Source: Sinosporangium album
GTDB lineage: Bacteria > Actinomycetota > Actinomycetes > Streptosporangiales > Streptosporangiaceae
Length of the DNA stretch: 64,000 nt
Direction: 5' to 3'
Assembly: GCF_900100605.1 (NCBI RefSeq)
Contig: NZ_FNCN01000007.1
Coordinates: forward strand, 186,001 to 250,000
In this document: positions 1-64,000 of the stretch, one piece after another
How the letters are laid out: every line of letters begins with the position of its first letter
Numbering within the stretch: the stretch's first letter is position 1
Notes under the pieces: model-generated
Databases searched by the model: none
What the model was told of the DNA's origin: nothing
What the model saw: the letters and a program-made list of their open reading frames with translations, nothing else
Program-made: the position numbers and the translations under genes

Positions 1-139
1 GGTGGAGGTATTCGCCGGTGGCGGGGTCCTGGGGGCCTTGGCCGGACACCTGCAGGATGGGGCCTTTGCGGACGCCCTGGGAGAACATCCACGCGGGGGC
101 GGGGGCGCCGTCGGTGCGGACCTCGGTCTTGTCGCTCAT
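1..139 (-). CDS. RidA-family enamine/imine deaminase, N-terminal part
   Basis: Partial gene: the first 46 codons are visible (ATG at 139-137) and the rest lies beyond position 1. The N-terminus includes GPILQVSGQGPQDPATGEY, the typical opening of YjgF/YER057c/UK114 (RidA) proteins. RidA proteins hydrolyse reactive enamine/imine intermediates such as 2-aminoacrylate released by PLP-dependent dehydratases. It lies 49 bp downstream of the PfkB kinase on the same strand, so the two are probably co-transcribed. Its presence fits the PLP deaminase encoded upstream, whose product would be such an imine. Family assignment rests on about 46 residues. Confidence 0.75.
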   Translation of the reverse strand, partial: MSDKTEVRTDGAPAPAWMFSQGVRKGPILQVSGQGPQDPATGEYLH

Positions 140-188
140 GGGTGTTCCTCGGTGCTCGTCGGTCGGTGGTCGGTCGTCGGTTCGGTGG

Positions 189-1286
189 TCAGCGGTCGGC
201 TTCGGCCGTACCGGAGGGGACGGGGGCTGGTCGGGGGAGGGCGGGGGAGCTGATGCCGCGGGCGGTGACGCGGGTGGCGGCCCAGTCGGCGGGGGAGGCG
301 GCGAGGAGGGCTGCGGCGGTGCCGCGGGAGGGCGGGGAGCCCTGGTCGCCGCGGGCGGTGAGGGCGGCGGCGGCCGACAGGTGGCCGAGGCGCAGGCAGG
401 CGCGCTGGTCGAGGCCGCGGAGCGTGCCGGCGAGGTATCCGGCGGCGAACGCGTCTCCGGCGCCGGTGGTCTCCACGACCTCGACGGACAGCGCCGGTTC
501 GGACACGGCGGCGCCGTCGCGCAGCAGGGCGGTCACGTGGCGGCCGGAGTCTTTGACGACCAGGGTGCGGGGGCCGGGGAACATGCGGCGGAGCGCGGCG
601 GGGTCGCCGACGCCGAACGCGGCTTCGGCTTCGTCGGCGCCGAGCAGCAGCAGGTCGGCGGCGTCGAGCAGCGGCGGCAGCACGGCGGCGTCGCGGTCGT
701 GCCACAGGGCGGGGCGCCAGTTGAGGTCGAAGCTGATGGTCTGCCCGGGGCGGCGCCGGCGCAGCAGGGCGCGCACCAGCTCCAGGCAGGTGTCGGACAG
801 GGCCGGGGTGATGCCCGACAGGTGCAGCAGCCGGGCGCCGGACAGCAGGGGGCCGGCGACGGGGTCGGAAAGGAGGGCGGGGGCGAGGGCGCTGGCGGCG
901 GACCCGGCGCGGTAGTAGTGCGCCCTGGTCTGCCCGGCGGGCGGCGTGGAGGCGGGGGCGGGCCCGGCGGCGCCGACCTCCTTGAGGTAGAGGCCGGTGC
1001 GGCGGTGGGGGTCGACGGCGACGGCGGAGGTGTCGACGCCCAGGGAGGCGAGTTCGGCGATGAGCCTGCGTCCGAAGGCGTCGTCGCCGACGCGGCTGAT
1101 CCAGGCGGTGGGGATGCCGAGGGAGGTGAGCGCGCTGGCGACGTTGGACTCGGCGCCGCCGACGGTGACGGTGAAGGTCTCGACGGCGTCCAGGGGGCCG
1201 GGGCGGTCGGGCAGCAGGGCCGCCATCGACTCGCCGACGCAGACAGCCTGTGGGGTGGGGCCCTCCTGGGCCTCCTGTCGTGCCAT
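189..1286 (-). CDS. PfkB-family sugar kinase (2-keto-3-deoxygluconate kinase-like)
   Basis: 365 aa from ATG 1286; GAGGAG lies upstream. The frame extends further but the added residues do not look like protein, and the family start (VCVGESMAALLP) falls just after this ATG. PfkB/ribokinase signatures: an N-terminal substrate region with VTVGGAESNVASALTSLG, a central ISFDLNWRPALW block, and the C-terminal TTGAGDAFAAGYLAG anion-hole motif whose Asp (about residue 278) is the catalytic base. It resembles 2-keto-3-deoxygluconate kinases, but the substrate cannot be read from sequence. It is first in a two-gene unit with the RidA gene and has its own promoter overlapping two IclR-type palindromes. 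What it phosphorylates in a D-amino-acid island is unclear. Confidence 0.85.
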   Translation of the reverse strand: MARQEAQEGPTPQAVCVGESMAALLPDRPGPLDAVETFTVTVGGAESNVASALTSLGIPTAWISRVGDDAFGRRLIAELASLGVDTSAVAVDPHRRTGLYLKEVGAAGPAPASTPPAGQTRAHYYRAGSAASALAPALLSDPVAGPLLSGARLLHLSGITPALSDTCLELVRALLRRRRPGQTISFDLNWRPALWHDRDAAVLPPLLDAADLLLLGADEAEAAFGVGDPAALRRMFPGPRTLVVKDSGRHVTALLRDGAAVSEPALSVEVVETTGAGDAFAAGYLAGTLRGLDQRACLRLGHLSAAAALTARGDQGSPPSRGTAAALLAASPADWAATRVTARGISSPALPRPAPVPSGTAEADR

Positions 1287-1398
1287 CGGAGGGTGTGCTC
1301 CTCGTGGGTGTGTCCGCGCCGGTCGTGGCGGGGCTCGCTGTGTCGGCGTCGCCGTGCCGGGGCGTGCTTCGGCACCGGTGTCCGTTTGTCTCGTCAGG

Positions 1399-1449
1399 AT
1401 GTTAAAACTCGGCGAGATTTTTCGCAACATACGTTGCATAATATGCAAC
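1399..1449 (-). promoter_or_regulatory. Promoter with overlapping double operator for kinase-RidA unit
   Basis: On the minus strand a -35-like TTGCGA (1427-1422) and a -10-like TAACAT (1404-1399) are separated by exactly 17 bp. Two overlapping palindromes cover the -35: GCAAC-ATAC-GTTGC (1424-1437) and GTTGCAT-AAT-ATGCAAC (1433-1449). The same GCAAC-N4-GTTG pattern recurs at 4531-4544 before the deaminase gene and the divergent IclR gene. Inference: this is the IclR-type operator, and binding here would block or modulate RNA polymerase. Confidence 0.65.
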
Positions 1450-1540
1450 GCCCCTACGGGCGGGCCGAGCGCCGCGGAGGTCAGGTCCGCGGCGTCCGGC
1501 CCGCCAGCCGGGGGAGACGGGCTCCGCGCCGGTCGCGGCT

Positions 1541-1568
1541 AGGCACCGCGCTGAGCGAGGCGGCGCCT
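1541..1568 (-). terminator. Hairpin downstream of D-aminoacylase
   Basis: Read on the minus strand, AGGCGCCGC and GCGGTGCCT form a 9-bp stem (one G-U pair) with a 10-nt loop, about 37 bp after the D-aminoacylase stop. No U-tract follows, as is usual in actinomycetes. It separates the deaminase-aminoacylase operon from the kinase promoter. Confidence 0.45.
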
Positions 1569-1604
1569 AGACGGCGGCGGGTCTCCGTACGGCACGGGCC
1601 CGGG

Positions 1605-3206
1605 TCAGGCGGCGCGCCTCCTCGCGGCCCCCCTGCCGGTACGGCGGAGCGCGCCCCCCGGCAGCGCCCCGGTGAGCCTGCCGTCGCGCAGGACCTGCAC
1701 CCCTTCGACGAAGACGTGCGGGACGCCCTCCGCCTGCCGGCGCGGCTCCTCGTAGGTGGCGGTGTCGCGGACGGTCTGCGGGTCCAACAGCACCAGGTCG
1801 GCGTGGTAGCCCGGCCTGACCAGGCCCCGGCGGTCCAGCTTGAGGCGCGCCGCCGCGCGCCCGGTGAGGTGGGCGACGCACTCCTCCAGCGTGAGGACGC
1901 CGAGCTCGCGCACGTAGTGGCCGAGGTAGCGGGGGAAGGTCCCCCACGCGCGCGGATGCGGGCGGGCCCCCACCAGCAGGCCGTCGCTGCCGCCGGTGTG
2001 GGCGGGGTGGCGCATGATGGCGCGCACGTTCTCCTCGTGGCCGACGTGCTGCAGGATGCCGGTGGCGAGCCGGTCGGCCACCAGCAGCTCGAAGAACACC
2101 TCGGTGCCGCTCCGCCCGCGCGTGGCCGCGATGTCGGCGACGGTGGCGCCGACGCAGGAGGCCAGGTCGGGGTTGGCGGTGCCGGAGATCTGGACGGTGC
2201 CCCAGTCGGCGGTCACGCCGTGGCAGCCGTCGCTGCCGCGCTCCTCCACGTCGAGGCGGATGCGTTCGCGTGCGGCGGGGTCGGCGAGCCGCTCCAGGGT
2301 GCGGGCTGGGCCGCCGGCCGACGCCCAGCTCGGCAGCAGCGCGGCCAGCGTGGTGGCGCCCGCCAGGTAGGGGTAGGTGTCGAGGGTGATGTCGCAGCCG
2401 CCCGCCGCGGCGGCGTCGAGCAGGTCGAGCAGTTCCCCGGCGCGGCCCTCGTTGACGCCGAAGTTCATGGTGGCGTGGGCCAGGTGCAGCGGGCAGCCTG
2501 ACTCGCGGGACAGCTCGACCATCTCGGCGTACGCCGCAAGGGCGCCGGCGCCGTACGAGCGGTGGTGGGGGGAGAAGTAGCCGCCGTGGGCGGCGACGAC
2601 GCGGCACAGTTCGGTGAGTTCGCTCGTCGGGGCGTACATGCCGGGGGTGTAGGTGAGGCCGGCCGACATGCCGACGGCGCCCTCGGCCATGGCGGCGGCG
2701 ACGAGCAGCTTCTGCCGGTCGAGTTCGGCGGGGGAGGCGGGCCTGTCGTCCCACCCCATGGCGAGCATGCGCACGGTGCCGTGCGGCACCAGGTAGCACG
2801 CGTTGACGGCGATGCCCCGGTCGAGCCGGTCGAGGTATTCGCCGACGCTGCGCCAGTCCCAGTCGAAGCCGTCGGGGTCGCCGTTCCAGCCGGCGATCTG
2901 GCGGCGGAGCTGCTCCAGGGTGGTGTCGTCGACGGGCGCGTACGACAGGCCGTCCTGGCCGAGGACCTCCAGGGTGACGCCCTGGCCGACCTTGGCGAGG
3001 TGGTCGGGCTCGGTGAGCAGGAGCAGGTCGGAGTGGGAGTGCATGTCGATGAAGCCGGGCGCGAGCACCAGGCCGGCCGCGTCGAGTACGGCGGCGCCGG
3101 CGAGGTTGTCGCCGATCTCGGTGATGAGGCCGTCCTCGACGCGGACGTCGGCGGTGTAGCGGGGGGAGCCCGTGCCGTCGGCCACGGAGGCGTCCTTGAT
3201 GATCAC
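1605..3206 (-). CDS. N-acyl-D-amino-acid deacylase (D-aminoacylase)
   Basis: 533 aa from GTG 3206, preceded by AGGAG at good spacing. It is a zinc-dependent amidohydrolase that removes the acyl group from N-acyl-D-amino acids. Visible: an N-terminal beta-sandwich segment; the metal motif GFIDMHSHSD at residues 51-60; the GAVGMSAGLTYTPG block; HHRSYG; HLAHATMNFG; and DTYPYLAGAT. These are the conserved stations of the N-acyl-D-amino-acid amidohydrolase family, and the length is typical. It starts 52 bp after the PLP deaminase stop, so the two form an operon: release the D-amino acid, then deaminate it. Confidence 0.9.
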   Translation of the reverse strand: MIIKDASVADGTGSPRYTADVRVEDGLITEIGDNLAGAAVLDAAGLVLAPGFIDMHSHSDLLLLTEPDHLAKVGQGVTLEVLGQDGLSYAPVDDTTLEQLRRQIAGWNGDPDGFDWDWRSVGEYLDRLDRGIAVNACYLVPHGTVRMLAMGWDDRPASPAELDRQKLLVAAAMAEGAVGMSAGLTYTPGMYAPTSELTELCRVVAAHGGYFSPHHRSYGAGALAAYAEMVELSRESGCPLHLAHATMNFGVNEGRAGELLDLLDAAAAGGCDITLDTYPYLAGATTLAALLPSWASAGGPARTLERLADPAARERIRLDVEERGSDGCHGVTADWGTVQISGTANPDLASCVGATVADIAATRGRSGTEVFFELLVADRLATGILQHVGHEENVRAIMRHPAHTGGSDGLLVGARPHPRAWGTFPRYLGHYVRELGVLTLEECVAHLTGRAAARLKLDRRGLVRPGYHADLVLLDPQTVRDTATYEEPRRQAEGVPHVFVEGVQVLRDGRLTGALPGGALRRTGRGAARRRAA

Positions 3207-3258
3207 TGGTTTCTCCTGGAGGGCCGGGCGGCGCGGGGCGGCGGTCAGCTGAAGGCGG

Positions 3259-4506
3259 TCAACTGAAGAAGGTGCGGACCAGGTCGACGACCCGCTCGCC
3301 GTCCACGACGGGGATCAGCGACCACTTGTCCAGGGCGGTGCACGGGTGGGACAGGCCGAGCCGTACGACGTCTCCGTGGGCGAGGTCGGAGCCGGGCGCC
3401 AGGCTGAGGAAGGCGTGCTGGTCGTTGACGGCGGTGACGGCGGCGCCGCGCACCGGGCCGGCGCCGCGTCCGCAGACGGAGTGCGGCTCGGGCAGCCCCT
3501 CGTCGAACGGCAGGTCGCGCTTGCCGGCGTCCAGGAGCGCCAGGCCCGGTTCGGGGCGGGAGATGACGCGGGCGAAGCCGTACATCGCCGACCGGAGGGG
3601 CTCTTTGCCGACACCGCGCGAGAAGGGGGAGATGGCGCGGTAGAAGCCGTCGTCGTGGACGACGTAGGCGCCCGAGCGCAGCACGACGCGGGTGGGCAGG
3701 TGGCCGAGTACGGCGGCGACCCGGTCGAAGTAGGCGCTGCCTCCGGCGGTGAGGACCGGGTCGGTGGTCTCGTGGTCGAGGCGGTCGTGCAGGTCGGCGA
3801 GGCGCGCCAGGTAGGCGTCGACGGTGTCGAGGCTCTCGGGGGAGGCGTCGTGGGCGAGGGCCCCCTCGTAGCCGGCGGTGCCGGCCAGGCGCAGGGTGGG
3901 CGCGGCGCGTACGGCGGCGCCGACCTCGAGCGCCTCCCGCAGGTCGCGGGCGCCGGTGCGCCCGCCGGGGGCGCCGAGTTCGACGCACACCTCGACGGGG
4001 CGGACCGTTCCGGCGGCGCGCAGCGCGGCGTCCATGAGCCGCACCGAGGCGGCGGAGTCGACCCAGGACAGGAACGAGAAGCGGGGGTCGGCGTCGAGCT
4101 CGGCGCCGACCCAGGCCAGTCCCGCGGGGTCGAGCAGGCTGCCGGCCAGCATGAGCCGCTGGACGCCGAAGGCGCGGGCGACGCGCAGCTGCGGCAGGTT
4201 GGCCAGGGAGATGCCGTAGGCTCCGGCGTCGAGTTGCCGCTGCCACAGCGCGGGGGCCATGGTGGTCTTGCCGTGGGGGGCCAGGGTGAGCCCGGCGTCC
4301 TCGGTCCAGCGGGCCATCAGGTCGATGTTGTGGGTGAGGGCCGCGGCGTCGAGGGTGAGCAGCGGCGTGCCGAGGCGGTCGAGGGTGGGGGCGCCCGCCA
4401 GGAACTCGGCGACGGTCGCGCCCGCGGCGTCGCCGGGGATCGCCTTGAATCTCCAGTCGAGCGTCTCCGAGCGCAGAGCATGTACGGCGGCGGCGTCGAT
4501 GCCCAC
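3259..4506 (-). CDS. PLP-dependent D-amino-acid deaminase (alanine racemase / D-serine dehydratase fold)
   Basis: 415 aa from GTG 4506, chosen because GGGAGG lies 6-11 bp upstream and the frame before it is not protein-like. The N-terminal TIM-barrel carries APHGKTTM, whose Lys80 should bind PLP. The C-terminal domain has LSHPCTALDKW, the His-x-Cys arrangement that binds zinc in eukaryotic-type D-serine dehydratases. Such proteins are annotated as amino acid deaminases or low-specificity D-threonine aldolase/D-serine dehydratase relatives, so the exact substrate is uncertain. The operon with D-aminoacylase and the regulon link to RidA argue for deamination through an enamine. It is transcribed divergently from the IclR gene across a shared operator. 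Confidence 0.85.
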   Translation of the reverse strand: MGIDAAAVHALRSETLDWRFKAIPGDAAGATVAEFLAGAPTLDRLGTPLLTLDAAALTHNIDLMARWTEDAGLTLAPHGKTTMAPALWQRQLDAGAYGISLANLPQLRVARAFGVQRLMLAGSLLDPAGLAWVGAELDADPRFSFLSWVDSAASVRLMDAALRAAGTVRPVEVCVELGAPGGRTGARDLREALEVGAAVRAAPTLRLAGTAGYEGALAHDASPESLDTVDAYLARLADLHDRLDHETTDPVLTAGGSAYFDRVAAVLGHLPTRVVLRSGAYVVHDDGFYRAISPFSRGVGKEPLRSAMYGFARVISRPEPGLALLDAGKRDLPFDEGLPEPHSVCGRGAGPVRGAAVTAVNDQHAFLSLAPGSDLAHGDVVRLGLSHPCTALDKWSLIPVVDGERVVDLVRTFFS

Positions 4507-4529
4507 CCGACCTCCCCGATTGCGTATTC

Positions 4530-4545
4530 TGCAACGTGCGTTGTA
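4530..4545. promoter_or_regulatory. IclR-type operator in divergent intergenic region
   Basis: TGCAAC-GTGC-GTTGTA is a near-perfect palindrome located 24 bp before the deaminase GTG and about 107 bp before the IclR ATG. It matches the double site at 1424-1449 (GCAAC, 4-bp spacer, GTTG), so both catabolic transcripts and the regulator could be controlled by one protein. Confidence 0.6.
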
Positions 4546-4651
4546 TGTTGTGTTTGAGTGTTCTAGCATCGGTGCCGGACGGCAGTCAACGCCTGCCGCC
4601 GGAGCCCTTCCCCCTGCGCGGCTCGCCGCCGCGGGCATCTGGAGACGCGGG

Positions 4652-5404
4652 ATGAGTCAGAGTCTGGGCAGAGGTCTTGCGATCCTGAGCGAGCTGGCCG
4701 AAGGCGGGCGGTCGCTCGACGACCTGGCCGAGCATCTGGGCGTGCACAAGACCACAGTGCTGCGGTTGCTGCGCGCCCTGGAGGACAAGCGGTTCGTCTA
4801 CCGCGACCCCGGCCACCGCTACCACCTCGGGTCGCGGCTTTTCGCCCTGTCCAGCCGCGCCCTGGAGCAGCGCGGCGTCCGCGGCACCGCCGCCCCGCAC
4901 CTGTCCCGCCTCAACGAGGCCACCGGCCAGACCGTCCACCTGGCCGCCTACGAGGGCGGTGAGGCGGTCTACATCGACAAGTACGACTCGCGGCACCCGG
5001 TGCGCATGTACTCACGCGTCGGGCTGCGCGTACCGCTCCACTGCACCGCCATCGGCAAGGTGCTCCTCGCCGACCTGCCCGAGCGGGAGCGCCGGCGGGT
5101 CGCCGAGACCATCGAGTACACCCGCTTCACGGCCAACACCGTCTCCGGCCCCGAGGAGTTCCTGGCCCACCTGTCCCGCGTCGCCGACCAGGGCTACGCC
5201 GTCGACCACGCCGAACACGAGACCTTCATCAACTGCCTCGCCGCCCCCATCCGCGACGCGAGCGGCGCCGTCGTCGCCGCCGCCTCGATCTCGGTGCCCG
5301 ACGTCGTGCTGCCCTACGAGCAGGTCCTCGGCCTGCTGCCTGACCTCGTCGCCGCCGCCCGCGCCGTGTCCGCCGACTGCGGCTGGCAGCCCGCCCGGGC
5401 CTGA
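4652..5404 (+). CDS. IclR-family transcriptional regulator
   Basis: 250 aa from ATG 4652, with GGAGA 7 bp upstream; the open frame extends upstream through the intergenic region but is not coding there. The N-terminal winged HTH (SLDDLAEHLGVHKTTVLRLL, residues 21-40) is followed by the IclR effector domain: VHLAAYEGGEAVYIDKYDS, PLHCTAIGKVLLA and the C-terminal AAPIRDASGAVVAAASIS. IclR proteins repress or activate catabolic operons in response to small carboxylates or sugars. It is divergent from the deaminase operon, with palindromes at both target promoters, so it most likely regulates this D-amino-acid island and itself. Confidence 0.92.
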   Translation: MSQSLGRGLAILSELAEGGRSLDDLAEHLGVHKTTVLRLLRALEDKRFVYRDPGHRYHLGSRLFALSSRALEQRGVRGTAAPHLSRLNEATGQTVHLAAYEGGEAVYIDKYDSRHPVRMYSRVGLRVPLHCTAIGKVLLADLPERERRRVAETIEYTRFTANTVSGPEEFLAHLSRVADQGYAVDHAEHETFINCLAAPIRDASGAVVAAASISVPDVVLPYEQVLGLLPDLVAAARAVSADCGWQPARA

Positions 5405-5417
5405 CGCCGTACGGCAC

Positions 5418-5441
5418 GGCCCCGCTGTGGTGGCGGGGGCC
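5418..5441. terminator. Hairpin between convergent genes
   Basis: GGCCCCGC (5418-5425), a 7-nt loop and GCGGGGGCC form a stem with one bulged G, lying 14 bp after the IclR stop and 34 bp before the stop of the convergent hypothetical gene. It is placed to end transcription from either side. There is no U-tract. Confidence 0.4.
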
Positions 5442-5474
5442 CCGGCCACCGGCTACCTGCCGCGACGGGGGTTG

Positions 5475-6068
5475 TCAGCCCTGCAGGACGACGGATGCCG
5501 CATCACAGGGAGGGCAGGCGAAGACGAACGCCTCTCCGCCGCCGAAGTTCATCAGCCAGTTCCGGCTGTAGCCTTCCCTCATCTGCGCGACGAAGCCCAT
5601 GGGCACACCGCAGGTGGAACACGCGGGCGTCATGTCGGTCTCCCACCACTCCGCTTCGCCGCCCAGCCAGCCGACCACCTTGAACTCGGCGACCTCCTCG
5701 GCCGTCTCCGGCTCCACCTCGCAGATGCCGATCTCGAAGCACTGCGGGAGAACGAACGCCTCTCCGGGAGAGGCCGCCGCCGCCGTGGAGCCCGCGGCGA
5801 ACAGGTAGGCGCGGTTCCCGCCGGCTTCGGGATTCCAAGCCTCGCACTGACCGGGCTCGTTGTCGCACATGAAGAACGACAGAAGGGCTCCGGCCCGCAG
5901 GGACTCGGAGTGGTCGCCGCCGAGGTCGTCCGCCAGCAGCTGCAGCAGAAACCGCAGCGGCCCGCCGCACCTGGAGCAGCGCGGCCAGGAGAACCCCTCC
6001 GGCGCCAGCGGCAGGCCGCCGATGCGGCTCACCCGCGCCGCGACCTCCACATCCTTCACAAACACCAT
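5475..6068 (-). CDS. Hypothetical protein with four Cys-x2-Cys-type knuckles
   Basis: 197 aa from ATG 6068. An in-frame ATG at 6164 and the frame limit at 6227 are alternatives, but the recognisable fold seems to start at VFVKDVEVAARV. The protein has CSRCGGPL near the N-terminus, CDNEPGQC in the middle, then CSTCG and FACPPC near the C-terminus, suggesting paired zinc knuckles. LPLAPEGF and the alternating hydrophobic pattern recall DUF1963/YwqG or PDCD2-like proteins, but I cannot assign a family with certainty and propose no function. It is convergent with the IclR gene. Confidence 0.6.
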   Translation of the reverse strand: MVFVKDVEVAARVSRIGGLPLAPEGFSWPRCSRCGGPLRFLLQLLADDLGGDHSESLRAGALLSFFMCDNEPGQCEAWNPEAGGNRAYLFAAGSTAAAASPGEAFVLPQCFEIGICEVEPETAEEVAEFKVVGWLGGEAEWWETDMTPACSTCGVPMGFVAQMREGYSRNWLMNFGGGEAFVFACPPCDAASVVLQG

Positions 6069-6521
6069 CGATCCACTCACGGCCCCGCAGCCTATACCGC
6101 TCACCAGCCCTTGCCACCCCGACACCCACACGAGGTCCGACGATCGGCCCCGGCGCTCATGCATCCCCGGAAGCCCTTCCGAGGCCGGGGCCGTACGGCG
6201 CAGGCGGAGGTCGGGCCCGTACCGCACGGCGTCGTTTGCCCCGTGGGGATCGCCCCTGAACCTGGAGCTAATGATGCGGAGATGGGTTACGTCCAGCGTG
6301 TTGGCCAGCGCCCGGTCGTGGCCCAGGAACTGTGTGCGGTAGACAGGTCCGGCGCTGCGGTGTGCTTCGTCGGTTTTCCTGAACGATCTCGTCGTTCAGA
6401 TCGTGCCGACCTTGGGAATCAGGTCGCGCACATGTGCGTGATATGAGGGGTGGAGCCAGGGGCGTGACCAGTCGCTTCGCTCGATGGCTCGTCGGAGCAT
6501 GATGCCGGTGGCGATCTCTTC
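6069..6521. other. Non-coding stretch, no gene seen
   Basis: No frame on either strand looks like protein. The composition is lower in GC than the neighbours. The only clear structure is the perfect inverted repeat at 6379-6399. Confidence 0.5.
6379..6399. repeat. Perfect 8-bp inverted repeat
   Basis: CTGAACGA, 5-nt spacer TCTCG, then TCGTTCAG. It lies about 120 bp before the truncated open frame at 6522 and could be an operator or a remnant hairpin. No gene context decides between these. Confidence 0.45.
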
Positions 6522-6852
6522 GTGTCCTTATCGCTGTCCAGCGACCAGCCGCATGACGTCAAGGTCGAGAAGTTGCAGGCGTACTACGCCATGTTCCGCG
6601 ATGTCACCGACCCACACCGACCCCACCCCCACATCACCAGCCTGGTAAACGATGTACTGGCCAATGCAGGGCCGGTGACCGCGCACCTCAACGTGCTTGA
6701 GGACTACTACGAGGTTCAGCAGCGCCGTGTCCGTACGCTCCTCAATCTGCTCAACCTGCCGATCCGGCTGGTTACTGTGCATTTCAATACCGCGACCGGC
6801 CGCATCGTGATGTGCGATGAGGCGGTCGTCGCGGCCAGGCTGATTGTGTGCG
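6522..6852 (+). pseudogene. Truncated unrecognised coding fragment
   Basis: From a GTG at 6522 about 110 codons show strong actinomycete third-position bias and a believable helical protein (LNVLEDYYEVQQRRVRTLL, then NLPIRLVTVHFNTATGRIV). No ATG or good ribosome site is present. After about 6850 the frame runs antisense into the MurG-like pseudogene and turns Arg/Pro-rich, so the natural 3' end seems to be lost. I do not recognise the family. It probably lost its end in the same event that truncated the neighbour. Confidence 0.35.
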
Positions 6853-7586
6853 TCAGCCGGACGCAGCGGACAGGATCACGTCCACCAGCCTGTCGGCCGC
6901 GTCCGGCCGACCATGCGCACGGGCCTGCTCGGCGACGGCCGTACGCCGACGGGGGTCCATCAGAAGCGGCCCCACGGCCTCCCGCACAGCGTCTGCGGTG
7001 ACCTTGCCCAGCAAGGCTACGGCCGCGCCCGTGTCATGCAGGTCGAAGCCGACGATACAGCGATGCGCGTCGCGGTTCGGGCCAGGAGCCGGTTGGCCAG
7101 CCCCAACCGGACCGTCTGCTCGTGGACCACCAAGGGGCGACGGCACATCCACGCCGCCACCCCCACGGGGACAGCGACGTAACCGCCCGTGGCCAGCACG
7201 ACATCGGGGCGGAAGTCGGCGACGAGCCTGCGGGCTTGGCCAACGCCGCGCGGTACGTTGCCCATGTCCTTGATGTTCTCCGGCGAGATCATCTTCAGCG
7301 GGTTCGCGGAGCGTCGGATCTTTCCGGTGGCGACGGCGGCGAAGTCGATGCCCTCGCTGCCGGCGACACGGGCCTCCAAGCTGTCGGCGGTTCCGACCCA
7401 CAGTGCCTGCAACGTCCCGCCGGTGGCCGCGAGTCTGGCCTTCAGCGTGCGGATCGCTGTGAGCGCGGGGTACGTGTGGCCGCCTGTCCCGCCTCCCGTC
7501 ACGATCAAGCGGAACGGCCGCTCGGAATTCCAAGCGGCAACGGCATCACTGTTCACCATGCTCCCAACTCTGGATACGTCGGACAC
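6853..7586 (-). pseudogene. MurG-like (GT28/GT-B) glycosyltransferase with internal deletion and frameshift
   Basis: From GTG 7586 (GGAGG just upstream) the first 180 or so residues are a good GT-B N-terminal domain: LIVTGGGTGGHTYPALTAI, then RPDVVLATGGYVAVPVGVAA and VVHEQTVRLGLANRLLAR, as in MurG-type enzymes. After RIAVSS the frame goes off-register and hits a stop near 7017. In the -1/+2 frame the text resumes with TGAAVALLGKVTADAVREAV and ends AHGRPDAADRLVDVIL, the normal C-terminal helices of such enzymes. The donor-sugar-binding half (roughly 130-150 residues) is missing, so the gene is a deletion pseudogene. It may have been a natural-product glycosyltransferase rather than the essential cell-wall MurG. 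Confidence 0.75.
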
Positions 7587-7805
7587 CTACCTCCAGCGCA
7601 TGAAGTCGTCGTGCGTAGATAGGTCATGGCCTGACGCGTATGCCGACTGAGCTTAGAGGCGGAAGTGCTGCCGGGGAGGGGGTTCCCGGCTCTCCTTGAT
7701 CATAGTGCCGTGCGTTGGCGATGGCGTGGTGGAGCAGCACGCCGAGGGAGGAGGAATCAATCACGCCGCGGGGACGGATGACGGCCCGCCGCCGCGCTTA
7801 GCCGA

Positions 7806-8270
7806 TCACGTGTCCATGATGCGGCGAAGGTGCCCGTAATGGGCTTCCAGATACGCCCGATAGTGATCATCAAATGGCAGCGTGAAATTGGTTGACCACG
7901 GCACGGGGCAGGCGCTCGAATGCTCCGGCTCGGGGCAGGCAAGCCTGCTCAGCTCGTCCAGCAGCTCCCGTAGGCCGTCTCCGTATACGCCGATGCGCAG
8001 TTCGATCACGCGTCGGTCGCCGGGCTCGGCGCCAGGGTGCTCCAAACGCCACTGTTCAGGTAGCTCCTCATACAGCTCGGACACCGTCAGCTCTTCTTCG
8101 CTGCCCGGTTCGGTCGGCTGGTCGCCCGGGATTGAGGAGAGCGCCCACGCTCTGACTATGGGCGCTCTCCGGGAGTGCTCGTCCAGGAGCGATCTCGCCT
8201 TATCCGTGAGCTCTTCCGTCGCCGCTTCGGCCCCGTATAGGCCCATGCGCAGTTCGAATAGGTCCGCCAT
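7806..8270 (-). CDS. Hypothetical acidic protein with internal duplication
   Basis: 154 aa from ATG 8270 (GGAA upstream; another in-frame ATG at 8282 lacks spacing). The protein contains two similar units: LFELRMGLYGAEAATEELTD near the N-terminus and VIELRIGVYGDGLRELLDEL in the second half, each followed by a loop and a Trp-containing strand. No catalytic motif is visible and I do not recognise the family. It is single-copy and monocistronic, just left of the TnpB element. Confidence 0.5.
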   Translation of the reverse strand: MADLFELRMGLYGAEAATEELTDKARSLLDEHSRRAPIVRAWALSSIPGDQPTEPGSEEELTVSELYEELPEQWRLEHPGAEPGDRRVIELRIGVYGDGLRELLDELSRLACPEPEHSSACPVPWSTNFTLPFDDHYRAYLEAHYGHLRRIMDT

Positions 8271-8410
8271 CGTTCCAGGCATCTCCGCGGTGTTCGGCGC
8301 ACGCTGACCGTGCGGCAGTGCTCCGCACGGTACCCGTCGCCGAGTCTGGAGATCACGTCATTTTCTGAGCGGCGGCGTCGGCCGATGTTCATCAGGAACC
8401 TCCGAGGAAA

Positions 8411-8491
8411 CCCCCGCCTTCAGGCGGGGGAGGAATCGGATCCCCTGCGGAGCAGGGCAGGGGCAGGCGTTTCGCCGGCAGGCGAAACGCC
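8411..8491 (+). repeat. Three consecutive perfect hairpins in the TnpB leader
   Basis: CCCCCGCC-TTCA-GGCGGGGG (8411-8430); CCCCTGC...GCAGGGG (8442-8463); GGCGTTTCGCC-GGCA-GGCGAAACGCC (8466-8491, 11-bp stem). The right arm of the third recurs exactly at 9620-9630 near the tnpB 3' end. Confidence 0.7.
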
Positions 8492-8517
8492 GTACGAACA
8501 CATGTACGATGTGAGCC

Positions 8518-9753
8518 ATGGCGCAGACCGTGAAGCGGGCCTACAAGTACCGCTTCCACCCGACCCCCGGACAGGCCGCAGAGCTCGCCCGGACGTTCGG
8601 CTGCGTCCGCCTCGTCTACAACAAGGCCTTGGAGGAGCGGACCCGCGCCTACAGGCTGGAAGGCCGCCGCGTCTCCTTCGTGGAGTCGTCGGCCGCGCTG
8701 ACCGCGTGGAAGCGGAGCGGCGACTACGATTTCCTGTTCGAGGTGTCGTCGGTTCCGCTGCAGCAGGCGCTGCGCCATCTGCAGGCCGGGTTCGCGAACT
8801 TCTTCGCCAGGCGGGCGAAGTATCCGGTGTTCAAGAGCAGGAAGAGGTCGCGGGCGTCGGCGGAGTACACCCGCTCGGCGTTCCGGTGGCGCAACGGCAC
8901 GCTGACGCTGGCGAAGATGGACGGCCCGCTGGACATCGTGTGGTCGCGCCCGCTGCCGGAGGGTGCCGAGCCGTCCACGGTCACCGTGTCCAGGGACGCG
9001 GCCGGGCGGTGGTTCGTGTCCATCCTGGTGGAGGAGGAGATCGCCCCTCTGCCCCCGGTCGAGGCGTCGGTGGGCGTGGACGCGGGCATCACCGCCCTGG
9101 CCACCCTCTCCACCGGCGAGAAGATCGTCAACCCGCGTCACGAGCGGGCCGACCGCCGCAAGCTGGCCAAGGCGCAGCGGGCGCTCGCCCGCAAGGAGAA
9201 AGGGTCGAACAACCGGGCCAGGGCCCGGCTCAAGGCGGCGCGTATCCACGCCCGCATCACCGACCGCAGAAGGGACCACCTGCACAAGGTCACCACACGG
9301 CTTGTTCGCGAAAACCAAGTGATCGCCGTGGAGGACCTGACCGTCCGCAACATGGTCCGCAACCACTCCCTGGCCCGCGCCGTCAGCGATGCGTCCTGGC
9401 GGGAGCTGCGGACGATGCTGGAGTACAAGGCCGCCTGGTACGGCCGGGAACTGGTCGCGGTCGACCGGTGGTTCCCCAGCTCGAAGCTGTGCTCGGAGTG
9501 CGGGGCGCTGCAGGGGTCGATGCCGCTGGGTGTCCGGATGTGGGAGTGCCCGTGCGGGGCGGTCCACGACCGGGATGTCAACGCCGCGAAGAACATCCTC
9601 GCCGCCGGGCTGGCGGAGAGGCGAAACGCCTGTGGAGCCGGTGTAAGACCTCAAAGGGGGATTCCTCCTGGCGGGCGGCTGGCGGTGAAGCAGGAAGGCC
9701 GACCGGTGACGGTTGGAATCCCCTCCCTTCAGGGAGGGGAGGATGTCAAGTGA
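8518..9753 (+). CDS. tnpB: TnpB, RNA-guided RuvC nuclease of an IS605-type element
   Basis: 411 aa, full length. An N-terminal helical region (KRAYKYRFHPTPGQ, FGCVRLVYNKAL) is followed by an OB-like part and a split RuvC domain: Asp188 in VGVDAGI, Glu272 in IAVEDL, and Asp353 in HDRDVNAAKNI. A zinc ribbon uses Cys325/Cys328 and Cys344/Cys346. All three acidic residues are present, so the nuclease should be active. TnpB proteins use an RNA from the element's right end to cut target DNA and favour retention of the element. The ATG at 8518 follows a leader with three hairpins; no strong ribosome site is visible. Confidence 0.93.
   Translation: MAQTVKRAYKYRFHPTPGQAAELARTFGCVRLVYNKALEERTRAYRLEGRRVSFVESSAALTAWKRSGDYDFLFEVSSVPLQQALRHLQAGFANFFARRAKYPVFKSRKRSRASAEYTRSAFRWRNGTLTLAKMDGPLDIVWSRPLPEGAEPSTVTVSRDAAGRWFVSILVEEEIAPLPPVEASVGVDAGITALATLSTGEKIVNPRHERADRRKLAKAQRALARKEKGSNNRARARLKAARIHARITDRRRDHLHKVTTRLVRENQVIAVEDLTVRNMVRNHSLARAVSDASWRELRTMLEYKAAWYGRELVAVDRWFPSSKLCSECGALQGSMPLGVRMWECPCGAVHDRDVNAAKNILAAGLAERRNACGAGVRPQRGIPPGGRLAVKQEGRPVTVGIPSLQGGEDVK
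9600..9750 (+). ncRNA. Probable omega/reRNA of the TnpB element
   Basis: In characterised IS605-type elements the guide RNA covers the 3' end of tnpB and the right end. Here that stretch contains the small GGCG-AAA-CGCC hairpin (9620-9630) and the terminal hairpin at 9720-9739. The guide would be the bases just after about 9750. This is inferred from position and structure only. Confidence 0.35.
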
Positions 9754-9877
9754 GCTGACTCGGATTCTGTTCTGCTGAGCTCCGAGGTTCGTGGAACACG
9801 GATAGCGTTGGGCGGCGGGCACGCTCGCGGCGTGTCCATCCGAGAGCTGTTCCCGAGATGGTCCAGGGAGGAAGCGC

Positions 9878-10879
9878 GTGAAGGTCCTTATCGCAGGTGG
9901 GGCGGGGTTCATCGGCAGCACGATCGCCTCGGCGTGCGCCGACAACGGCATTGAGCCTGTGATCCTGGACAGCCTTGTCACGGGGCGCAGGGAGTTCACC
10001 GCGGGCAGGGTCTTCTACGAGGGCGATATCGCTGACGGGGCGCTGGTCGACCGCGTTTTCGCCGACCACCCGGACATTTACGCGGTCATCCACTGCGCCG
10101 CGCTGATCGTCGTTCCCGATTCCGTTGCCGACCCGCTGGGCTATTACCGGGAGAATGTCGCCAAGGGCATTGACTTCGTCGGCCACGTGGTCCGCAACGG
10201 CTGTTCGCGGCTGCTGTTCAGCTCGTCGGCCTCGATTTACCAGGCCGATCCCGCTGATTTCTCCGTCGATGAGAGCTCCGAGATCGAGGCGCTCAGCCCT
10301 TACGCCCGCACCAAGTCCCTTTTCGAGACGTTCCTGCGCGATGTCGCGGCCTCCAGTGTGCTGCGGGTGGTGTCTCTGCGGTACTTCAACCCGATCGGTG
10401 CCGACCCGGAGCTTCGCACCGGGCTTCAGGTGCGCCGGCCGACGCACGCCCTGGGCAGGATGATCGACGTGCACCGGGCGGACGGCGCGGAGGTGTTCGC
10501 CGTCACGGGTGTCGACTGGCCGACCCGCGACGGCTCGGGCATCCGCGATTACGTCCACGTGTGGGATCTGGCCGCGGCGCATCTGAGGGCCGTGGAGCGG
10601 TTCGACGACGTCACGGGCGGGGAGCCGTACCGCGTCGTCAACCTCGGCACCGGGCAGGGGACCACTGTCCGGGAGCTTGTCGCGGCCTTCAACGCGGTCA
10701 CCGGCGAGGAGCTGCCCGTCGTCGAGACCGGTCGGCGCCCGGGCGACGTCGCCGGGGCCTACACGCGCAGCAGCCTCGCCCAGGAGATCCTCGGCTGGAA
10801 ACCTCAGCTCAGCATCGCCGACGGCATCCGCGACTCGCTGCGATGGGTGGCCGCGCGCGACACAGTGATCAGCGACTAG
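9878..10879 (+). CDS. galE: NAD-dependent sugar epimerase, UDP-glucose 4-epimerase-like
   Basis: 333 aa from GTG 9878 with GGGAGG upstream. It is an extended SDR: the NAD motif GGAGFIG (residues 7-13), HCAALIVV, a FSSSASIY Ser station, the catalytic SPYARTK (Tyr-x3-Lys), LRYFNPIGAD and IRDYVHVWDLAAAHL, all in GalE order. It would interconvert UDP-glucose and UDP-galactose or related hexoses. GalE function is probable, but paralogues epimerise other NDP-sugars. It stands alone, between the TnpB element and a pseudogene whose 3' end it overlaps by a few bases. Confidence 0.82.
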   Translation: MKVLIAGGAGFIGSTIASACADNGIEPVILDSLVTGRREFTAGRVFYEGDIADGALVDRVFADHPDIYAVIHCAALIVVPDSVADPLGYYRENVAKGIDFVGHVVRNGCSRLLFSSSASIYQADPADFSVDESSEIEALSPYARTKSLFETFLRDVAASSVLRVVSLRYFNPIGADPELRTGLQVRRPTHALGRMIDVHRADGAEVFAVTGVDWPTRDGSGIRDYVHVWDLAAAHLRAVERFDDVTGGEPYRVVNLGTGQGTTVRELVAAFNAVTGEELPVVETGRRPGDVAGAYTRSSLAQEILGWKPQLSIADGIRDSLRWVAARDTVISD

Positions 10880-11180
10880 TCCGCCGGTCGGCCTTCGATG
10901 GGGCGCAGTGGGGGGAGGTCCACAGGGCCCAGTCGGGGCGGGAGCCGGCGGGGCGCCAGGTGGGGGGCGGGGATGCCGACGGGGGGAGGAGGACGCTGCA
11001 CACGCCGTACGGCACAGCCTGCTTGTCGCCGTTGAACCGCTCCAGCTCGGTCCACCACACGCGTGCCGCGGGAGGCAGGGCGCGGAAGGCCGCCAGCGGG
11101 TGTTCGGCGAGTTGCATCTGCCGGCCGATGTCGCGGTCCGGGCGGGCCCCTGGTCTCGGGCGTGGCGGTGAACCGGCCAT
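10869..11180 (-). pseudogene. C-terminal fragment related to the GT-C glycosyltransferase gene
   Basis: A 103-codon frame without ribosome site. Its second half (ARVWWTELERFNGDKQAV onwards to RPDWALWTSPHC) is nearly identical to the last 50 residues of the protein encoded at 20652-22481. The part before it (RQMQLAEHPLAAFRALPPA) differs from that protein, so this is the tail of a different or recombined family member. The stop is not at the ancestral place: the frame reads through into the end of the epimerase gene. Confidence 0.55.
10905..11063. repeat. 159-bp direct repeat, copy 1
   Basis: Matches 20667-20825 in the same orientation with 5 mismatches over 159 bp and no gaps. It covers the 3' coding part of the GT-C-type gene/fragment. 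Together the copies bracket about 9.6 kb with the lanthipeptide locus. Confidence 0.9.
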
Positions 11181-11376
11181 GATTGTAGGCGCTGCCTATC
11201 TCAGAGATCGGCAGCCCAGCCCATTCACCCGAGCAGCTCGGCAAGCGCAACAGCTTCGTGGACGCCGCGACTGTCATCGTCCGGCGAGCTGCGATCAGCC
11301 GACTGATGTCTTACGGAGCGGTCCCGCCCGTGCCCGATGAGCCCGCGCCAACCTGTACGTCGCTACCATCCTCCCG

Positions 11377-12753
11377 TCAGGAGGCGAGGACTGCATCGTT
11401 GAGATCCGTTGCGGCGTGCGGTGAGCGTCGGGCGATGAGCGCCGCGACCTGCCGGGTTTGGCCGACCAGCAACGGAACGCGCAAGTCGGCTGGAAGTGCC
11501 GTGATCGCATCGCTAGCGATCTTGGCGGCCTGGTCGGAGTCTCCCTGACCGGCAACGTAGCGGGCCCGGTCAAGCAGAATGAGGGGCCGGTCCATGGGGT
11601 CGTCGTCGGGATAGGCGGCCAGCGCCCTGTCCTGCTCGTCCCAAGCGCGTGCGTCGCCCGTCCGGCTGAGGACCTGCGAGCTGTACATGGTCATTTCGGC
11701 CTTGGGGAACCCGAAGAACGGCTCATCGGTCTGGCCGGGAGTCAGCTTCCCGAAGATGGTCTGGGCGGTGTCGAGTTCGGCGACGGCTCGGTCACCGGCA
11801 CCGAGGTGCGCGTGGGCTCGGGCGGCGAGCCCGGCGAGTTGGGCGGCGGGTGCGCTCGGCGTCCGGCCCAGGGTCGCGCGCGCACGGTCGGTGATGGCTA
11901 TGACGCGCGCCGGGGCGGATCCGTAGAAGGCGGTCATGGCTTGGGCCATGGCGATCCAGTATCGCTGTGTGCTGTCTCCGGACAGATGGGCGTATCGGCC
12001 GGCGGTGTGAAGCCAGTCGCGGGCTTCTCTCTCGAAGTCCAGATCGGTGTAGAGCGCTCCGACCAGGCCGCAGAGCCGGGAGGCGATCAGATGAAGGTCG
12101 GTCTGGTGGGGATAGCGTTCGGCGAGTGCGGCGATTTCGTCCAAGTCAGGGCGGAGCTTGGTGAGCAGAAGTCCGGGCGGCCTCGTGCCATAGGCGGCGA
12201 CGTGTCCGGCTGCGACGTCCGCCCAGTGTTCGAGGTCGGCCGCTGGGAGGACTCGCCGGAGCCCGGTCTCCATCCGTGACCGGGTGTCTTCCAGGCTGAT
12301 CAGCGGTGTGGCGGCGGCGAGGGAGAGGAACTGTCGGCGCTCCAAGGGGTCCTCCGGGTCGGTCAGCACTACCGGAACCTGAGCATGCCCTACCAGAGTA
12401 GCGATCGGTTCCGGTTCCGCCAGTCCGAGTCGTTCCAGGGGACAGCGGAACCACAGGGCGAGGTAGCGCCGGTAGAAGGTCCCTGGACCGCCGTGACCAT
12501 TCTCCCACTTGGAGTAGTTCTGGACCGATGGTGCGCCGTCCGTGCAGGGGTGGCCTTCGTCGGTTGCCAGGCCGCGCACTCCTGCGATCACGTCCGTCTG
12601 GACCTGCCCGGATGCCAGGCGCCAGGCCATCAGCAGGGTGGGGGTGGCTGCTTCCTGGTGAACGGCCTGCACAAGCTGCCACGGGCTCCAGCTTTCCTTC
12701 GCGGCTCTGGCGCGCAATTCGGTGGTGATCGTCTCGCGTCCCTGGAGGTCCAC
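11377..12753 (-). CDS. XRE-type transcriptional regulator with TPR-like C-terminal region
   Basis: 458 aa from GTG 12753; the open frame extends to 12816 but through the operator palindromes. No ribosome site is visible, so translation may be leaderless. The N-terminal region (WSPWQLVQAVH, then APSVQNYSKWENGHGGP) is a diverged XRE HTH. The rest consists of tetratricopeptide-like helices (HLSGDSTQRYWIAMAQAM, LAGLAARAHAHLGAGDRAVA). Such regulators commonly sit divergently beside lanthipeptide genes in actinomycetes. The 33-bp inverted repeat just upstream is the likely binding site controlling both this gene and the lanthipeptide operon. Confidence 0.85.
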   Translation of the reverse strand: MDLQGRETITTELRARAAKESWSPWQLVQAVHQEAATPTLLMAWRLASGQVQTDVIAGVRGLATDEGHPCTDGAPSVQNYSKWENGHGGPGTFYRRYLALWFRCPLERLGLAEPEPIATLVGHAQVPVVLTDPEDPLERRQFLSLAAATPLISLEDTRSRMETGLRRVLPAADLEHWADVAAGHVAAYGTRPPGLLLTKLRPDLDEIAALAERYPHQTDLHLIASRLCGLVGALYTDLDFEREARDWLHTAGRYAHLSGDSTQRYWIAMAQAMTAFYGSAPARVIAITDRARATLGRTPSAPAAQLAGLAARAHAHLGAGDRAVAELDTAQTIFGKLTPGQTDEPFFGFPKAEMTMYSSQVLSRTGDARAWDEQDRALAAYPDDDPMDRPLILLDRARYVAGQGDSDQAAKIASDAITALPADLRVPLLVGQTRQVAALIARRSPHAATDLNDAVLAS

Positions 12754-12791
12754 GAGCGCACGGTAACACCGATGTCCTGACAAGCAAGGCC

Positions 12792-12824
12792 CAACCGGGT
12801 TGTGGCCCGACCACAACCCGGTTG
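12792..12824. promoter_or_regulatory. Operator-like perfect inverted repeat in regulator/lanthipeptide intergenic region
   Basis: CAACCGGGTTGTGG, spacer CCCGA, CCACAACCCGGTTG: 14-bp perfect arms. Each arm contains its own palindrome CAACCGGGTTG / CAACCCGGTTG, so the site could hold two dimers. It lies about 39 bp before the regulator GTG and 80 bp before the precursor ATG, suited to controlling both directions. Confidence 0.65.
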
Positions 12825-12903
12825 TGAGTAAGTGGGAATTTCACGCCGTCGTTGAACGGGGTTGGGTGAAGACATCGCTTATCCGACTTGAGGAGGCTCT
12901 CCC

Positions 12904-13056
12904 ATGACCGTCCAGTCTGCTGCCCAGGACGTCGCGGAGCCCGGCTCGCTACTCGCAGGGCTCGACATCACGGTCGTGGAGGCCGGACCGGCGACCCTGT
13001 CGCGCAGATGCTCCACCGACAACGGGTGTGACACGCTCGCGAACGGCGACTGCTGA
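12904..13056 (+). CDS. lanA: Lanthipeptide precursor, FxLD-like
   Basis: 50 aa from ATG 12904, with AGGAGG 7 bp upstream. The leader contains LLAGLDITVVEAGP (residues 16-29), the same place and style as the FxLD motif (F-x-L-D followed by V-E-x-G/S) of FxLD-family precursors, but with Gly-Leu-Asp in place of Phe-x-Leu-Asp. The C-terminal core CSTDNGCDTLANGDC (36-50) holds three Cys (36, 42, 50), with Ser33, Ser37, Thr38 and Thr44 as dehydration candidates and four Asp/Asn-rich positions. It is followed by lanB, lanC and an FxLD-type methyltransferase, so the product is probably a small three-ring lanthipeptide with a modified aspartate. The cleavage site is unknown; it may lie near Arg34-Arg35. 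Confidence 0.85.
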   Translation: MTVQSAAQDVAEPGSLLAGLDITVVEAGPATLSRRCSTDNGCDTLANGDC

Positions 13057-13069
13057 TCCGTCCCCGCCG

Positions 13070-13103
13070 GCGGTGACCCCCGCCCCTCCCTGGGGGTCAC
13101 CGC
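13070..13103 (+). terminator. Strong hairpin between precursor and lanB (attenuator-like)
   Basis: GCGGTGACCCCC and GGGGGTCACCGC form a perfect 12-bp stem with a 10-nt loop, 14 bp after the precursor stop and 46 bp before the lanB start. There is no U-run, so partial termination or 3'-end stabilisation of precursor mRNA is likely, giving more peptide than enzymes. Confidence 0.65.
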
Positions 13104-13148
13104 TCGCCTTCACCCAGCCGGACCTTCGTAGTGCCCAAGGAGTCAGCA

Positions 13149-16100
13149 ATGCCCTCCCATCGGTGGTATGCGCCTGTGGATGCGGCCATGCTCCGCGCGG
13201 CGACCGTTGCCGACGCTTTTGTCCCGCCTTCGCCGTGGCCGAATGTCGACCAGGACGCCAGCCGCGAGGAGATGTGCCAGTGGATCGCCAAGGTTTGGTC
13301 CGACACGCAGATCGCCGACGCGGTCAGGATTGCCAGCCCGAGCCTGGCGGATCGAATCGACGGCATCTGCGCTGGAGGGCGTCCTCCGAGAGCTCAGAGT
13401 CGGCGCGCTCTGTTGGCGCTTGCCTGCTACCTGCTGCGGATGCGAGGCCGCTCCACGCCGTTCGGGCTGTTCGCGGGAGTGACCTCGTTGCGGTGGGACC
13501 AAGACCCGATCGCCCGGTGGGAGCCCGATCGGCACTGGATCCGTACCCGAGCGCACTCGGTCTGGCTCTCCGCAGTCATCAGCGAGCTGGAAACCCATCC
13601 GGAGCTTGCGCGCCGACTTCCACTCGTCTTGAACGACCTGGCTTTCGAACGCGCAGGTCGTCTGGTCATCCCGTGGCAGCCGCACGCCACCGATCCGGCA
13701 CGGCCCCCGGCAGGCGAGATCTCGCCGTCGATCACTTCTGCGGTCCGGCTCGTCATCGACCACGCCCACACGCACCTCACCACCGATGACCTCACCGGCA
13801 AGATCAGCGCCGAGCTGAACGCTCCCTCTGATGCCGTCGAAGAGCTGCTTCGCCATCTCATCGCCGCGGGTGTTCTCATCACGAGCCTCCGGCCTCCTTC
13901 GACGTGCCGTGACTGCCTCGCTCACCTCCGTGACCGCCTGGCTGAGGCCGACGCAGTCAGCATCCCGGATCTTCAACCGCTGCTTTGCGACCTGGAGCAG
14001 ATCGCCGCCCAGCTCGCCGAGGGACGCATCGAGACCGGCGTGCGGATGCGGGAGCTGGCCGCCGTCGAGCATCCCGTCACGGTCGATCTTCGGGTCGGAG
14101 CCACCGTCGTTCTGCCGCTGCAGATCGCCGACGAAGCTGCGGCGGCTGCCTCTGCCCTGGCCAGGCTGACTCCCCATCCCAGCGGCGACCCCGGCTGGCG
14201 GGTCTACCACGACGCGTTCCTCTCACGGTTCGGAGTGAACGCTATCGTCCCGGTCACGGAGCTGGTCGACCCTGTTACGGGACTCGGCTACCCCGACCAC
14301 TTCGCTGCTCCCGCTGTCGACCTGCCCAGGGAGCTGACCGCCCGCGACGCGCGGCTTCTCGCTCTCGCCCAGCAGGCCGGTCTGGACGGAGCCCGCGAGG
14401 TCGAACTCGATGACGCATTCATCGACGGGCTCCACGACGACGCCGTGAGCCTGCGTATCCCTCCGCACCTTGAGTTGTTCACCCAACTGTGGGCGCCGGA
14501 CACGACAGCTGTCCGCAGCGGGGATTTCCGGCTTGTCATCTCCGGGGTGGCCCGCACCGGTACGGCTCTATCCGGCCGGTTCATCGACCTCTTACCCGAA
14601 GCAGACCAGCGGCATCGCCGAACCGTCTACACCGGATTGCCGACCGTGGTCGAGGGCGCGGTTGCGGCCCAGCTTTCGTTCCCGCCGGTCCACGCGCACC
14701 TGGAGAACGTCGCTCGCGCCCCGCAACTGCTCCCGTCCCTGGTCACCCTGGCGGAGCATCGCATGGGGGCAACCGCCCGGTTCCCGCTGGAGGATCTGGC
14801 GGTCACAGCCGACAGTCGCGGCATGTACCTCATCTCGCTGTCGCAGGGCAGGGTGGTCGAGCCGATGCTCGCCAACGCCGCCGCCCGTCACGTCATGCCG
14901 TCGATGGCCCGGTTCCTGTTCGAGATCTCCCGTGCCCGCATCGCCTCCTCGTCACCGTTCGCGTGGGGAGCAGCCCGATGTCTGCCATTCCTGCCGCGCA
15001 TCACGTACGGCCGGACCATACTGAGCACGGCACGCTGGTCGATCTCACCCGCCGCCCTACCCCGCCCCGATCTCTCGGACGCCCAATGGCGCAAGGAGTT
15101 CGAGACGCTGCGCCATCGTCTCCGGCTTCCAGACACGGTCAGCATCGGCGACTCCGACCTCCGGTTCCGCCTGAACCTCGATGAGCCAATGGATCTGGCG
15201 ATCCTCCGCGACTGCTTGGACCGTGCCGGGGCAACCGGGCATACGACCGTGGTGGCCGAAGGCTCGACCCCCGCTGACCACGGCTGGTTCGACGGCCGCG
15301 CCCACGAACTCGTCATCCCGGTCGCATCCACCCGACCAGCAGGTCCCGCGCCCAGGGCCACGGCTCGATCCGCGGGGCCTGTGATCATCAGGCGGGGTCA
15401 CGGTCTCCTGCCTGGGAGCGGGCATATCCTTCTGGCGAAGCTCTACACCGATCCCAGCGTCTTCGACACGATCCTCGTCCAGCATCTCCCTGAACTGCTG
15501 CATCAATGGCTTACGCCGCCGTCCTGGTGGTTCGTCCGCTACCGGGACCCTCACCCCCATCTACGGCTCCGCCTCCACGCAGGAGACCAAGCCGACGCCT
15601 TCACAAAGGTCAGCGCGTGGGCAACGGACCTGCGCAACCAAGGACTCATCAGAAGCCTCGTCTTCGACACCCATCTTCCCGAAGTAGCCCGCTACGGCGA
15701 CGGTGAGGCCCAAGTTGCAGCAGAGAGGCTTTTTGCCGCGGACTCCATGGCCGTCCTCGCCCAGCTGGCAACCTTGCAACAAGGCCGGAATGTGCACGCG
15801 CTGTCCCTCATCGCGGCAGGCATGGCCGATCTCGTCGGGGGCTTGAGCGGTGGTCGCACGGCCGGGATGGAATGGCTGATCAACTACGGTGATCTCGGGG
15901 CTGGTGACCGACCAGATCGAGACATCGTCCGCCAGGCCGTCCAACTCGCCGAACCCGGCGCGATCATTGATCTGCGCGGCGGCACGGTCATCGCCGATAC
16001 CTGGGCCAGGCGCGCGGATGCGGCAGCCGACTACAGCCGCTACCTGGCCGACAGACAGTCGGAAGCGGCAGGAACAATCCGGTCGCTGCTGCACATGCAC

Positions 16101-16208
16101 CACATCCGCTTCATCGGGATCGACCCCGCGAGCGAACGAACCTGTCACCGGCTCGCCCGTGCCATCGCACTGGCCTGGACCTCACGCCACCGAGAGGTCC
16201 ACCCATGA
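13149..16208 (+). CDS. lanB: Lantibiotic dehydratase LanB, full length
   Basis: 1019 aa from ATG 13149 (AAGGAG 7 bp upstream; a GTG 18 bp earlier lacks a site). Class I dehydratases glutamylate Ser/Thr of the precursor with glutamyl-tRNA and then eliminate glutamate. The N-terminal glutamylation part includes LACYLLRMRGRSTPFGLFAG (ending about residue 114), the conserved R-x-TPFGLFAG hallmark. The C-terminal elimination domain (SpaB_C/thiopeptide-type) runs from about residue 755 (ILLAKLYTDP) through WWFVRYRDPHPHLRLRL to the end. Both halves are in one protein, unlike split thiopeptide systems. Its stop overlaps the lanC start by 4 bp. Confidence 0.93.
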   Translation: MPSHRWYAPVDAAMLRAATVADAFVPPSPWPNVDQDASREEMCQWIAKVWSDTQIADAVRIASPSLADRIDGICAGGRPPRAQSRRALLALACYLLRMRGRSTPFGLFAGVTSLRWDQDPIARWEPDRHWIRTRAHSVWLSAVISELETHPELARRLPLVLNDLAFERAGRLVIPWQPHATDPARPPAGEISPSITSAVRLVIDHAHTHLTTDDLTGKISAELNAPSDAVEELLRHLIAAGVLITSLRPPSTCRDCLAHLRDRLAEADAVSIPDLQPLLCDLEQIAAQLAEGRIETGVRMRELAAVEHPVTVDLRVGATVVLPLQIADEAAAAASALARLTPHPSGDPGWRVYHDAFLSRFGVNAIVPVTELVDPVTGLGYPDHFAAPAVDLPRELTARDARLLALAQQAGLDGAREVELDDAFIDGLHDDAVSLRIPPHLELFTQLWAPDTTAVRSGDFRLVISGVARTGTALSGRFIDLLPEADQRHRRTVYTGLPTVVEGAVAAQLSFPPVHAHLENVARAPQLLPSLVTLAEHRMGATARFPLEDLAVTADSRGMYLISLSQGRVVEPMLANAAARHVMPSMARFLFEISRARIASSSPFAWGAARCLPFLPRITYGRTILSTARWSISPAALPRPDLSDAQWRKEFETLRHRLRLPDTVSIGDSDLRFRLNLDEPMDLAILRDCLDRAGATGHTTVVAEGSTPADHGWFDGRAHELVIPVASTRPAGPAPRATARSAGPVIIRRGHGLLPGSGHILLAKLYTDPSVFDTILVQHLPELLHQWLTPPSWWFVRYRDPHPHLRLRLHAGDQADAFTKVSAWATDLRNQGLIRSLVFDTHLPEVARYGDGEAQVAAERLFAADSMAVLAQLATLQQGRNVHALSLIAAGMADLVGGLSGGRTAGMEWLINYGDLGAGDRPDRDIVRQAVQLAEPGAIIDLRGGTVIADTWARRADAAADYSRYLADRQSEAAGTIRSLLHMHHIRFIGIDPASERTCHRLARAIALAWTSRHREVHP

Positions 16209-17497
16209 AGCACCTGCCAGACCTCGTCCTTCCCTTTGAAGTCGATCAGCAGGCTGCGGGCGTCCTCGCCTCGCGCCTCGCCGATGCGCTGGCCGTCCCG
16301 CCATCGCACCCGGCCGAGGCTGGTGACGGGCCTGACAGCACACGCTGGGACGGCCAGTCCCTGTCCTGCGGGCACGCTGGAATCGCGGTCCTGCACGGCG
16401 TCCGTGCCCTTGACGGTCATGGCGCCTGGACACGCGCGGCCGACTGGTTCACCGCAGCCGTCCGAGAACCGATCGCCGCAGCGGGCGGCGCCGGTCTCTG
16501 GCATGGGGCTCCCGCCGTCGCCTTCGCCCTCCATACCGCCGTCCGACCCGGCGATGCCGATCACCATCTCAACCGGCTCGACGGCGTCATCTCGGCGATG
16601 ACGGATCGCCAGATCAAACGAGCCGACGAACGCATGGCAGCGGGCCGCAGACCCTCGCCTGGGGAGTTCGACCTCGTCCGGGGACTCACTGGTCTGGGTG
16701 TCTACTTCCTGCGCCGCGACCCCACGGGCCCGCACCTTCGTGAAGTGCTCGGCTACCTCATCCGCCTGACCACTCCAGTTCCCGCCGAAGACTCCGCCGG
16801 AACGAGGGCACCAGGCTGGTGGACCAGCCACCTGCCCGAAGGCCGTCCTGCCGTAGACTTCGCCGACGGTCACTCCGACCAGGGCATGGCCCACGGCATC
16901 GCCGGCCCACTCGCCTTGCTCTCCTTGACCTTCCGCGCTGGGATCATCGTCCCCGGCCAGGCCGAAGCGATCATGACGATCAGGGACTGGCTGGAGCGCT
17001 GGCAGCAGACCGGCGAAGCCGGACCGTGGTGGCCGGAACGGCTCACCCTCACCGACCTTGACCAGGCACAACCGCACCAGAAGGGCCCTGCCCGGCCATC
17101 TTGGTGCTACGGAACCCCTGGAATTTCCCGCGCACTACAGCTCGCCGCCCTGGCTCTCAATGATGCCGAGCGCCAGCACCGCGCGGAGCGAGCACTTCTC
17201 GCTTGCGTCACCGACCGATCCCAGCTGTCCCGCCTGGGCAATCTGGCGTTGTGCCACGGTTGGGCCGGGCTGATCGCCACCGTTTGGACGACCGCCGCCG
17301 ACGCCTCCGCACCCGCCCTAGCCCGGCGGCTACCACGTCTCATCGAGGGTCTCATCGGTTCTAGTCATCCCCCGCTGGACAAGCCCGGGTTGATCGATGG
17401 AGCCGCCGGTCTCGCGCTCGTCCTGCACAGCATCGCCACCGGCACGCTCGCCGCTTGGACGAGCTTCCTACTGCTTACTGGAGTAGACCCCACATGA
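16205..17497 (+). CDS. lanC: Lanthionine cyclase LanC
   Basis: 430 aa, overlapping lanB by ATGA. LanC proteins are zinc enzymes that add Cys thiols to dehydro-residues to make lanthionine rings. Zinc ligands Cys301 (SWCYG), Cys350 and His351 (LCHGWAG) are present, and the conserved MAHGIAG His station lies upstream; the GxxG repeats of the alpha/alpha toroid (CGHAGIAV, LVRGLTGLGVY, LIDGAAGLALVL) are seen. The gene overlaps the next one by ATGA, so stoichiometric translation is likely. Confidence 0.93.
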   Translation: MKHLPDLVLPFEVDQQAAGVLASRLADALAVPPSHPAEAGDGPDSTRWDGQSLSCGHAGIAVLHGVRALDGHGAWTRAADWFTAAVREPIAAAGGAGLWHGAPAVAFALHTAVRPGDADHHLNRLDGVISAMTDRQIKRADERMAAGRRPSPGEFDLVRGLTGLGVYFLRRDPTGPHLREVLGYLIRLTTPVPAEDSAGTRAPGWWTSHLPEGRPAVDFADGHSDQGMAHGIAGPLALLSLTFRAGIIVPGQAEAIMTIRDWLERWQQTGEAGPWWPERLTLTDLDQAQPHQKGPARPSWCYGTPGISRALQLAALALNDAERQHRAERALLACVTDRSQLSRLGNLALCHGWAGLIATVWTTAADASAPALARRLPRLIEGLIGSSHPPLDKPGLIDGAAGLALVLHSIATGTLAAWTSFLLLTGVDPT

Positions 17498-19569
17498 TCC
17501 GCCCCCAAGAGGTCGTCGATTCGAGCGAGTGGCGTGAAGCCAGTGTTTGGCACGAGAGCTGGCAAGCCGCCGAACACGCTGCCGTTCACGCCTTCGGCCC
17601 ACAGCTGGTGAACCTGGAAACCGCCGGAGTGATCACCATGTGGTGGTTCACTCGCAAGGGCGCGGAATGGCGTATCCGATACCTTCCGGCCCCTATCCGC
17701 GAGGTTGATGCCGCAGCAGCGATCAGCCGGATCCTTGACGCCGCCGCCACTGAGGGGCTGTGCACCCGGTGGGCTCACACGATCTACGAGCCGCTCATCG
17801 GGGCCTTCGGCGGGCAGGCTTCGCTCGACTCCGCTCACACACTGTTCCACGCGGACAGCCGACAGGTTCTCGGCCACCTCACCATCGGCGGCGGCCACAA
17901 GCGGGAACTCGCCCTTCTCCTGATCGCAGCGATGCTCCGCGGTGCCCACCGGGACTGGTACGACCAAGGGGAAGTGTGGAGACTCCTCACGCAGGAGCGC
18001 ACCATCCCGTCCTCACCCTTGGCCCACGACGACATCGCGACCGTGCAGCAGCTCCTGATCGGCGATACAGAGTCCACACCCGCCAAGATCGGCGTCCCGG
18101 CTTCATGGTTCGCCGCTTATGAGCACGCCGGACAGCGGCATTTCGACCTCGATCGGCTCGGTGTTTGCACACGTGGTCTGAACGCCGTGCTCGCCCACCA
18201 CGCCCTGTACGCCTGGAACCGCCTGGGTCTTCCCGAGCCGGTCCAAGGGGCTCTCGTTGCCGCAGCCGCCCATGCCGTGTTCTGTCCCGGCCTGATCGAT
18301 TCTTCCGCCGCGAACAGCGGGCATGCGGTCGGGCCGATGAGTAATGTCGTCGCGGTGACCACCGACACCACCACTCCTGACCCCAGTCCCGCCGAGCTCC
18401 GCGATGAGCTCGCCGACAAGATTCTCGGTCGCGGTACGTTCCGCACCGCAGCCGTGGAGCGGGCGTTCCGGACCGTGCCCCGCGAAGTCTTCCTCGGCGC
18501 CGTCGAGCTTGCCGAGGCGTACAGGCCCGGGCCGGTGGTGACCAAACGGGCCGGCGACGGCACTGCCCTGTCGTCGGCGTCCGACCCCAACCTCGTCGCG
18601 ACGATGGCCGAAGATCTGGACGTCCGTCCAGGCCATCGCATCCTGGAGATCGGCGCGGCCACGGGCATCAATGCCGCCATTTTAGCCGAGCTCAGCGGCA
18701 CCCAGGGCCGTGTCACCACGATCGAGATCGACCAGGACCTTGCCGCCGGGGCTGCCGCCGCCCTTGCCAAGACTGGCTACACCACTGTCACCGCCATGTG
18801 CGGCGACGGCGCCGCCGGTTGGACGGCGGCTGCCCCCTACGACCGGATCATTGTCACGGCTGGCGCTTGGGACATCTCCGCTCCCTGGTGGGACCAGCTC
18901 GCCACCGGCGGCAGGATCGTCATCCCGCTCCGTCTCCACGGCAGCGGCCTGACCCGCTCCATCGCCTTCGACCTCCAGCCGTCAGGTCACCTCACCTGCA
19001 GCCACACCCGCGTCTGCGGCTTCGTCCCCATGCGCGGAGCAGCCGCCCAGGCCACCACCTCGATCACGCTCGCCGAGCACGTCACCCTCAACATCGACGC
19101 CGCCGACGAAGCCGACCAAGGCGCGCTCGCGCGGGTGCTCACCCACCCCGGCGAGGCCCGGTGGACCGGGATCAACGTCACCGACTTCGAGCCCGTCGAG
19201 CACCTCGATCTGTGGCTCGCTACCCACAGCACCGGCTTCAGCCGACTGTCGGCCGGAGCGCCCGCCCGCCGCGCCGGTATCGCCGATCCGGCACTGCGCT
19301 GGGCGGGTGCCGGGCTCTACGACGGCGCCACCCTCGCCTACATCGCCGCACGCCCGCACGGGCCGGCCTCCAGAGAACTCGGCATCACCGCCCACGGCCC
19401 CGGCAGCCGCAGCCTCACCGATCGCTTCATCGAACTCCTACATGAGTGGAACCACACCCGGCCCGCCCGACCGGTCATCACCGCCCACCGGGCGGACACC
19501 CCCGACGACCGACTCAAGGCCGGGACCCGCATCGAGCGGCCCGACACCCGCCTGACGATCGCCTGGTAG
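17494..19569 (+). CDS. Fusion: thiopeptide-type biosynthesis domain + FxLD-system protein methyltransferase
   Basis: 691 aa from ATG 17494, overlapping lanC. Residues 1 to about 275 resemble the stand-alone thiopeptide-type/SpaB_C domain (SVWHESWQAAEHAAVHAFGP, WWFTRKGAEWRIRYLP, FDLDRLGVCTRGLNAVLAH). After an internal Met282 the remainder is a PIMT-like (protein-L-isoaspartate O-methyltransferase) enzyme: RTAAVERAFRTVPREVFLG, the SAM motif ILEIGAATGINAAIL (about 383-397), TTIEIDQDLA and YDRIIVTAGAWDI. This is the methyltransferase of FxLD lanthipeptide systems. Related LanS enzymes methylate a core Asp that then forms succinimide/isoaspartate. Met282 may mark an ancestral separate gene. Since LanB already has its own elimination domain, the N-terminal half may be a partner or substrate-binding module. 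Confidence 0.85.
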   Translation: MIRPQEVVDSSEWREASVWHESWQAAEHAAVHAFGPQLVNLETAGVITMWWFTRKGAEWRIRYLPAPIREVDAAAAISRILDAAATEGLCTRWAHTIYEPLIGAFGGQASLDSAHTLFHADSRQVLGHLTIGGGHKRELALLLIAAMLRGAHRDWYDQGEVWRLLTQERTIPSSPLAHDDIATVQQLLIGDTESTPAKIGVPASWFAAYEHAGQRHFDLDRLGVCTRGLNAVLAHHALYAWNRLGLPEPVQGALVAAAAHAVFCPGLIDSSAANSGHAVGPMSNVVAVTTDTTTPDPSPAELRDELADKILGRGTFRTAAVERAFRTVPREVFLGAVELAEAYRPGPVVTKRAGDGTALSSASDPNLVATMAEDLDVRPGHRILEIGAATGINAAILAELSGTQGRVTTIEIDQDLAAGAAAALAKTGYTTVTAMCGDGAAGWTAAAPYDRIIVTAGAWDISAPWWDQLATGGRIVIPLRLHGSGLTRSIAFDLQPSGHLTCSHTRVCGFVPMRGAAAQATTSITLAEHVTLNIDAADEADQGALARVLTHPGEARWTGINVTDFEPVEHLDLWLATHSTGFSRLSAGAPARRAGIADPALRWAGAGLYDGATLAYIAARPHGPASRELGITAHGPGSRSLTDRFIELLHEWNHTRPARPVITAHRADTPDDRLKAGTRIERPDTRLTIAW

Positions 19570-19595
19570 CAACCTCGCCCATGGAGGTGCCGCGC

Positions 19596-19850
19596 ATGGA
19601 CACCCGAACCGCACCGCAGCGCCTCACTGACCTGGCCGCGCGCCGCTTCCCGCTGGTCGCGCGGTCCCAGGTCATCTCCCGGCCGCTCTCCACCCGAATC
19701 AGCCAGATCGAATCCCGAGCCGGGCAAGCTCGGCAGAACGGGCCCGACGGCGTCCTCCGCGCCGCCGAAGCCCTCAATCTGGCGGCTCTCCTGCTCAGCG
19801 ACCTCGGCATCCCACACCTGGCCCGCGGTCGGTCTGGACGCCGCCTTTCC
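19596..19850 (+). pseudogene. Start of an unrecognised RiPP-neighbour gene, frameshifted
   Basis: ATG 19596 has GGAGG 8 bp upstream. About 78 codons read as protein (RFPLVARSQVISRPLSTRIS, then AEALNLAALLLSDLGIPHLAR), then the frame becomes Arg-rich and ends at 19889. The text resembles small helical proteins often found beside XRE-regulated loci, but I cannot name it. The loss of frame near 19830 suggests a broken gene. Confidence 0.5.
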
Positions 19851-19898
19851 CCTCGGCGGGTTTCTCACCGGCCTGTTGCTGGGCGGTGACCCGCGCGC

Positions 19899-20261
19899 AA
19901 GGTCGTCCTGGCCGGCTCTCGCGTCGAACTCGCACTCGGCTCGCACCGCAGCCCCGGCCGTAAGCCGGTCAACACCCCGCCCATCCCCGTCCACCACTTC
20001 AAATGGAGGCGCGGCGTCGAACAAGACCTGCGGCGGCGCATCACCTGACACACCGCCGGCACCTGGCGCGAGATCAGCCCGGCGATCCGCACCGAGGCCG
20101 CCCGCCTCCTGGAGCACCTTCAAGCCCACGGCGAGCGCATCCACACCGCCGGGCCGATTCCCTTCCACCCGGTCGACCTCGCCACGACGCCGCCGTGGTG
20201 GCCGCACGCCTGCGCAGACCTGCTGGACCGGTGGCGCCCACCCGGGTCAGGACCGTCCTGA
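19899..20261 (+). pseudogene. Broken gene 3' portion with internal stop
   Basis: Coding-like frame KVVLAGSRVELALGSHRSPG...HHFKWRRGVEQDLRRRIT is interrupted by TGA at 20046-20048, then continues HTAGTWREISPAIRTEAARL and ends naturally at 20259-20261. Reading-frame bias is maintained across the stop, so this is a decayed gene, perhaps continuous with the fragment at 19596. Family not recognised. Confidence 0.5.
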
Positions 20262-20372
20262 GCCGCCGACGCGTGCGTCGGCGCTCACCATCCGGACGGG
20301 ACGCCGTTTTCGCACCGAGGAGGTCCGCCGCCAGATGCTGTCCGCAGTCGGCCGCAGCGCTCACCTGCTGGG

Positions 20373-20560
20373 GTGGAAAAGGGCCAGCAAGGGCTTGCGC
20401 AGCGGTACTACCTCCAGGCCTACGCTCTTGCCACCGAGTCCGGCATCACGGGACACGACGGGTTCGTGATGCGCACGATGGCCATGCAAGGCCTCAAACT
20501 CCACCGCCCCGAGTACTGCCAGGAATGGTCCCGGCATGGCACATATCGAGATCGGGCGCC
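20373..20560 (+). pseudogene. Fragment of an XRE/TPR regulator
   Basis: GQQGLAQRYYLQAYALATES, then GHDGFVMRTMAMQGLKLHRPEYC is the pattern of TPR helices from actinomycete XRE regulators (GLAQRYY...A...G). There is no start, HTH or proper end, and the fragment runs directly into the CRISPR-like repeat. Confidence 0.5.
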
Positions 20561-20564
20561 GACT

Positions 20565-20592
20565 GTGCTCCCCGCGCACGCGGGGATGGTCC
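20565..20592 (+). CRISPR. Single orphan type I-E-like CRISPR repeat
   Basis: A 28-nt sequence of the classical type I-E pattern: GTGCTCCCCGCG, CA loop, CGCGGGGATGGTCC, with 7-bp palindromic arms (CCCCGCG/CGCGGGG). No second complete copy lies within 100 bp either side and no cas genes are in the window. It is a relic or an isolated repeat, not an array. Confidence 0.5.
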
Positions 20593-20651
20593 GCCAGCGT
20601 CGCTGACGGCATGCGCGACTCGGTGCTCGGCGATCAGTCTGCCCGTCTGCC

Positions 20652-22481
20652 CTAGGGTCCCGGGGTGCAGTGGGGTGAGGTCCACAGGGCCCAGTCGGGG
20701 CGGGAGCCGGCGGGGCGCCAGGTGGGGGGCGGGGGTGCCGACGGGGGGAGGAGGACGCTGCACACGCCGTTCGGCACGGCCTGCTTGTCGCCGTTGAACA
20801 GCTCCAGCTCGGTCCACCACACGCGGTGCGTGAGCTGAACCCAGATCCGCCAGTCGACCCGGTTGTCGACGGCGACGCGGCCCGGGGGTGGCTGGGGCCA
20901 CCATGCGGGGTCGGCGGGCGGCGGGGGTTTGGGGGCGATGTGTACGGCGAAGGCCGCATTGGCCGCCACCAGGACGGCGGCGGCCAGGGGCCACCGGGTC
21001 CGGCGGGGGGTGAGTGCGGCGGCGGCCAGGCAGGCGAGCAGGGCCGCCGCGGTCCATGAGGCCGCGGCCATGTCGAGTCTGTCGTGGACCCCGCTGAGGA
21101 AGATCACCTCGGGGAAGTCGAAGGCGATGAAGGTGTAGCGGCGCAGGCGGTCCCCCGCGTAGAGGGCGGCGGCGCCTCCGGCCGCCGCGGCCGTGGCCGC
21201 GGCGCCTAGGGCGAGCCCGAGTACGGTGGCCCGCCGCCTGCCTCCCGGTATGACGGCTAGCCACCCGGGCCGTCCCAGGAGGGCGGTTCGCCGGACGCGG
21301 GGAAAGGCGGCTTCCTCCGGCACGGCGGCAAGCGGCCCGGTCGGCCCGGGGGCGGCGGTGCGGCGGGTGCGGAGGAGGGCGGCGAGGCCGGCGATGGTCC
21401 AGGCGAGGGCGACGCAGGCGAGGTAGCGGCCGTAGGCGTAGTTGCCGACGCGGTGTTCGTCGGGCAGTGCGGCCGAGGAGGCGTAGGCGATGCCCAGGGT
21501 GGTGGCGAGCAGTACGGCTGCCGCCACGCGGTGGGCGTGCGGGGCGGAGCGCCGCAGGGCGGTGGCCGCGGCGGCGATGAGGCCGACTCCGGCGAGGCCC
21601 CAGGTGGCGACGGCGAGGTACCAGATCTGGCCGGCGGCGCCGGCCAGGGCCCAGGCCTGCCCGTCGAGGCTGGTGAGGCGGTCGACGAGCAGGCCCGACA
21701 GGTCGCGGGCGCCGCCGGGGTAGAGGGCGGCGGCCAGCTCGGCGTTGAGGACCGCGCCGGCCAGGGCGGTCGTGCCGCCGGCGGCGGCCCCCGCGAGCGC
21801 CGCCTTCGGCGCAATCCGCCTCCTGAACGCCAGAAGCGCCACCGCCACCACCCACACGCCGAAGATGACGTATCCCCGCATGTGCACCGATGTCGCGAAA
21901 CCCGCCAGCACCCCGCCCAGGGCCGCCGCCCGCGCCGAGCCCCGGCTCACCGTGTCGTGGACGGCGAGCAGCCACCCGAGCAGCAGCGTGGGCAGTACGG
22001 CGTCGGCCAGCGCCAGCCCCGAGAACACCAGCAGCGACGGCGACGCCCCCGCCGCGAAGGCCAGGAGCAGCGCCGGCCGTACGGCTGTGCCGAGGCGGCG
22101 CAGCGCCGCATAGGCGAGCGGGAACGTGGCGGCGGCCACGGCCGCGCCGGTGCCGGCGACCAGCCGGTAGGCCGTCTCCGGGTCGGAGGTGAGCCAGAAG
22201 GCGGGGACGAGCAGCAGGGCGTAGCCGCCCTGGTAGAAGGTCGAGCCGCTGTAGTCGCCGCCGGGCCCGCCGGCCAGCAGGCGGGCCGCGAGCAGGTATC
22301 CGACCTCGTCGGGGTTGGCCACCGGCCCGGAGTGGTAGCGGTACAGCCAGAGCCGGAGCGCGAACTGCGCGGCCCACCCGCCGGCGAGCAGCCACCCGAT
22401 CCACCGCCCGGCCGGGGGTCGTGCCCTCGCGTCCGCTGCCGGCGGCGCGGATGGGTGGTGGCGAACGGACAGCAGCGGCAT
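20652..22481 (-). CDS. Polytopic membrane glycosyltransferase (GT-C fold, GT39/GT87-like)
   Basis: 609 aa. After a short cytoplasmic N-terminus and the first membrane segment (WIGWLLAGGWAAQFALRLWL) the first extracellular loop has NPDEVGY (Asp58-Glu59), the acidic motif of GT-C enzymes that use polyprenyl-phosphate sugars. About ten to twelve hydrophobic helices follow, then a short Pro/Trp-rich C-terminal domain (VWWTELELFNGDKQAV). It would transfer a sugar outside the membrane; acceptor unknown. The last 53 codons form copy 2 of the 159-bp repeat. Confidence 0.7.
   Translation of the reverse strand: MPLLSVRHHPSAPPAADARARPPAGRWIGWLLAGGWAAQFALRLWLYRYHSGPVANPDEVGYLLAARLLAGGPGGDYSGSTFYQGGYALLLVPAFWLTSDPETAYRLVAGTGAAVAAATFPLAYAALRRLGTAVRPALLLAFAAGASPSLLVFSGLALADAVLPTLLLGWLLAVHDTVSRGSARAAALGGVLAGFATSVHMRGYVIFGVWVVAVALLAFRRRIAPKAALAGAAAGGTTALAGAVLNAELAAALYPGGARDLSGLLVDRLTSLDGQAWALAGAAGQIWYLAVATWGLAGVGLIAAAATALRRSAPHAHRVAAAVLLATTLGIAYASSAALPDEHRVGNYAYGRYLACVALAWTIAGLAALLRTRRTAAPGPTGPLAAVPEEAAFPRVRRTALLGRPGWLAVIPGGRRRATVLGLALGAAATAAAAGGAAALYAGDRLRRYTFIAFDFPEVIFLSGVHDRLDMAAASWTAAALLACLAAAALTPRRTRWPLAAAVLVAANAAFAVHIAPKPPPPADPAWWPQPPPGRVAVDNRVDWRIWVQLTHRVWWTELELFNGDKQAVPNGVCSVLLPPSAPPPPTWRPAGSRPDWALWTSPHCTPGP
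20667..20825. repeat. 159-bp direct repeat, copy 2
   Basis: Same orientation as 10905-11063 and about 97% identical. This copy is inside the intact glycosyltransferase gene and is presumably the parent. Confidence 0.9.
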
Positions 22482-22545
22482 GGATTTCCCCCGATCCGCC
22501 GTCGGGTATCTCCCGACGGCAGCGGAGGAAGCTCAGCAAAACCCC

Positions 22546-22577
22546 CATAACCCGGCCGTCACCTCATAGGGGTTATG
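22546..22577. repeat. Inverted repeat upstream of the glycosyltransferase
   Basis: CATAACCC (22546-22553) and GGGTTATG (22570-22577) are perfect 8-bp arms with a 16-bp spacer, in the 116-bp gap between the XRE-cupin stop and the glycosyltransferase start. It could be a terminator for the former or an operator for the latter. Confidence 0.4.
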
Positions 22578-22597
22578 CCGGCGTTATAGGGGGCGGG

Positions 22598-23272
22598 TCA
22601 GAGGTACTCGCTGATCAGTACGGCGACCGTGTCGGGTTCGAGGGCTTCGAAGGCGTGGGGGGCGTCGCCCGGGTAGACGGCGTAGTCTCCGGGGCCGAGT
22701 TCGACGGGGGCACCGGTGGGGCCGAGGAGCGCCCGGCCGGAGGAGATGACGACGTGTTCGGTAGTGCCGGGCATGTGGGGGGCGGACGTGTGGCGTTCGC
22801 CCGGCTGGGCGACGATGCGGTAGATGTCCTGGCGGGTGCCCGGTGCGCTGGAGGCCAGGAGGGTGACGGCGTAGTTCGCCTGTTCGGAGTAGGTGGCGGT
22901 GCCTTCGCCGACGCGGACGACGAGCACGTCGGGGCGGGGCGGGTCGACGAGGCGGCTGAAGGGGACGCCGAGGGCGACGGCGAGGGCCCACAGGGTTTCG
23001 ATGCTGGGGTTGCCGGTGCCCGACTCCAGCTGGGACAGGGTGGATTTGGCGATCCCGGCCCTTTTGGCGAGTTCGGTGAGGGACAGTCCGGTGCGGGTGC
23101 GTTCGCGGCGGATGGAGAGGGCGACCACGGCCACGGGGTCGACGGCGGCCATCCCGTGGGGTGCGGGCGTGCCGCCGTTCCCGGCGGTGGCCGTACGGCG
23201 GGGCCCCGTGTCGGCCGGCGGATCGGCGGCAGCCGTACGCCGGGACTGCGGGGCTTTGCCCGGTGGGGTCAT
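22598..23272 (-). CDS. XRE-family regulator with C-terminal cupin
   Basis: 224 aa from ATG 23272, with GGAG 10 bp upstream; an in-frame ATG at 23317 lies in the divergent promoter. HTH: LSLTELAKRAGIAKSTLSQL followed by ESGTGNPSIETLWALA. The C-terminal half is a cupin barrel (RHTSAPHMPGTTEHVVISSG, then LGPGDYAVYPGDAPHAFEAL). Such regulators sense small amino-acid-like ligands. It is divergent from azlC-azlD and the natural candidate to control that exporter. Confidence 0.88.
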   Translation of the reverse strand: MTPPGKAPQSRRTAAADPPADTGPRRTATAGNGGTPAPHGMAAVDPVAVVALSIRRERTRTGLSLTELAKRAGIAKSTLSQLESGTGNPSIETLWALAVALGVPFSRLVDPPRPDVLVVRVGEGTATYSEQANYAVTLLASSAPGTRQDIYRIVAQPGERHTSAPHMPGTTEHVVISSGRALLGPTGAPVELGPGDYAVYPGDAPHAFEALEPDTVAVLISEYL

Positions 23273-23275
23273 ATT

Positions 23276-23360
23276 CGTTCGCTCCAGACGTCCATTGTTT
23301 GAGTTGACGAACGGCATCAGCTATGTCCATTCTATTAGGTATGCGTTCGTTATGGCGAAC
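23276..23360. promoter_or_regulatory. Cluster of CGTTCG/CGAACG sites before azlC
   Basis: CGTTCG at 23276-23281, CGAACG at 23308-23313, and GTTCG-N6-CGAAC at 23345-23360 overlapping the azlC start. A TTGACG at 23304-23309 could be a -35. The repetition suggests operator half-sites for the divergent XRE-cupin regulator. Confidence 0.45.
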
Positions 23361-24051
23361 TGTTGATCGCGACACGCTTCGCGACATCGTTCTCGTGTGC
23401 CTCGCCGACGCGGTCGTCGCGGTCTCCTTCGGCGCGATCGCCGTGTCCGGCGGTCTGTCGCCGTGGGTGCCGATCGTGATGTCGCTGCTGGTCTTCGCGG
23501 GCGGCGCCCAGTTCGCCGCCCTCGGCGTGGTCCTCGCCGGGGGCGGCCCGGTCGCCGCCGTCGCCACCGGGCTGCTGCTCAACGCGCGGCTCCTGCCGTT
23601 CGGCTTCGCCGTGGCCGACGTGGTGGGCCGCCGGTGGTGGACGCGGCTGATCGGCGCGCACCTGATGACCGACGAGGCCGTGGCGTTCGCGCTGCGCCAC
23701 AGCGACCCGCGGCAGCGCCGCGCGGCGTACTGGGTCTGCGCGATCATGCTGTTCGTCCTCTGGAACGTCGCCGTCGTCGTGGGAGCGCTCGCAGGCGGCA
23801 TGGTGGGCGACACCAACGTCCTCGGGCTGGACGCGGCGTTCCCCGCGGTCCTGCTGGCGCTGACGCTGCCGGCGCTCACCGACCGGGGCGTCCGCGACTC
23901 CGCGCTGCTGGGGGCGGCCGTCGCGCTGGCTGCGGCGATGTTCCTGCCCGCCGGGCTTCCCGTGCTGCTGGCGCTGGTGGGCCTGGTCGCGCTGCTGCGC
24001 CGGCCGCAGGTGGCCGGCGCCCAGATCGATCCCGACTGGAAGGTGAGCTGA
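23341..24051 (+). CDS. azlC: AzlC-family branched-chain amino-acid exporter, large subunit
   Basis: 236 aa from ATG 23341; an ATG at 23323 is possible but neither has a ribosome site, and the family begins at about RDIVLVCLADAV. Six or so membrane segments with VSFGAIAVSGGLSPWVPIVM and VFAGGAQFAALG, typical of AzlC. With AzlD it exports branched-chain or related amino acids. Its stop overlaps the azlD start. Confidence 0.9.
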   Translation: MRSLWRTVDRDTLRDIVLVCLADAVVAVSFGAIAVSGGLSPWVPIVMSLLVFAGGAQFAALGVVLAGGGPVAAVATGLLLNARLLPFGFAVADVVGRRWWTRLIGAHLMTDEAVAFALRHSDPRQRRAAYWVCAIMLFVLWNVAVVVGALAGGMVGDTNVLGLDAAFPAVLLALTLPALTDRGVRDSALLGAAVALAAAMFLPAGLPVLLALVGLVALLRRPQVAGAQIDPDWKVS

Positions 24052-24359
24052 TGCCCGTTCTCGCCATCGTGCTGCTCGCCGCGGGCACCTACGCGTTCCG
24101 CCTGGCCGGGCCGCTGCTCGCGGGCCGGATCACGATCCCCGAGCAGGTGCGGCGGGTGCTGTCGGTGAGCGCCGTGGTGCTGCTGTTCGCCCTGGTGTGT
24201 ACGGCGGCGCTGACGCAGGGCCACGCCTTCGCCGGATGGGCGCGGCCCGCCGGGGTGCTGGTCGCCGGGGTCCTCGCCGTACGGCGGGCGCCGTTCCCCG
24301 TGGTCGTGATCGCCGCCGCCACCACCACGGCGGTGCTGCGCCTGCTCGGCGTCCCCTGA
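24051..24359 (+). CDS. azlD: AzlD-family small subunit of amino-acid exporter
   Basis: 102 aa from ATG 24051, sharing one base with the azlC stop (TGATG). Four short hydrophobic helices (VLAIVLLAAGTYAFRLAGPL, VLSVSAVVLLFALVCTAAL) characterise AzlD. Translationally coupled to azlC. Confidence 0.9.
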   Translation: MPVLAIVLLAAGTYAFRLAGPLLAGRITIPEQVRRVLSVSAVVLLFALVCTAALTQGHAFAGWARPAGVLVAGVLAVRRAPFPVVVIAAATTTAVLRLLGVP

Positions 24360-24365
24360 CCCGGC

Positions 24366-24385
24366 ACCGGGGGCCCGCCCCCGGT
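24366..24385 (+). terminator. Hairpin after azlCD
   Basis: ACCGGGGGC and GCCCCCGGT form a 9-bp perfect stem 6 bp after the azlD stop. It closes the azlCD unit before the polyene genes. Confidence 0.55.
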
Positions 24386-24519
24386 CGCCCCGGGGAAGTC
24401 TCGAAAATTCCTTAGCCCGTTGCTGCTTCGCTGACTGTGCCGCGGGCGGCGGCCGGGAGGCGCCCGCGGGGGTCTGGACCGTCCGGCGGTCCGTGTCCGC
24501 GGTGGCGAAAGGGATGAGG

Positions 24520-25545
24520 ATGTCCAAGCGTGCGCTGATCATCGGGGTGACCGGCCAGGACGGGTCGTACCTGGCCGAGTATCTGATCTCCCTGGGGTAC
24601 CGGGTGTGGGGCCTTGCGAGGGGGCAGGCCAACCCCCGCAAGGCCCGCATCGGCGGGCTGATCCCCGACCTCGAGTTCGTGGACGGCGACCTGATGGACC
24701 AGGGCAGCCTGGTGTCGGCCGTGGACATGGTGCAGCCCGACGAGGTCTACAACCTGGGGGCGATCTCGTTCGTGCCGATGTCGTGGCGGCAGGCGGAGCT
24801 GGTCACCGAGGTCAACGGCACCGGGGTGCTGCGGGTGCTGGAGGCGATCCGCAGGGTGAGCGGGCCGGCCCGGCCGCCGTCGGGCGGCGGGATACGGTTC
24901 TACCAGGCGTCGTCGTCGGAGATGTTCGGCATGGTGGCCGAGTCGCCGCAGCGCGAGTCGACGCCCTTCCACCCGCGCAGCCCCTACGGCGTGGCCAAGA
25001 CCTTCGGGCACTACATCACCTGCAACTACCGCGAGTCCTACGGCATGTACGGCGTGTCGGGAATCCTGTTCAACCACGAGTCGCCGCGGCGCGGCGCGGA
25101 GTTCGTCACCAGGAAGATCACGCTGGCCGCCGCCGGGATCAAACTCGGGAGGCAGGACACGCTGCGCCTGGGCAATCTCGACGCGGTGCGCGACTGGGGT
25201 TTCGCCGGCGACTACGTGCGGGCGATGCATCTGATGCTCCAGCAGGACGAGCCGGCCGACTACGTGGTGGGCACCGGCCGTATGCACTCGGTGCGCGACG
25301 TGGCGCGGGTCGCGTTCGAGTATGTGGGTCTTCGGTGGGAGGACCACGTCGTCGTCGACCCGGGCCTGGTGCGGCCGGCGGAGGTGGAGACGCTGTGCGC
25401 CGACTCGGCGGCGGCGCGCGAGGCGCTCGGCTGGGAGCCCGAGGTCGGGTTCGCCGAGCTGATCCAGATGATGGTCGAGTCCGACCTCGCCCAGGTACGG
25501 CTGGCGCGCGACTACGGCGCCGAGGTCGTCGGGACGCGCTGGTAG
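24520..25545 (+). CDS. gmd: GDP-mannose 4,6-dehydratase (polyene mycosamine pathway type)
   Basis: 341 aa from ATG 24520 with AAAGGG 6 bp upstream. It is an extended SDR with the NAD motif GVTGQDGSY near residue 8, EVYNLGAISFVPMSW, the QASSSEMFG station, catalytic Tyr156-x3-Lys160 (SPYGVAKTFG), LFNHESPRRGAEFVTRKI and RDWGFAGDYVRAM, the full GMD signature. It makes GDP-4-keto-6-deoxymannose, the first step to mycosamine. From recall of the family it most resembles NysDIII/AmphDIII, and as in nystatin and amphotericin clusters it lies directly before the NysI/AmphI-type PKS on the same strand. A cell-envelope role is possible but less likely in this position. Confidence 0.9.
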   Translation: MSKRALIIGVTGQDGSYLAEYLISLGYRVWGLARGQANPRKARIGGLIPDLEFVDGDLMDQGSLVSAVDMVQPDEVYNLGAISFVPMSWRQAELVTEVNGTGVLRVLEAIRRVSGPARPPSGGGIRFYQASSSEMFGMVAESPQRESTPFHPRSPYGVAKTFGHYITCNYRESYGMYGVSGILFNHESPRRGAEFVTRKITLAAAGIKLGRQDTLRLGNLDAVRDWGFAGDYVRAMHLMLQQDEPADYVVGTGRMHSVRDVARVAFEYVGLRWEDHVVVDPGLVRPAEVETLCADSAAAREALGWEPEVGFAELIQMMVESDLAQVRLARDYGAEVVGTRW

Positions 25546-25711
25546 CAGACCCTCGCGAGTCCCCACGGGGGTCGACAGGCCGGGCTGATCCGACACTAGG
25601 GATTTTCCTTGCCGGGTCACCTGAGACTGAGCGCTGCGCGGGTGATCGACGCCTGGCGTCCGCCTCTCCGGTCCCCGCCGTCCGCCGGCCTCCAGATGGG
25701 TTTGAGTTGAC

Positions 25712-28700
25712 ATGAGCAACGAACAGAAGCTCCGGGACTATCTGAAGCGGGCGAGCGCCGACCTGCAGCGCTCCAGGCAGCGGGTGCACGAGCTTGAGGC
25801 GGCGGCGAGCGAACCCATCGCGATCGTGGGCATGAGCTGCCGCTACCCGGGAGGCGTGGCGAGCCCCGAAGACCTGTGGGACATGCTCGCCGAGGGGCGG
25901 GACGGCATCGGCGCGCTGCCGGCCGACCGGGGGTGGGAGCTGGACGCCGGGGACGGGCCGGTGGAGATGGACGGGCCGGGGGAGATCCGCGGCGGTTTCC
26001 TCGACGGCGCGGCCCACTTCGACCCCGACTTCTTCGGGATCTCGCCCCGCGAGGCGCTGGCCATGGACCCGCAGCAGCGGGTGCTGCTGGAGGCGGCGTG
26101 GGAGGCGTTCGAACGGGCCGGGATCGACCCGGCGTCGGTGCGGGGCTCGCGGACGGGGATGTTCGTCGGGGCGATGCCCCAGGAGTACCGCGTCGGCCCC
26201 GACGACGACGCCGGAGGCTTCGTCCTGACGGGCAACGCCACCAGTATCGTCTCGGGCCGCCTGGCGTACTTCTTCGGGGCGGTCGGCCCCGCCGTCACCG
26301 TCGACACCGCCTGCTCGTCGTCGCTGGTGGCGCTGCACCTGGCCGCCCAGGCGCTGCGCGCGGGCGAGTGCTCGCTGGCGCTGGCCGCCGGCGTCACGGT
26401 CATGTCCAGCGCGACGACGTTCGTGGAGTTCGCCCGCCAAGGCGGCCTGGCCGCGGACGGCCGCTGCCGGTCGTTCGCCGACTCGGCGAACGGCACGGGC
26501 TGGGCGGAGGGCGTCGGCGTGCTGGTGCTGGAACGGCTGTCGGCGGCCCGCGCGGCCGGGCACCCGATCCTCGCCGTGGTCCGGGGCACCGCCGTCAACC
26601 AGGACGGCGCGTCCAACGGCCTCACCGCCCCGAGCGGCCCCTCCCAGCGGCGTGTCATCGAGCAGGCGCTGGTCAACGCCCGCCTCACCGCCGACCAGGT
26701 CGACGCGGTCGACGCCCACGGCACCGGCACCACCCTCGGCGACCCCGTCGAGGCGCAGGCGCTCTTGGAGACGTACGGCCAGGGCCGGGACCGGCCCCTG
26801 TGGCTCGGTTCGGTCAAGTCCAACCTCGGCCACACCCAGGCCGCCGCCGGGGTCGCCGGCGTCATCAAGATGGTCATGGCGATGCGGCACGGCCTACTGC
26901 CGAAAACCCTTCACATCGACAACCCGACGAGGCATGTCGACTGGTCGGCGGGAGCCGTACGGCTCCTCACCGAGCAGACGCCCTGGCCGCCGCGGCGCGA
27001 GCCTCGCCGCGCCGGCGTCTCCTCCTTCGGCCTCAGCGGCACCAACGCCCACGTCGTCCTCGAACAGGCGCCGCCCCTGCCCCCGCACGGGCCCGAGCCG
27101 GAGCCCGAGCCCGAGTCCGGGTCCGGGGCCTCCGCCGCGCGGCCGGTGGACGGGGTGGTGCCGTGGCCGCTGTCGGCCCGGACGCCCGAGGCGCTGCGGG
27201 AGCAGGCGGCGCGGCTCGCCGCCCGCCTGGCGGACCGCCCCGGGGCGGACGCCGCCGACGTGGCGTACTCACTGGCCACGACCCGCGCCGCCCTGGAGCA
27301 CCGGGCCGTCGTCCTGGCGGCCGGCCGCGAGGAGGGCCTGGCGGGGCTCGCCGCGCTGGCCGGAGGCGACCCGGCGGGCGTCCGGCATGTGGTGGCCGGC
27401 CCGGCGGGCGGGGTGCGCGGCCGTGTGAAGGCGGCGTTCCTGTTCACCGGCCAGGGGGCGCAGCGGGCCGGGACGGGACGGGAGCTGTACGACCGCTTCC
27501 CGGTGTTCGCCCGCGCGCTCGACGAGGTGTGCGGACACCTCGACCCGCTGCTCGACCGGCCGCTGCGCGAGGTGATGTTCGCCGCGCAGGGGACACCCGA
27601 GGCCGAGCTGCTGCACCTGACCGGCTACGCCCAGCCCGCGCTGTTCGCGCTGGAGGTGGCGCTGTTCCGGCTCCTCGAATCGCGCGGCGTCCACCCCGAC
27701 GCGGTGGCGGGCCACTCGGTCGGCGAGATCGCCGCCGCGCACGCCGCCGGGGCGCTGTCGCTGGCCGACGCCGCCGCGCTGGTCGGCGCGCGGGCCCGCC
27801 TCATGCAGGCGCTGCCCGCGGGCGGCGCGATGGCCTCCTTGCAGGCGACCGAGGCGGAGGTGCTCGAACACCTCGCCTCCTTCCACGCCGGCGGCGCCGA
27901 CGGGCCCTTCGGCGCGCCCATCGGGGTGGCGGCCGTCAACGGGCCGGGCGCGGTCGTGGTGTCCGGTGCCCGCGACGCCGTCGAGAACGTCGCGGGCCAC
28001 TTCGAGAGCCTCGGCCGCGCGGTCAGACACCTGCGGGTGTCGCACGCGTTCCACTCGCCGCTGATGGACCCGGTGCTCGAAGATTTCCGCGCCGCCGCCG
28101 AGCGGCTGGCCGTCCGCACGCCCGCGGTTCCCGTCGTCTCCACCCTGACCGGGGGGTTCGTCCCGGCCGAGCGGTTGGCGTCGCCCGACCACTGGGTGGA
28201 GCACGCGCGGCGAGCCGTACGGTTCGCCGACGCCGTCGCCTGCCTGCGCGAGTACGGCGCGGGCGCGTTCCTGGAGCTCGGCCCCGACGGTGTCCTCGCG
28301 GCCATGGCGCAGGCGTGCCTGGACGGCGCGGCGACGGCGGTGCCCGTCCTGCGGCGGGGCCGCCCTGAGGCGGAGGGCGTCGCCGAGGCGGTCGCGGCGC
28401 TGTACGTGCGGGGGGTTCCCATCCGGTGGGAGGCGTACTTCTCCGGCTCCGCCGTACGCGCCGTGGACCTGCCCACCTACCCCTTCCAGCACCGGCGGTT
28501 CTGGCCCAAGAGCGCTCTGTCGGGCCTAGGCGGTGTACGCGCCTCCGGCCTCGGCGCCGCGCGCCACCCCCTGCTCGCCGCGGCCGTGTCGGTGGCCGAC
28601 GCGGGCGGGCTGCTGCTGGCCGGACGGCTGTCGGCGCGCACGCATCCGTGGCTCGCCGGGCACACCGTGCGGGGCAGGGTGCTGCTTCCCGGGACCGCGT

Positions 28701-31700
28701 TCCTTGAGCTCGCCGTACGGGCCGGCGACGAGGTGGGCTGCGACCGGGTGGAGGAGCTCACGCTGGCGGCGCCGCTGGTCCTGCCGGAGCAGGGCGGCGT
28801 GCAGGTGCAGGTGTGGGTGGGCAGCGCCGACGAATCGGGCCGGCGCACCCTGGGCGTCCATTCCCGCCCCGACGGCGCGGACGACCAGCCGTGGACCCGG
28901 CACGCCACCGGCATCCTCGTCGAAGGCGGGCCGTCCGCCGCCCCCGACGGTTTCGCGTCCCTCACCGGAGGGCAGTGGCCGCCCGCGGGCGCCCATCCCG
29001 TGGACCTCGGCGAGCTTTACGTACGGCTGGAGGACGCCGGCTTCTCCTACGGCCCGCCGTTCCGCGGCCTGGTCGCCGCGTGGCGGCGCGGTGACGAGGT
29101 GTTCGCGGAGGCCGCGCTGCCCGAAGGCGGCGACGCGGCGGCGTTCGGCCTGCATCCGGCGCTGCTGGACGCGGCGCTGCACGCGTCGGCGTTCCTGGAC
29201 CTCGGCGAGCACGGGCGCGGCGGTCTGCCGTTCTCCTGGCAGGACGTCGTCCTGCACGCCGCCGGAGCGCGGGCGGTCCGCGTACGGCTGGCGCCCGTCG
29301 GCGACGCCGCCGTGTCGGTCGAGATCGCCGACGCCGACGGCGGGCCGGTCGCCACTGTCGGGGCGCTCACGCTCCGCGCCGCCGCCGACGCCCCGGAGGG
29401 CGCGGCGCCGCCGGACGCGATGTTCGCGCTGGAGTGGGTTCCGCTGCGTGCCGCCGCAGCGGCGTCCCGCACCGTGGGGCTGGTGGGCGCCGACCCCTTC
29501 GGGCTCGGCGTCGCCCCGGTGGACGGCCCCATGTCCATGCCCATGCCCGAGGTCGTCCTCGCCCCGGTCTCCGGCCTTGGCGCCGCAGGCGCCGGGGTCG
29601 CCGGGATCGCCGGGGTCGGTGGGGTCGGTGGCGGCGCGGCGGGCTCGGAGGCCGGCGGTGCGGATGCCGCGGTCGGCGTGGCAGGCACGGCCTTCGTAGC
29701 AGGCACGGCCTTGGACGTCGAAGGCGCGGACGTCCTGGTCGGCGGCGCGGGTGGGGCGTCCCCGGTTCCGGGAACCGGCGGTGCGGATGTGCTGGTCGGC
29801 GGCGCGGGCTCGCCGGCCTGGGATGTCGGCGGAGTGGATACCGCGGACACGGGTGTCGTGGGTGTGGTTCACGCGGTGACGGCGCGGGTGCTGGCTCGGA
29901 TGCAGGCGTGGCTCGCTGACGAGTCGGCGGGCGGATCGCGTCTGGTGTTCGTCACGCGGGGCGCGGTCGCGGTCGGCGGGGGCGGCGGTGTGGCCGACGT
30001 GGCCGACGTGGCCGGGGCGGCGGTGTGGGGGTTGGTGCGCTCGGCGCAGGCGGAGCATCCGGGGCGGTTCGGGCTGCTGGACCTCGACCCGGACGAGGAG
30101 GACGCGCACGACGACCAAGCCGGGGACGACCCGGTCGGCGCCCACCCGGAGGCGGACGTCGAGGGGACCGGAGGGCCGGCGGCTCTGGTCGCGCGCGTGG
30201 CGGGGGGTGATGAGCCGCAGGTCGCGATCAGGAAGGGTGTACCGCTGGTCGCGCGCCTGGCCAGGGTGCGTCCGGGGGACGGGCGGCGCGGCGGTGAGGA
30301 CGCCGGCGGCCGGGCACCGGTGTGGGACCCGGACGGCACTGTGCTGGTCACGGGCGGCACCGGCGGGCTGGGCCGGGTGCTGGCACGCCACCTGGTGGCC
30401 GAGCACGGAGTGCGGCATGTGCTGCTGGCGAGCCGGAGCGGGCCCGCGGCCGGGGGCGTCGCCGTACTGGCCGAGGAGCTGCGGGCTCTGGGCGCGCGGG
30501 TAGCGGTGGAGGCGTGTGACCTGGCGGACCGCGAGGCGGTGGGGCGGCTGGTGGCGGGGGTGCCGGAGGAGCATCCCGTCACGGCGGTGGTCCACACGGC
30601 CGGGGTGCTGGACGACGGGCTGATCGAGGCGTTGACGCCGGAGCGGCTCGGCGCGGTGCTGAGCCCCAAGGTCGACGCCCTCTGGAACGTCCACCAGGCC
30701 ACGCTTTCCTGTGATTTGTCCGCGTTTATCGTGTTCTCGTCGGTGTCGGGGACCCTCGGCGCCGCAGGCCAAGGCAACTACGCCGCGGCCAACGCCTTCG
30801 CCGACGCCCTGGTCCACGCCCGCCGCGCCGCCGGACTGCCCGGCCTGTCGCTCGGCTGGGGACTCTGGGCGCCTACCGGCGGCATGGCGCGGTCCCTCAC
30901 CGACGCCGACCTCGAACGGCTGGCGCGCATGGGCATGCCCGCGCTCTCCGAACGCGACGGCCTGGCGCTGTTCGACGCCGCCCTCGCGTTCACCGGCCCC
31001 ACATCGGCCGGGCCCACATCGGCCGGCCCCACATCGGCCGGGCCCGTGGTGCTGCCGGTCCGCCTCGACCTGCCCGCGCTGCGGGCCCACGGCGACGTGC
31101 CGCCCGTGCTGCGCGGCCTGATCCGCGCGCCCGCGCGGCGTACGGCCGCCGGCGCCGCCGCGGAAAGCCTGGTGCGCACCCTGTCGCTGCTGGACCCGGA
31201 GGCGCGCACCCGGGCCGTCGTCGACCTCGTCCGTACACACGTGGCCGGGGTGCTGCGGCACGGGAGCCCCGCCGACGTCGACCCCGCGCGCACCTTCCAG
31301 GACCTCGGCTTCGACTCGCTGACCGCCGTCGAACTGCGCAACCGGCTGCGTACGGCCACGGGCCTGCGCACCTCGGCCACCGTGGTGTTCGATTACCCGA
31401 CGGTGAACGCCCTGGCGGGCCACGTGCTCGCCGAGCTCATGGGGGCCGACGCCCCCGCCTCGGCCGACGCCCCGCGCGCGGCCACCGCCGACGACCCGAT
31501 CGCCGTCGTCGGCATGAGCTGCCGCTACCCGGGCGGGGTGGCGTCCCCGGACGACCTGTGGCGGCTCGTGCGCGAGGGGACCGACGCGATCTCGGGGCTG
31601 CCCGCCGACCGCGGCTGGGACCTCGACGCGCTGTACGACCCCGACCCCGACCACCTCGGCACCACCTACGCGCGGGGCGGCGGCTTCCTGCACGAGGCCG

Positions 31701-34700
31701 CGGACTTCGACGCGGCGTTCTTCGGGATGAGCCCGCGCGAGGCCCTCGCCACCGACGCGCAGCAGCGGCTGCTGCTGGAGGCGTCGTGGGAGGCGGTCGA
31801 ACGCGCCGGGATCGACCCGGTGTCGCTGCGCGGCAGCCGTACAGGGGTATTCGCGGGCGTCATGTACAACGACTACGCGGCCATGCTGACGGGCGGCCGG
31901 TTCGAAGGCCACCAGGGCAGCGGCACCTCGCCCAGCCTCGCCTCGGGTCGCGTCTCCTACGTGCTCGGGCTGGAGGGCCCGGCCGTCACCGTCGACACGG
32001 CCTGCTCGTCGTCGCTGGTGGCGATGCACTGGGCGATGCAGGCGCTGCACTCGGGCGAGTGCACGCTGGCCCTGGCCGGAGGGGTGACGGTGATGTCGAC
32101 GCCGACGTCCCTCATCGAGTTCTCCCGCCAGCGCGGCCTGTCTCCCGACGGCAGATGCAAGGCGTATTCGGACGCGGCCGACGGTGTCGGCTGGTCGGAG
32201 GGCGTCGGGGTGGTGGTGCTGGAACGGCTGTCCGACGCGCGGCGGGCCGGGCACCCCGTGCTCGCCGTCATCCGGGGCAGCGCCGTCAACCAGGACGGCG
32301 CCTCCAACGGCCTCACCGCGCCGAACGGCCCCTCCCAGCAGCGTGTCATCCGGCAGGCGCTGGCCGCGGCGGGGCTGTCGGCGGCCGACATCGACGTGGT
32401 GGAAGGGCACGGCACCGGCACCGCGCTCGGAGACCCCATCGAGGCGCAGGCGCTGCTCGCGACCTACGGGCAGGACCGGGACACGCCGGTGCTGCTCGGC
32501 TCGGTCAAGTCGAACATCGGCCACACCCAGGCCGCCGCGGGTGTCGCCGGCGTCATCAAGATGGTCATGGCGATGCGGCACGGCGTCGTACCGCGCACTC
32601 TGCACGTCCACCGGCCGTCCTCCCACGTGGACTGGGAGGCGGGGGCGGTGGAGCTGCTCGCGGAGGAGGTGCCGTGGCCGGGGATCGGACGGCTGCGGCG
32701 GGCGGGCGTGTCGTCGTTCGGGATCAGCGGCACCAACGCCCACGTCATCGTGGAGGAACCCCCGGCTCCCGCCGCTGGCCCCCGGCGGGACGGGGAGCAC
32801 GGGGAGCACGGCGGAGGGCAGAGCGGAGGGCGCAGCGGAGAACGCAGCGGAGAACGCGGCGGGGAGGCGGCGGGGGAGAGGCCCGGTGCGGGAGCGGGGC
32901 CGGACGCCGGGCCGGACGCCGGGCCGGACGCCGGGCCGGACGCCGGGCCGGACGCCGGGCCGGACACGGTGACCGCGTGGCCGCTGTCGGGCAGGAGCCT
33001 CGCCGCGCTGCGCGACCAGGCGGCCCGCCTCCGATCACACCTGAACCTGATACCCGAGGCCGCCTGCGCAAACGTGGGCCGCGCCCTCGCCACGACCCGG
33101 TCGCACTTCGACCACCGCGCCGTCGCCGTCGGCGGCCCCGCGGACCTGCGCCGCGCCCTGGCCGCCCTGGCGGCGGGCGCCCCCGACCCGGCCCTCGTCG
33201 AGGGCGAGTACGGCACCGCCGGCGCGTTGGCCATGCTCTTCACCGGCCAGGGCGCGCAGCGGCCCGGCATGGGACGCGAACTGTACGGGCGGTTCCCGGT
33301 GTTCGCCCGGGCGCTGGACGAGGTCGCCGGGCACCTGGACGCCGGGCTCGGCAGGCCGCTACGCGAGGTGATGTCCGCCGAGGGCGACCTGCTGCACGAG
33401 ACCGGGTATGCGCAGCCGGCGCTGTTCGCCGTCGAGGTCGCGCTGTTCCGCCTGTGGGAGTCGTGGGGGGTGCGCCCCGACCTGGTGGCGGGCCACTCGG
33501 TCGGCGAGATCGCCGCCGCCCACGTGGCGGGCGTGCTCACCCTGCCGGACGCCGCCGCGCTGGTCGGCGCGCGGGCCCGCCTCATGCAGGCGCTCCCGGA
33601 GGGTGGGGCGATGGCGGCGCTCCAAGCCACCGAGGACGAGGTCGACGAGGCCGTGGCAGTCCTCTCAGAGACCTCAGAGGACGGCGGCCCGGTCTCCGTC
33701 GCGGCGGTCAACGGCCCGGAGGCGGTGGTGGTCTCGGGCGCCCGTGCCGCCGTCGAGCGGATCGCCGCCCACGTCGAGGGGCTGGGCCGTACGGTGAAGC
33801 GCCTGCGGGTGTCGCACGCGTTCCACTCGCCGCTGATGGACCCGATGCTGGACGACTTCCGCCGCGCCGTCGCCGGGCTGGCCTTCGCCCCGCCGCGCAT
33901 CCCGATGATCTCCACCGTGACCGGGCGAGCCGCCGGGGACGAGGTGTGCTCTCCGGAGTACTGGGTCGAGCACGTCCGCCGTACGGTGCGGTTCGCCGAC
34001 GGCGTGTCGGCGCTGCGGGAGGCGGGCGCGGCCACGTTCGTCGAGGTGGGGCCGGGTGGTGTCCTGGCGGCGCTGGCGCAGGACCTCGTCGGCGGCGACC
34101 CCGCTGTGGACGCCTTCCCGTCGCTGCGCGCCGACGGCGGCGAGGTGCGCGCCGCGACCGCGGCGCTCGCCCGCCTCCACGTGCGCGGTGTGGCGGTGGA
34201 GTGGCCGGCGTTCTTCGAGGGTACGGCGGTGCGCCATGTCGACCTGCCGACCTACGCCTTCCAACGTGAACGGTTCTGGCCTGAGGCGCTTCCCGCCGAG
34301 GCGACCACCGCCGACCCGGCCGACGCCCAATTGTGGGGCACGGTCCGGCGCGGCGACACGGCCGGGCTGGCCGCGCTCCTCGGGCTGGGCGACGAGCAGC
34401 ACGCCTCGCTCGCCGCGCTGCTTCCCGCCCTCTCGCGGTGGCGCGGCCGACGTGAGGAGAACGCGGCGCTGGACGCGCTGCGCTACCGGGTGACGTGGAG
34501 ACCTTTCGCCGTCGGCGCGACGCCAGTCCTCGACGGTACATGGCTGGCCGTCGCCGCCGACGGCGCCGACGACGGCGTACCGGCCGCGCTGCGCGGCCTG
34601 GGGGCGCGTGTCGAGCGGCTGACCGTCCCCGCCGCGTGCCGGGACAGAACCCACCTGGCCGCCCTGCTCACCTCGGCCGTCGCGGACGCGGGCGGCGTCG

Positions 34701-37700
34701 CCGGGATCCTGTCCCTCCTGCCCCTCGCCGACAGCGCCTCGCCCTCGCCCGCCGATCCCTTGGCCGTGGATCCCTCCGCCGGTCCCGAGGCTGCCAACGG
34801 CTTCGGACTGCCTGCCGGGCTGGCGCTCAGCGTGCTGCTGGCGCAGGCGCTGGTGGACGTGGACGTGGCGGTGCCGTGCTGGACGGTGACGCGGGGAGCG
34901 GTCGCGACCGGTCCGGGTGACGCCGCGCCCGATCCCGCGCAGGCGGCCGTGTGGGGGCTCGGGCGCGTCGCGGCCTTGGAACGGCCGGGCCGGTGGAGCG
35001 GCCTGGTCGACCTGCCGCCCGCGTTGGACACCGCCACCGCGCAGCGGCTGGCGGGGCTGCTGGCAGCCCCGCCGGGCGAGGGGGCCGAGGACCAGGTCGC
35101 GCTGCGCGCCGGCACCGCGTACGGCAGACGCCTTGTCAGGCACCCCCTGGGCGACCGGCCCGGCGCCGGGGAGTTCACCGCGACGGGCACGGTGCTCGTC
35201 ACCGGAGGTACGGGCGCGCTCGGGGCCGACGTGGCGCGGGGGCTGGCCCGCGCCGGGGTGGGGCATCTGCTGCTGACGAGCCGCCGCGGCCCCGGCGCGC
35301 CGGGCGTCGCCGAGCTGACGGCGGAGCTGCGGGACCTCGGCGCGCAGGTCACCGTCGCCGCGTGCGACGTCGCCGACCGGGATGCCGTCGCCGCCCTGCT
35401 GGAGGCCGTGCCGGCCGACCACCCGCTGACGGGCGTCGTACACGCCGCGGGGGTCGGCCAGGCGGCGCCGCTCACCGGCACGCCGCTGGCCGATGTCGCG
35501 GAGCTGGTCGCGGCGAAGATACGCGGCGCGGCCAACCTCGACGCACTGCTGGGCAACCGCGCCCACGACCGCGCCCACGACCGCGCCCACGGCAACGACC
35601 GTCGGCGCGGCCACGGCGACCGTGACGGGGGCGTCCAGGGACGCGACCTCGCGTTCTTCGTCCTGTTCTCGTCGGTCGCCGGCGTGTGGGGCGGGGCCGG
35701 GCAGAGCGCGTACGCCGCCGCCAACGCCTACCTCGACGCGCTGGCCGAGCGGCGCCGCGCGCGTGGTCTGGCGGCCACGTCGATCGCGTGGGGGCCGTGG
35801 GCGGAGGCCGGGATGGCGACCCACGCGGCCGTGTCGGAGAGCCTGCGGCGTCAAGGGCTGCGGTTCCTCACCCCCGCCACGGCGCTGGCCGCGATGTGGC
35901 GCGCCGTCGCCCGGGGCGACGCGGCGGTGACGGTGGCCGACGTCGACTGGGAGCGGTACCTCCCCGTGTACACGGCAGGAAGGCCCAGCGTCCTGTTCGA
36001 TGACCTGCCCGAGGCGCGGGCGCTCAGCCGTACGGCACCGCCCCGCGACCCGGCCGCCGACGGCATCGCGCGGCGGCTCGCCGGGCTGGACGAGGCGGAG
36101 CAGCGGCGCGTCCTGCTTGAGGTGGTGCGGCGGGAGGCCGCCGCCGTCCTCGGCCATGTGGACGCCGACGGTGTGCCCGCGCGGCGGGCGTTCCGCGACG
36201 CCGGGTTCGACTCGCTGACCGCCGTGGAGCTGCGGCGCAGGCTCGCGGGTCTGACGGGGCTGGCGCTGCCCGCGTCGATGGTGTTCGACCATCCGACACC
36301 CGCGGCGCTCGCCGCCCACCTGCGTGATCTGCTCGCGGGCGCGACCGGCGACACGCCGGCGCTTCCCGCGCCGTCCGCCGCGGGCGCGTTCGACGAGCCG
36401 ATCGCCGTCATCGGCATGGGGTGCCGGTTCCCCGGCGGCGTACGCTCCCCGGAACAGTTCTGGGACCTGGTGTCCCAGGGGGGCGACGCCATCGGCGATT
36501 TCCCCGCCGACCGAGGGTGGGACGCCGCGGCCCTCTACGACGCCGACCCCGACGCGCCGGGCAAGACCTATTCGACACAGGGCGGGTTCGTCCACGACGC
36601 CGGCGAGTTCGACGCCAGGTTCTTCGGCATTTCGCCGAAGGAGGCCCTGACGATGGACCCGCAGCAGCGGCTGCTGCTGGAGACCGCCTGGGAGGCGTTC
36701 GAGTCCGCCGGGATCGACCCGGCGTCGGCGCACGGTACCGCCACGGGCACGTTCATCGGCTCGACCTACCAGGAGTACGGGCTCGGCATGGACGACGGCT
36801 CGGCCGGTCACGCCGTGACCGGTACCAGCCCGAGCGTGCTGTCCGGGCGGCTCGCCTATGTGTTCGGGCTGGAGGGGCCGGCCGTCACCGTCGACACGGC
36901 GTGCTCGTCGTCGCTGGTGGCGCTGCACCTGGCCTGCCAGTCGCTGCGCGCGGGGGAGAGCTCGCTGGCGCTCGCCGGCGGCGCCACCGTCATGACCAAC
37001 CCGGCCGCTTTCATCGCCTTCAGCAGGCAGCGGGCCCTGGCGGGCGACGGCCGCTGCAAGGCGTTCGGGGCCGCCGCCGACGGCATGTCGCTCGCCGAAG
37101 GCGTCGGGGTGCTCGTGCTCGCCCGGCTGTCGGACGCGCGGCGCGCCGGGCACGAGGTTCTGGCGGTCATCCGGGGCAGCGCGGTCAACCAGGACGGCGC
37201 GTCCAACGGCCTCACCGCCCCGAACGGCCCCTCCCAGCGGCGCGTCATCCGCCAGGCGCTCGCGAACGCCGGTCTCACGCCCGCCGACGTCGACGCCGTC
37301 GAGGCCCACGGCACCGGCACCGCTCTCGGCGACCCCATCGAGGCGCAAGCCCTCCACGAGGTGTACGGCGAAGGCCGCGAACGGCCGCTGCTCCTCGGCT
37401 CGGTCAAGTCCAACATCGGCCACACCCAGTCGGCCGCCGGTGTCGCCGGGGTCATCAAAATGGTCCTGGCCCTGCGCCACGGCGCGCTCCCGCCGACGCT
37501 GCACGCCGACGCGCCGTCGCCGCACATCGACTGGACACCCGGCACGGTGTCCCTGATCACCGGCCCCGCCGCCTGGCCCGCCGGCGACCGGCTCCGCCGC
37601 TGCGGGGTGTCGTCGTTCGGCATCAGCGGCACCAACGCCCACGCCATCCTCGAAGAGGCCCCCCGCGACGCCGCCGCGCACAGCGAAACGGGCGGCGGCG

Positions 37701-40700
37701 ACGCCCCGAGGCCCGCCGCGATACCGGCCGTGACGGCACCGGCCTTGACGGCACCGGTCGTGACGGCACCGATCGTGACGGGGGCGGTCCCATGGGTGGT
37801 CTCGGCGCGTGACCCCGCGGCGCTGCGCGGCCAGGCGTCCCGCCTCGCCGTACACGCCGACTCCCTGAACGCCCGCGACGACGCGCCCGGAACGCGGGAC
37901 ACGCTCGACACGCGGGACCTCCGCGGCCCCCGCGAGGTGCTCGACGTCGGGCACTCCCTCGTGACCACGCGGTCGATGTTCGACCACCGGGCAGTGGCGA
38001 TCGGCGCGGCGGTCGGCTCGGCGGGCGGCGGCCTGCGGGCGGCGCTCCGGGCGTTCGGCGACGGCGGCGCCTCGCCCGGCGTCGTCCACGGGGTGGCCGA
38101 CCTCGGCGGCAAGACGGTGTTCGTCTTCCCCGGCCAGGGCTCCCAGTGGTACGGCATGGGCGCGCGACTGCTGGACGAGTCGCCCGTGTTCGCCGAGCGC
38201 CTCCACGAGTGCGCGCGGGCGCTGTCGGAGTTCGCCGACTGGTCCCTGCTCGACGTACTGCGGCAGGCGGACCACGCGCCGACGCTCGACCGGGTGGACG
38301 TGGTCCAGCCCGCGTCGTTCGCGGTGATGGTGTCGCTGGCCCACCTGTGGCAGTCGTGCGGTGTGCGGCCCGACGCCGTCGTGGGGCATTCGCAGGGCGA
38401 GATCGCGGCGGCGTGCGTGGCGGGCGCGCTGTCGCTGGAGGACGCCGCCCGGATCGTGGCGCTGCGCAGCCAGGCCATCGGCCGCGTGCTGGCGGGTTCG
38501 GGCGGCCTGGTGTCGGTGCCGCTGCCGGTCGCGGAGGTGGAGCGGCGGCTCAGGGGACGCGGCGGGGACGTCTCCGTCGCGGCGGTCAACGGCCCGAGCG
38601 CCGTGGTGCTGGCCGGGGCGGCGGACGACCTGGAGGCGCTGACGGCCGGGCTGGTCGCCGAGGGAGTCCGCGCCAAGCGTGTCGCCGTCGACTACGCCTC
38701 GCATTCGGCACATGTCGAGCTGCTGCGCGACGAGCTGCACGCGGTGCTCGCCCCGGTGCGGCCACGCGCCGCCGCCGTGCCGTTCTACTCGACGGTGACG
38801 GACGACCGGCTCGACACCGCCGACATGGACGCCTCCTACTGGTACCGCAACCTCCGCAACCCCGTGCTCTTCCACTCCGCGATCACGCGGCTGCACTCGG
38901 CGGGGCACGACAAGTTCATCGAGGTCAGCTCCCATCCCGTGCTGACGATGGCGGTCCAGGCGGCCGTCGACGAGCTCGGCGGCGGGGCCGCCGCCGTAGG
39001 CACGCTGCGCCGCGACGACGGCGGCGCCCACCGCTTCCTCTTCTCTCTCGCCGAGGCGTTCGTCCGGGGAGCCCACGCCGACTGGGGGCGGGTGTTCGCG
39101 GGGACGGGCGCGCGCCGGGTCGCCCTGCCGACCTACGCCTTCCAACGCGAACACCTGTGGGCGGTCGCGCCGCGGCCGGCGCCCGCGACCCGGGCCGACG
39201 CCGCAGACTCCGACTTCTGGGCCGCGGTCGAACGGGACGACGCCGACACCCTCGCCGCTGACCTGCGTGTCGACCGCGACCGCCTGGCTCCGCTCCTGCC
39301 GGCGCTGTCCGGCTGGCGGCGCGCCCGCCGCGACCGCACGACCGTCGACACGTGGCGCTACCGCGCCACGTGGAAACCCCTCACCGGCCTGCCCCCCGCC
39401 GCCCTCACCGGCACCTGGCTGCTCGTCACGCCCGACGGGTACGGCGACGCCGACGTCGGCGCCGCCCTCACCGCTCACGGCGCCCAGGTCCGGCACGTCA
39501 CGGTGCCTCGCGCCTGCGCGGACCGCGACAGCATGGCCGCCCTGCTGTCCGAGGCGGCGTCCGAGGCGGCGCGTATCGTCCACGACGACCGGCAGGACGG
39601 CAGGCACGACGACCGGCCGGCCGGCTCGCACGGCTCGCACGGCGCGCCGGCGGAAACGGAGGCCGCTGCCGCCGACACGGCCCCTCCGGGGGAGGAGCCC
39701 GGCATCGCCGGGATCGTGTCCCTGCTGGCGCTCGACGAGACGCCGGACGAACGGCAGCCGGCGCTCCCCGGAGGGCTCGCCGCGACGCTCGCGCTGGTCC
39801 AGGCCCTCGGCGATCTCGGCGTCGACACCCCCCTGTGGTGCCTCACCAGGGAGGCGGTCTCCGCCGGACGCGCCGACCGGCTCGCCCGGCCCGTCCAGGC
39901 GCAGGTCCACGGCCTGGGGTGGACCGCCGCGCTGGAGCACCCGAAGCGGTGGGGCGGCGTCGTCGACCTGCCCGGTTCCCTGGACCGGCGCGGCGGCGAG
40001 CGGCTGGCCGCCGTCCTCACCGGGGCTACCGGCGAGGACCAGCTCGCGATCCGCGCCCACGGCGTACTCGCCCGGCGCGTCACCCGCGCCGCGCCCGCCG
40101 ACTCGCCCGTGGTCGATGCGCGCGCCGCAGATGCGCCCGCGCACGTCGACCCGGCTGCCCGGCAGCCTGCCGCCCCTGCGCTCGGCCCCAACCCCGTTCC
40201 CGTTCCCGGCGGCGCGTCCGCCGGCCGCCCGACCGGCCCGGCGCGGCGGTGGGTGCCGCAGGGCACCGTCCTGGTCACCGGAAGCGGCGGGACGCTCGCG
40301 CCGCACCTGGCCCGGTGGCTCGCCACGCAGGGGGCTCGGCACATCGTGCTGGTCGGCCGCCGCGGCGGCGACGCGCCGGGAGCGGCGGACCTGGCCGCGG
40401 AGCTCGCGGCGCGGGGCTGCGAGGCGGTGTTCGCGGCGTGCGACGTCACCGACAGAGACGCGGTCGCCGGCCTGCTGGCGGATCTGCGCGCGGGGGGCCA
40501 CACCGTACGCTCGGTGTTCCACACGGCCGCGGTCATCGAACTCGCCGCGCTTGAGGAGACGACCGCCGAGGCGTTCGCGAAGGTCATGCACGCCAAGGCC
40601 ACCGGGGCGCGGCACCTGGACGAGCTGCTCGACGACGACCAGCTCGACGCGTTCGTCCTGTTCTCGTCCACGGCCGGCATGTGGGGCAGCGGACGGCACG

Positions 40701-43700
40701 CCGCCTACGTCGCCGCGAACGCCTACCTGAACGCGCTCGCCGAACACCGCCGGGGCCGCGGCGCGCCGGCCACCTCCGTTTCGTGGGGGATCTGGGCCGA
40801 CGACATGAAACTCGGCCGGGTCGACCCTCGGCAGATCCGCGGCAGCGGCCTGGTCTTCATGGATCCGGAACTCGCGCTGATCGGGCTGCGGCACGCCCTC
40901 GACGACACCGGCCCCGTGACCGTCGTCGCCGACCTCGACTGGGAGCGCTACTACCCGGTGTTCACCTCGGGGAGGCCCACCGCGCTGTTCGAGGACATCC
41001 CCGAGGTGAAGGCCCTGCGGCAGGATGCGGAACGGCGGACGCCCGCGGGCGGGTTCGCGGCCCGGCTGCTGGCGCTGCCGGCCGCAGAACGCGACCGCGC
41101 GCTGCTCGACCTCGTACGCGCCGAGGCCGCCACCACCCTCGGCCATACCTCTCCCGACGCCCTGCCCGAGCACCGGGCGTTCCGCGACGCCGGGTTCGAC
41201 TCGCTGACGGCCGTCGATCTGCGCAACCGGCTGTCGGCCGCCACCGGGACGGCCCTCCCCACCACGATGGTGTTCGACCATCCGACCCCCGTCGCGCTCG
41301 CCGCCTTCCTGAGGTGGCGGCTCGCCGGCGCGGACGGCGACGCCGTCGGAGCGGCGGACACGCCGGTTCTCGGTGCGTCCCCGGGCGAGCCCATCGCCGT
41401 CATCGGCATGAGCTGCCGCTACCCCGGCGGGGTCGCGTCGCCCGAAGACCTGTGGCGGCTCGTCGAACGCGGCGGCGACGCCATCGGCGAGTTCCCGCCC
41501 GACCGGGGCTGGGACGCCGCCGGCCTCTACGACCCCGACCCCGACCGGCCCGGCAAGACGTACTCGATCCACGGCGGTTTCCTCGACGGCGCCGCCGACT
41601 TCGACGCCGCCTTCTTCGGCATCTCCCCGAAGGAGGCCCTGTCCATGGACCCGCAGCAGCGGCTCCTGCTGGAGGCCGCCTGGGAGGCGCTGGAGCGGGC
41701 CGGGATCGACCCGGCGTCGCTGCGCGGCAGCCGTACCGGCACGTTCATCGGGGCGAGCTACCAGGACTACACCTCGGGGAGCTCCGGCGGGGAAGGCGCG
41801 GAAGGGCATCTGATCACCGGGACGATCCCGAGTGTGCTGTCGGGCCGCGTGTCGTACACGTTCGGGTTCGAGGGGCCGGCCGTCACCTTGGACACGGCGT
41901 GTTCGTCGTCGCTGGTGGCGCTGCACCTGGCCTGCCGGTCGCTCCGTGACGGGGAGAGCTCGCTGGCGCTCGCCGGGGGAGTCAGCGTCATGGCCACCCC
42001 CAACGCGTTCATCGGCTTCAGCAGGCAGCGGGCCATGGCCCCCGACGGCCGCTGCAAGGCGTACGCCGACGGCGCCGACGGCATGTCGCTCGCCGAAGGC
42101 GTCGGCCTGCTGCTGGTGGAGCGCCTGTCGGACGCGCTGCGCCACGGGCACCGCGTGCTGGCCGTGATCCGGGGCAGCGCCGTCAACCAGGACGGCGCGT
42201 CCAACGGCCTCACCGCGCCCAACGGCCCCTCGCAGGAACGCGTCGTGCGCGCCGCCCTCGCCGACGCCCGCCTGTCCGCCGGCGACGTGGACGCCGTCGA
42301 AGGCCACGGTACGGGCACCCGCCTGGGCGACCCGATCGAGGCCGGGGCGCTGCTCGCGACGTACGGCCAGGGCCGCGAACGGCCGCTGCTGCTCGGCTCG
42401 GTCAAGTCCAACATCGGCCACACCCAGATGGCGTCCGGCGCGGCCGGGGTCATCAAAATGGTCATGGCCATGCGGTGCGGCACGCTGCCGCAGACCCTGC
42501 ACGTCGACCGGCCGTCCACGCACGTCGACTGGGCCGCGGGCTCGATCGAGCTGCTCACCGAGCCGCGCCCCTGGCCCGCCACGGGGAGCCCGCGCCGCGC
42601 CGCCGTCTCCTCGTTCGGCCTCAGCGGCACCAACGCGCACGTCATCCTGGAGCAGGCTCCGGCGGAGCCCGCCGGCCTCGCCGGACTTGCCGACGGTGCC
42701 GACGGTGCCGACGGCGGCGGGATGTCCGACGGCGGCGGCCTGGATGCGGGCCGCGCCGACTCCGGGGCCGGCCCCGATGCGGAGCCCGTCGGCTTGGCAG
42801 GGGACCATTCCGCGGCCGATCCCGGACCCGGCCGGGACCCCGACAGGCCGCCGGCCGGTGCGCGTCCCGTCGTGCTGCCCGCTGAGTTGCCTGTTGTGCT
42901 GCCCGTCGTGCTGTCGGCGCGGGGCGACGCGGCGCTGCGGGCCCAGGCGGAGCGGCTGCTCGCCCACCTCGGCGAGCGGCCCGGCCTGCCCCTGGCGGAC
43001 CTGGCGTTCTCCCTCGCCACCACGCGCGCGGCCCTGGACCATCGGGCCGCGATCACGGCGCGGGACCGAGGCGAGCTGGTGCGGGGCCTCACCGCGCTGC
43101 GGGACGGCCTGCCGTACGGAGGGCTGGTGACCGGCCGCGCGGGAGCGGCCCGGTCGGCGTACGTGTTCTCCGGGCAGGGCGCCCAGCGGCCCGGCATGGG
43201 CAGGGAGCTGTACGCGCGCTACCCGGCGTTCGCCGACGCGCTCGACGCCGTCCTCACCCGCCTCGACCTCGACGCCGACCGGCCCCTGCGCGAGGTGATG
43301 TTCGCCGAGCCCAGTACGGCGGAGGCCGCCCTCCTGGACGACACCGCCTTCACCCAGCCCGCGCTGTTCGCGCTGGAAGTGGCGCTGTTCCGGCTCGTGG
43401 AATCGTGGGGACTCCGCCCCGCCTACGTGGCCGGCCACTCCGTCGGCGAACTGGCCGCCGCCCACGTCGCCGGGGTCCTGTCGCTGGACGACGCCTGCAC
43501 CCTGGTCGCCGCACGCGCCCGGCTGATGGCGGCGCTACCCGCCGGCGGGGCGATGGTGTCGGTGGAGGCGACCGAGGACGAGGTGCTCGCGCTGATCGCG
43601 GGGCTCGACGGGGGGCTCGCCGCGGGGCGGGAGGACCGCGTGTCGGTCGCCGCCGTCAACGCGGCCAGGTCGGTCGTGGTCTCCGGCGCCGAGGACGCCG

Positions 43701-46700
43701 TGCTGGACGTCGCCGCCCGCGCTGAGGCCGGGGGGCGCAGGGCCAGGCGGCTGCGGGTCTCGCACGCCTTCCACTCGCCGCTGATGGAACCCATGCTCGA
43801 CGCGTTCGCCCAGGTCGCGCGGACCGTGTCGTACGGCGTGCCGGAGATCCCCCTCGTGTCCACCGTGACCGGCGCCGCGGTCGGCGCGGGCGAGATGGGG
43901 GCGGAGTACTGGGTCGGCCAGGTGCGCGGCGCCGTACGGTTCGCCGACGCCGTGGCGGCGCTCACCGAGCGGGGCGCCACCGAGTTCCTGGAGATCGGCC
44001 CCGGCGGCGCCCTCTCCGGCGCGATCGAGGACGGCAGGGCCGAGGACAGCGAGGACGGCAGGCCCGAAGGCAGCAGGGCCATGCCGGTGCTGCGCGCGGG
44101 AAGGGCGGGACTCGGCGAGGCCGACGCCCTCGCCGAAGCGCTGGCATGGCTCCACACGCGCGGCGCCCGGCCCGACTGGGCTGCGGTGTTCGGCGGTACG
44201 GGCGCGAGGGTCGCCGACCTGCCGACCTACGCGTTCCAGCGGCGGCGCTTCTGGCCGGAGGCCGGGGCGGCGGTGCCGTACGGTGACCCGGCCGATGGCG
44301 AGTTCTGGACGGCGGTGGAGCGGGAGGACCTGCCGGCCCTTGAGGCGAGTCTGCGTGTCGAGAGCGGCACGCTCGCCCCGCTCGTGCCCGCCCTGGCGGC
44401 GTGGCGGCGGCGGAGCCGCGACCGGTCCACCGTGGACGGCTGGCGCTACCACGTCACGTGGAAGCCGCTGCCCGGCTCGCCGTCGTCGGCGTCCGGCACC
44501 TGGCTGGCCCTCGTACCGCCGGGGTCGGCTGCAGGGGATGCCGTACTCGCCGGCCTGGTCCGGCTGGGCGTGGACGTGGTGAGGGTCGAGGTCCCCCGCG
44601 GTACGGCCAGGGCCGCATTGGCCGACCGCCTGCGCGGGCCCGACGTGGCGGGCATGGCAGGCATAGCAGGCACGGCAGGCATAGCAGGCACGGCGGGCAT
44701 GGCGGGCATGGCGGGCATGGCAGGCACGGCGGGTGTCGCGGTGGCCGGCGTGCTGTCGCTGCTGGCGCTGCGAAACGACGACACCCCGCACGGCTCCGCG
44801 GCGGAGGACCCGTCACGAAGTGGCCGACAGGGCGGCCCTGGCGGCTTCGCACTCGGCGGGCCGGGAGAGGGGACACGGGACGGCCTGACGTGGGACGGGC
44901 TGTGGGCGACGGCGGTTGCCGTACAGGCGCTGGGCGACGCGGGGATCGACGCGCCGCTGTGGTGCGTGACGCGCGGGGCCGTGGCGGTTGGGCGGTCGGA
45001 CCAGGTGACCGCTCCCGGGCAGGCCGCCGTGTGGGGCCTTGGGCGTTCGGCCGCGTTGGAGCACCCGGCGCGCTGGGGCGGTCTGGTGGACATGCCCGAG
45101 GAGATCGACGGTGCCGCGCTGCGGCGACTGTCGGCGGTGCTCGCGGGCGCCGAGGACCAGGTGGCGGTGCGGGCCTCCGGCGCGTACGCGCGGCGGCTGG
45201 CCCGCCGCCCCCGCGGCGGCCCTTTCGGGTCGTACGGCGACAGCCCGCTTCCGGGTGCCGCGGAGCGGGACGGCGGTAGCCGTACCGGCCCGGGAACGCC
45301 GGAGGGGTTCGACGCGGGCGGTACGGTGCTGGTCACCGGGGGTACGGGAGGGCTCGGCGCGCATGTGGCGCGGTGGCTGGCCGGGCGCGGGGCCGGACAC
45401 CTGCTGCTGGCCAGCAGGCGCGGCCCCGCCGCGCCCGGCGTCGACGAGCTGCGGCGGGAACTGGCCGAGCTCGGCGCGCGGGTCACGGTGGCCGCCTGCG
45501 ACACGGCCGACCGCGACGACCTCGCCGCGCTCCTTGAGCGGTTCCCGGTGAGCGCGGTGTTCCACGTGGCGGGCGTCGTGGACGACGCGGTGCTCGACAA
45601 CCTGACGCCGGAGCGGTTCGAGGCCGTGCTGCGGCCGAAGGTGGCGTCCGCCGTACATCTGCACGAGCTGACGCGCGACACGGGACTGTCGGCGTTCGTG
45701 ATGTTCTCGTCGACGGCGGGCACGCTGGGTTCGGCGGGGCAGGGCAACTATGCCGCGGCGAACGCGTTCCTCGACGCCTTCGCGGAATACCGCCGCGCCC
45801 ACGGGCTGCCGGCGACCTCGCTGGCGTGGGGGCCGTGGGCGGAGGCGGGCATGGTCGCCGACGGCGCGGGCCTCGAAGGCCGGATGCGGCGGGGCGGTTT
45901 CGTCCCGATGGAGCCGAGGCTCGCGCTGGAGGCGATGGGCGAGGTCGTCGAGCGGGGCGATACGGCGGTGACCGTGGTCGACCTGGACTGGGAGCGGTTC
46001 GCCGGCGTGTTCGCGCGGAGCCCGCTGTTCGCGGACCTGCCCGAGATGCGCCGCGCCGCGCCGGGCGCCACGCAGGCGACCGGCGGGAACGTGACGGCCG
46101 GCGGGGAGGCGGGGCTGCGGGAACGCCTCGCCGTACTGCCGGAGAGCGCGCGGCCGAGGCTGGTGCTGGACCTGGTGCGGGCGCAGGCGGCGGCCGTGCT
46201 GGGCCACGGCGGAGCCGACGCGGTCGCGGCCGACCAGCCGTTCAGCGACCTCGGCTTCGACTCGCTGACCACCGTCCACCTGCGCAACGCCCTGGCCGCC
46301 GCGACCGGTCTGCGGCTGCCCGCCTCCCTCGTCTACGACCATCCGACGCCGCTCGCCCTCGCGGAGCGCCTGCTCGGTGAGCTTCTCGGCTCGCTGCCGC
46401 AGACCGCGCCCACGCAGACCGCGTCGGCCGCGGCACCGGGCGCGGACGACGACCCGGTCGCGATCGTGGGCATGAGCTGCCGCTTCCCCGGCGGGATCGA
46501 AACCCCCGAAGAGCTGTGGGCGCTTCTGTCGGAGGGACGCGACGCGATCTCGGGCTTCCCCGACGACCGGGGATGGGACCTGCCGGCCCTCGCCCGCGGC
46601 GCGTCGGCGACGCTGGAAGGCGGCTTCCTGCGCGACGTGGGCCGCTTCGACGCGCCGTTCTTCGGGATCTCGCCGCGCGAGGCGCTGGCGATGGACCCGC

Positions 46701-49700
46701 AGCAGCGTCTGCTGCTGGAGACGTCGTGGGAGGCGCTGGAGCGGGCCGGGATCGCCCCCGACTCGCTGCGCGGCAGCGCGACGGGCGTGTTCGTCGGCAC
46801 CAACGGCCAGGACTACATGTCGGTGCTGCGCCGCGGCGCCACCGACGTGCGCGGCCACGCCGCCACGGGCAACACGGCCAGCGTCATGTCGGGGCGCCTG
46901 TCGTACACCTTCGGCCTGGAGGGGCCCGCCGTCACCGTCGACACCGCGTGTTCGTCGTCGCTGGTGGCGCTGCACCTGGCCGTCAGGGCGCTGCGCGGCG
47001 GCGAATGCTCGCTGGCGCTGGCCGGCGGGGTGTCGGTGATGTCGACGCCGGACGCGTTCGTCGAGTTCAGCGCCCAGGGCGGCCTGGCGCCCGACGGGCG
47101 GTGCAAGGTGTTCGCCGAGGCCGCCGACGGCACCGCGTGGTCGGAGGGCGCGGGCATGCTGGTGCTGGAGCGGCTGTCGGACGCCCGGCGGCACGGCCAC
47201 ACCGTGTGGGGTGTCGTGCTGGGTGCGGCGGTCAACCAGGACGGCGCGTCCAACGGCCTGACCGCGCCGAACGGGCCGGCTCAGCAGCGCGTCATCCGGC
47301 AGGCGCTGGCCGACGCCGGGCTCACGCCCCGCCTGGTGGACGCGGTGGAGGCCCACGGCACAGGCACCACCCTCGGCGACCCGATCGAGGCGCACGCGCT
47401 GGTCGCCGCCTACGGCGGCGACCGCGAACATCCGCTGCTCGTCGGGGCGGTCAAGTCGAACCTCGGCCACACCCAGGCCGCCGCCGGCATCGCAGGTGTG
47501 ATCAAAACGGTCATGGCCATGCGCCACGGCGTGCTGCCGGAGACCCTTCACGTGGACGAGCCGTCGTCCCACATCGACTGGTCGGGCGGCGTCCTGTCCC
47601 TCGTACGGCACCGCCGCCCCTGGCCCGACACCGGACGCCCCCGCCGCGCCGGCGTGTCGGCGTTCGGCGTCAGCGGCACCAACGCCCACGTCATCCTCGA
47701 ACAGGTTCCCCCTGCCGAGGAGAGCCCGGAGGAAAGGCCGGAGGAGCAGCCTGCCGCGCAGCCCATGGTGCCGTCGGTGGTGCCTTCCGTGGTGCCGTGG
47801 GTGGTGTCGGGCAAATCCGAGGCGGCGCTCGACGCCCAGATAGAACGCCTCGCCCCGTTCCGGGACGCCGCGGCGTCGGCGGCAGCCGTACGGGACGTGG
47901 GGTTCTCGCTGGCGCGGCGTACGCGCTTCGCGCACCGGGCCGTGCTGCTGAACGGCGAGCGGGTCGCGCGGGGCGTGGCCGCCGACACCTCGGCGGCGTT
48001 CCTGTTCCCCGGGCAGGGGTCGCAGCGGCTCGGCATGGGCCGCGGCCTGCACACCCGGTTCCCGGTGTTCGCCGACTCGTTCGACGCGGTGTGCGCCGAA
48101 CTGGACCGGCATCTCGACCGGCCGCTGCGTGACGTGGTGTGGGGGAGCGACGAGGACCTGCTCGACCAGACCGTCTACGCCCAGGCCGCCCTGTTCGCGG
48201 TCGGGACGGCGCTGTTCCGCCTCGTGGAGTCGTGGGGCCTGCGGCCGGACCTGCTCGCCGGGCACTCCATAGGCGAGGTGGCCGCCGCCCACGCGGCGGG
48301 GGTGCTCTCCCTGGCGGACGCCTGCACGCTGGTCGCGGCGCGAGGCCGACTCATGCAGGCCCTTCCCGCGGGTGGGGCCATGGTGTCGCTGCAGGCCGGA
48401 GAGGACGAGGTCCTCGCATACCTCGCCCGGCCCCACTCCGGCCGCGGCGGCCTGGTGCCCGCCCCTCGGGAAGGCTCTCCGGGCCGCGCCGACACGGCCG
48501 GCGCCCAGTCCGCCGCCGCGGTATCCGTCGCCGCCGTCAACGGGCCGTCCTCGGTGGTGATCTCCGGAGGCGAGGACGCCGTCGAGGAGGTGCGGTCCCA
48601 CTTCGAACGCGTCGGCCGCAAGACCACCCGGCTGCGCGTCTCGCACGCCTTCCACTCGCCGCTGATGCAACCGATGCTGGCCGCGTTCCGGGCCGAGATC
48701 GCCGACCTGGCCTTCCATGCCCCGGCGGTCGCGCTGGTCTCCAACGTGACCGGCGGGCTCGCCACCGCCGACCTGGTCGCCCGGCCCGACTACTGGGTAC
48801 GGCACGTGCGGGACACCGTACGTTTCGCCGACGGCCTGCAGACCCTCCGCGACGCGGGTGCGGGCGCGCTGCTGGAGCTCGGGCCCGGTGGCGCGCTGAC
48901 CGCGCTGGCCCGGCAGCACCACGACTGCGCCGCCGCCCCTGCGCTGCGTGCGGGCCGCCCCGAGGAGGAGGCGCTGCTCACCGGGCTGGCCCGCCTCCAC
49001 GTCGCCGGCGTACACGTCGACTGGGCGAGCGTCTTCGACGGGACCGGGGCCCGCCGGGTGGACCTGCCGACCTACGCCTTCCAGCGTGACCTGTACTGGC
49101 CTGAACCCGCGCCGCCGCCTTCCGTCTCCGCGGACCCGGCCGAGGCGGAGTTCTGGAGCGCCGTCGAACGGGAGGACGTCGGGTCGCTGGCCGCCGCCCT
49201 CGGCCTCGACGGCGACACCGTGGCGACGCTCGTGCCCGCCCTGCCCGCCCTGTCCGCGTGGCGCCGCTCGCGCGGACAGGCGTCGGCCGCGGACCGGTGG
49301 CGTTACCGGGTGGCGTGGACGCCCCTGCCGGACGCCGAGGCGGCGGCTCTCCCGGGCGCCTGGCTTGTGATCGCACCCGCCGCGCCCCGCGACGGAGTCG
49401 GCGGTGCCGATGGGGCCGATGGGGCCGGGAACACGGTTGGCGGCTGGGCGGCGGCCGTGGCCGCGGCGCTCGGCCGCGAGACCGTGTGCCTGGAGGTGGG
49501 GGCCGACGACAGGGACGCACTGGTCGGCTGCCTCGCCGGATCGCAGGTCGCCGGTGTCGTGTCGCTGCTCGCGGTCGCCTGCGGTGAAGGCCGCCCGCCG
49601 AGCGGGCTCGCCTGGCCCGACGTGCTCATGGAGGTGTTGGCGGAGGCCGGGGTGGACGCGCCCGTGTGGTGCCTCACCAGGGGAGCGGTGTCGGCGACCC

Positions 49701-52700
49701 CGTCGGACGGCCCCGCCGACCCGGCCCAGGCAGCCGTGTGGGGCGTCGGCCGGGTCGCCGCCCTGAGCCGCCCCGCACGCTGGGGAGGGCTGGTCGACAT
49801 CGGCGAGACCCTCGACGAGCGTACGGCGGGACGCCTGCGCGCCCTCCTGCGGGCAAGCCAGGCCGTGCCGGGCGACCCGGGTTCCGTGGAGCAGGTCGGG
49901 GCACGTGGGGCACAACCCGGTCCGGGTTCCGCGGGTATCGCCGGGGGGTGGCCGGGGGCGGGGTTCGAGGACCAGGTCGCGTTGCGGCCGTCTGGCCTGT
50001 ACGGCAGGCGGTTGAGGCGTGCGGAGGCCGGGCGGGGCGGTTGGACGCCGTCGGGGACGGTGCTGGTCGCCGGTGATGCGCCTGGTTTCAGGGGACATGT
50101 CGCTCGTTGGCTTGGCGGGCACGGCGCCGCCCATGTGGTGGTGGCGGGCTCGGGCGAAACCGACGCGGCACTCGAAGCCCACCTGTCGGAGCTGGACGTC
50201 GCGGTGACGTTCGCGGCCTGCGACCCGGGCGACCACGAGCGGCTTTCGGAGATCATCGCCGCGGTCCCCGAGCGGTGGCCGCTGAACGCGGTGGTGTACA
50301 CGGGCCACCAGGGGGACGGGGAGGGCGCTGACCGGGACGCCTACCTCGCCCGTGCGGCCGACGGTGTCGCGGCGCTGGAGACCGCCCTCGGCGGCCGGGA
50401 GCTTGAGGCGTTCATCCTCTTCACCTCCATCGCCGGCATCTGGGGCATCGCAGGCAGGGAGACCGGTGCGGCGGCCGGCGCCTACCTCGACGCGGTGGCG
50501 CAACGCCGTCCGGACGCCCTGTCCGTGGCGTGGGGCGCGTGGACCGACACCACTCCGCCCGCTCTCGCCCGGCATCTGCGCCTCAACGGCCTCCCGGCCG
50601 TGGAGCCCGCCCGCGCCCTGCCCGCCGCCCTGTCGGCTCTGCCCGCTGCCCTGTCGGCCCTGTCCACGCAGCCCGGCCTGTCCGGCCCGTCGGCCGCGCG
50701 TTCCCTGTCAGGCCCGCCCGACCTGTCGGGAGACTCTGGTCTGCCCGCAAGCTCCGCCACGATTGCGCCGTCTGCGCCGTCTGCACCGCCTGTTCTGCCT
50801 GTTCTGCCTGGTCTGTCCATGCCGACCGGTCCGTCTGGTCCGCTGCATGTGGGGCCGGCCGCCGACGCGGCCTGGGCTGAGATGTCCACGGTCACGGTGG
50901 TCGATGTGGCGTGGGATAGGTTCGCGCCTGCTTTCACCCGGGACCGGGCGAGTGTCTTCTTCGCCGACATCCCCGAGGTGCGCGAGAGCGCGGGCGAGCC
51001 TGCCGCCGAGGCGGCGTCCGCCGTACAGGGGCTGCGAACCGTACTGCCCGGCCTGTCGCCCGCGGAGCGGGCGGACCGGCTCGCCATGCTTGTGCGCAGC
51101 GAGGTGGCGGCCGTGCTCGGCTACGCCGACGTCGCCGCCGTCCGGACCGACCACGCCTTCAAGGACCTCGGCCTCGACTCGCTCACCGCCGTCGACCTGC
51201 GTGACCGGCTCAACGCGGCCACCGGGCTGCGCCTGCCCGCCACGGTGGTCTTCGACCACCCGACGCCGAAGGCCCTCGCCTCCCAACTTGAGGCCGACCT
51301 GCTCGGCCGGTCCGACACGCACGAGGTCGCCGTCCTGAGAGCCGCCTCGCCCGCCGCCTTGAACGACACCGTGGACGCCGCCGGCGACCCTGTCGTCATC
51401 ATCGGGATGAGCTGCCGCTATCCAGGCGGGGTACGGTCACCCGAAGACCTGTGGCAGCTCCTGCTCTCCGAGGTCGACGCCATCGGCGACTTCCCCTCCG
51501 ACCGGGGGTGGGACCTGGACCGTCTCGCCAAGGGCGACCGGGAGGGCCGCGGACGCAGCGCCGCCCGAGGCGGAGGGTTCCTCTACGACGTCGCCGACTT
51601 CGACGCCGCCTTCTTCGGCGTCTCGCCCCGCGAGGCGCTGATCGTCGACCCGCAGCAGCGGATACTGCTGGAGACCGCGTGGGAGGCGCTCGAACGCGCC
51701 GGGGTGGACCCGGCGGCGCTGCGCGGCGGCGACACCGGCGTCTTCATCGGCGGAGGCAGCGGCGACTACCGGCCGTCGCTCGGGCAGATCGGCCACGTGG
51801 AGACCGCCCAGTCGGCGAGTCTCCTGTCCGGGCGCCTGTCCTACACCCTCGGACTGGAGGGGCCTTCCGTGACGGTGGACACGGCGTGCTCGTCGTCGCT
51901 GGTGGCGCTGCACCTGGCGGCGCAGGCGCTGCGCGCCGGGGAGTGCGCGATGGCGCTCGCGGGAGGCGTGACCGTGATGTCGACGCCGGTCGGGTTCGTG
52001 GAGTTCGGTGAGATGGGGGCACTGTCGCCCGACGGCCGCTGCCGCCCGTTCTCCGACGCGGCGAACGGCACAGGCTGGTCGGAAGGGGTCGGCGTGCTCG
52101 TGCTGACCCGCCTGTCGGAGGCGCGGCGGCACGGCCACCGGGCGCTCGCCGTACTGCGCGGCTCGGCCGTCAACCAGGACGGCGCGTCCAACGGCCTCAC
52201 CGCCCCCAACGGTCCGTCGCAGCGGCGCGTCATCCGGCGTGCCCTCGCCAACGCCGGGCTGTCGGCGGCGGATGTCGATGCCGTCGAGGCGCACGGCACC
52301 GGCACCACCCTCGGCGACCCGATCGAGGCGCAGGCGCTGCTGGCGACGTACGGCCAGGGCCGCGAACGGCCGCTGCTGCTCGGCGCGGTGAAGGCCAATA
52401 TCGGCCACACGCAGGCCGCCTCCGGCGTGGCCGGTGTGATCAAGATGGTCATGGCCATGCGGGACGGCAGTCTGCCCGCGACCCTGCACCTCGACACCCT
52501 GTCGTCGCACGTCGACTGGTCGGCCGGCGCCGTCGAACCCCTCACCTCGCGCGCCGCGTGGCCCCGCACCGGCCGTCCGCGCCGTGCCGGGGTGTCGTCG
52601 TTCGGGGCCAGCGGCACCAACGCCCACGTGATCCTCGAACAGGCCTCCGAAGAGGTCGGCCCCGCCGACCCCGCCGACCCCGCCGAGCGCGCCGAGCGCG

Positions 52701-55700
52701 ACGGGGGAGACCTGGGAGACAGGGGAGACGGGGGGCTCGGCCGCGGCTCCGGCGGCCCGGCGGACCAGGCTCCGGCCGTTCCCGGCCAGGCCGGTGAAAC
52801 CGCCGGCCACGCCCCGGGAGCGCGCCGCGTTCTCCCCGTGACGGTGTCAGGCGCCGGCCCCCAGGCGCTGCGCGCGCAGGCGGGGCGCCTGCGCGCTCAC
52901 CTGGACGCCCGGCCCGGCGCCGCGTTCGCCGATGTCGCGTTCTCCCTCGCCACGACCCGCTCGGCACACGAACACCGCGCCGTGATCAACGCGGGGGGCT
53001 GGGGCGCGCTGCTCGACGGGCTCGCGGCCGTGGCCGAAGGCCGGGCCGTGCCGTACGTGATCACGGGGCGGGCGGGGCAGGGACGCACGACCGCGGTGCT
53101 GTTCCCCGGGCAGGGGGCGCAGCGGCCAGGGATGGGCCGGGGCCTGTACGCGGCGTTCCCGGTGTTCGCCCAGGCCGTCGACGCGACCGCCGCCTGCTTC
53201 GACATGAAGCTGACCCGTCCCCTGCGCGAGGTCATGTTCGCCGAGCCCGGTACGGCGGAAGCCGTACTTCTGGACAACACCGCCTACACCCAGCCCGCGC
53301 TGTTCACCGTCGAGACGGCGCTGCTCGCGCTGTTCGCATCGTGGGGCATCCGGCCCGACGCCGTGGCCGGGCACTCGGTCGGCGAGATCGCCGCGGCTCA
53401 CGCGGCGGGCGTGTTCTCCTTGGAGGACGCCTGCACTTTGGTCGCGGCCCGCGCCGGGCTCATGGCGGCGCTGCCGCCCGGCGGGGCGATGGTGGCGGTG
53501 GAGGCCACCGAGGCCGAGGCCGCCGCCCACCTGTCGCCGGGCGTGTCCATCGCGGCCGTCAACGGCCCGAGGGCGGTCGTGCTCTCCGGCGACGAGCCCG
53601 ACGTGCTGCGTGTCGCCGCGGGCTTCACCGCCGAGGGCCGCAAGACTAGGCGTTTGCGGGTAAGCCATGCGTTTCACTCCGTGCACATGGACGCCATGCT
53701 CGGCGATTTCGCGCGGGTCGCACGCGGCATTTCCTACTCCGCGCCGACCGTGCCGCTCGTGTCGAACCTGACCGGGGAGATCGCGCCGCCGGACCTCCTC
53801 CGCACACCGGACTACTGGGTGCGGCACGCCCGCGAAGCCGTACGTTTCGGCGACACCGTGCGGACCCTCGCCGGTCGCGGCGCCACCCGCTTCCTCGAAC
53901 TGGGCCCGGGCGCGGCGCTGTCGGCCATGGTCCGCGACACTCTCACCGGCGAGGCAGGGGCTGGCGCGGGTGCCGGCTCGGGCCGGGTCGTCGTGGCGGC
54001 GGCGCTGCGCGACGGCGACGAGGAGGCGTCGGCGGTCGCGGCCCTGGCCCGCCTCCACGCCGACGGGCACAGCCCTCACTGGCCCGCCGTCTTCGCGGGA
54101 AGCGGGGCCCGCCGCGTCGACCTGCCGACGTATGCGTTCCAGCGTGAACGCTACTGGGCGGCGGCGCCCTCCCCCGCGCCCTCCCACGCGGCAATGCCGG
54201 ACGACGGGCTGCTGGCCGCGGTGCAGGACGAGACCGTTGGTTCGCTGGCCGAAACGCTGCTGGCCGAAACGCTGGATGTCGACGGCGAATCACTGGCGAA
54301 GGTGCTTCCCGCCCTGCGCGACTGGCACCGCCGCCGCGGCGAACAGGCCACCGTCGACGGGTGGCGGCAGCGTGTCACCTGGAAGCCCCTCACCGTCGCC
54401 GCGGCGGACACGCCGCCCGGCAGGTGGCTCGCCGTCGTCTCGGCCGAGCGGTGTGACGACCCGTGGACGGCCGCGGTGGTGGGCGTCCTCGGCCCCGGCG
54501 CCGTCCGCGTCCAGGCCGCTCCGGGCATGGACCTCGAAGACCTTCTCCGTGAACACGCGGGTGTCGGCTTCGCCGGCGTCGTGTCGCTCCTCGCCCTGGA
54601 CGAGCCCTACGGAGAGTCGTCGGGAACGACCCCGGACGGAGAGTCGTCGGGAACATCCCCGGAGACGTCGCCGCGGATGTCCTTGGGGACCTCCTCAGGT
54701 GAGCCCGCCGACGCGGCGGGGCTCGGGAGCGTGCCCGGCGGGCTCATCCGCACCGCCGCGCTGGTCCGGACACTTGGCGCCCTCGGCGTCGCCGCCCCGC
54801 TCTGGTGTGTGACACGCGCGGCCGTCGTCACGTCGCCCAACGACGACATCCCCGAGGCCGGTCTCCCGCAAGTGGCGGTCTGGGGGCTCGGCCGGGTTGC
54901 CGCGCTGGAACATCCGCAGCGCTGGGGCGGCCTCATCGACCTTCCCGACTGCCTCGACCGCCGCACGCTGTCCCTGTTCGCCGGTTTCCTCGGCGCGCCC
55001 GACGGCGAAGACCAGGTCGCCGTGCGACCCGCCGCCGTGTCCGGCCGCCGGCTCACACCCGCGCCGCCCCGCCGTACGGCACCGCCCACGTGGACCCCGG
55101 ACGGCACCGTGCTCATCACCGGCGGCACCGGCGCTCTCGGCGCCCATCTGGCCCGTGACCTCGCCGCCGCGGGAGCACCGCACCTGCTCCTCGTCAGCCG
55201 GCGAGGCCCCGACGCCCCCGGAGCCGCCGAGCTGCGCCGCGACCTCGCCGGGCTCGGCGCCGACGTCACCATCGCCGCCTGCGACGCCGCCGACCGCGGC
55301 GCGCTGGCCGCCGTGCTCGCCGCCATCCCCGCCGACACGCCGCTCACCGCCGTCGTCCACACCGCGGGCGTGCTCGACGACGGCGTGCTCGACAGTCTCA
55401 CCCCGCGGCGGTTCGATGCCGTCTTCCGCTCCAAGGTCGCCCCCGCCCTCCTCCTCGACGACCTGACCCGGGACATGGACCTGGCGGTGTTCGCGCTGTA
55501 CTCCTCGGCCTCGGCGGCCGTCGGCAACCCCGGCCAGGGCAACTACGCCGCGGCGAACGCCGTACTCGACGCCCTCGCCGAACGGCGCCGCGCCCGCGGC
55601 CTGCCGGCGACGTCGGTGGCGTGGGGCGCGTGGGGAGGCGGCGGCATGGCCGCGGCCGACCGCGCCGCGGAAGCCGCCCACCGGACCGGCGTTCGCCCCT

Positions 55701-56500
55701 TGGACCCCGGCCTGGCCGTCATGGCGCTCCGGCAGGCCGTCATGGACCCCGACCCGACCACCGTCATCTCCGACGTCGACCCCGCCAGGTTCGTCCCCGC
55801 CTTCACCGCCGTACGGCAGAGCCGTCTCCTCGCCGGACTCCCCGCCCCGAGCGCCGCAGCCCCCCGCGACGCCGAGACGGCCTCGCTCCGCGACCACCTC
55901 GACGGCCTGGCCAACGGAAAGCGCTCCGGCGTCGTCCTCAATCTCGTCCGCCGCCGCGCCGCCGACGTGCTCGGCCATGCGTCCGTCGACGTGGTCGGCC
56001 CCGACAAGGCGTTCCGCGACCTCGGCTTCGACTCCCTCGGCGCGGTCGAACTGCGCAACCAGCTCAACGCCGCCACCGGCCTCGCCCTGCCGTCCACCCT
56101 CGTCTACGACCATCCCACCCCGACGGCCCTCGCCGACCACATCCTCCGGCAGCTCGTCCCCGCGGCACGCACCGAACCCCCCGGCGACTCCGACGAGGCC
56201 GGGCTCCAGGCCGTCCTTTCCAGCGTGTCGGCCGACATGCTGCGTCGCGCCGGGCTCCTGGAACCGCTGCTGCGCCTCGCCGTACAGACCGAGAACCGCG
56301 CCGACGCCCACAGAGACGCCCGCAGCGACATCCACGGCGACATCCACGGCGACATTCGCAGTGACATCCACAGTGACATCCAGCGCGGCGCCCACGGCGC
56401 CGGCGACCCACGCGCCTACGACGACACCATCGACGCGATGGACGTCGACGAGCTGGTCCAGGCGGCGCTGCGGAACGACACCGACCCCACGCAGGAGTGA
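25712..56500 (+). CDS. Type I modular polyketide synthase, six modules (NysI/AmphI-type)
   Basis: 10,262 aa, one continuous frame from ATG 25712 (weak GAG upstream). It starts with a coiled-coil docking helix ([20 protein letters not shown]) and ends with a docking tail ([18 protein letters not shown]). Six modules, each KS-AT-(DH)-KR-ACP: M1 malonyl, DH, B-type KR; M2 malonyl, A-type KR; M3 methylmalonyl, A2-type KR; M4 malonyl, B-type KR; M5 malonyl, inactive KR; M6 malonyl, B-type KR. All six KS domains have the TACSSSL cysteine and all ACPs GxDSL. There is no loading module, ER or thioesterase. The order equals modules 9-14 of mycosamine polyenes, predicting C9-C21 of the macrolide. Many linkers carry tandem repeats, making it longer than I recall for NysI/AmphI (about 9,500 aa). 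Confidence 0.95.
29580..29830 (+). repeat. Gly/Ala/Val low-complexity repeats in module 1 linker
   Basis: Repeated units encode [19 protein letters not shown] and two copies of [10 protein letters not shown], in the non-catalytic KR half of module 1. They add about 80 residues of disordered sequence. Confidence 0.7.
30994..31045 (+). repeat. 15-bp tandem repeat (GPTSA units)
   Basis: Three copies of a GGCCCCACATCGGCC-like unit encode [16 protein letters not shown] between KR and ACP of module 1. Confidence 0.8.
32905..32965 (+). repeat. 12-bp tandem repeat (PDAG units)
   Basis: Five exact copies of GGGCCGGACGCC in the KS-AT linker of module 2, encoding (PDAG)5. Confidence 0.85.
35558..35640 (+). 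repeat. His/Asp/Arg-rich tandem insertion inside the module 2 KR
   Basis: GCCCACGACCGC repeats encode [20 protein letters not shown] between the KR Rossmann core and the catalytic Ser strand, a place where other KRs of the protein have only a few residues. Confidence 0.8.
36398..41340 (+). other. PKS 1 module 3: KS-AT(methylmalonyl)-KR(A2)-ACP
   Basis: The AT differs from all others in the window: GHSQGE (Ser4227) and [11 protein letters not shown] (Tyr4328), the methylmalonyl signatures. KR has FHTAAV without LDD, Trp4991 and His4996 three residues before Tyr4999 (A2-type, linked with methyl epimerisation). This is the expected module 11 of polyenes; its methyl becomes the C16 carboxyl after P450 oxidation. 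Confidence 0.9.
37728..37790 (+). repeat. 15-bp tandem repeat (VTAPx units)
   Basis: Four degenerate copies of GTGACGGCACCGGYC encode [18 protein letters not shown] in the KS-AT linker of module 3. Confidence 0.75.
41390..46400 (+). other. PKS 1 module 4: KS-AT(mal)-KR(B)-ACP
   Basis: KS with [12 protein letters not shown] with GHSVGE (Ser about 5910) and HAFH, malonyl. [22 protein letters not shown] (VDD, B-type), GQGNYAAAN active. ACP GFDSL. Predicts the C15 hydroxyl. Confidence 0.85.
44646..44740 (+). repeat. 9-bp tandem repeat (AG[I/T/M] units)
   Basis: About ten copies of GCAGGCAYR/GCGGGCATG encode [18 protein letters not shown] and so on in the structural KR part of module 4. Confidence 0.85.
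46457..51320 (+). other. PKS 1 module 5: KS-AT(mal)-KR(inactive)-ACP
   Basis: KS and malonyl AT (GHSIGE, HAFH) intact. The KR lacks the NADPH loop: [14 protein letters not shown] replaces TGGTGxxG. Its active site reads [22 protein letters not shown], so the catalytic Tyr is Gly8252 and the Asn is Gly8256. ACP is GLDSL. The beta-keto group should survive, matching the C13 ketone that closes the hemiketal in polyenes. Confidence 0.88.
51389..56160 (+). other. PKS 1 module 6: KS-AT(mal)-KR(B)-ACP
   Basis: KS TACSSSL; AT GHSVGE and HAFH (malonyl). [23 protein letters not shown] and [10 protein letters not shown] (B-type, active). ACP GFDSL near 56033. Predicts the C11 hydroxyl. The docking tail follows from about 56160. 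Confidence 0.85.
54607..54665 (+). repeat. 27-bp duplicated unit (GESSGT)
   Basis: GGAGAGTCGTCGGGAAC occurs twice 27 bp apart in the module 6 KR structural region, followed by degenerate thirds. Confidence 0.7.
56326..56390 (+). repeat. 12-bp tandem repeat (DIHG/DIHS units)
   Basis: Five copies of GACATCCACRGY encode [19 protein letters not shown] just before the C-terminal docking helix. Confidence 0.85.
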
Positions 56501-56512
56501 CGGAGCTCGCCC

Positions 56513-59500
56513 ATGACCACCCCGAACGACAAGGTCGTCCAGGCCCTCAGGTCCTCCATGAAAGAGGCCGAACGCCTGCGGCGCCACAACCGCGAACTGC
56601 TCTCCGCCGCCGCGGAGCCCATCGCCGTCGTGGCCATGAGCTGCCGCTACCCCGGCGGAGCCGACACCCCTGAAGCCCTGTGGGACCTGGTCGCCGCCGG
56701 CGTCGACGCCACCTCCCCGCTGCCCGCCGACCGCGGCTGGGACCTCGCCGCCCTGTACGGCGCGGGCACCGACACGCGCGGCACGGACGTCAGCCTGCGG
56801 GGAGGTTTCCTCGACTCCGCCGCCCATTTCGACGCCGACTTCTTCGGCATCTCGCCGCGTGAAGCCGTCACCATGGACCCGCAGCAGCGGCTGCTGCTGG
56901 AGACCTCCTGGGAGGCGTTCGAACGCGGCGGCCTGGACCCGGTCGCGCTGCGCGGAAGCCGTACCGGGGTCTTCATCGGCACCAACGGGCAGGACTACGC
57001 CTACCTGCTCGTGAGGTCCCTCGCCGACGCCACCGGCGACATCGGCACGGGCATCGCCGCCGGGGCCGTCTCCGGCCGAGTCTCCTACACCTTCGGGCTG
57101 GAAGGGCCCGCGGTGACCGTCGACACCGCCTGCTCCTCGTCCCTGGTCGCCGTCCACCTGGCCGTCCAGTCGCTGCGCGCCGGTGAATGCGCGCTCGCCC
57201 TCGCCGGGGGAGTGAACATCATGTCCACGCCCGGCTCGCTCCTGGAGTTCAGCCGCCAGGGCGGGCTCGCCGCCGACGGCAGATGCAAGGCGTACGGCGA
57301 CGCCGCCGACGGCACCGGCTGGTCCGAAGGCGTCGGCGTGCTCCTCCTCGCCCGCCTGTCCCACGCCCGGCGCAACCGCTATCCCGTCCTCGCCGTCATC
57401 CGAGGCTCCGCCGTCAACCAGGACGGCGCGAGCAACGGCTTCACCGCCCCCAACGGCCCCTCGCAGCAGCGTGTCGTTCGCGCCGCCCTCGCCAGTGCGG
57501 GGTTGTCCCCGGCCGATGTGGACGTGGTGGAAGGACATGGCACGGCGACGCCGCTGGGGGATCCGATCGAGGTGGGGGCTCTTCTCGCGGCGTACGGGCA
57601 GGAGCGTGACAGGCCGCTGTTGCTGGGGTCGGTGAAGTCGAACATCGGCCACACGCAGGCGGCTGCGGGTGTGGCGGGTGTGATCAAGATGGTGATGGCG
57701 TTGCGGCACGGGGTGGTGCCGCCGACGCTGCATGTGGATGCGCCGTCGTCGCACGTGGACTGGTCGGCGGGCACGGTCGAGCTGCTGACCGAGGCGCGGG
57801 AGTGGCCTGAGGGCGGCCGGCCGCGTCGGGCCGGTGTCTCCTCCTTTGGGATCAGCGGGACGAACGCGCACGTGATCGTGGAGCAGGCGCCGTCCGCACC
57901 GCAGGAGGCGGCGGCGGTCGGGGAGCCGGGTGTGGTGCCGTGGGTGGTGTCCGGCAAGTCGGACGTGGCGCTGGACGCGCAGGTCGAGCGGGTGACGTCT
58001 GCTGCGGGCCGTGCTGTGGATGTGGGGTTCTCGCTGGCGGGCCGTACGGCTTTCGCGCACCGGGCGGTGTTCCTGGCGGGGCCGGACGGGGTGCGGGAGA
58101 TCGCGCGGGGTCGCGCGGGTGAGCGGTCTGTGGCGTTCCTCTTTTCGGGACAGGGGGCGCAGCGGCTGGGGATGGGCCGGGAGTTGCATGGGAGGTTCTC
58201 GGTGTTCGCGGCGGCGTTCGATGAGGTGTGCGGGCTGCTGCCGGGTGTGCGGGATGTGGTGTGGGGTGAGGATGCGGGGCTGCTGGATCGGACGGTTCAT
58301 GCGCAGGCGGGGTTGTTCGCGGTCGAGGTGGCGCTGTTCCGGCTGGTGGAGTCGTGGGGGGTGCGGCCGGACCTGGTGGCGGGGCATTCGATCGGCGAGG
58401 TGGCGGCGGCTCATGTAGCGGGGGTGTTCTCGCTTGAGGATGCGTGTGTGCTGGTGGGGGCGCGCGGCCGGTTGATGGACGCGCTTCCGTCCGAGGGCGC
58501 TATGGCGGCGGTGCAGGCCACCGAGGGGGAGGTGCTGGCCGAGCTGGGCCAGGATGGTGTGGCTGTGGCGGCGGTGAATGGGCCCGCCTCGGTCGTGGTC
58601 TCTGGGGACGAGGATGCCGTCGAGCGGGTTCGGCGGCATTTCGAGGGGCTTGGGCGGAAGACGTCGCGGCTTCGGGTGTCGCATGCGTTCCATTCGCCGT
58701 TGATGGACCCGATGCTGGAGGAGTTCCGGGCGGTGGTCGAGGGGCTGTCGTTCAATGCCCCGGAGTTCCCGCTGGTGTCGAATGTGACCGGTGGCCTGGC
58801 CGATCCCCAGGTGGTGACGACGCCCGACTATTGGGTGAGGCATGTGCGGGACACCGTAAGGTTCGCCGACGGGGTACGGAGCCTGCGGGAGGCGGGGGCG
58901 ACGGCGTTCCTGGAGCTCGGGCCTGGCGGGGTGCTGACCGCTCTGGTGCGGGGCATTGTGGACGAGGGGTGTGTGGCCGCCGCCGGATTGCGTGCGGACC
59001 GGCCGGAGGAGACCGCGCTGCTCGGCGGGCTTGCGGAGCTTTACGTGGCCGGCGTGAAGGTCGACTGGGCCGCGGCCTTCGACGGCACCGGGGCCCGGCG
59101 CATCGGCCTGCCGACCTATGCCTTTCAGCGTGAGCGGTACTGGCCCGCACTTCAGCCTGATGCGGGCGATCCCTCAGCCCTTGGTCTTGCCACGGCCGAC
59201 CATCCACTTCTGGGTGCTGTCGTCCCCCTCGCTGGTCGTGAGGAGCTCCTGTTCACCACCCGGCTCTCCACCCGGGAACTCCCCTGGTCGGCCGACCACA
59301 CCGTGGACGGCGTCGCCGTTCTGCCGGCGACCGCGTTCCTGGAGCTTGCCGTACTCGCGGGCGACTACGCCGGATGTGACACAGTGCGAGAACTGTCGGT
59401 GCGTGAGCCGCTTGTCCTTCCTGAGGATGGCGCGGTGGTCGTGCAGGTCTGGGTGGGGGCACCGGATGCGTCGGGCGCCCGGAGCGTGGGGTTCTTTTCG

Positions 59501-62500
59501 CGTACGGATGGTCCGGGTTCCTCCGGGCGCGGCATGGTTGAGCTTGACGAGGTGTGGGTCGAGCATGCGTCGGGTGTCCTGGCCGAGGGCAGGCAGGATG
59601 TCGAAGCCTTCGACGCTTCGGTGTGGCCGCCTCGGGGCGCGGTCGCGGTCGACGTCGAAGGGCTCGGGGAGGGGCGGGGGGCGGCCTTCCAAGGGCTGCG
59701 CTCGGCGTGGCGCCGAGGGGCCGAGGTGTTCGTTGAGGCCGCGCTGCCTGCCGAGGTCGCCGGAGACAGCGGGCGATTCTCGATCCACCCGGCGTTGCTG
59801 GACGCCGTGGCGCAGGCGGACGAGCTCGTGCATGGGGTCGGCACGGGGCCGGACGGCAGGGGCCATCTCGGTCCGCATCTCAGCCCGACCGCGTGGCAGG
59901 GTGTCGCGCTGCACGCGGTTGGGGCGTCGGTCGTGCGTGCGCGGCTGGTCCGCGCGGGTGGTGAAGGCGCGGTGTCGGCCTTGCTGGTCGACGTCAAGGG
60001 CGCTCCGGTGCTGTCGGCGGAGTCACTGACTCTCTCGGTCCTCTCGGTCCCCGGTGCGCACAGGGCTGATGGCGGCGGGTCTCTGCTCACGTTGGAGTGG
60101 ATCCCGGCTCCGTCCGGCCGCAACGGGGTTGATCGGGCGACGGGATACAGGCCGACGGGATACGCACTGGTCGACTTCGCCTGGAGTGCTGCGGAGGCAC
60201 CTGCGGCGAAGCGCGGTCACGGCCGGGACGGTGGGGCCGTGACCACACCCACGTTGGATCCCCCGCGTGGCCATGACCGGCCGTCTGGTACGGCGCAGCC
60301 CGGCATGCCGGTCCCGGAGGACGGGTGTTCCGGGGACGGCGTGTCGCTGGGCTTGTCCATAGGCGTCGGCGATGCCGCCGGGCTGGTTGAGGAGCCGCCG
60401 CTGATTCACGGTGGTTGGAGCGGGGTTCCGGTCGGGGCGCTGGCGGATCTGGATTCTGCGGTGCCGCCTGTCATCGTGGTTCCGGTTCCGGGTGTCGACG
60501 GTGATGATGTGCCGTCGTTCGTGCACGGGGTGTGCGGCCGGGTCCTGGGACTGGTACAGGAGTGGCTGGCGGGGGAGCGTTTCTCGGGGTCGCGTCTGGT
60601 GTTCGTGACGCGAGGGGCTGTGTCGGCCGTGTCGGCGACGGGGGAGTCGGTGGATCCGGCGGCTGGTGCGGTGTGGGGGTTGGTGGGGTCGGCGCTGTCG
60701 GAGAACCCCGGGCGTTTCGGGCTGGTGGATCTGGAGCCGGGGGCCTCACTGCCGCTGAGCGATGTGCTGGCGGGCATGTCGGCGGTCGGCGAGGAGCGTG
60801 TGGCGGTTCGTGGTGGTGAGGTCCTGGTCGCCCGCCTGGCCCGGGCATCGGCGGACGCCGCAGGCCCCGCGCGGCGCGGGGTGGCCGACATGGGGTCCCC
60901 GTCCGATGGGTCGGCCGCGGGGTCGGCGGCCTTCGTCGGCTCCAACGACGCTGGGCCGTCGGCTGCCGTCATGTTGGGTGCTGGTTGGGCCGGTGACGGG
61001 ACCGTACTGGTGACCGGCGGGACCGGCGGGTTGGGACGTGAGGTGGCCCGGCATCTGGTGGTCACGCATGAGGTGCGGAGCCTGCTGCTGGTGGGGCGCC
61101 GGGGGCTGGAAGCCCCCGGGGCTGCGGAGCTGGTGGAGGAGCTGCGGGGGCTGGGCGCCGAGGTGGTGGTGGAGGCGTGCGACGCTGCCGATCGTGACGC
61201 TCTCGCGGGGGTGCTGGCGCCCGTGGGATCCAGGCTGGTGGGAGTGGTGCATGCGGCGGGGGTGCTGGACGACGGAGTCGCGACCTCGTTGTCCGGCGAT
61301 CGGGTGTCGGGGGTGCTGCGGTCGAAGGTGGACGCGGCCTGGCATCTGCATGAGCTGACGCAGGGCCTGGATCTGCGGATGTTCGTGCTGTTCTCGTCGA
61401 TCGCGGGGGTCATGGGGGCCGCCGGGCAGGGGGCCTATGCGGCGGGGAACGTGTTCTTGGATGGTCTGGCCAGGTATCGGGCTGCTCGGGGGTTGTGCGG
61501 GGTTTCGGTGGCGTGGGGGGCGTGGGCTCCTTCCGGTGGGATGACGGGGGCGCTGTCGGAGGCGGATCTGCGCAGGTTGACCGCCTCGGGGGTCGCGCCG
61601 CTGCCGGTGGCCGAAGGGCTGGCGCTGTTCGATGCGGCGGTTCGCGGGCGGGAGCCGTACGTGGCGGCGTTGGGGCGTTTCGCGGTGAGTGCTTCGCCGG
61701 GTGGTGAGGTGCCGCCGCTGTTCCGGGGACTGGTCAGGGTGAGGCGGCGGGCGGCTGCGGCGGGAGAGGCCGCGGGGACGGCGTCCGTACTCGCCGAGCG
61801 TCTACGTCAGATGCCCGAGGCGGAGCGCGGGCGGCACATGCTGGACCTTGTACGGCAGGAGGCCGGGGTTGTCCTGGGGCATAAGTCCGGCAAGTCGGTC
61901 GATGCCACGCGAGAGTTCCGCGACCTGGGGTTCGACTCGCTCACCGCGCTGGAGCTGCGCAACCGGCTGGCCACGGCCACCGGGCTGCGCCTGCCCGCGA
62001 CCCTCGTGTTCGACCACCCGACGCCGGCGGTGCTGGCCGAGCACCTGACGGCGGAACTGCTGGGGCAGCACAGCGAGTTCGGCATCGCCGTCGTGAATGC
62101 GACGCTGCCCGCCGACGAGCCCATAGCGATCGTCGGGATGGCGTGCCGGATGCCCGGCGGGGTCGAATCGCCCGAGGACCTGTGGGAGCTGGTGGCCGAG
62201 GGCAGGGACGGCATCGGTGACTTCCCCACCGATCGAGGCTGGGATCTCGACGCCCTGTTCGGCGGGCAGGGACCCGGGCGCGGCGTCAGCGCCACTCGTC
62301 GCGGCGGCTTCCTGACTGGTGTGGGGGAGTTCGACGCTGACTTTTTCGGTATCTCGCCGCGTGAGGCGCTGGCGATGGACCCGCAGCAGCGTCTGCTGCT
62401 GGAGACATCATGGGAGGCGGTGGAGCGCGCCGGGATCGATCCGGCGGCGCTGCGCGGCAGCCGTACCGGGGTGTTCGTCGGCACGACGGGCCAGGACTAC

Positions 62501-64000
62501 GCGACGCTCGTGATGAACTCGCGTGAGGACGTCGAAGGCCATGCGAGTACCGGGCTCGCGAACAGCGTGATCTCCGGACGTGTCGCCTATGTCCTGGGGT
62601 TGGAGGGGCCCGCCGTCACCATCGATACGGCCTGCTCGTCGTCGTTGGTCGCCATGCATCTGGCCGCGCAGTCGCTGCGCAGTGGCGAAAGCTCGCTGGC
62701 CCTGGCAGGCGGCGTGACCGTTCTGTCCACGCCGGTGAGTTTCCTGGGCTTCTCACGGCAGGGCGGGCTCGCGCCCGACGGCACGTGCAAGGCGTTCGCG
62801 GACGCGGCGGACGGGACCGGGTGGTCGGAGGGCGTAGCCGTACTCCTGCTGGAGCGGCTGTCGGACGCTCGGCGCAATGGGCACCGCGTGCAGGCCGTGT
62901 TGAGGGGCTCGGCGGTCAACCAGGACGGCGCGTCCAACGGGCTCACCGCGCCGAACGGGCCTTCCCAGCAGCGGGTGATCCGCCAGGCGCTGGCCAACGC
63001 CGGGCTGTCGCCGGCCGAGGTCGACGCGGTCGAGGGACACGGCACGGGCACGCCGCTGGGGGACCCGATCGAGGCGCAGGCGCTGCTGGCGACGTACGGG
63101 CAGGGGCGGGAGCGTCCGCTGCTGCTGGGGTCGGTGAAGTCGAACATCGGCCACACGCAGGCGGCTGCGGGAGCGGCGGGCGTGATCAAGATGGTCATGG
63201 CCATGCGCTCCGGGGTGCTGCCGCCGACGCTGCACGTGGATGAGCCGTCCACGCATGTCGACTGGGCGATGGGAGCGGTTGCCGTACTCACCGAACCGGT
63301 CCCGTGGGACAGTGCCGGGCGGCCGAGGCGGGCGGGGGTGTCGTCGTTCGGGATCAGTGGGACGAACGCGCACGTGATCGTGGAGGAGGCGCCCGACGTG
63401 CAGGAGGCCGTCGGGGAGCGGGCGGTCTCGCCGGATGCGGCGCCGGATGCGGTGCCGGGTGTGGTGCCGGGTGTGGTGCCGGGTGTGGTGCCGTGGGTGG
63501 TGTCGGGCACGTCGGAGGCGGCGCTGGGGGCGCAGGTCGAGCGGGTGATGTCCGCTGCGGGCCGTGCCGTGGACGTGGGGTTGTCGCTGGCGGGCCGTAC
63601 GGCGTTCGCGCACCGGGCGGTGTTCCTCGCGGGGCCGGACGGGGTGCGGGAGGTGGCGCGGGGGCGTGCGGGTGAGCGGTCCCTGGCGGTGCTGTTCTCA
63701 GGGCAGGGGTCGCAGCGGCTGGGGATGGGCCGGGAGCTGCGTGCGCGCTTTCCCGTGTTCGCGGCGGCGTTCGATGAGGTGTGCGGGCTGCTGCCCGGCG
63801 TTCGCGAAGTCGTCTGGGGGGAGGATGCCGAGCTGCTGGATCGGACGGTTCATGCGCAGGCCGGTTTGTTCGCCCTTGAGGTTGCCCTGTTCCGGTTGGT
63901 GGAGTCGTGGGGGGTGCGGCCGGACCTGGTGGCGGGGCATTCGATCGGCGAGGTGGCGGCGGCGCATGTGGCGGGGGTGTTCTCGCTTGAGGATGCGTGT
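56513..64000 (+). CDS. Second type I modular PKS (NysJ/AmphJ position), truncated at window end
   Basis: 2,496 codons from ATG 56513, with GGAG 7 bp upstream, 12 bp after the first PKS stop; the frame stays open to the last base. The N-terminal coiled coil [20 protein letters not shown] is the docking helix that would accept the first PKS. Module 1: KS (Cys207; HGTAT instead of HGTGT), malonyl AT (GHSIGE Ser626, HAFH), DH, B-type KR, ACP. Module 2: KS (Cys2041) and the start of a malonyl AT (GHSIGE Ser2477). No ER or loading domain is seen. By position it should continue the chain from C9 towards C1. Reductive logic of module 1 is uncertain because the DH is atypical. Confidence 0.93.
56615..62060 (+). 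other. PKS 2 module 1: KS-AT(mal)-DH(atypical)-KR(B)-ACP
   Basis: DH starts near 59195 (residue 895): His929 in [10 protein letters not shown] and Asp1097 in LLDAVAQ are both present, but the YGPxF motif is replaced by RGAAFQGL and the segment before it is shortened. The region between DH and KR has no ER nucleotide-binding loop. KR from residue about 1495: [35 protein letters not shown] about residue 1807. The outcome is an alkene at C8-C9 if the DH works, or a C9 hydroxyl if not. Confidence 0.8.
62117..64000 (+). other. PKS 2 module 2: KS-AT(mal), partial
   Basis: KS ([28 protein letters not shown]) complete. The AT begins at 63683 and is cut after [14 protein letters not shown]. The linker and AT are very close to those of module 1 of the same protein. 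Confidence 0.85.
63430..63500 (+). repeat. 15-bp tandem repeat (VPGVV units)
   Basis: GTGCCGGGTGTGGTGCCGGGTGTG repeats encode [17 protein letters not shown] in the KS-AT linker of module 2 of the second PKS. Confidence 0.8.

Follow-up and report, generated by a model that had tools for sequence, protein, structure and literature searches.

A probable coi-type lanthipeptide locus of Sinosporangium album in a small clade with a changed leader, syn-lyase site and ring residue

The window, the whole stretch of 64,000 nucleotides from Sinosporangium album that was analysed, contains a locus that is, judging from its genes and residues, very probably a coi-type class I lanthipeptide cluster working like the 'lanthimiditide' system. 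The general system is known. The window lies in a small clade that departs from the family rule in the leader, which reads L(A/D)GLD, in the residues of the syn-lyase active site, and at the modification site, where Asn40 takes the place of the modified Asp.

The preliminary description had proposed a class I lanthipeptide locus of the FxLD type that includes a PIMT-like methyltransferase and is composed of a 50-aa precursor, a full LanB, a LanC and a lyase-methyltransferase fusion, and this was borne out, with all genes intact (Table 1). LanB and LanC accompany a Ser/Thr/Cys core, as in class I lanthipeptide loci, and a full LanB with anti-lyase residues is combined with a second lyase fused to a methyltransferase, as in coi-type clusters. 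The two LanB domains score 597.9 bits (Lant_dehydr_N) and 143.7 bits (Lant_dehydr_C), with matches to MibB (5ehk, 2e-73) and NisB (4wd9); profile matching links the fused lyase domain to these two proteins as well. In NCBI annotation, fusions of this kind are called fxlM. The profile searches had a mixed outcome: the methyltransferase half exceeds the curated TIGR04364 cut-off, whereas the precursor falls 1.7 bits below that of TIGR04363. Conservation of the precursor frame in relatives shows that this ORF did not arise merely by chance. Neither a methyltransferase outside the FxLD family nor an unconserved precursor frame, the two outcomes named beforehand as fatal to the proposal, was found. 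GAGGAGG lies upstream of the precursor ORF; a promoter and terminator scan of 12700-13200 found nothing.

Table 1. Features of the locus and its flanks (positions in the window).
Feature	Position	Strand	Basis or remark
NsdA-family TPR-like regulator, divergent, ~479 aa, start codon uncertain	11377..12816	-	NCBIfam NF053720 118.3 bits, cut-off 75
LanA precursor, 50 aa	12904..13056	+	TIGR04363 28.3 bits (cut-off 30), E 1.3e-6; frame kept across relatives
LAGLD leader motif, residues 17-21	12952..12966	+	Sequence; L(A/D)GLD in 4/4 clade members
TDNGC, expected to form the first methyllanthionine ring; contains Asp39 and Asn40 (most relatives have Asp at the latter position)	13015..13029	+	Core alignment
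LanB, full-length glutamyl-tRNA-dependent dehydratase	13149..16208	+	1019 aa from ATG; Pfam PF04738, PF14028
LanB C-terminal anti-type glutamyl lyase	15429..16166	+	Tyr and NisB R784/R786/E823/R826/H961 equivalents retained
LanC cyclase	16205..17497	+	PF05147 (LANC_like) 125.8 bits
CoiSA-like fusion protein, 691 aa	17494..19569	+	thiopep_ocin residues 13-262; methyltran_FxLD residues 300-691
Syn-type glutamyl lyase domain	17530..18279	+	thiopep_ocin 119.4 bits; Lys55, Arg60, Arg62, Ala104; Leu101 replaces family Glu
PIMT-like (LanSA/FxLD) methyltransferase domain	18391..19566	+	TIGR04364 421.7 bits (cut-off 320); T. maritima PIMT 1dl5 at 7e-25
Truncated gene start	19596..19889	+	Full gene ~380 aa in L184 and L187

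The F/L-x-L-D leader motif is absent from the precursor, which reads L-A-G-L-D; aligned with its relatives, this sequence retains LD and either is longer by one residue or has Ala where Phe would stand. Because its leader lacks the motif, the precursor is termed FxLD-like and the locus is classed by its enzymes. LxLD variants of FxLD have already been published (PMC12710340). The leader had rightly been called off-consensus, and it marks a clade of four members: the L(A/D)GLD leader with the CSTDNGCDT core was found in 4 of 341 family genomes searched, these four belong to four genera, and the LAGLD members form one clade in both the lyase tree (SH-aLRT 99) and the LanB FastTree (local SH-like 100). 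The leader change is genuine and has been inherited. As described earlier, the core, CSTDNGCDTLANGDC, has three Cys (36, 42 and 50) and three Asp (39, 43 and 49). The conserved ring formers in an alignment with six relatives are just Thr38, Cys42, Thr44 and Cys50; two rings are therefore predicted, and the three-ring core of the preliminary description was rejected, as Cys36, the first Cys, and Ser37 vary among the relatives.

The fusion, and a second elimination domain beside a full LanB, had been put forward as new; both were in fact already described (PMC7268733), and the coi cluster of Streptomyces coelicolor, which has been investigated biochemically, shows the same architecture, its extra lyase being assigned to syn-elimination (PMC9486935). 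The fusion also recurs, with an in-frame lyase domain in 15 of 97 surveyed methyltransferase ORFs (one of the 15 just a fragment). In eight surveyed clusters, no lyase domain was detected in LanB and the fused domain is the only lyase found. The LanB lyase is changed or absent in 22 of 63 LanB rows with an extra lyase nearby vs 0 of 13 without, a difference (p 0.015) that is overstated, given one independent phylogenetic pair and a non-random sample; with this single contrast behind it, decay of the LanB lyase through substitution by the extra lyase was considered and not adopted as an explanation. A single-protein scan of genome contigs yielded three loci, one of them (L009) useful.

Compared through the residues named in PMC9486935, and not through coi sequences, the locus resembles coi of S. 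coelicolor A3(2) (CoiA1, CoiB, CoiC, CoiSA) in its full LanB with canonical lyase, its LanC, its syn-glutamyl lyase fused to a PIMT-like methyltransferase, and the absence of a protease gene from the cluster. However, CoiA1 has three MeLan rings, two of them overlapping at the C-terminus, whereas in the window core two Thr and two Cys are conserved; this core has no counterpart of the C-terminal Thr proposed as the residue dehydrated by CoiSA, and in the window syn-lyase Leu stands at the position of CoiSA Glu89. The olv system likewise places a LanSA methyltransferase beside a LanB/LanC lanthipeptide, and OlvSA acts on a ring Asp, but the extra lyase is absent from olv and the OlvA target is Asp where the window has Asn, as described in PMC7268733, PMC9486935 and PMC13001092. 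Two fxlM operons on Streptomyces plasmids (NZ_CP109396, NZ_CP109461) share the order precursor-LanB-LanC-fusion, with a fusion 48% identical to that of the window and the core TDDGCDT...GDC; unlike the window, they have LDLS/LDLD leaders and Asp at the modification site, and their syn-lyases retain the Glu but have Arg in place of Ala104. One of the two plasmid precursors is annotated 'FxLD family lanthipeptide'. The spt cluster of SapT has a syn-glutamyl lyase of the same type, but its LanB is split and a methyltransferase goes unmentioned in the consulted passages of its descriptions (PMC9011353; PMC9890492). Thermobispora GluRS and tRNA-Glu served in the expression of spt (PMC9011353).

From the gene content, family membership, residue patterns and clade, which are directly observed, we infer every reaction, the ring topology and the target residue of the following pathway. 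LanB would glutamylate the core Thr, and its C-terminal anti-lyase would give (Z)-dehydrobutyrine; the second lyase, which is of the syn type and joined to the methyltransferase, would convert one Thr to (E)-dehydrobutyrine. Two methyllanthionine rings would be closed by LanC, one between Thr38 and Cys42 and the other most likely between Thr44 and Cys50. Finally, the PIMT-like domain is predicted to methylate a ring residue, either Asp39 or an isoAsp40 arising from Asn-Gly deamidation, leading to aspartimide and then isoaspartate. In weighing this coi-type pathway, the family matches, PMC9486935, PMC9011353, the Lys and the missing NisB R826 equivalent of the extra lyases, the eight clusters with the fused domain as sole lyase found, the 22 of 63 vs 0 of 13 difference and the single LAGLD clade were counted for it; counted against it were the limits of that difference, the lack of the C-terminal Thr proposed as CoiSA substrate, the sub-threshold precursor score, and the decayed sister-species copy and truncated downstream gene described below.

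With respect to the TxDGC lanthimiditide core, the third-position Asp is replaced by Asn40 in the window. Among 14 cores of the wider precursor subfamily, 10 have Asn where the modified Asp usually stands (9 of the 13 other than the window's), vs 2 of 66 precursors elsewhere, 63 of which have Asp. The Gly after Asn40 is part of the pattern that defines the subfamily and so was not counted as evidence. It is quite possible, though we somewhat doubt it, that Asn40 is itself the effective site, the ring Asn-Gly deamidating via a succinimide to isoAsp that the methyltransferase, acting as an ordinary isoAsp methyltransferase, would recycle; this is consistent with the distribution of Asn and with the use of isoAsp by canonical PIMTs (PMC13001092, a review and the only result of a literature search combining lanthipeptide, deamidation and isoaspartyl methyltransferase). 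However, Asp occurs there in 4 of 14 subfamily cores and in both plasmid relatives, and the Asp one residue before, not fixed by the defining pattern, is invariant (14/14), so that Asp39 may simply be the target instead.

The fused lyase domain has the published syn-lyase hallmarks: K55 stands for Tyr and the hydrophobic A104 for NisB Arg826, and R60 and R62 are retained. More generally, Lys is present in 63/63 distinct extra-lyase domains, with Tyr at the same position in 62 of 92 LanB-C rows (to which some genes contribute overlapping fragments), and the NisB R826 equivalent is missing from 62 of the 63. In the LAGLD clade, 6 of 39 near-invariant syn-lyase columns are altered in all four members (E->L/P, E->D, D->E/H, L->C/T, R->N/H and F->Y/S), vs 1/36 in the methyltransferase, 2/53 in LanB-N, 0/11 in LanB-C and 0/55 in LanC. 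The lost Glu (Leu101 in the window) is retained in 59/59 other syn-lyases, and among 38 clades of 3-14 rows in the syn-lyase tree only this one reaches at least six changes, the next having four. Given these departures from the family rule, the syn-lyase may act differently or only weakly.

The same pattern could reflect, although we consider it rather unlikely, a retained pseudo-lyase that presents the altered leader or core to the methyltransferase by binding or positioning it, all eliminations being left to LanB. The LanB-C catalytic residues are complete in 4/4 members, it is also in this clade that the leader has changed, and the domain is about as conserved there as LanB-C (mean identity 52.5% vs 51.8%). 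However, the catalytic Lys and both Arg are retained in 4/4, and CoiSA E89A still yielded 3-fold dehydrated peptide, with CoiB also in the assay, the Glu thus being not critical (PMC9486935). The domain is also less conserved inside the clade than the methyltransferase (67.5%), LanB-N (57.3%) or LanC (58.5%), and part of the change may therefore be plain relaxation. A 'dead lyase', based on Glu->Leu/Pro and the analogy with NisB, was rejected as the lead reading in view of the active CoiSA E89A and the retained Lys. It is improbable that the clade has both turned its syn-lyase into a non-lyase, or differently acting, methyltransferase partner, in conjunction with a new leader signal, and encoded the ring Asn-Gly as a self-forming succinimide replacing the enzyme-methylated Asp.

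Stretches of a sister species contain a decayed copy (LanB residues 925-1017, LanC 1-353, fusion 262-689), in which the precursor was sought and not found, and the window has a truncated copy of a conserved downstream gene. Loss of function may therefore be under way at the locus; that it is a decaying, non-functional cluster has little likelihood, however, since the frames of the precursor, LanB, LanC and both fusion halves are open with the checked catalytic residues retained and the clade spans several genera.

The truncated gene and the NsdA-family regulator were both overlooked in the first reading. Homologues of the regulator also adjoin the precursor in L184, L186, L187 and L036, and a PDB search with it gave no match; for the truncated gene no family was found, bar a sub-threshold TPR in one homologue. 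Among 20 neighbouring ORFs searched with Pfam, a subset of those in the window, there was no peptidase or peptide exporter, in agreement with the reported lack of protease and transporter genes, and the sole transporter-like match was an AzlC-family gene (23323-24051). A tRNA search within the window found none.

The clade provides natural variants for asking what range of leader signals is tolerated by class I enzymes. It is also a natural test of the residues needed by a syn-glutamyl lyase, the Glu being gone as in CoiSA E89A, and it bears on whether Asn-Gly, rather than an enzyme-methylated Asp, can encode an aspartimide-type modification. Co-expression in E. coli, already used for coi, suits the testing of the leader, lyase and Asn-Gly questions.

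The four genes of the preliminary description (precursor, LanB, LanC and fusion) match the sequence analysis, and the locus had been correctly recognised as FxLD-like, the methyltransferase half of the fusion exceeding the cut-off of TIGR04364, the FxLD methyltransferase family. The LanB gene probably starts at the ATG at 13149, with AAGGAG ahead of it, and not at the GTG at 13131.

Features of the window
Feature	Position	Details
TnpB/OrfB-type IS605-family protein	8518-9753	OrfB_IS605, Cas12f1-like TNB domains; about 3 kb upstream of precursor
Precursor	12904-13056	50 aa; 28.3 bits against TIGR04363 (FxLD precursor family), cut-off 30
LanB	13149-16208	
LanC	16205-17497	
Fusion	17494-19569	691 aa
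thiopep_ocin domain of fusion		residues 13-262
methyltran_FxLD domain of fusion		residues 300-691; 421.7 bits, cut-off 320
Downstream frame	19596-19889	directly downstream of the fusion
Long ORF beginning with modular polyketide synthase	25712-56500	single ORF of 10,262 codons; KS, AT, DH, KR, ACP and docking domain in first 3000 residues

The fusion, and an extra lyase beside a full LanB, had been put forward as new. Both are already found in the consulted parts of the literature, which describe full LanBs accompanied by an extra elimination-domain protein, frequently fused to a PIMT-family methyltransferase, and raise another role for this protein as a possibility (PMC7268733). For the coi cluster of Streptomyces coelicolor, syn-elimination leading to (E)-Dhb and D-allo-L-MeLan has been assigned to the glutamyl lyase domain fused to the methyltransferase in CoiSA, and the LanB alongside has a canonical anti-lyase (PMC9486935). 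The SptBb lyase and its syn-elimination have also been reported (PMC9011353, PMC9890492), a review of aspartimide in lanthipeptides mentions fusion to glutamyl lyases (PMC13001092), and variation from FxLD to LxLD is mentioned elsewhere (PMC12710340). On the evidence of PMC7268733, PMC9486935, PMC9011353, PMC9890492 and PMC13001092, as far as consulted, none of the three is new: fusion, doubled lyase and methyltransferase chemistry have all been described. The locus is an FxLD-like, coi-type lanthipeptide cluster of known architecture.

Syn-lyases are distinguished by a Lys in place of the anti-lyase Tyr and a hydrophobic residue in place of NisB Arg826, and two Arg are common to both types (PMC9486935). 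Aligned on NisB numbering, the window LanB keeps the Tyr, R784, R786, E823, R826 and H961. In NisB, H961A abolishes dehydration and R784A is almost harmless in vivo (PMC4341554). The fused domain carries K55, R60, R62 and A104, and because of these residues it is classed as a predicted syn-type lyase. The syn Lys is present in all 63 distinct extra-lyase domains, and the Arg826 equivalent is missing in 62, the exception being locus L035. In L035 and in two Streptomyces plasmid lyases (L219, L220), the syn Lys stands with an Arg at the R826 site, so that the two published hallmarks are mixed. The Glu (NisB Glu823) is present in 59 of the 63 domains and is replaced in the window, L184, L186 and L187 (Leu, Pro, Pro, Pro).

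Matches to TIGR04364 at 1e-80 or better occur in 49 of 80 family genomes (109 matches); regions were fetched around 97 of these and their domains modelled. A lyase domain lies in the same frame in 15 of the 97 methyltransferase ORFs (>300 bits, L020-L110), L057 being a fragment only. Four cluster arrangements recur among the fetched loci: (i) full LanB with a fusion (window, L034, L035, L036, L038, L042, L184, L186, L187, L196, L199, L202); (ii) LanB without lyase domain, with a fusion (L025, L039-L041, L043-L045, L198); (iii) methyltransferase, full LanB, LanC and stand-alone lyase; and (iv) full LanB and methyltransferase, with no extra lyase found. Around the remaining methyltransferases, no LanB was found within the stretch fetched. 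The Sinosporangium album genome itself has eight methyltransferases above the TIGR04364 cut-off (contigs C26, C34, C40, C50, C52, C55, C60 and C64, the window lying on C40), spread over several arrangements; three lie in frames of fusion length, all with a lyase domain (L022, L025, L028). The C26 fusion (L022) has a Cys replacing one conserved Arg, and neither LanB nor LanC was found within its 16-kb stretch.

The LanB lyase is changed (14) or absent (8) in 22 of 63 LanB rows with an extra lyase nearby, against 0 of 13 without one (Fisher p 0.015; L183, truncated by its contig end, was excluded). However, this is a consistent pattern and not an independent test, because on the tree extra-lyase presence changes once and the LanB lyase is lost four times, with one independent pair. 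The eight clusters without LanB lyase are a stronger point, since no lyase other than the fused one was found there. Ten loci (L020, L056, L059, L061, L064, L066, L070, L104, L109, L211) have lost both Arg equivalents (R784, R786) from the LanB C-terminal lyase, and each has a stand-alone syn-type lyase within its cluster; this co-occurrence suggests that the latter may perform the eliminations there.

The four Glu-less loci are those whose precursors read L(A/D)GLD and [RK]CSTDNGCDT. They form one clade (SH-aLRT 99 on the lyase tree; local SH-like support 100 on the FastTree LanB tree) spanning four genera (by group codes). A clade precursor profile, searched in 341 family genomes with 19 candidate places scored per genome listed, hit seven genomes at 1e-6: the four members at 99-114 bits and three others, with different leaders, at about 50 bits. 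Among columns kept in at least 93% of other rows, those changed in all four members number 6 of 39 in the lyase domain, 1 of 36 in the methyltransferase, 2 of 53 in LanB-N, 0 of 11 in LanB-C and 0 of 55 in LanC; row sets differ by domain, and LanB-C has few columns because its rows include decayed copies and fragments. Among 38 lyase-tree clades of 3-14 rows, only this one has six or more changed columns (next, 4), and a clade on a twice-as-long stem has 2. Mean identities within the clade (lyase 52.5%, LanB-C 51.8%, LanB-N 57.3%, LanC 58.5%, methyltransferase 67.5%; in nine related non-clade loci, 46.1, 47.2, 47.6, 56.4 and 49.6%, respectively) indicate that the lyase is about as well kept as LanB-C, yet far behind the methyltransferase.

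Precursors beside clusters numbered 80, with identical last 40 residues counted once and L027 dropped (its frame runs on). Fourteen match T-x-[DN]-G-C-[DS]-T-x4/5-x-C at their end. The TxDGC Asp position holds Asn in 10 and Asp in 4 of these, against 63 Asp, 2 Asn and 1 Gly among the other 66; the preceding residue, which the pattern leaves unspecified, is Asp in 14/14 versus 31/66. Outside these counts, two Streptomyces plasmid precursors of the same pattern have Asp at both places; L200 was also kept apart, its stretch containing no methyltransferase. All of the first six members aligned keep Thr38, Cys42, Thr44 and Cys50; Cys36 occurs in the clade and in a few further precursors (L049, L183, L200, L203). 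From these invariant residues and the Asp/Asn counts, two rings are predicted in the window core, and the target would be Asp39, or Asn40 via deamidation.

Adjoining the precursor in all four clade loci and in L036 is a divergent regulator of the NsdA family (118.3 bits, cut-off 75). The downstream frame resembles roughly the initial 80 residues of a protein encoded by an open frame of 381-386 codons in L187 and L184; matches also occur in L034, L036, L186 and L203. It stops early in the window; in L186 the similarity also crosses between frames, and L009 has a similar 95-residue stretch. In Sinosporangium siamense, DNA matches to the window (L009, L050) cover only 15919-17264 and 18247-19827 (about 90%), and protein matches (L009, L050, L136) only LanB 925-1017, LanC 1-353 and fusion 262-689; no precursor turned up in these three stretches, and most of LanB, the LanC end and almost the whole syn-lyase went unmatched. 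L009/L050 holds a decayed copy of the window cluster, its internal deletion taking nearly all of the syn-lyase domain, and an assembly fault may be the source of the gaps.

Changing the Glu of CoiSA to Ala altered but did not abolish dehydration, in an assay that also contained CoiB, nor did mutating the Arg residues cause severe impairment (PMC9486935). The pattern in the clade fits an altered syn-lyase, which may still eliminate, as its Lys and Arg remain and CoiSA E89A was active. The window cluster belongs to a small clade that departs from its relatives in three linked ways, which are worth testing.
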